In this document: piece by piece, positions 1 to 33,133 of the stretch | How positions within the stretch are numbered: position 1 is the first letter of the stretch | Layout of the letters: each line of letters starts with the position of its first letter | Assembly (NCBI GenBank): GCA_027047045.1 | Contig: JALTWL010000309.1 | Coordinates: forward strand, 1-33,133 | DNA: 33,133 nt | DNA from: Micavibrio sp. | Lineage (GTDB): Bacteria; Pseudomonadota; Alphaproteobacteria; Micavibrionales; CSBR16-224 | Reading direction: 5' to 3' | Program-made: the position numbers and the translations under genes | Notes under the pieces: model-generated | Seen by the model: the letters and a program-made list of their open reading frames with translations, nothing else | Databases searched by the model: none | What the model was told of the DNA's origin: nothing

Positions 1-554
1 GTACCATAATCAATATCTGCTCTTAGAGTATGTAAAGGAACACGTCCCTCACGATACCATTCAGTTCTAGCGATATCTGCACCACCTAAACGTCCTGCAC
101 AATTAACCCTGATACCTAGAGCTCCCATACGTAAAGCAGATTGTACAGCTCTTTTCATCGCACGACGAAAAGAAACACGACGTTCTAATTGTTGAGATAT
201 ACCATCAGCAACAAGCTTAGCATCAACTTCTGGCTTACGTACTTCAATAATATTCAAAGAAACATCTCCACCTATTTTATTAGAAATTTGGTTACGTAAT
301 CTTTCAATATCTGCGCCTTTTTTACCAATAATTACACCTGGGCGAGCTGTGTAAAGAGTAACTTTAGTATTAGAAGCTGCTCTTTCAACCAAAACTCTTG
401 ATATTCCAGCAGGCTTTAGAGTTGTAAATAAATAATCTCTTAACTTTAAATCATCTATTAACTTATCTGAATAGTCCTTATCCGCATACCAACGGCTATC
501 CCATGTACGGTTAATGCCTAATCTAAGTCCTATCGGGCTTACTTTTTGACCCAT
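1..554 (-). CDS. rpsC: 30S ribosomal protein S3 (partial, C-terminus beyond window)
   Basis: S3 sits in the head of the small subunit at the mRNA entry tunnel and helps unwind mRNA. The visible 184 residues begin [14 protein letters not shown], the standard S3 N-terminus. The KH RNA-binding region follows at about residues 60-110, with the loop [13 protein letters not shown] and the segment IEVRKPE. The start ATG at 554-552 is preceded by a good ribosome binding site (GGAGAG). The gene lies 44 nt downstream of rplV in the S10-type cluster. The reading frame runs off the left edge, so the C-terminal domain cannot be judged. Confidence 0.97.
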
Positions 555-598
555 ATTTTTCTCTCCTTAAACACTCTTTTCTATAAACTAAATCTCAA

Positions 599-973
599 TT
601 ATTCACTTTTCTCACAAACAACAATACGCAAATTACTAAAAGGTTTCATAATTCTAGCACCACGACCACGAGCTCTTGCACGAAATCTTTTCATAACCAA
701 CGCCTTACCTACACTAATTTCCTTGATATACAGGTTATCAACATCAAGACCTTGATTATTTTCAGCATTGGCAATTGCAGCTTCCAAAACCTCTTTTACT
801 TGTTTTGCCACTCTACGTTTAGAAAATTCCAAATCAAGTAAAGCATGTGCCACATCTTTACCACGAATAAGACCCGCAACAAGATTAAGCTTCTGTGGAC
901 TAACCCTAATATGTTTTGCCCTTGCAATCGCTTCATTTTCTGAAATACGAGGTTTATTGGCTAATTTACCCAT
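599..973 (-). CDS. rplV: 50S ribosomal protein L22
   Basis: L22 binds 23S rRNA, and its beta-hairpin lines the peptide exit tunnel. The 124-residue product has the family segments [18 protein letters not shown] near residue 23 and the basic tip with [11 protein letters not shown] near residue 98, where the loop enters the tunnel. The N-terminus is about ten residues longer than the E. coli protein ([15 protein letters not shown]), as is common in alphaproteobacteria. The start ATG follows the rpsS stop by four bases, and its Shine-Dalgarno GAGG lies inside the end of rpsS, so the two are translationally coupled. I see no tunnel-loop deletion of the macrolide-resistance type. Confidence 0.97.
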
Positions 974-977
974 TTTT

Positions 978-1256
978 CTATTTCCTCTTCGCTTTTTTAT
1001 CTACACCATGACCGTAATAAGTACGTGTAGGTGCAAATTCACCAAATTTATGTCCTATCATTTCCTCTGTTGCCAAAACTGGTATAAATTTCTGTCCATT
1101 ATATACTCCAAAAGTAAGGCCCACAAATTGAGGCATAATCATAGATCTTCTAGACCATATCTTAATTACCTCATTGCGACCACTTTCTTTGACAGCCTGT
1201 GCTTTTTTCAACACATATCTTTCAACAAAAGGACCTTTCCAAACTGAACGTGCCAT
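978..1256 (-). CDS. rpsS: 30S ribosomal protein S19
   Basis: S19 lies in the head of the small subunit with S13 and contacts the A-site finger. The 92-residue product has the usual length and the conserved stretches [17 protein letters not shown] at the start, [19 protein letters not shown] in the middle and [19 protein letters not shown] at the end. It lies between rplB (15 nt upstream) and rplV (4 nt downstream) in the canonical S10 order. Nothing unusual is visible. Confidence 0.97.
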
Positions 1257-1271
1257 CTTTTAATTCCTTTC

Positions 1272-2114
1272 TTAACCGCGTCCACCACGCTTAGCGTTAC
1301 GACGACGTAAAATATATTTATCAGTTGTTTTATTTTTACGAGTACGTGCACCCTTCGTTGGCTTACCCCAAGGAGTAACAGGATGACGACCACCAGAAGT
1401 CTTACCTTCACCACCACCATGTGGATGATCAACAGGATTCATAACAACACCACGTACAGTAGGACGGCGACCCAACCAACGGTTACGACCAGCCTTACCA
1501 AGGTTAATATTGCTATGATCTGTATTAGATACAGCACCTATGGTTGCCATACATTCACCACGAACTATACGAAGCTCACCAGAGGTTAATTTAATTTGAG
1601 CATAACCACTATCACGACCAACTAATTGTACATAACTACCAGCAGAACGTGCTAGCTGTCCACCTTTTCTAGGTTTTAATTCCACGTTATGAACAATTGT
1701 TCCAACTGGAATATTTTTTAGAGGCATAGCATTACCAGGCTTAATATCAGCTTTTTCAGATGCAATAACCTTATCACCTGCAGCAAGTCTTTGTGGTGCT
1801 AAAATATAAGAAAGCTCACCATCTGCATATTTTATCAAAGCAATAAATGCTGTACGATTAGGATCATATTCAATACGTTCTACAACCGCTTCCATATCCA
1901 TTTTACGACGTTTAAAATCAATCAAGCGATATTTACGCTTATGACCACCGCCAATATGACGCGTAGTAATGTGACCTTGGTTATTTCTACCACCTGTTTT
2001 TGTTAAGCCCACAGTTAAAGATTTAACTGGCTTACCCTTCCATAATTCACTTCTGTCAACTGTTACCAATTGACGAGTGCTTGGTGTTCTTGGTTTATAA
2101 TTTTTTAATGCCAT
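1272..2114 (-). CDS. rplB: 50S ribosomal protein L2
   Basis: L2 is a primary 23S rRNA binding protein needed for subunit association and peptidyl transfer. The 280-residue product has the normal length. It opens with [19 protein letters not shown] and carries the diagnostic C-terminal loop [21 protein letters not shown]-like stretch at about residues 229-249, including the conserved histidine near the peptidyl-transferase centre. Upstream is rplW, 41 nt away, and a moderate Shine-Dalgarno (AAAGGG) precedes the ATG. No irregularities were seen. Confidence 0.98.
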
Positions 2115-2155
2115 TGTTCGTACCCTTTATCAAAGAACAATTAATCCTATTTAAT

Positions 2156-2473
2156 TTATTTTACACCCGCTGTAATATCGATGGTTTGCCCATCTTCAAG
2201 CGTAACCATAGCTTTTTTATAATCACTACGTTGCCCCATATAACCTTTAAAACGCTTAGTCTTACCCTTTTGTCTTAAAGTATTAACTGATTTCACTTTT
2301 ACCCCAAAAATTGTTTGAACAGCATCTACAATTTCTGGCTTAGTTGCGTCCATAGCAACCCTAAAAGTAACCTGTCCATATTCAGAACCCATAGCAGCTT
2401 TCTCAGTTATAACAGGTGACTTTATAATATCGTACATACGTGGGGTCGCCATTTTCTTTTTAGTCTTACTCAT
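2156..2473 (-). CDS. rplW: 50S ribosomal protein L23
   Basis: L23 lies at the peptide tunnel exit and is a docking site for trigger factor and SRP. The 105-residue product carries the family start [15 protein letters not shown] at about residues 13-27 and the C-terminal segment with [13 protein letters not shown]. The start ATG overlaps the rplD stop in an ATGA arrangement (2470-2473), so translation is probably coupled to rplD. A second ATG at residue 8 is possible, but the coupled one is preferred. The extra basic N-terminus ([12 protein letters not shown]) is typical of alphaproteobacterial L23. Confidence 0.96.
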
Positions 2474-3090
2474 TTTAAACGCTCCTCCAATTTAGCAACC
2501 GCATCTTTAGTTAAAACTAATTTATCATGTCCTAAAATATCATAAACATTAGCTCCTTGTTGCGGTAAGATATCAATATTTGGTATATTTCTAATAGCTT
2601 TAGAAAAATTTTCATCTATATTGTCGCCATCAATAAATAAAACTGAAGACATATCCATTTTTTTCAAATTAACAGCGATATCTTTTGTTTTATGAGTTTT
2701 TGCCTTAGCTGCGTCAACTACAAGTAACTCTCCAGCTGCTTGTTTTGTCGATAATGCCATTTTTAAAGCTAATTTACGCACTTTCTTTTGCAAATCAAAA
2801 GCATGTGAGCGCACTACAGGACCATGAACTGTTTGTCCACCACGTTGCTGTGTACCACGCAGAGAACCAAGTCTTGCATTACCTGTGCCTTTTTGTCTAA
2901 ACGGCTTTTTACCCGTACCACTAATCTCACTGATAGTTTTAACCTTGTGAGTACCAGCACGACGCTTAGCTAACTGCCAATTTACTACACTATGTAATAT
3001 ATCAGCTTTTACATCAACTCCGAAAACATCATCACTAAGAGTAATGTCCCCAACTTTTTTATTTTCTAAACTTTTCACGGCGACTTTCAT
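2470..3090 (-). CDS. rplD: 50S ribosomal protein L4
   Basis: L4 binds 23S rRNA and extends a loop into the peptide tunnel; in enterobacteria it also represses the S10 operon. The 206-residue product has the extended tunnel loop with [19 protein letters not shown] at about residues 59-77 and the following RGGQTVHGP. The gene overlaps rplW by four bases and follows rplC after 42 nt. Because the S10 genes here are joined to the str operon, an enterobacterial-type S10 leader upstream of rpsJ is not evident, so L4 autoregulation of that kind is not supported. Confidence 0.97.
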
Positions 3091-3132
3091 CGCTTTTTCC
3101 TTTCCTAAAAGTTCTACAAGATATAAATAAAA

Positions 3133-3924
3133 TTATTTATCTTCCTTTTTTTCTTCTTTTTTTTCACCAGAAACCTCTTTAGCTGTATTTTCAGCCTTAG
3201 GAGTTTCATCTTTCTTTTCCTCTACAGGCTTAACAGCTATTTTTTCTTCTACTGCTTTAAAACCTGCTGGAAAAGGAGCTTCTTTAGGTGCTTCTTGCTT
3301 AACAGCATCTTTGATCGTAACCCAAGATTTCTTAGCGCCAGGTACAGCACCTTTTACAAAAATCAATCCCTTATCTTCATCTACGGAAACAACCTGTAAA
3401 TTTTGAACTGTGCAGTTTCTAGCCCCCATATGACCCGCCATCTTTTTACCCTTGAAAACTTTACCAGGGTCTTGACATTGACCAGTAGAACCATGTGAGC
3501 GGTGAGAAACCGATACACCATGCGTAGCACGCAGACCAGCAAAATTCCAACGTTTCATAGCACCAGCAAAACCTTTACCAATACTAATACCGCTAACGTC
3601 AACTTTTTGCCCCACAATAAAATGGCTTGCTAAAAGTGTTGAGCCAACTTTAATGACAGCATCTTCGCTTACTCTAAATTCCATCAACTTTGCCTTAGGC
3701 TCAACCTTTGCCTTAGCATAGTGACCACGCACAGGTTTAGATATATTTTTAACTTTGCGCTCTCCAGCACCTAACTGCAGAGATACATAGCCGTTCTTTT
3801 CTTTCGTTTGAACAGAGATAACTTGACAATTATCAACTTTCAAAACTGTAACCGGTACATGATGTCCACTTTCATCAAACATCCTTGTCATACCAAGCTT
3901 TTGTGCAATCAATCCTGTACGCAT
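3133..3924 (-). CDS. rplC: 50S ribosomal protein L3 with charged C-terminal tail
   Basis: L3 is an early assembly protein that binds near the 3' end of 23S rRNA and reaches the peptidyl-transferase centre. The start [18 protein letters not shown] and the core [20 protein letters not shown] (about residues 145-164) are diagnostic; Q149 aligns with the glutamine methylated by PrmB in E. coli. The product is 263 residues against about 209 in E. coli. The surplus is a low-complexity tail from about residue 211, rich in lysine, glutamate, alanine and proline and ending [11 protein letters not shown]. Alphaproteobacterial L3 proteins are often somewhat longer, but this tail is long. It is followed by rplD at 42 nt. 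Confidence 0.97.
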
Positions 3925-3974
3925 CTTTTTATTATCCTTACTTTATAAAACCTTTTCCAAATTTAATTCAAAAA

Positions 3975-4298
3975 TTAAGCTGCTCTTTCATGTAGTTTTA
4001 TTTCAACATCCACACCCGCTGCCAAATCCAACTTCATCAAAGCATCAATTGTCTGCGGTGTAGGTTCAACTATATCAAGCATTCTCTTATGTGTTCTTGT
4101 TTCAAATTGTTCACGCGATTTTTTGTTCACATGAGGACTACGCAAAACAGTAAATTTTTCTATTCTGGTTGGTAGTGGTATAGGACCACGAACAGATGCA
4201 CCTGTTCTTTTAGCTGTATTAACAATCTCATGTGTAGATTGATCTAAAACACGATGATCGTAAGCTCTGAGTACAACACGTATATTTTGCGTTTCCAT
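3975..4298 (-). CDS. rpsJ: 30S ribosomal protein S10 (NusE)
   Basis: S10 is a head protein of the small subunit and, as NusE, the partner of NusB and NusG in antitermination and transcription-translation coupling. The 107-residue product matches the family throughout: [16 protein letters not shown], the extended loop [20 protein letters not shown] at about residues 38-57, and [15 protein letters not shown]. It follows tuf after 74 nt, a gap holding a hairpin, with AGGAT as ribosome binding site. The tuf-rpsJ junction joins the str and S10 gene groups, the usual arrangement in alphaproteobacteria. Confidence 0.97.
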
Positions 4299-4337
4299 TT
4301 TTTAAATCCTGTTCATTCTTTCTAAGTTTTTAAAGTG

Positions 4338-4364
4338 TGGCTCACCAGATATTCTGATGAGCCA
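4338..4364 (-). promoter_or_regulatory. Intercistronic hairpin between tuf and rpsJ
   Basis: An 11-bp stem with one G-U pair (4338-4348 with 4354-4364) closes a five-base loop just after the tuf stop codon. No T-run follows on the minus strand (the next bases are CACTTTAAAA), so it does not look like a strong intrinsic terminator. It is more likely a processing or mRNA-stabilising element, or a weak attenuator, separating the abundant EF-Tu message from the S10 genes. The function is inferred. Confidence 0.6.
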
Positions 4365-4372
4365 AACTTAAA

Positions 4373-5563
4373 TTATTCAACGATAGATACCACTCGACCT
4401 GCACCTACTGTACGTCCACCTTCACGAATAGCAAAGCGAAGACCCTCATTCATAGCAATAGGAGCAATCAATTCAACATCCATTTCCACATCATCACCAG
4501 GCATTACCATTTCTGTACCTTCTGGTAACTGAACAACACCTGTAACGTCTGTAGTTCTAAAATAGAATTGTGGACGATAATTTGTGAAAAATGGAGTATG
4601 ACGACCACCTTCATCTTTTGTCAAGATATAAGATTTAGCCTTAAATTTAGTATGTGGTGTAATAGAACCTGGCTGAGCTAATACTTGACCACGTTCAACT
4701 TCCTCACGTTTTGTTCCACGAAGTAAAGCACCGATATTATCACCCGCTTCACCACGGTCTAGTAATTTACGGAACATTTCAACTCCAGTAATAGTTGTTG
4801 ATTGTGTTTCTTTAATACCAATAATTTCAACTTCATCACCAACATTGATAACACCCTGCTCTACACGACCTGTAACAACAGTACCACGTCCTGAAATTGA
4901 GAATACATCTTCAATAGGCATCAAGAATGGTTGGTCAACTGGACGCTCAGGAGTTGGAATATAATCATCAACAGCTTTCATTAGCTCTAAAATAGCATTT
5001 TTACCAATCTCATCATCACGACCCTCAAGTGCAGCCAATGCAGAGCCTTTAATTACAGGAATATCATCACCTGGGAATTTATATTCGTTAAGTAATTCAC
5101 GAATTTCCATTTCAACAAGCTCTAATAATTCTTCATCATCAACTTGGTCAACTTTGTTCATGAATACCACCAAAGATGGAACACCAACCTGACGAGCAAG
5201 CAAGATATGTTCACGAGTTTGTGGCATTGGACCATCAGCTGCAGACACAACCAAAATAGCACCATCCATTTGAGCCGCACCAGTAATCATATTTTTCACA
5301 TAGTCAGCGTGACCAGGACAGTCAACATGTGCATAGTGGCGACCATCTGTTTCATATTCAACATGTGCTGTAGAAATTGTAATACCACGTTCACGCTCTT
5401 CTGGAGCCTTATCGATATTTGCAAAATCAACAGCCTCTCCACCATGTGCTTCTGACAATACCTTTGTAATTGCAGCAGTCAGAGTAGTTTTACCATGGTC
5501 AACGTGACCAATAGTACCAATATTCACATGTGGTTTTGTTCTTTCAAATTTTTCCTTAGACAT
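4373..5563 (-). CDS. tuf: Translation elongation factor Tu
   Basis: EF-Tu is the GTPase that delivers aminoacyl-tRNA to the ribosomal A site. The 396-residue product has all G motifs: [14 protein letters not shown] at about residues 19-32, [12 protein letters not shown] at about 81-92 and NKVDQVDD at about 136-143. The effector region [13 protein letters not shown] and the beta-barrel domains 2 and 3 follow, ending [11 protein letters not shown]. It lies 43 nt downstream of fusA in the str operon, with GAGG before the ATG. Many alphaproteobacteria carry a second tuf elsewhere; only one is visible here. Confidence 0.98.
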
Positions 5564-5606
5564 TTTATATCATCCTCTTAAGTTATGTTAATAAAGTAAA
5601 TTTAAC

Positions 5607-7682
5607 CTATGCCAGCTTTTCTTTTACCTCATCAGCAACGGCCTTTGGCACTTGATCATAATGATCAAAATGCATGGTGTACTGTGCGCGTCCCTGGCTC
5701 ATAGAGCGCAAAGTGTTAATATAACCAAACATATTAGCAAGTGGAACCATAGCAGATACAACCTTAGCATTCCCTCTAGATTCCATATCAGAAACTTGAC
5801 CACGTCGTGAGTTCAAATCCCCAATTATATCCCCCATATATTCTTCTGGTGTTACAACTTCAACTTTCATTACAGGCTCTAACAGTACAGGTGCTGCCTG
5901 TGCCATACCCTCACGAAAAGCAGCTCTTGCTGCAATTTCAAAAGCAAGAACAGATGAGTCAACATCGTGGAACGCACCATCAACCAATGTTGCCTTAAAA
6001 TCAATAGTTGGAAAACCAGCAACAACCCCAGTTTCTTGTGCAGAAATAAGTCCTTTTTCAACACCTGGAATGAATTCTTTTGGAATAGCACCACCAACAA
6101 TTTTACTTTCAAATTCGTAACCTGCGCCAACCTCACTTGGAGCAAATTGAATAATCACACGAGCAAATTGCCCAGAACCACCAGATTGTTTCTTATGAGT
6201 ATAGTCAACTTCTGTTGGCTTTGTAATTGTCTCACGATAAGCAACCTGAGGTGCACCAATATTAGCGCCTACCTTAAATTCACGCTGCATACGATCAACA
6301 ATAATATCCAAATGTAATTCACCCATACCCTTAATAATTGTTTGCCCTGTTTCATGGTCAACACTTACTCTAAAAGAGGGATCTTCTGCTGCCAAACGCT
6401 GCAAAGCTATCGACATTTTTTCTTGGTCAGCTTTTGTCTTTGGCTCAACTGCAATTTCAATCACTGGATCTGGAAACTCCATACGCTCAAGCACAATAGT
6501 TTTTGCAGGATCACATAGAGTATCACCAGTTGTTGTATCCTTAAGTCCAACAAGTGCAACAATATCACCTGCATAAGCCTTTTTAATTTCCTCACGATTA
6601 TTAGAATGCATAAGCAACATACGACCTATACGTTCTTTTTTACCTTTTACAGAGTTTAAAACGTAACTTCCCGCATCTAAAGTACCAGAATAGATACGCA
6701 CAAAGGTCAAACTACCTACAAATGGGTCATTCATAATCTTAAATGCCAAAGCAGAAAAAGGAGCATCATCACTTGGAGGACGGCTATCTTCTTCATCTGA
6801 ATCTACCTTTTGTCCCTTAACTTCACCAATATCCAGTGGTGATGGCATAAATTCAACCACTGCATCAAGAAGTGGTTGTACACCTTTATTTTTAAAAGCT
6901 GTACCACACAAAACTGGTACAAACTCACTAGCAATAGTACCTCTACGAATACATTTTTTTAGAGTTTCTTCGCTAGGCTCTGTTCCATCAAGATAAGCCT
7001 CCATTGCCTCATCATCTTGCTCTAGCGCAGTTTCAACCATTTCCATACGATATTCTTCAGCTTTATCTTTTAAGTCGGCTGGAATATCCAAATATTCAAA
7101 CTCTGCCCCTAAACTTTCATCTTTCCAGATTACGGCTTTCATTTTTATTAAATCAACAACACCAGCAAAGTCAGATTCAGCCCCGATTGGTAACTGCACA
7201 ACTAGTGGCTTAGCGCCTAGCCTATCAATAATCATATCAACACAACGATAAAAATCAGCACCGATTCTATCCATTTTATTTACAAAACACATACGAGGAA
7301 CGCCATATTTATCAGCTTGCCTCCAAACCGTTTCTGATTGAGGTTCAACCCCCGCAACAGAGTCAAACACAGCAACAGCACCGTCAAGCACCCTTAAAGA
7401 ACGCTCAACCTCAATGGTAAAATCAACGTGACCAGGAGTGTCAATAATATTGACACGATGATCATTCCAAAAACAAGTAGTCGCAGCAGATGTAATTGTA
7501 ATACCACGCTCTTGTTCTTGTTCCATCCAATCCATAGTGGCTGCACCGTCGTGGACTTCACCAATTTTATAAGATTTACCTGTATAGTATAAGATACGCT
7601 CAGTAGTGGTAGTTTTACCCGCATCAATATGAGCCATAATTCCTATATTGCGATATTTATCTAATGCTGTTCTATCTGACAT
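5607..7682 (-). CDS. fusA: Translation elongation factor G
   Basis: EF-G is the translocase GTPase and also acts with RRF in ribosome recycling. The 691-residue product has the usual length. The G domain carries the P-loop [15 protein letters not shown] at about residues 17-31, [16 protein letters not shown] at about 81-96 and [10 protein letters not shown] near 135. Domain IV follows with its tip region, and the C-terminus ends with [17 protein letters not shown] and HYDQVP. It lies 17 nt after rpsG and 43 nt before tuf, the standard str order. No insertions or loss of GTPase residues were seen. Confidence 0.98.
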
Positions 7683-7699
7683 TTATTTTCCCCTAATTA

Positions 7700-8173
<474 letters not shown>

Positions 8174-8202
8174 TTAATCAAATCCTTTATCTAAAAATTA
8201 AA

Positions 8203-8574
8203 CTATTTAGGTCGCTTCGCACCATAGCGAGAACGAGATTGCTTACGCTTATCAACACCCTGTGTATCCAAAGCGCCACGAATAACTGTATAGCGAACCC
8301 CAGGTAAGTCTTTTCTACGACCGCCACGCACTAAAACAACCGCGTGCTCTTGCAAATTATGACCAATACCTGGAATATAAGTTGTAACTTCACGTTTATT
8401 AGTTAAACGTACACGAGCCACCTTACGCAAAGCCGAGTTAGGCTTTTTAGGTGTTGTTGTATAAACACGAACACAAACACCACGCTTTTGAGGGTTTCCC
8501 TTTAAATCTGGCGTTTTAGTTTTCTTAACAACTGACTTTCTTCTTTTACGTACAAGCTGGTTAATCGTTGGCAT
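8203..8574 (-). CDS. rpsL: 30S ribosomal protein S12
   Basis: S12 sits at the decoding centre and affects fidelity. The 123-residue product is nearly invariant in the key regions: [32 protein letters not shown] at about residues 40-58 and [18 protein letters not shown] at about 83-100. The lysines whose change gives streptomycin resistance (E. coli K42 and K87) are wild type here. This is the first gene of the str/S10 unit. It follows a leader of about 230 nt and a strong promoter, with GGAAGGG as ribosome binding site six bases before the ATG. Confidence 0.98.
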
Positions 8575-8804
8575 ATCTTGCCCTTCCCATACAATAAATT
8601 AATTAATCCTAACAATGTCCTGATTGAATAGCTGATTCAGCCAAATAATGCAACACAAAAAGAGCCTCAAGTTATTTTTTTTGGGCCCCATTGACTATCA
8701 TCTCCATTCGATAGTCATATGTCTTTGTATGCATTGCCACATAGCAGACTGCGTTTAAGTGTAAGATTCCTCTCCACTTACGACCAGCCTATCCCTACAA
8801 GACT
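8575..8804 (-). promoter_or_regulatory. Long structured 5' leader of the str/S10 operon
   Basis: About 230 nt lie between the predicted transcription start and the rpsL ATG, and no gene is visible in them. Read on the minus strand, the first part contains a segment able to form either a 6-bp stem (8756-8761 with 8775-8780) or an alternative 5-bp stem (8761-8765 with 8777-8781), which exclude each other. Further on is a perfect 8-bp stem with a 10-nt loop (8692-8699 with 8710-8717), followed by GGGGCCC and a run of eight A. This may be a regulatory leader; the function is inferred and no known family is recognised. Confidence 0.5.
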
Positions 8805-8810
8805 AGCGGG

Positions 8811-8838
8811 AATATACCATACTAAAATTATACGTCAA
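8811..8838 (-). promoter_or_regulatory. Sigma-70 type promoter of the str/S10 operon
   Basis: On the minus strand TTGACG (8833-8838) and TATATT (8811-8816) are separated by 16 bases, a near-consensus -35/-10 pair. It lies between the rpoC terminator and rpsL and predicts a start near 8804. An AT-rich stretch of about 40 bases lies just upstream (8839-8880) and could act as an UP element. Confidence 0.7.
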
Positions 8839-8876
8839 GTATTAATTTTAATAAAAATAATTTTTTTATAGATATA

Positions 8877-8904
8877 TAAAAAAAGACAGCATATAAATGC
8901 TGCC
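8877..8904 (-). terminator. Intrinsic terminator after rpoC
   Basis: An 8-bp stem with one G-U pair (8885-8892 with 8897-8904) and a four-base loop is followed on the minus strand by seven T. It lies 24 bp past the rpoC stop and separates the rplKAJL-rpoBC unit from the str promoter just downstream. Confidence 0.88.
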
Positions 8905-8928
8905 TTTTCTATAAAAATTAGCTGAAAA

Positions 8929-13197
<4,269 letters not shown>

Positions 13198-13237
13198 TTA
13201 AATTCATAAACTAATCCAAATAAACAAAGTGAGCTAA

Positions 13238-16200
13238 TTAAAAACCACTCTGTTTCAGGTCAACATTTAAACCTAGAGCTTTTAACTCTTTAATAAGTAC
13301 GTTAAACGATTCTGGAATACCAATTTCAAAACTATCTTCACCTTGAACTATAGCCTCATATGCCTTGGTACGACCAGCAACATCATCTGACTTGACTGTT
13401 AGCATTTCTTGTAATGTGTATGCTGCACCATAAGCCTGCAAAGCCCACACCTCCATCTCACCAAAACGCTGTCCACCAAATTGAGCCTTACCTCCAAGAG
13501 GTTGTTGCGTTACAAGTGAGTAAGGACCAATAGACCTCGCATGAATCTTATTATCAACCAAATGATGTAGTTTTAACATATAGATATATCCAACGGTAAC
13601 TTCTCGTTCAAATTCCTTACCAGTACGACCATCTATAAGTTTTACTTGTCCTGATGTATTCAGACCAGCTTTTTCAAGCATCTTATTGATATCAGCCTCT
13701 ACAGCTCCATCAAATACGGGAGTTGCCATCGGCACCCCATGCCTTAAATTATCGGCCATTTCAAGTAAAGCGTCTTCCTCTAGAACAGCAATATCTTCTC
13801 TGTAGGCCTTTTCTCCATATGATTTTTTAAGTTGTTCATGCAAATCTTTTTTATAATTTTCTAGAGAATTATTATCATTTTTACTTTTAGCATGTTTAAT
13901 ACCATCAACAATATCTGCTATTTGCCAACCAAGCTGTGCTGATGCCCAACCTAAATGTGTTTCTAAAATCTGTCCAACATTCATACGACTTGGCACACCT
14001 AGAGGATTTAAAACTATATCAACAGGAGTACCATCTTTTAAGTAAGGCATATCTTCAACAGGCATAATTTTTGAAATAACACCTTTATTACCGTGTCTTC
14101 CTGCCATTTTATCACCTGGTTGTAACTTACGCTTAACTGCAACAAAAACCTTAACCATTTTCATTGCGCCAGGTAGCAATTCTGCCCCCCTTTGCAACTT
14201 ATCATATTTATCTTCAAAACGGCGGTTAAGATCTGCAATTGCTTTGTCAAAGCTATCACCAATTTCTTCTATTCTAGCCATAGCCTCCTCATCGGTAATA
14301 ACAATTGAGCGAAGTTCTAAATTTTTGACATCCTCAAAATCACTTACTTTAATTTTTGCACCTTTTTTAAGCCCTATTGCAGCTTTTGCCAGTGTTTTAC
14401 CAACAAGTTCATCTTTAAGGCTACGATAAAAACCACGCTCATAAATGCGACGTTCATCATCACGGTCTTTAGCAAGACGCATGATTTCTTCACGCTCAAT
14501 TGCCATTGCGCGTTGGTCTTTTTCAACACCTTGCCGTGAAAAAACTTTAACATCAACAACTGTACCAGAAACCCCAGGCGGAAGTCTAAGAGATGTATCT
14601 TTAACATCTGATGCTTTTTCACCAAATATAGCCCGCAATAGCTTTTCCTCTGGTGTCATTGGGCTTTCACCTTTTGGAGTTACTTTACCCACCAATATAT
14701 CACCAGGATTAACTTTAGCGCCAACATAGACAATACCAGCCTCATCTAAATGACGCAGGCTTTCCTCACCAGCATTTGGAATATCTCTAGTAATTTCTTC
14801 TTGTCCAAGCTTAGTATCACGAGCCATTACATCAAATTCTTCTAAGTGAATAGAGGTAAATACATCATCACGAACCATTCTTTCTGAAATTAAAATAGAA
14901 TCCTCAAAATTATAACCATTCCAAGGCATAAATGCGACAAGCACATTGCGACCAAGTGCAAGTTCACCCAAATCAGTAGAAGGACCATCAGCAATAATAT
15001 CACCAGCCTCAATTACATCACCAACTTTCACCAAAGGTCTTTGGTTAATACATGTATCTTGGTTAGAACGGCAAAATTTACGGAGTCTATAAATATCAAC
15101 AGTTGATCTATCATCTTCTTTGATATCAGTTGCTCTGACAACAATACGATTTGCATCAACTTGGTCAACAACTCCATCACGTTTTGCGGTAACAGCGGCG
15201 CTACTATCTCTAGCAACTGCAGCTTCCATACCTGTTCCCACCAATGGTGCTGTTGCCTTTAATAGAGGTACTGCTTGGCGTTGCATATTTGACCCCATAA
15301 GCGCGCGGTTAGCATCGTCATTTTCCAAAAATGGAATAAGGGAGGCCGCAACCGACACCATTTGTTTTGGTGATACGTCAATCATATCAATTTCTTCTGG
15401 TGGAACCATGATATTTTCACCATTTACACGACAAGAAACTAATTCTGATGTAAATTTCCCTTTATTATCAAGACTAGCATTAGCCTGTGCAATGGTATAT
15501 TTACCCTCCTCCATAGCAGATAGACAAACAACCTCATCTGTTACTTTACAATTTTTAACTTTGCGATAAGGACTTTCAATAAAACCATATTGATTTATAC
15601 GCGCATAAGTAGAAAGAGAGTTAATAAGACCAATATTTGGTCCTTCAGGTGTTTCAATTGGACATATACGACCATAGTGAGTTGGATGCACGTCCCTCAC
15701 CTCAAAACCCGCTCTCTCTCTTGTTAAACCACCTGGACCAAGTGCTGACAAGCGACGTTTATGGGTAATTTCAGAAAGTGGATTTGTTTGGTCCATAAAT
15801 TGTGACAATTGAGATGAACCAAAAAATTCCCGTACTGCAGCTGCAACTGGTTTTGCATTTATTAAATCATGCGGCATAACAGTATTTATATCAACAGCCC
15901 CCATACGCTCACGAATAGCTCGTTCCATACGAAGTAGCCCTAAATGAAACTGATTTTCCATCAGCTCACCAACAGAACGGACACGACGGTTGCCTAAATG
16001 GTCAATATCATCTACATCACCTTTACCATCTTTTAAATCAAGTAAAATCTGTAGAATTTTCATTATATCTTCTTTTCTTAAGATACGCAGTGTATCATCT
16101 GTTTCAAAGCCAAGCCTTGCATTCATTTTTACACGACCAACGGCAGATAAATCATAACGTTCTTCATTAAAGAATAAACTCTGAAATAGCGCATCTGCTG

Positions 16201-17470
16201 ATTCTAATGTTGGAGGCTCTCCAGGACGCATGACTCTATATATATCAAGTAAAGCATCTTCCCTGCTAGAGCATTTATCAACCATTATAGTGTTTCTGAT
16301 ATAAGGTCCAAAAGTAGAGCTATCTATTGCAAGGATATCTAAATTATCAATTCCAAGTTTTTCAACAGTTTTAAAGGATTTTTTATCTAACTCTTCACCT
16401 GCTTCAAATACAACTTCGCCAGTACTATCATCAATGATGTCATGAGCAACAAACATTCCAAACATTTCTTCTTTGGAAACTATTTGCTTAGTCATGCCAG
16501 CCTCAGAGAGTTTTTTAAGCTTTCTAGCTGTAATTTTAACGCCTGCCTCAAATACAACTTTACCAGTCTTAGCATCAACTAAATCATGAGTAAGTTTTAC
16601 CCCTTTATATCTTTCTGGCTTAAACTCACAAATCCACTCATCTGCAGATTTCTTTTTATAAGTTACAGTATCGTAGAAAAAGTTTAGTATATCCTGTTTT
16701 GACATTGATGTAATTTTGTTCATGTCAACAGGCTCACCCGCCGCAATCTGTTTTGCACGATATTTTGCGGATTTGTCATCATCAAGCGCCATTAAAAAAG
16801 TAGTTACTGGCAATTTACGCCTTCTATCAATGCGAACATTCAAAATATCTTTAACATCAAATTCAAAATCAAGCCATGAACCACGATAAGGTATCACACG
16901 CGCTGCAAATAAATATTTACCTGATGCATGACTTTTACCATGATCATGATCAAAAAACACACCAGGACTTCTGTGCATTTGAGATACTATAACACGCTCT
17001 GTTCCGTTAATTACAAAAGTACCATTATCGGTCATAAGAGGCATATCAACCATATATACATCTTGCTCTTTTATATCATGAATTGATTTTAACCCTGTAT
17101 CTTCATCAATATCAAATACAGTTAATCTTAGGGTAACACGCAAAGGCGCTGCATATGTCATATCGCGTTGTTGACATTCTTCAACATCATATTTTGGTGC
17201 TTCCAATTCATAACGTACAAAATCAACCTCCGCACGCTCTGAGAAATCCTTAACAGGAAATATTGATAAAAATGCACTTTGTAAACCTTCCTTTGGGCGC
17301 TTATCTGCAACTACATTTTTTTGAAGAAATTTTTCATATGATGCTCTTTGTACCTCTATCAGATTTGGCATTTGGCATACTTCACCAATTTTACCAAAAC
17401 TATGACGCACCCTTTTTCGTCCTGTAAAGCTATGATTAACTGATTGAATGATTGTTTTTTTTGTACTCAT
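13238..17470 (-). CDS. rpoB: DNA-directed RNA polymerase subunit beta
   Basis: Beta forms the second pincer and the rifampicin pocket. The 1,410-residue product has the rifampicin region [20 protein letters not shown] followed by [11 protein letters not shown], without known resistance changes. It also has [22 protein letters not shown]-like and [10 protein letters not shown] segments, and ends with [15 protein letters not shown]. It is longer than the E. coli protein (1,342). Part of the surplus is a tandem pair of similar segments at about residues 294-326 and 341-374 (each HDxxDxxTGxVVFEAG), in the external-1 region, a feature of alphaproteobacterial RpoB. The gene follows rplL after 185 nt containing a hairpin. 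Confidence 0.98.
16349..16591 (-). repeat. Tandem duplicated segment within rpoB
   Basis: Two consecutive segments of about 33 residues share the pattern HDxxDxxTGxVVFEAG followed by a lysine/leucine helix. The underlying DNA is also similar, both copies containing close matches to TCAAATACAACTT on the plus strand. They lie in the external-1 region of RpoB. This is known as a lineage feature of alphaproteobacterial RpoB rather than a mobile repeat. Confidence 0.65.
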
Positions 17471-17587
17471 AATTCTTTTCCCTTTTCTGCAACGCCTTGA
17501 AATTAGAACTCAAAATAATATTTAAAGAACCACCTTAAAAAATATAAAAACTAAATGCTCCCCTCAGAACACAATAACAGGCAAACG

Positions 17588-17613
17588 GGCAATAGGAAAA
17601 CTATCCCATTGCC
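17588..17613 (-). promoter_or_regulatory. rplL-rpoB intercistronic hairpin (attenuator or processing site)
   Basis: A 10-bp stem with one G-U pair (17588-17597 with 17604-17613) and a six-base loop lies in the 185-nt gap between rplL and rpoB. No T-run follows, so termination would be partial at best. In E. coli the same gap holds an attenuator and an RNase III site that set the high L7/L12 to low RNA polymerase ratio. The position matches; the equivalence of function is inferred. Confidence 0.65.
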
Positions 17614-17655
17614 ACAATTTGACTGTTTATATTAGAAAATCTTGTACACAAAGTA

Positions 17656-18027
17656 TTATTTCAATTCTACAGTTGCACCAGCTTCTTCTAATTTTTTCTT
17701 AATTTCTTCAGCTTCTGCTTTCGCAACCGCCTCTTTTAATGTTTTTGGAGCACCGTCAACAAGCTCTTTTGCTTCTTTTAAGCCAAGACCTGTGATTGAA
17801 CGAACTTCCTTAATAACATTGATTTTCTTATCACCAGCAGCTGCAAGAACAATATCAAATTCATCTTTTTCAGCTTCTGCTTCAGCACCACCAGCAACAG
17901 CAGCAACCGCAACAGGCGCAGCTGCTGCAGATACACCCCATTTTTCTTCCAACATTTTAGAAAGCTCTGCTGCTTCCATTACAGATAGTTCTGATAGTTC
18001 ATCAGCAATTTTTGCTAAATCAGCCAT
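17656..18027 (-). CDS. rplL: 50S ribosomal protein L7/L12
   Basis: L7/L12 forms the flexible stalk that recruits translation GTPases and is present in several copies per ribosome. The 123-residue product has the N-terminal dimerisation helices (about residues 1-35), an alanine/valine-rich hinge ([14 protein letters not shown], about 35-50) and the C-terminal globular domain with [20 protein letters not shown] and [14 protein letters not shown]. The ATG has a good GGAG site. It follows rplJ after 76 nt and precedes rpoB after a hairpin-bearing gap. Confidence 0.98.
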
Positions 18028-18103
18028 TTTTATTTTCTCCTTAATTATTAAATTTAATTTACAAAATATTCAACTTACAAAAGTGAGAGTTATACTCAAC
18101 ACA

Positions 18104-18613
18104 TTAACCTTTATCTGCATAGGCCTTTAAAACTCTAGCCATTTGACTTGCAGGCGCCTGCATAACAGTTGCCACGCGAGTTGCAGGAGTGCTAATAATG
18201 CTAATAATTTTAGAGCGCAATTCATCAAGCGATGGCAATTTAGCCAAAGCCTCTACAGCGGACTTATCCAAGATTTCTCCATTCAAAGAACCACCAAGAA
18301 TGACTAATTTCTCATTATCCTTAGCATAATTATACACAATCTTTGCAGCGGCTACAGGATCTTGAGATACAGCCATACCTGTTGGACCAGAAAATAAATC
18401 TTTTAGCCCTTCAAACTGTGTCCCTTCCATAGCACGCAGTGCAAGAGTATTTTTCGTCACTTTGAAGTTAGCACCAGTTTCACGCATTTTATTTCGAAGG
18501 TCACTCATCTCTGCAACTGTCAGCCCACTATAGTGAGTAACAACTACAAGCTCGTTTTCTTCAAATATATTATGCAGTTCCTCTACTGCTTTTGCTTTTT
18601 GTGCACGATCCAC
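18104..18613 (-). CDS. rplJ: 50S ribosomal protein L10
   Basis: L10 anchors the L7/L12 dimers to the ribosome and, with them, represses translation of its own message. I chose the GTG at 18613, giving 169 residues beginning (M)DRAQKAKAVEELHNIF as in other alphaproteobacterial L10 proteins. A GGAG site lies eight bases before it. The open frame extends six codons further, to a TTG at 18631 giving MNGEKF, but there the good Shine-Dalgarno would be inside the gene. Conserved parts include VVTHYSGLTVAEMSDLR and FKVTKNTLALRA. The C-terminal helix binding L12 ends VLKAYADKG. An L10-type leader lies upstream. Confidence 0.93.
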   Translation of the reverse strand: MDRAQKAKAVEELHNIFEENELVVVTHYSGLTVAEMSDLRNKMRETGANFKVTKNTLALRAMEGTQFEGLKDLFSGPTGMAVSQDPVAAAKIVYNYAKDNEKLVILGGSLNGEILDKSAVEALAKLPSLDELRSKIISIISTPATRVATVMQAPASQMARVLKAYADKG

Positions 18614-18636
18614 GAACTTTTCTCCGTTCAATTTAT

Positions 18637-18655
18637 GTCAGTAAAAAATACTGAC
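18637..18655 (-). promoter_or_regulatory. Hairpin just upstream of the rplJ ribosome binding site
   Basis: A perfect 7-bp stem (18637-18643 with 18649-18655) with a five-base T loop (minus strand) lies 23 bases before the preferred rplJ start, leaving its GGAG site free. It is not followed by a T-run. It could be part of the L10 leader switch or a ribonuclease site; the role is inferred. Confidence 0.5.
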
Positions 18656-18756
18656 TTAAGTTGTACACCAGAGCAGAAACACATATGTATAACTACTCCA
18701 ACACATACTGCCCAGAAAAGTTACGTATCAGAACCATTGTAGTTCAAAATAATTCC

Positions 18757-18822
18757 TTTTCCTATCTATACAGGCTACCATTTTAAGTTCTAAGAACACC
18801 TGTAGTCTTGGACAGTTCCTGC
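18757..18822 (-). ncRNA. Ribosomal protein L10 leader (autoregulatory mRNA element)
   Basis: The minus-strand RNA contains GACUACAGGUGUUC, then CUUAAAAUGG, then AGCCUGUAUAGAU. The first and last pair as a stem (CUACAGG with CCUGUAU-type pairing) around the conserved internal loops. This matches the L10 leader motif found upstream of rplJ-rplL across bacteria, where the L10-(L12)4 complex binds and represses translation. It lies in the 246-nt gap between rplA and rplJ, about 145 nt before the rplJ start. The bounds are approximate because the outer stems were judged by eye. Confidence 0.82.
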
Positions 18823-18859
18823 AATCTATTAAATTAACAGATTACAAAATCTAAATATG

Positions 18860-19564
18860 TTAAGCTGCCTCACTTACCGCAGCATCTATATCTAAACAAT
18901 AACTTGCCCCCATAGTAGAGCTAAGTGTAATTTTATTGATATAAGTACCCTTAGCACCAGAAGGTTTAGCTTTCAATATGGCCTTAATAAATGTTTTTAC
19001 ATTTTCTGCAATTTCTTTTTCTCCAAAGCTAGCTTTTCCAATACCAGCATGAACAACACCTGCCTTTTCGGCACGATATTCAACTGCGCCACCTTTATTT
19101 GACTTTACAGCCTCTGCCACATCCATAGTAACAGTACCAAGCTTAGGGTTAGGCATTAAACCTTTAGGACCTAAAATTTGCCCCAAACGACCAACTAAAG
19201 GCATCATATCAGGTGTTGCAATACAGCGATCAAAATCAATTTCACCTTTTTTAATTTTTGCAGCTAAATCTTCATCACCAACAATATCAGCACCTGCTTT
19301 TTTGGCCTCATCAGCTTTTGCACCTTTGGCAAATACAGCAATACGAACTGTTTTACCTGTACCGTTTGGCAATTGCACCATACCTCTTACATTTTGGTCA
19401 GCATGGCGAGGGTCAACACCCAAGTTCATAGCAATTTCAATAGTTTCATCAAATTTTGCTGTTGCATTTTCTTTAACAAATTTTACAGCATCAACAATAG
19501 AATAAACAGCTTCTGGATTACGCTGTTCATATAGTTTTCTTAAACGTTTTGGACGATGTGCCAT
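18860..19564 (-). CDS. rplA: 50S ribosomal protein L1
   Basis: L1 forms the mobile stalk at the E site and in many bacteria represses the L11-L1 message. The 234-residue product has the normal length, with the RNA-binding domain I segments [20 protein letters not shown] and [13 protein letters not shown] at about residues 37-70, domain II with [17 protein letters not shown] at about 125-141, and the return to domain I ending [10 protein letters not shown]. It follows rplK after 29 nt and is separated from rplJ by the L10 leader, so L11-L1 and L10-L12 probably have independent feedback. Confidence 0.98.
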
Positions 19565-19593
19565 TTCAAGAACTCCTTAATAATTCAAAAGCT

Positions 19594-20028
19594 TTACTTA
19601 CCACCAACAACTTCTAACCCCATAGAACGTGCAGAACCTGCAACAATTTTTGCAGCAGCCTCTTCATCATTGGCATTTAAGTCAGGCATTTTTTCACGCC
19701 CAATTTCTAAACATTGCTCCCAAGTAATCTGTCCTGCAACTTCTAGACCTGGATTACTTCCACCCTTTTTAAGCTTTAAAGCCTTTTTAATATAGTGAGA
19801 TACCGTTGGCTTTTTTGTAATAAAAGTAAAAGACCTGTCTTGATATACGGTAATAATAGTTGGAATTGGAACTCCTACTTCCATATCTTGTGTCTTAGCA
19901 TTAAATGCTTTACAAAATTCCATGATATTGACACCAGCCTGACCAAGTGCAGGACCGATTGGTGGAGATGGGTTTGCTTTACCTGCAGGTACTTGCAGTT
20001 TTAGCACTCCGTCAACTTTTTTTGCCAT
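19594..20028 (-). CDS. rplK: 50S ribosomal protein L11
   Basis: L11 binds the GTPase-associated centre of 23S rRNA and is needed for the stringent response through RelA-type enzymes. The 144-residue product has the N-terminal domain with [20 protein letters not shown] at about residues 11-30 (the thiopeptide-binding proline helix) and the C-terminal RNA-binding domain with [10 protein letters not shown] at the end. L11 is the substrate of PrmA, whose gene is at 28240. The gene follows a 191-nt gap with its own predicted promoter and a leader stem. Confidence 0.98.
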
Positions 20029-20062
20029 TTTCTATACTCCATAAAAATTATTAAATGAGTAT

Positions 20063-20110
20063 CTTGTGGTACGACCGCTATTGGACTTTTTTAGACAAAT
20101 CTCCCACAAG
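20063..20110 (-). promoter_or_regulatory. Leader stem before rplK, candidate L1 repressor site
   Basis: In the rplK 5' region a perfect 7-bp stem (20063-20069 with 20104-20110, CTTGTGG with CCACAAG) encloses 34 nt that include GAGATTTGTCTA. The stem ends about 34 bases before the rplK ATG. In E. coli L1 represses the L11-L1 operon by binding a stem with an internal loop in this position. Shape and place fit, but I could not confirm the L1 consensus by eye. Confidence 0.4.
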
Positions 20111-20143
20111 AACATAAACCTGATTCTTTCAGCAGGCTTGCGG

Positions 20144-20172
20144 AATTTACATTGTTTTTACAAAATATGCAA
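20144..20172 (-). promoter_or_regulatory. Candidate promoter of rplKAJL-rpoBC
   Basis: On the minus strand TTGCAT (20167-20172) and TAAATT (20144-20149) are spaced by 17 bases, within the 191-nt gap after nusG. The predicted start is near 20137, about 110 nt before rplK. No terminator follows nusG (only AT-rich runs), so read-through from trnW-secE-nusG is also likely. Confidence 0.5.
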
Positions 20173-20219
20173 TACATAAAATTTATTTTTTTTATTTTTT
20201 TTCAAAAATAGTCAAAATT

Positions 20220-20753
20220 TTAGACTTTTTCTACCTGTGTATATTCTAGTTCAACTGGAGTTGAGCGACCAAAAATTGACACCAGAACCTTGAGGCGACT
20301 ACGTTCTTCATCAACTTCTTCGACCACACCATTAAATGAATTAAATGGGCCATCACATACCTTAACTTGCTCCCCAATATCAAAAGTAACTGAGGGGCGA
20401 GGACGCTCAGCACCTTCTTTAATTTGATGCATAATATGTTCCGCTTCTTTTTCACTAATTGGAAGTGGCTTATTGCCTCCACCCCCTAAAAATCCAGTTA
20501 CTTTAGGAGTATTTTTAACCAAATGCCAAGCATCATCATTCATATCCATTTTTAAAAGAATATATCCTGGAAAGAATTTACGCTCACTTTGAACTTTTTT
20601 ACCCTTACGAACCTCAACTACTTCTTCCATAGGAACAAGAACTTCTTCAAATGAATCTTCTATTTTACGTTTTCTTGCAGTTTCCTTAATAGCATCGGCT
20701 ACTTTTTTTTCAAAACCAGAATAAACATTTAAAACATACCATCGTTTAGCCAT
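20220..20753 (-). CDS. nusG: Transcription termination/antitermination factor NusG
   Basis: NusG binds RNA polymerase at the clamp and links it to Rho or, through S10, to the ribosome. The 177-residue product has the NGN domain starting AKRWYVLNVYSGFEKKVADAI, with KFFPGYILLKMDM at about residues 59-71, and the C-terminal KOW domain with GEQVKVCDGPFNSFNGVVEEV at about 127-147. It follows secE after nine bases. The length and domain order are normal. Confidence 0.98.
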   Translation of the reverse strand: MAKRWYVLNVYSGFEKKVADAIKETARKRKIEDSFEEVLVPMEEVVEVRKGKKVQSERKFFPGYILLKMDMNDDAWHLVKNTPKVTGFLGGGGNKPLPISEKEAEHIMHQIKEGAERPRPSVTFDIGEQVKVCDGPFNSFNGVVEEVDEERSRLKVLVSIFGRSTPVELEYTQVEKV

Positions 20754-20762
20754 TTTACTTAC

Positions 20763-20963
20763 CTATGCTCCTATCCCTAATATCCACTGAATGACTAAAG
20801 AAATCACCCAATCACTTAAAAATAAAAATAAAGCAACCAAAAAAACAACAAATAAGACAACCGCAGTTGTTACCTTTGTTTCTTTCCATGCGGGCCATGT
20901 AACCCTTGCACTTTCTTGTTTTACTTCTCTAAAAAATTGTAAAGGCCCTGTTTCTTTAGCCAT
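20763..20963 (-). CDS. secE: Preprotein translocase subunit SecE
   Basis: SecE clamps the SecY channel in the inner membrane. The 66-residue product is the short, single-span form: an amphipathic N-terminal part with FREVKQESARVTWPAWKET at about residues 10-28, then one hydrophobic segment (about 32-58) ending ISLVIQWILGIGA. The motif RVTWPxxKET is diagnostic. It lies between tRNA-Trp (46 nt upstream) and nusG (9 nt downstream), the conserved arrangement, and is probably cotranscribed with both. Confidence 0.96.
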   Translation of the reverse strand: MAKETGPLQFFREVKQESARVTWPAWKETKVTTAVVLFVVFLVALFLFLSDWVISLVIQWILGIGA

Positions 20964-21009
20964 ATCAAAATAATTCCTTTATAAAATAACAATCATTAAC
21001 AAAACTCTG

Positions 21010-21085
21010 TGGCAGGAGCGGAGGGACTCGAACCCACAGCCCCCGGTTTTGGAGACCGGTGCTCTACCAATTGAGCTACGCTCCT
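21010..21085 (-). tRNA. tRNA-Trp (anticodon CCA)
   Basis: The minus strand gives a full 76-nt cloverleaf including an encoded CCA end. The acceptor arms AGGAGCG and CGCTCCT pair perfectly, with discriminator G. The D arm is GCTC...GAGC, the T arm carries GTTCGAG, and the anticodon stem CCGGT/ACCGG encloses loop CTCCAAA with anticodon CCA at 21050-21052. It precedes secE-nusG, the usual place for trnW in proteobacteria. An anticodon of CCA rather than TCA fits standard use of TGA as a stop. Confidence 0.98.
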
Positions 21086-21093
21086 ATGCCGTC

Positions 21094-21115
21094 AGTTAAG
21101 CTTTAGCCCTTAACT
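21094..21115 (-). promoter_or_regulatory. Small inverted repeat upstream of tRNA-Trp
   Basis: A perfect 7-bp inverted repeat (21094-21100 with 21109-21115, AGTTAAG/CTTAACT) with an eight-base loop lies nine bases before the mature tRNA 5' end. It would form a hairpin in the precursor just upstream of the RNase P site. A plausible promoter lies further up (TTGGAT and TAATAT spaced by 16, about 21165-21192), but it is weak. Confidence 0.35.
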
Positions 21116-21264
21116 TACTTCCCGTAACTGTGTTTTATTAAATCTCATCAAACGAGCCTATTTAATATTAACAATGTCGGGAAATAATCCAAAAGCTAAT
21201 ATTTTCTAGAATATATTTATAGAGATTGCAAGATATTTTTAATATAAATTACATAAAATTTATT

Positions 21265-21969
21265 CTAAGAACCCCTTTTTTGTCTTTTTATCGCCATTTT
21301 ATCAAGTATATAGCCCTGTTCAGCTTTTGATATATTGCTAATTTGACCATCATTATTTATGATTTCCAATATTTCTTCTTTTGCTATTTGAATTGCCTCT
21401 ATGCTGCCTGATTTTAGCTCTATTTCTATTTCTGATATATTGTAAGACAAATCTTTTTCCTTTGCATGAGTGATGAGCCCCATATCAAAAGCTAGCTCTA
21501 CTATACCTATTTTTTTATTTTTCTTTAAAACACTAATACAAAAATATCTTCGCTTAACAGATGATGTAAAAACATGTTGTAATTTCTTAGTACTAATATC
21601 TTTTAAAGCCTGCACAATATTTTTATCTTTGACAATAGATAAATCTATTAGTGAAATATCTGGTTTCTTTTGTTTTTTAGGAAGTAAATTCTTAATTTCC
21701 ATTCTTGTCATAACAGACGAATCACCACACTGGTCAGATACGGTATATTTTAAAGTCTGCTCATAGCCTAATTTTTCTTTATATTGCACCCTAAGTGCCA
21801 TTTTACATTTTTCAATATCTCTATTTTTAGTATCAAAATATCTTCTTGGTCTGTGTTTTTTCTTTATTTTACCATCAATTGCTTTTTTGGAAAAAATTTT
21901 AAAAACACGCTCAACCCCAATTTTATTGATGCATATCTTAAGTTCTATTTCTTTTTCTTTATCAGACAT
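21265..21969 (-). CDS. CYTH domain protein (triphosphate-binding tunnel fold)
   Basis: The 234-residue product looks like a CYTH-domain protein, the family of inorganic triphosphatases, thiamine triphosphatases and class IV adenylate cyclases. The N-terminal signature ExExK is present as E7, E9 and K11 (KEIELKICI). Further charged strands follow, typical of the tunnel: RRYFDTKNRDI at about residues 42-52, ALRVQYKEK at about 58-66, YEQTLKY at about 69-75, KRRYFCI near 139 and EIEIELKSGS near 182. There is no CHAD domain. It ends a four-gene unit, 20 nt after the aminotransferase. The substrate cannot be told; inorganic triphosphatase is the likeliest guess. Confidence 0.8.
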   Translation of the reverse strand: MSDKEKEIELKICINKIGVERVFKIFSKKAIDGKIKKKHRPRRYFDTKNRDIEKCKMALRVQYKEKLGYEQTLKYTVSDQCGDSSVMTRMEIKNLLPKKQKKPDISLIDLSIVKDKNIVQALKDISTKKLQHVFTSSVKRRYFCISVLKKNKKIGIVELAFDMGLITHAKEKDLSYNISEIEIELKSGSIEAIQIAKEEILEIINNDGQISNISKAEQGYILDKMAIKRQKRGS

Positions 21970-21989
21970 TTATATAAACAACCTAATAA

Positions 21990-24306
<2,317 letters not shown>

Positions 24307-24729
24307 TTATTTAGCTTTCTTTTTCTTGGCAATTTTCATAATTGCATTTACGTGACGTTTAGATGTTTTTGCTGGCGGGGTGAGCTCACTATCTGAAGTA
24401 AAGCCAAAATTTTGCATGCTGCCAGAACTACTCATATTTTGTAACATTGCCTGTCCAAAATTATCTATGTCATTATTTTTAGTATCTTGTTCTTGTACTT
24501 TTGAGAGGAGATTTGTTTTTTTTAGATTTTTAGCTTCTATTTCCTGCCCATATTCCTGTAGAGCATAACCAACCATACTTTTAAAATGTGGAATCGCAAG
24601 TTCCCGTAAAAGTAAACTATCATCTTTTAGCCAACTTAAAATCAATCTTTGCGCAGTGGCGTAATTGCCATTTGATATTAAAAGAGCGTCTTTAATTCTT
24701 TTTTTTGCGTAGTTATTGCTAATAGACAC
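24307..24729 (-). CDS. Uncharacterised 140-aa protein
   Basis: I do not recognise a characterised family. The protein is soluble, without signal peptide or membrane span. The N-terminal half (about residues 8-58) is predicted helical and contains RIKDALLISNGNYATAQRL and LILSWLKDDSLLLRELAIPH, which recall short alphaproteobacterial conserved hypotheticals with an IRDAL..GN..KAQ pattern (from memory, not searched). The second half is polar, with a methionine- and serine-rich linker (about 93-110) and a basic tail of KRHVNAIMKIAKKKKAK type. The start is GTG at 24729, with GGAG six bases upstream inside a strong hairpin. It heads the kinase-aminotransferase-CYTH unit, with its TAA directly followed by the kinase ATG. 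Confidence 0.72.
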   Translation of the reverse strand: MSISNNYAKKRIKDALLISNGNYATAQRLILSWLKDDSLLLRELAIPHFKSMVGYALQEYGQEIEAKNLKKTNLLSKVQEQDTKNNDIDNFGQAMLQNMSSSGSMQNFGFTSDSELTPPAKTSKRHVNAIMKIAKKKKAK

Positions 24730-24733
24730 TAAA

Positions 24734-24765
24734 ATCTCCTCAAATTAACGATTGCTTGAGGAGAT
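24734..24765 (-). promoter_or_regulatory. Perfect 10-bp hairpin burying the ribosome binding site of the 140-aa gene
   Basis: ATCTCCTCAA (minus strand, 24756-24765) pairs perfectly with TTGAGGAGAT (24734-24743) around a 12-nt loop. The 3' arm contains the GAGGAGA Shine-Dalgarno of the GTG start at 24729. The stem would hide the site until opened. Four T follow directly (TTTTAG), so a weak terminator for the upstream gpt-cytochrome c genes is the alternative reading; both may apply. Confidence 0.7.
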
Positions 24766-24803
24766 ATTAGCATGAAAAAAAACTATAATAAATGATAAAT
24801 TTG

Positions 24804-25436
24804 CTATTCTACTGGCAATTGCGCAGGACTATCACTTAAACTTCTTAGCCATGCGATAAGAGCAGCTCTATCTTCTAACTTTTTAACTCCAGCAAAACTC
24901 ATCTTAGTTCCCTTGATGTCTTCTCTTGGTTTGGTTAGAAATTTATTTAACTTATCGTAGCTCCATTTACCGCCTGCATTTTGCATTGCTTTTGAATATT
25001 TGAATCCTTCAACCGTGGCTATATCTCTGTTAACTATATTCCACAAATTGGGACCCATTTTATTTTTTCCACCTTTATCAAAGCTATGACATGCCGCACA
25101 AGATTTAGATATTTTCTTACCCTTTTTTACATCTGCGGTGGCTAACAGTTCTTTAAAACTTACAGCTTTTTCTTCTGCCACGACTTCAACTGTTGCTGTT
25201 GCCTCAGCAATTTTGTCTTTTACTTCTTTTTCTATCTCATTTTTAGATATATTTTCCACTTCACCATTAAAAGACTGAGCAACAGGAGGTGTATCTTCTG
25301 TTTCTACTTCTATTATATAGGCTCTTTCTTTTGGTATTTTTATAGGAACTGCAACTTTAGCAATAGCCCCAGAAATACCAGCAACCCCACAAGCAACTAT
25401 AAGAGCAAACAACATTTTAGCTAGAATTTTAAACAT
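24804..25436 (-). CDS. Membrane-anchored class I cytochrome c (CycM/c552-like)
   Basis: The 210-residue product has an uncleaved N-terminal anchor (about residues 4-26), a periplasmic linker of about 70 residues rich in Glu, Lys, Ala and Val, and one mitochondrial-type cytochrome c domain. The haem site is CAACH (C113, C116, H117), and the methionine ligand is M179 in GTKMSFAG. The segment GPNLWNIVNRDIATVEGFKYS matches class I cytochromes. In alphaproteobacteria such anchored cytochromes carry electrons from the bc1 complex to a terminal oxidase. It lies nine bases after gpt, with a good GGAG site. Confidence 0.9.
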   Translation of the reverse strand: MFKILAKMLFALIVACGVAGISGAIAKVAVPIKIPKERAYIIEVETEDTPPVAQSFNGEVENISKNEIEKEVKDKIAEATATVEVVAEEKAVSFKELLATADVKKGKKISKSCAACHSFDKGGKNKMGPNLWNIVNRDIATVEGFKYSKAMQNAGGKWSYDKLNKFLTKPREDIKGTKMSFAGVKKLEDRAALIAWLRSLSDSPAQLPVE

Positions 25437-25445
25437 TTTAATCTC

Positions 25446-25928
25446 CTAATTTACATTTTTTCTTTTACCTGCAATTGGCTGGGCAAATTGTAACTCTACA
25501 TCCCAAGGAAAATGTATCCAAGTATCTTGACTAACTTCCATTACAAATGTGTCAACAGTTGGCATACCTTGTGGTTTGACATACACAGTTGCAATATGCG
25601 CTGCTGGAAATAATTTTCTTGCCAAAATAGCTGTTTTTCCTGTATCTGCCAAATCATCAACTATAAGCCAACCTTCTCCATCACCAATATCACCAGTATT
25701 TTTTAAAACCTCTATATTACCTTGTTCTTTGTGGTCATAGCTAGCAACACATAGAGTTTCAATCATACGTATTTCAAGCTCACGCGCCATAATAGCCGCA
25801 GGCACAAGCCCTCCCCTAGTGATTGCAATAATTCCCTTCCACGCCCCTTCTTCTAGCAACCTCCATGCCAGAGCCTTTGAATGACGGTGAAATTCCTCCC
25901 AAGATATTGGTAAATCTTTATTTAACAT
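25446..25928 (-). CDS. gpt: Xanthine(-guanine) phosphoribosyltransferase
   Basis: This enzyme makes XMP and GMP from xanthine or guanine and PRPP in purine salvage. The 160-residue product is slightly longer than E. coli Gpt (152). It has ISWEEFHRHSKALAWRLLE at the N-terminus, the ITRGGLVPA loop at about residues 36-44, and the PRPP-binding motif WLIVDDLADTGKT at 87-99. The C-terminal segment with WIHFPWD binds the purine. It is the first gene of a two-gene unit with cytochrome c. A TATAAT-like -10 lies 37 bp upstream of its start. Confidence 0.93.
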   Translation of the reverse strand: MLNKDLPISWEEFHRHSKALAWRLLEEGAWKGIIAITRGGLVPAAIMARELEIRMIETLCVASYDHKEQGNIEVLKNTGDIGDGEGWLIVDDLADTGKTAILARKLFPAAHIATVYVKPQGMPTVDTFVMEVSQDTWIHFPWDVELQFAQPIAGKRKNVN

Positions 25929-25964
25929 TTAAAATACCTTTCATAAAAAAAATAACAAACCAAC

Positions 25965-25970
25965 ATTATA
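25965..25970 (-). promoter_or_regulatory. Candidate -10 box for gpt
   Basis: A perfect TATAAT on the minus strand lies 37-42 bases before the gpt ATG in a divergent 170-bp gap. No good -35 is seen at the right spacing, so this rests on one hexamer in AT-rich DNA. Confidence 0.3.
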
Positions 25971-26022
25971 AAACATATATAAATTTTATTTATATCGCAA
26001 CAGTTTATGACTTCATTTTTTT

Positions 26023-26051
26023 TTGACAATCATGTAACATATTATTATAAG
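26023..26051 (+). promoter_or_regulatory. Sigma-70 promoter of the divergent polysaccharide deacetylase gene
   Basis: A perfect TTGACA (26023-26028) and TATAAG (26046-26051) are spaced by 17 bases. The predicted start near 26058 leaves a 5' untranslated region of about 40 nt. No Shine-Dalgarno is visible before the ATG at 26099. Confidence 0.75.
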
Positions 26052-26098
26052 TATTTACCTAGATTCCTAAATATCTAATAACAACAAATATAATTATT

Positions 26099-27037
26099 AT
26101 GAAATTAAAAAAGACGGCAATTATTTTATCTATATTATTTATTTGGTTCACATCTGCTGGATTTACTTATTTTAACGGTAAAAAAATTATTTGGGACAAA
26201 GAAATTATAGGCATATCCGTGTATAGTGAATTTTTGCTACCACCACCAATTGCTGTACCACTTTGGGCTAAAAATTCAGTAAAAATACAAAAAGATAGTT
26301 TTAACAAAGACGCTCCAACAATTGCGATTATTATTGATGATATGGGGGTTAATAAATTCTGGTCTAGACAAGCGGAAAATTTGCCCGCACCAGTTACACT
26401 TTCTTATCTTCCTTACGCCGAAGATGTAGAAAAATATGCAAAATATGCAAAAAAATTAGGGCATGAGCTTATGTTACATATGCCGATGGAGCCTGATGCT
26501 AGTAATATTGATGCAGGTCCATTTGCACTTAAAACTACAAATAGTAAACAAGATTTTATTGAAAATATTAAATATAATCTTGCAAAATTTGATGGCTATA
26601 TTGGTATCAATAACCATATGGGGAGTAAAATGTCAAAAGATGAAAATAAACTTTCCCTATTGATGCAAGAATTAGAAAAAAGAGGGCTTTTATACTTAGA
26701 TTCAAGAACAACACCAATATCACTTGGAGAGGTTGTTGCTAGAAGATACAATATACCAACATCTCATCGTGATATATTCCTTGACCATGTAGAAAGTAAA
26801 GAATTTGTCAAAAATAGTCTTAGAAAACTTGAAAAAAGAGCTATTAAGAATGGAACTGCAATTGCCATTGGTCATCCTAAAAAAATAACCATAGAGGCCT
26901 TACAAAAATGGCTTTTAGAGGCAAAAAATAAGGGCTTTAATATTGTCCCAGTTAGCGAAGTTATCAAACTTCGTATATACGAAGAAAAATATCAAAAACA
27001 ATTATTGGTATCAGCTCAAAATCAGCCTTTGCAATAA
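26099..27037 (+). CDS. Divergent polysaccharide deacetylase family protein (YibQ-like)
   Basis: The 312-residue product has an N-terminal hydrophobic anchor or signal (about residues 6-24) and a periplasmic domain of the divergent polysaccharide deacetylase family. Marks are IAIIIDDMGVNK at about residues 75-86 with the Asp pair D80-D81, ELMLHMPMEP at about 123-132 with H127, and GINNHMGSKM at 169-178 with H173. In characterised relatives these residues form the NodB-like metal site; the substrate of this subfamily is not established, and envelope glycan is likely. In many alphaproteobacteria the gene follows a ctp protease gene; here it stands alone with a strong promoter. Its stop lies three bases from the convergent thiolase stop. 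Confidence 0.88.
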   Translation: MKLKKTAIILSILFIWFTSAGFTYFNGKKIIWDKEIIGISVYSEFLLPPPIAVPLWAKNSVKIQKDSFNKDAPTIAIIIDDMGVNKFWSRQAENLPAPVTLSYLPYAEDVEKYAKYAKKLGHELMLHMPMEPDASNIDAGPFALKTTNSKQDFIENIKYNLAKFDGYIGINNHMGSKMSKDENKLSLLMQELEKRGLLYLDSRTTPISLGEVVARRYNIPTSHRDIFLDHVESKEFVKNSLRKLEKRAIKNGTAIAIGHPKKITIEALQKWLLEAKNKGFNIVPVSEVIKLRIYEEKYQKQLLVSAQNQPLQ

Positions 27038-27040
27038 AAT

Positions 27041-28180
27041 CTAAACTGCCTCTAATATCGTTGCAATCCCCTGACCGCCACCAATACACATAGTTGCAAG
27101 CGCCAAAGCTTTTCCTTCACGTTTCATAATATCCGCTGCTTTTGCGGTTATTCTGCCTCCAGATGCACCAAGCGGGTGTCCAAGTGCAATTGCGCCACCA
27201 TCTATATTTACCTTATCCATATCTAATTTCAATTCTTCAATAACTGCTAGCGCTTGTGCCGCAAATGCTTCATTTAATTCTATTATATCAATGTCAAAGA
27301 GGCTAACACCTGCCCTATCCAATGCTTTTTTAACCGCAGGCACAGGGCCTATCCCCATGATTTCTGCAGCACAGCCTGCAACTGCAATTGATTTTATTCT
27401 AGCTAAAATTTCAAGATTATTTGCCTTCGCAAAATCTTCACTGGTAACAAGCACAGCAACAGCCCCATCAGTCATTGGAGAAGATGTAGCCGCCGTTACT
27501 GTTCCATCTTTATCAAATGCTGGTTTTAAACTTGCAAGAGCATCTAAATTTGTATCAGGGCGAATACAGCCGTCCTTATCAATAATTCCATTTACTGTTT
27601 CAAGCGCAACTATTTCATTATTAAACTTACCAGTATTTTCTGCCATAGTTGCTTTTTGATGTGATAGAACTGCAAATTCTTCTTGTTTTTGACGGGCTAT
27701 TTTATATTTTTTAGCCAAATTCTCCGCAGTTTCTCCCATTGACATATAAGCTTGAGGATATTTAGCAACCAAAGCTGGATTTGGCATAGGATTAAAACCA
27801 CCCATAGGTATCCTGCTCATTGATTCGACACCTGCACATATGAATGCCTCTCCCGCTCCCATATGAATTGCACCAGCTGCCATATGAATTGCTTGCATTG
27901 ATGAACCACAAAAACGATTAACTGTAACGCCCGCAACAGAAATTGGCAAATCTGCGTGATTTACAACTAACCTTGCAATATTAAAGCCTTGTTCCCCCTC
28001 TGGAAAAGCACAACCCATAATTAAGTCTTCAATTGCACTTACATCTATTTTACTATCTTCGATCAATGCCTCTATTACAGATGCTGCCATATCATCTGGT
28101 CTTACTTTGCTTAAATCCCCCTTATTTGCAAAATGAAAAGGTGAACGTTTAAAAGCAGCAATTACAATATTTTTTTCCAT
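27041..28180 (-). CDS. Acetyl-CoA C-acyltransferase (thiolase)
   Basis: Thiolases cleave 3-ketoacyl-CoA (fatty acid oxidation) or condense two acetyl-CoA. The 379-residue product carries the nucleophilic cysteine C91 in NRFCGSSMQAIHMAA, the histidine H335 in GAIALGHPLGASGGR and the second cysteine C365 in CIGGGQG. Length and N-terminus (FKRSPFHFANKGDLSKVRPDD) fit the degradative FadA/PcaF-like group better than PhaA. No 3-hydroxyacyl-CoA dehydrogenase gene is adjacent, so the pathway is not fixed by context. It is divergent from prmA with 59 bp between starts. Confidence 0.9.
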   Translation of the reverse strand: MEKNIVIAAFKRSPFHFANKGDLSKVRPDDMAASVIEALIEDSKIDVSAIEDLIMGCAFPEGEQGFNIARLVVNHADLPISVAGVTVNRFCGSSMQAIHMAAGAIHMGAGEAFICAGVESMSRIPMGGFNPMPNPALVAKYPQAYMSMGETAENLAKKYKIARQKQEEFAVLSHQKATMAENTGKFNNEIVALETVNGIIDKDGCIRPDTNLDALASLKPAFDKDGTVTAATSSPMTDGAVAVLVTSEDFAKANNLEILARIKSIAVAGCAAEIMGIGPVPAVKKALDRAGVSLFDIDIIELNEAFAAQALAVIEELKLDMDKVNIDGGAIALGHPLGASGGRITAKAADIMKREGKALALATMCIGGGQGIATILEAV

Positions 28181-28239
28181 TTAATTCCTCATTTGTTATA
28201 TATATAAATACTGTAAAAGAATAAACTATAGGATATAAA

Positions 28240-29184
28240 ATGACAACTAATGAAAATATAGAAATTGATAAAAATTTGCTCTGGCAAGTATCAGTAGAAT
28301 TACCTCAAAATACATCTTTTGCTAAAGCTGAGGCCTATGAAGAATTATTTGCTGATATTGCAAATAGCACTCTAATAGAAATGAATGACAATGAATCGCC
28401 ACAAAAATTAAAAATTATATTTTTACAAAAAACTCCGCCCAAGATGGATAAAATAAAAGAAATATTAAATTCATTTACTGAATTAAACATTGATGAACAA
28501 AATATATGCATAAAAGAATTAGAAGATAGAAATTGGCTACAACATGTATATAAAGAATTTCCTCCAATTACACTTAAAGATTTTTTTATTTTTGGTGAGC
28601 ATTATACTGGAAAAATACCTAATAACTTAATACCACTTCAAATAAGCACTGCTATGGCTTTTGGTTCGGGCGAACATCAAACAACACAAGGCTGTCTTTT
28701 AGCGCTATTAGAATTAAAAAAATTAAACCATAATTTTGAATATATATTAGATATGGGTTGCGGTTCTGGTATTTTGTCTGTAGCTGCCGCTAAATTATGG
28801 CCAAATGCTAGAATAATTGCTATTGATATAGAGGAAAACTCAATATTGGCAACTAAAAACCATGCCAAAGTAAATAATTGTTTAAATATAGAAACTTATC
28901 TAGGTGATGGATATAATGCCCATATTATAAAAAATAACAATATAAGTTTTGATTTAATAATATCCAATATATTTGCAAATATATTGATTGAATTTGCTGA
29001 AGATTTATCAAAAAATCTTAAAAATGATGGTTATGCCATATTAGCGGGTTTGTTAAAAGAACAAGAAAATAAAGTTAAGGCAAAACATCAAGAATTTAGT
29101 GTAATGCATTGTAATAAAACACAAATAGATGGCTGGGCAATTTTATCTATGAAGAAGGAATTAAAACCCCACTATCCAATTTAA
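28240..29184 (+). CDS. prmA: Ribosomal protein L11 methyltransferase
   Basis: PrmA uses S-adenosylmethionine to trimethylate amino groups of ribosomal protein L11. The 314-residue product has an N-terminal substrate-recognition domain (about residues 1-110), the segment AMAFGSGEHQTTQGCLLAL at about 138-156, and the SAM-binding motif ILDMGCGSGILSVAAAKL at 169-186, with AIDIE at 194-198 and ISNIFANILIEF at 241-252. A clear AGGAT site precedes the ATG. The last 38 bases overlap the 3' end of the convergent pentapeptide gene. Its target L11 is encoded at 19594-20028. Confidence 0.93.
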   Translation: MTTNENIEIDKNLLWQVSVELPQNTSFAKAEAYEELFADIANSTLIEMNDNESPQKLKIIFLQKTPPKMDKIKEILNSFTELNIDEQNICIKELEDRNWLQHVYKEFPPITLKDFFIFGEHYTGKIPNNLIPLQISTAMAFGSGEHQTTQGCLLALLELKKLNHNFEYILDMGCGSGILSVAAAKLWPNARIIAIDIEENSILATKNHAKVNNCLNIETYLGDGYNAHIIKNNNISFDLIISNIFANILIEFAEDLSKNLKNDGYAILAGLLKEQENKVKAKHQEFSVMHCNKTQIDGWAILSMKKELKPHYPI

Positions 29185-30430
29185 TACCCTCAGTAATAGC
29201 GCCGTCCCAAATAACTCCTTCCAAATCTGAGCCACGCAAATCAGCATCTCTTAAATCACAATTACTAAGATTTGCAAAAGTAAGGTCTGTATTAGTTAAA
29301 ATCGCCCCTCTTAGATTAGCAAAACTCAAATCTACATATCTAAGCCATGCACTATCCAAATTACATGGAATATTTTGTTGACTGTCATCTCTGGTAAATG
29401 TCAGATAACTTAGATTTGCTTTTTTAAGTACTGCCCTGTTTAATAAAGCACCTTTAAGTGAGCTTGCACGCAAATCAATATTTCGCATATCACATTTTCT
29501 AAAATCTGAGCCATCTAAAATTGCACTTTGCATTTCGGCGCCAGCTAGATTAACACTTGCAAATACTGTATTTGTTGCCTTTATTGCTGTTAGTCTTTCT
29601 CCAGACAAGGATTTTATTTTTCTTACATCTTTATCAGATAAATCAAGCTGTACCCCTTGTTTTCCTGCTGAGCCAACCCAAGCTGTATGTCTTGCTATTA
29701 ACTCATCAAGTGTCATTTCTACTTCTGTATATTCTTCACCTATTGCCTCATCAGTCAAAGCATGACTAAAATCAGTATTATTTATTTCTGCTTTTTCAAG
29801 ATTTGTTCCTTCCATTATAGAGCCTTTGAAACTAGCTTCTCGCAAATCTGCCTTATGCATATTAGCGCCACTAACATCAGAACCTTCAAAACTCGCCCCT
29901 TGTAGCTCTGCCCCACTAAGGTCTGCACCCGCCATATTAGTATCAGTAAAATCAGCATTAGCAGCATGTGCATTTTGCATGCTAACACCAGATAAATCAC
30001 TACCAGATAAAACAACATTTCCTGCCTGAGCATTTTTATAAGGGTCTTTATCATTTTCAACAACTTTGCGTTTTAAAATAGATGATCCCTCTCGCAAATC
30101 AGCCCCATCTAAAATAGCATTTCGTAAATTGGCATTTGCAATATCAGAACCGCGTAAATCCGCACGTTTTAAATTAGTTTTATCTAGTGTGGCACCTGTA
30201 AAATCACAGCCAAATAATGTTGCACTTTCAAAGTTAGCCCCCGTAAAATTAGCATCTCTCATAACACAGCCAGTAAAGTCTGACTGACCCAGAGGGGCAT
30301 CAATAAAAGATAGACCTGATAAATCTCTATCTCTGACAACAGCTCTTGCCCCACCTATCCTACCCGTCATGAACATAACATGTTTTTTTATAATTTCATT
30401 GAGCTCTTTTTGTGTCATAGGCTCTAACAT
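29147..30430 (-). CDS. Pentapeptide-repeat protein with four repeat blocks and duplicated cap
   Basis: The 427-residue product is built from A(D/N)LxG-type pentapeptide repeats, which fold as a right-handed quadrilateral beta-helix. I see four blocks at about residues 36-115, 140-225, 260-345 and 357-412, separated by non-repeat segments. The N-terminal cap (about 5-40, MTQKELNEIIKKH..., GGARAVVRDRDLSGL) is echoed at about 239-275 (MTLDELIARHTAW..., GVQLDLSDKDV), indicating an internal duplication. No signal peptide or catalytic domain is seen. Some relatives mimic DNA to protect gyrase, but nothing here shows that. The start ATG has GGGAG upstream, and grxC ends 41 bp before it. Confidence 0.85.
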   Translation of the reverse strand: MLEPMTQKELNEIIKKHVMFMTGRIGGARAVVRDRDLSGLSFIDAPLGQSDFTGCVMRDANFTGANFESATLFGCDFTGATLDKTNLKRADLRGSDIANANLRNAILDGADLREGSSILKRKVVENDKDPYKNAQAGNVVLSGSDLSGVSMQNAHAANADFTDTNMAGADLSGAELQGASFEGSDVSGANMHKADLREASFKGSIMEGTNLEKAEINNTDFSHALTDEAIGEEYTEVEMTLDELIARHTAWVGSAGKQGVQLDLSDKDVRKIKSLSGERLTAIKATNTVFASVNLAGAEMQSAILDGSDFRKCDMRNIDLRASSLKGALLNRAVLKKANLSYLTFTRDDSQQNIPCNLDSAWLRYVDLSFANLRGAILTNTDLTFANLSNCDLRDADLRGSDLEGVIWDGAITEGIKLDSGVLIPSS

Positions 30431-30471
30431 ACAAAATTTTCTCCCTATATTTCGTAGATAAACTGTTAGGT

Positions 30472-30756
30472 CTATACAGAAGACGATTTAGAATTTATGG
30501 CATCACCCAACATAGAATCAAGCTTGCCTTCTGTTTGCATAGCATATATATCATCACAACCACCAATATGATTGTTATCTATAAATATTTGTGGTACAGT
30601 TCTTGCCCCATTTGCACGCTCTTGCATTTCAGCCATCAATTCTGGCTTTTCATTTAAATTATATTCAATATAATCAACCCCCTTTTGTTGTAGGAGATTT
30701 TTTGCTTTTACACAATATGGGCAAACATTTGTTGTATATATTTCTATTTTTGTCAT
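30472..30756 (-). CDS. grxC: Glutaredoxin 3 (dithiol)
   Basis: This dithiol glutaredoxin reduces disulfides and glutathione mixed disulfides in the cytoplasm. The 94-residue product has the active site CPYC (C12-C15), the cis-proline motif TVP at 53-55 and the glutathione-binding GGCDD at 65-69. The C-terminus has a short serine-rich tail. It is transcribed away from bolA-grxD, with 159 bp between the starts, and precedes the pentapeptide gene by 41 bp on the same strand, so these two may form a unit. Confidence 0.94.
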   Translation of the reverse strand: MTKIEIYTTNVCPYCVKAKNLLQQKGVDYIEYNLNEKPELMAEMQERANGARTVPQIFIDNNHIGGCDDIYAMQTEGKLDSMLGDAINSKSSSV

Positions 30757-30844
30757 TTTAAGCTCTCTTTTTTTAATTTTTTTACAAAATAAACAACATA
30801 AATTATAGCCTATAAAAACTAAGTTTAAAAAGTATAAAGATGTA

Positions 30845-30873
30845 TAGACTAAAAAAAAAAAAATATATATAAT
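30845..30873 (+). promoter_or_regulatory. Candidate promoter of bolA-grxD with an A-tract spacer
   Basis: TAGACT (30845-30850) and a perfect TATAAT (30868-30873) are spaced by 17 bases, 13 of which are a continuous run of A. The predicted start near 30880 lies about 36 nt before the bolA ATG. Confidence 0.5.
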
Positions 30874-30915
30874 ATTTAGATGTCAAAATAAAATTATAAG
30901 TTGGTGATTATAAAT

Positions 30916-31155
30916 ATGCCTATTGAAGAAGATATACTAGCTCAACTAATAGAGCGGTCCATACCAGATGCAAAAGTCAGAATAGAAGACTTAAGAGGTG
31001 ATGGCGACCATTACGCGGCTTATGTATCTTCACCAGCATTTGAAGGTCTAAGTCGTATACAGCAACATCAAATGGTTTATCAAGCCCTGCAGGGTAAAAT
31101 GGGTGGAGAGTTGCACGCGCTTTCTCTACATACTTCTGTTCCAGAAAAAACATAA
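30916..31155 (+). CDS. bolA: BolA family protein
   Basis: BolA proteins pair with monothiol glutaredoxins to bind a [2Fe-2S] cluster and act in iron-sulfur handling. The 79-residue product has GDGDHYAAYV at about residues 28-37, LSRIQQHQMVYQAL at about 45-58 and the conserved GGELHALSLHTS with H67. I chose the ATG at 30916, giving MPIEEDIL and a GGTGA Shine-Dalgarno eight bases upstream. An upstream in-frame TTG at 30901 would add five residues but has no such site. It is followed after 34 bp by grxD, the conserved alphaproteobacterial pair; the usual upstream purL is absent here. Confidence 0.92.
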   Translation: MPIEEDILAQLIERSIPDAKVRIEDLRGDGDHYAAYVSSPAFEGLSRIQQHQMVYQALQGKMGGELHALSLHTSVPEKT

Positions 31156-31189
31156 ATTACATTTTAACAAATAAATTAAGGAATAAATA

Positions 31190-31519
31190 ATGACAAATCC
31201 AATTTTTGAAAGAATTAAAAATGATATAAACAGCCACGATATAGTTTTATATATGAAGGGAACTGCTATGTTTCCACAATGTGGCTTTTCATCTGCAGTT
31301 GTTCAAATACTTGAACATATGGAGCTTAGCTTTAAAGATATAAATGTACTTGAAGAACCAGAATTGCGTGAAGGAATAAAAGAATTTACAAATTGGCCAA
31401 CCATACCACAATTATATGTTAAGGGCGAATTTATTGGAGGCTGTGATATTGTAAGAGAAATGTTTGAAACTGGTGAATTACAGCAACTGTTCCAAGAAAA
31501 AGGACTAGTGGCAGCATAA
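31190..31519 (+). CDS. grxD: Monothiol glutaredoxin (CGFS type)
   Basis: CGFS glutaredoxins carry and transfer [2Fe-2S] clusters rather than reduce disulfides. The 109-residue product has the CGFS site at 31-34, preceded by the glutathione-contact lysine in [10 protein letters not shown] (K23), then WPTIPQLYV at 69-77 and GGCDIV at 83-88. AAGGA precedes the ATG. It lies directly after bolA, the expected functional partner. Confidence 0.95.
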
Positions 31520-31551
31520 AAAACACATAAATAAAATATAAGTAGGAAAAT

Positions 31552-32484
31552 ATGGTAGGTAATACAAGTTTTTGTGATGGGCTATATAATTTAATTGATA
31601 GTTATGATGGTTTTATATTGGACCAATGGGGGGTTTTGCATGATGGTATTAAGCCCTATGATGGGGTTTTGCACGCGCTTAGACAACTAAAAGCCAACAA
31701 TAAACAAGTAATTATTCTTTCTAACTCTGGAAAACGCTCTGATTATAATAAACAGCGCTTGGCAGAGCTTGGTTTTAAAAAAACAATGTATAAGGAAGTT
31801 ATCTCTGCAGGTGAAGTTGCATGGAGCGGTCTTAAAAATAGAGATGAAGGTGTATTTAGAGAATTAAAAGATAAAAATTCTTGCTATTTAATTGCACGTG
31901 GTAATGACCGCTCTTTGTTGGAAGGACTAGAAATAGATGTAGTTGATAATATTGATGATGCTGAATTTATTTTAATTACAGGGGTGGATTCTCCACAAAA
32001 AACTCTTAGTGATTATGAACCGATTTTAAGACAAGCCGCAACTAGGCGAATACCTGCTTTTTGCGCAAACCCAGATGAGGTTACTGTATTTGGTAAAGAG
32101 CGTACTATGGGACCTGGCACTGTGGCTAAAAAATACCAAGAATTTGGTGGAGTATCACATATGATAGGTAAACCTTACTCAACAATATTCAAACATTGTA
32201 TTGGTCTATTTGATAATATAATTCCATCAAGAATGGTAGTAATTGGTGATTCGCTTTATCATGATGTTGCGGGTGCTAATGCTATAGATATGGACAGCGT
32301 CTTTATAACTGGTGGCTTGCATGCAAAAGAATTTAAAAAACTATCCTCTGATAATGCAAAATACCGCCATGTTGAACATTTAATAAAACAATATGTAGCA
32401 AGACCGCTTTGGGTAATGGAAAGCTTGATTTGGCAAAGCCCTGAGGCTGCTAAATTAAATAAAATAAGAGAAATTTCTAACTAA
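31552..32484 (+). CDS. HAD-IIA family hydrolase, DxWG subgroup
   Basis: The 310-residue product belongs to the HAD superfamily subfamily IIA and resembles an alphaproteobacterial group of short conserved proteins (TIGR01459 type, from memory). Motif I is FILDQWGVLHDG with nucleophile D24; the usual second aspartate two positions on is W26. Motif II is ILSNSGKR near residue 55, and motif IV is VIGDSLYHDVAGAN near 232. The C2-type cap lies between. Loss of the second Asp removes the usual general acid of HAD phosphatases. It follows grxD by 32 bp and precedes thyA by 21 bp. The substrate is unknown. Confidence 0.85.
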   Translation: MVGNTSFCDGLYNLIDSYDGFILDQWGVLHDGIKPYDGVLHALRQLKANNKQVIILSNSGKRSDYNKQRLAELGFKKTMYKEVISAGEVAWSGLKNRDEGVFRELKDKNSCYLIARGNDRSLLEGLEIDVVDNIDDAEFILITGVDSPQKTLSDYEPILRQAATRRIPAFCANPDEVTVFGKERTMGPGTVAKKYQEFGGVSHMIGKPYSTIFKHCIGLFDNIIPSRMVVIGDSLYHDVAGANAIDMDSVFITGGLHAKEFKKLSSDNAKYRHVEHLIKQYVARPLWVMESLIWQSPEAAKLNKIREISN

Positions 32485-32505
32485 TCAAAATTAAGGATAA
32501 CCTCT

Positions 32506-33133
32506 ATGAAGCAGTATCTTGATTTAATGAAATATGTACTAGACAAAGGTATATTAAAAGAAAATCGTACAGGTATTAAAACTATCAGTAGTTTTGGCTA
32601 TCAAACAAGATATGACTTGTCAGAAGGTTTTCCTCTAGTTACTACAAAAAAAATGCATCTTCGCTCTATTATTCATGAGCTACTTTGGTTTTTAAATGGT
32701 GATACAAATATAAAATATTTAAAAGAAAATGGTGTTCGCATTTGGGACGAATGGGCAGATAAAGATGGTAATCTTGGTCCTGTTTATGGTGCTCAGTGGC
32801 GTTCTTGGCCAACTGCCAGTGGTGATACTGTTGACCAAATAAGTTCTTTGATTGAACAAATCAAAAATAATCCCGACTCTAGGCGTTTGATAGTTTCTGC
32901 TTGGAATGTCGGCGAAATAGCAAATATGGCTCTGCCACCTTGCCACTGCTTATTTCAATTCTATGTTGCAGAAGGCAAACTATCTTGCCAACTCTACCAA
33001 AGAAGTGCAGATGTATTTTTAGGAGTGCCTTTTAATATTGCCTCTTATGCACTTTTAACCATGATGATTGCACAAGTAACAGAGCTTGAAGTTGGAGAAT
33101 TTATTCATAGTTTTGGTGACGTACATATATATA
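32506..33133 (+). CDS. thyA: Thymidylate synthase (partial, C-terminus beyond window)
   Basis: ThyA methylates dUMP to dTMP with methylenetetrahydrofolate. The visible 209 residues begin [15 protein letters not shown] and include R21 in ENRTGIKT, the catalytic cysteine C146 in [12 protein letters not shown], the phosphate-binding RR at 126-127, [19 protein letters not shown] at 165-183 and the start of the GDxHxY motif at 204-209. Numbering coincides with the E. coli enzyme. AAGGAT lies upstream of the ATG. The frame is open to the window edge; about 55 residues are missing. Presence of ThyA implies a dihydrofolate reductase, often the next gene (folA), outside this window. Confidence 0.96.

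What the first reader, a model, noticed from the sequence alone, without database searches (positions are those of the whole stretch)
24734..24765. Ribosome binding site of an unknown gene locked in a perfect 10-bp hairpin
The Shine-Dalgarno of the GTG-initiated 140-aa gene lies wholly in the 3' arm of a perfect 10-bp inverted repeat with a 12-nt loop. This gene heads a unit with a kinase, aminotransferase and CYTH protein, so the hairpin could act as an RNA thermometer, a protein-binding operator or a read-through attenuator. The four T after the stem make a dual terminator/SD-hiding element possible.
Basis: partly seen in the sequence, partly recalled or inferred. Interest (0 to 1): 0.5.

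Follow-up and report, generated by a model that had tools for sequence, protein, structure and literature searches.

The report
Hairpin hiding a gene's ribosome-binding site
In one uncultured alphaproteobacterium, a small gene's ribosome-binding site sits inside an unusually stable RNA hairpin, which would block translation of messages running in from the neighbouring genes but not of messages starting at a possible promoter inside the hairpin; this is unproven and seen in one genome only.

Summary
The hairpin is real: perfect 10-bp stem, 12-nt loop (24734-24765, minus strand), Shine-Dalgarno (SD) wholly in the 3' arm; past one mismatch the stem goes on to enclose the GTG start. Freeing the SD costs 15.1 kcal/mol, the highest of 171 sampled starts of this genome (next 9.6). 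None of 9000 random own-intergenic upstreams reached it, though the best came within 0.2.

It is not conserved: 69 relatives cost 0.0-8.4, so there is no covariation to count. The junction is peculiar to this genome: the two gene units it joins are each conserved, but none of the 6 family relatives joins them. It is a poor terminator and would not melt as a thermometer.

Best reading (0.4): a read-through lock. Relatives carry a conserved extended -10 before this gene. The best match here (24774-24764; weak, chance about 0.07-0.11) overlaps the 5' arm. A start near 24757 would omit nearly all of that arm and drop the SD cost to about 1, while read-through messages stay locked, as in phage T4 gene e and I-TevI. 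Start site, read-through and function are unshown; chance remains possible.

The parts
24734..24765 (-). RBS-sequestering hairpin, perfect 10-bp stem, 12-nt loop
   Evidence: Sequence; fold -12.5 kcal/mol; single copy in the held genome
24756..24765 (-). 5' arm ATCTCCTCAA (anti-Shine-Dalgarno arm)
   Evidence: Sequence; messages that lack it have a freed SD in the truncation scan
24734..24743 (-). 3' arm holding the Shine-Dalgarno GAGGAG (24741-24736)
   Evidence: Sequence; SD opening cost 15.1 kcal/mol, rank 1 of 171
24726..24773 (-). Extended stem: seven further pairs beyond a U.U mismatch, enclosing the GTG; as an inverted repeat 15 of 18 positions match
   Evidence: Fold -19.5 kcal/mol, z -5.1; repeat comparison
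24764..24774 (-). Candidate extended -10 (CATGCTAATAT); predicted start near 24757, inside the 5' arm
   Evidence: Best match in the 74-nt gap to a motif from 68 relatives, 5.6 bits; weak, chance about 0.07-0.11; no recognisable -35 (by eye)
24729..24773 (-). 14-codon upstream ORF (MLISPQAIVNLRRF) across the hairpin; its TAG overlaps the GTG by one base; no Shine-Dalgarno of its own
   Evidence: Translation; use not tested
24307..24729 (-). 140-aa protein of unknown function, first gene of the unit
   Evidence: 133 of 142 genomes of the order match, own included; no Pfam or NCBIfam family above cut-off
23206..24306 (-). APH-family kinase, AmgK-like; its ATG abuts the TAA of the 140-aa gene
   Evidence: Pfam APH 3.1e-14; AmgK models match below their cut-offs
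21990..23231 (-). Class I/II aminotransferase, aspartate transaminase-like
   Evidence: Pfam above cut-off; best NCBIfam model below its cut-off
21265..21969 (-). CYTH-domain protein
   Evidence: Pfam CYTH 3e-15
24804..25436 (-). Cytochrome c gene, source of read-through in the proposed mechanism; ends 38 nt before the hairpin
   Evidence: Pfam Cytochrom_C 7.5e-12; no terminator-like site listed between it and the hairpin on this strand
25446..25928 (-). Xanthine phosphoribosyltransferase gene, paired with the cytochrome c gene
   Evidence: NCBIfam NF006613 above cut-off; pair kept in 6 of 6 family relatives

Best explanation
A read-through lock. Messages that run in from the xanthine phosphoribosyltransferase-cytochrome c unit carry both arms, fold the hairpin and hide the Shine-Dalgarno and GTG of the 140-aa gene; translation of that gene, and probably of the abutting kinase gene, is blocked on them. 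Messages that start at the unit's own promoter, whose candidate -10 overlaps the 5' arm, begin at about 24757, lack nearly all of the 5' arm and are translated. Shown by computation: the hairpin, the sequestration, its rarity, and the loss of the lock when the 5' end lies at or after about 24760. Inferred: the promoter and start site, the read-through, coupling to the kinase gene, and any benefit.
For: SD opening cost 15.1, rank 1 of 171; 0 of 9000 random own-intergenic upstreams reach it. Truncation scan: SD cost 11.6-15.1 for 5' ends at 24765 or further upstream, 2.3 at 24760, 0.9 at 24759, 0.8 at 24757. 68 relatives yield an extended -10 motif TRTGNCATNCT with an estimated share of 0.81, mostly 20-46 nt before the start; the best match here ends 34 nt before the GTG. 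With that start the read-through penalty is 13.5 kcal/mol against 2.9 (sd 2.4) in 40 shuffles. No terminator-like site is listed between the cytochrome c gene and the hairpin on this strand, and the hairpin scores poorly as one. Same anatomy as T4 gene e and I-TevI in two reviews (passages seen).
Against: The -10 match is weak (5.6 bits; expected 0.11 times in 64 positions; 141 of 2000 shuffles reach it) and I see no -35. The strict promoter scan lists no site there; on this strand it lists one at 24835-24806, which would start upstream of the hairpin and carry all of it, though such hits are no more frequent than in shuffles (24 against 25.4). One genome only: in 39 relatives with a clear -10 and an SD motif the read-through penalty equals shuffles (1.44 against 1.31, difference 0.13 +/- 0.28, 14 of 39 above their null). 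The same-genus relative scores only 0.2 bits for the motif. Even with a start at 24757 the model leaves the SD only 47% unpaired at 37 C, and freeing SD plus GTG still costs 4.8. No transcript data.
Confidence: 0.4

Rival explanations
1. Chance or neutral by-product: the 5' arm is a local inverted copy of the Shine-Dalgarno-start region (for instance by template switching at a rearrangement) or a random match, with little regulatory meaning.
For: No comparable hairpin in 69 relatives; the junction is peculiar to this genome; the two halves match at 15 of 18 positions, beyond the perfect stem; own-composition shuffles reach the cost in 3 of 6000, about one case per 2000 genes; one random own-intergenic upstream of 9000 came to 15.12 against 15.27.
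Against: 0 of 9000 reach it with real own-intergenic sequence; the next most locked start in the sample is 5.5 kcal/mol weaker; a lock on the head gene of a unit kept throughout the family should be costly unless bypassed (inference).
Confidence: 0.25
2. Weak intrinsic terminator or attenuator at the end of the cytochrome c unit that also covers the RBS.
For: The 13 perfect repeats with four or more G-C pairs in the sample, this one included, are all intergenic, and 8 of the 12 others score as terminators on at least one strand; it begins 38 nt after the cytochrome c stop.
Against: Only three T after the stem, then AGTG; score -15.7 on its strand and -47.4 on the other (formula recalled); 4 G-C pairs and a 12-nt loop. 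It is not listed by the terminator scan, but that scan's loop limit of 8 excludes it by rule.
Confidence: 0.14
3. Ribosome-opened lock: translation of the 14-codon upstream ORF, whose TAG overlaps the GTG, melts the hairpin and couples to the 140-aa gene, as reported for Salmonella mgtQ-mgtB.
For: The ORF runs through both arms and ends in TAGTG; an intergenic short ORF that releases an RBS from a stem-loop is known (abstract seen).
Against: Its ATG follows eight T and a C, with no Shine-Dalgarno. Conservation of the ORF was not tested.
Confidence: 0.13
4. Operator for a protein that binds DNA or RNA, for instance autoregulation by a product of the unit, or a target of an antisense RNA.
For: A palindrome over a candidate promoter and RBS is a usual place for an operator (general knowledge).
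Against: Single copy with up to 3 mismatches at this spacing; no comparable hairpin in relatives that keep the genes of the unit; no Rfam match at gathering score.
Confidence: 0.06
5. RNA thermometer.
For: The SD is paired in a hairpin.
Against: Predicted unpaired fraction of the SD is 0.0006 at 37 C and 0.017 at 70 C; a perfect stem lacks the mismatches that make thermometers meltable (recalled).
Confidence: 0.02

Closest known systems
Phage T4-type late-gene RBS hairpins (gene e, soc, 49, I-TevI; also segB, and mobE of phage Aeh1)
   Same: RBS in a stable helix on long transcripts; a nearby promoter placed so that its transcripts lack the 5' part of the helix and are translated (passages of PMC2988022, and PMC3014915).
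   Different: Bacterial chromosome; the promoter is only weakly supported and no start site is mapped; no infection-like timing; no homology claimed.
Tn10/IS10 fold-back inhibition of read-through transposase mRNA (recalled; one search found 0 papers, and the 10 of 43 listed were not read for it apart from passages of one)
   Same: Read-through mRNA folds over the RBS; the element's own transcript starts inside and does not.
   Different: I did not search this locus for transposon ends; the gene is an ordinary conserved chromosomal gene.
Salmonella mgtQ short ORF and the mgtB RBS stem-loop
   Same: Intergenic stem-loop hides the RBS of a downstream operon gene, with a short ORF in the intergenic region (abstract of PMC8092293).
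   Different: The short ORF here has no Shine-Dalgarno and its translation is untested.

Membership tests
T4-type promoter-in-stem RBS lock | Shine-Dalgarno and/or start codon sequestered in a stable helix on long transcripts | tested here: met
   Predicted folds only
T4-type promoter-in-stem RBS lock | Promoter at or in the 5' arm, so that its transcript lacks that arm | tested here: inconclusive
   Candidate extended -10 at 24774-24764, 5.6 bits, chance about 0.07-0.11; a start near 24757 would free the SD; start site not mapped
T4-type promoter-in-stem RBS lock | Long transcripts from upstream exist and are not translated | not testable with these tools
   A codirectional upstream unit and no terminator-like site listed in the gap on this strand allow it; no expression data
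Intrinsic terminator | G+C-rich stem followed by a U-rich tract (d-score above 0; formula recalled) | tested here: not met
   -15.7 and -47.4 on the two strands; 8 of 12 other repeats of the same genome exceed 0 on at least one strand
RNA thermometer | Hairpin opens within the growth temperature range | tested here: not met
   SD under 2% unpaired up to 70 C in the model
Conserved riboregulator | Pairing kept in relatives, with compensatory changes | tested here: not met
   No comparable hairpin in 69 relatives; relatives are distant and have other upstream sequence
Conserved riboregulator | Match to a known Rfam family at gathering score | tested here: not met
   5 matches up to E 5, all below gathering score
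Dispersed operator palindrome | Further copies at other promoters of the genome | tested here: not met
   Only this copy: up to 3 mismatches at spacing 12, exact arms at spacings 4-30
mgtQ-like leader ORF | The short ORF is translated and its translation opens the stem | not testable with these tools
   A 14-codon ORF is present, without a Shine-Dalgarno

The most novel reading that the evidence does not exclude
When the 140-aa-kinase-aminotransferase unit came to lie downstream of a foreign transcription unit, the genome gained a local inverted copy of the RBS that supplied both a lock against read-through translation and an internal promoter -10: a newly arisen, T4-style translational insulator in a bacterial chromosome, perhaps made in one step by template switching.
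Probability: 0.12. Interest if true: 0.6.

Novelty: new member of a known kind. Interest (0 to 1): 0.33.

Why it matters
If right, it is a chromosomal example of a device best known from phage T4: one message starts inside the hairpin and is read, the other runs through and is silent. It would show how a gene unit set next to a foreign transcription unit can be insulated at translation without a terminator. If wrong, it is a reminder that a striking hairpin over a Shine-Dalgarno in a single genome may be a by-product of rearrangement or chance.

Tried and rejected
Covariation: not possible. None of 69 relatives has a comparable hairpin; no covariance model was built.

Class-wide lock: I tested whether relatives' -10 regions generally pair with their Shine-Dalgarno. 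39 of 69 relatives passed the filters (motif score 7 or more, an SD motif, enough sequence); the mean read-through penalty was 1.44 against 1.31 for shuffles, 14 of 39 above their own null. Rejected as a general design.

Thermometer, terminator and dispersed operator: rejected as above. Rfam: 5 matches, all below gathering score. Promoter consensus in this AT-rich genome was not informative: TGNTANNNT 71 times in 167 sense upstreams against 52 reversed and 59 reverse-complemented; the motif-discovery part of that script failed on an N and was not repeated.

Limits of the counts. Gene calls are longest-ORF calls of my own, so starts are approximate; the 171 are only ORFs with an SD motif near a possible start. 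Start codons of relatives were picked by script, and where no SD motif was found fixed positions were used. Upstreams were read for 69 of the 132 other order genomes that matched (142 searched, own included). One search left out the own genome and one relative with a short upstream.

Full report
Observation. On the minus strand the sequence before the 140-aa gene reads ATGCTAATATCTCCTCAAGCAATCGTTAATTTGAGGAGATTTTAGTG. Arms 24765-24756 and 24743-24734 pair perfectly over 10 bp with a 12-nt loop, and GAGGAG lies in the 3' arm. The fold gives -12.5 kcal/mol for the 32 nt; for 60 nt it gives -19.5 (z -5.1), because seven more pairs beyond one U.U mismatch enclose the GTG. Three T, not four, follow the stem.

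Rarity. I sampled 473,370 bases of the 2.17-Mb genome, window included. Perfect repeats of 10 bp or more with loops of 3-20 nt are found 33 times, against 18-22 in three Markov sequences; the 13 with four or more G-C pairs are all intergenic. Among 171 starts with an SD motif, the cost of freeing the SD has mean 2.5 and sd 2.2; the target is first with 15.1, the next is 9.6. Random own-intergenic 46-mers put before the same SD reach the observed cost in 0 of 9000, but the best came to 15.12 against 15.27; shuffles of its own upstream reach it in 3 of 6000. The repeat is unique in the held genome, also with up to 3 mismatches. So it is most unlikely at a given gene, but one such case in a whole genome is not impossible by chance.

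Surroundings. The gene heads a tight unit: an AmgK-like APH kinase whose ATG abuts the TAA, an aspartate transaminase-like enzyme and a CYTH protein, followed in the window by nusG and ribosomal protein genes (named by eye from the translations). The 140-aa, kinase and aminotransferase genes stay together in 7 of 7 family genomes, own included; the CYTH gene follows in 5 of 7. The 140-aa family matches in 133 of 142 genomes of the order. Several family records are the same contigs, by length, as metagenome-assembled 'Alphaproteobacteria bacterium' records. Two order genomes hold contigs of 2,481,983 and 2,458,610 bases, sizes I recall as those of Micavibrio aeruginosavorus, so the order is probably Micavibrionales (recalled, not looked up).

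Junction. Upstream, xanthine phosphoribosyltransferase and cytochrome c form another conserved pair, kept in 6 of 6 family relatives, but on another contig or, in the one-contig genome, about 0.7 Mb away from the 140-aa gene. In the same-genus relative a sensor kinase gene stands before the 140-aa gene; its counterpart in this genome lies on another contig. The junction that holds the hairpin is therefore seen only in this genome.

Conservation. In 69 relatives the cost of freeing the SD before the orthologous gene is 0.0-8.4 kcal/mol, and the longest perfect stem that puts its 3' arm on the SD is 8 in one and 6 or less in the other 68. There is no pairing to test for covariation.

A conserved promoter. 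In 68 relatives' upstreams an expectation-maximisation search finds an extended -10, TRTGNCATNCT, with an estimated share of 0.81, mostly 20-46 nt before the start. In the window's 74-nt gap the best match is CATGCTAATAT (24774-24764), ending 34 nt before the GTG. It is weak: 5.6 bits, expected 0.11 times in 64 positions, reached by 141 of 2000 shuffles; I see no -35. The same-genus relative scores 0.2 bits. A generic promoter scan does not list it and lists instead a site at 24835-24806 whose message would carry the whole hairpin, but such hits are as frequent in shuffles. The candidate overlaps the outer end of the 5' arm; a start 7 nt on, near A24757, would leave the 5' arm almost wholly out of the message.

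Consequence. I folded messages with successive 5' ends. With ends at 24765 or further upstream, freeing the SD costs 11.6-15.1 kcal/mol; at 24760 it costs 2.3, at 24759 0.9, at 24757 0.8. Freeing SD and GTG together falls from about 16 to 4.8, and the model leaves the SD 47% unpaired at 37 C in the short message against 0.06% in the long one. Thus the same gene would be closed on read-through messages and far more open on messages from the candidate promoter. No terminator-like site is listed between the cytochrome c gene and the hairpin on this strand, and the hairpin scores -15.7 as a terminator while 8 of 12 comparable repeats exceed 0 on at least one strand (formula recalled). Read-through is therefore plausible but not shown. 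The lock would not act as a thermometer: the SD stays under 2% unpaired at 70 C.

Mechanism. I consider most likely (0.4) a read-through lock of the T4 gene e and I-TevI type, in which longer transcripts carry the inhibitory structure and transcripts from the nearby promoter lack its 5' part (passages of PMC2988022, and PMC3014915). Rivals: chance or a by-product of rearrangement (0.25), a weak terminator (0.14), opening by translation of a 14-codon ORF that crosses the hairpin and overlaps the GTG by one base, as reported for mgtQ (abstract of PMC8092293) (0.13), a local operator (0.06), a thermometer (0.02). Against the first: it is in one genome only, the promoter match is weak, and relatives as a class show no such design (39 tested).

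Origin. Beyond the perfect stem the two halves match at 15 of 18 positions. The reverse complement of the SD-start region thus gives both the 5' arm and the candidate -10. A local inverted duplication would explain both at once, and would also explain the hairpin without any function. This is inference.

Literature. Searches for 'fold-back inhibition' with transposase and read-through, and for Micavibrio with operon and hairpin, found 0 papers each. The Tn10 parallel is recalled only.

Noticed in passing
24307-24729 and orthologues: The 140-aa protein matches in 133 of 142 genomes of its order but no Pfam or NCBIfam family above cut-off: a conserved family of unknown function, next to an AmgK-like kinase in 7 of 7 family genomes.
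   Followed up: partly
upstream of the orthologues, loci L164-L233: A conserved extended -10 motif TRTGNCATNCT stands before the orthologues across the order; by eye some also show TTTGG about 17 nt before it, not counted.
   Followed up: partly
24758-24795 (+): The inverted repeat also gives the plus strand a Shine-Dalgarno and ATG (GAGGAGATATTAGCATG) before a 7-codon ORF (MKKNYNK), read by eye; probably without meaning.
   Followed up: no
L178 and L174, upstream of the orthologue: In two genomes of the order the predicted read-through penalty is 8.7 and 8.0 kcal/mol; by eye the -10 region CACTCTT can pair with the Shine-Dalgarno AAGGGAG: a possible weaker form of the same arrangement.
   Followed up: partly
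L072:162-194 and 715-741: Two 12-bp inverted repeats with the same palindromic core AGTCCGGACT about 520 bases apart on contig C49 of this genome; possibly an operator or a small repeat family.
   Followed up: no
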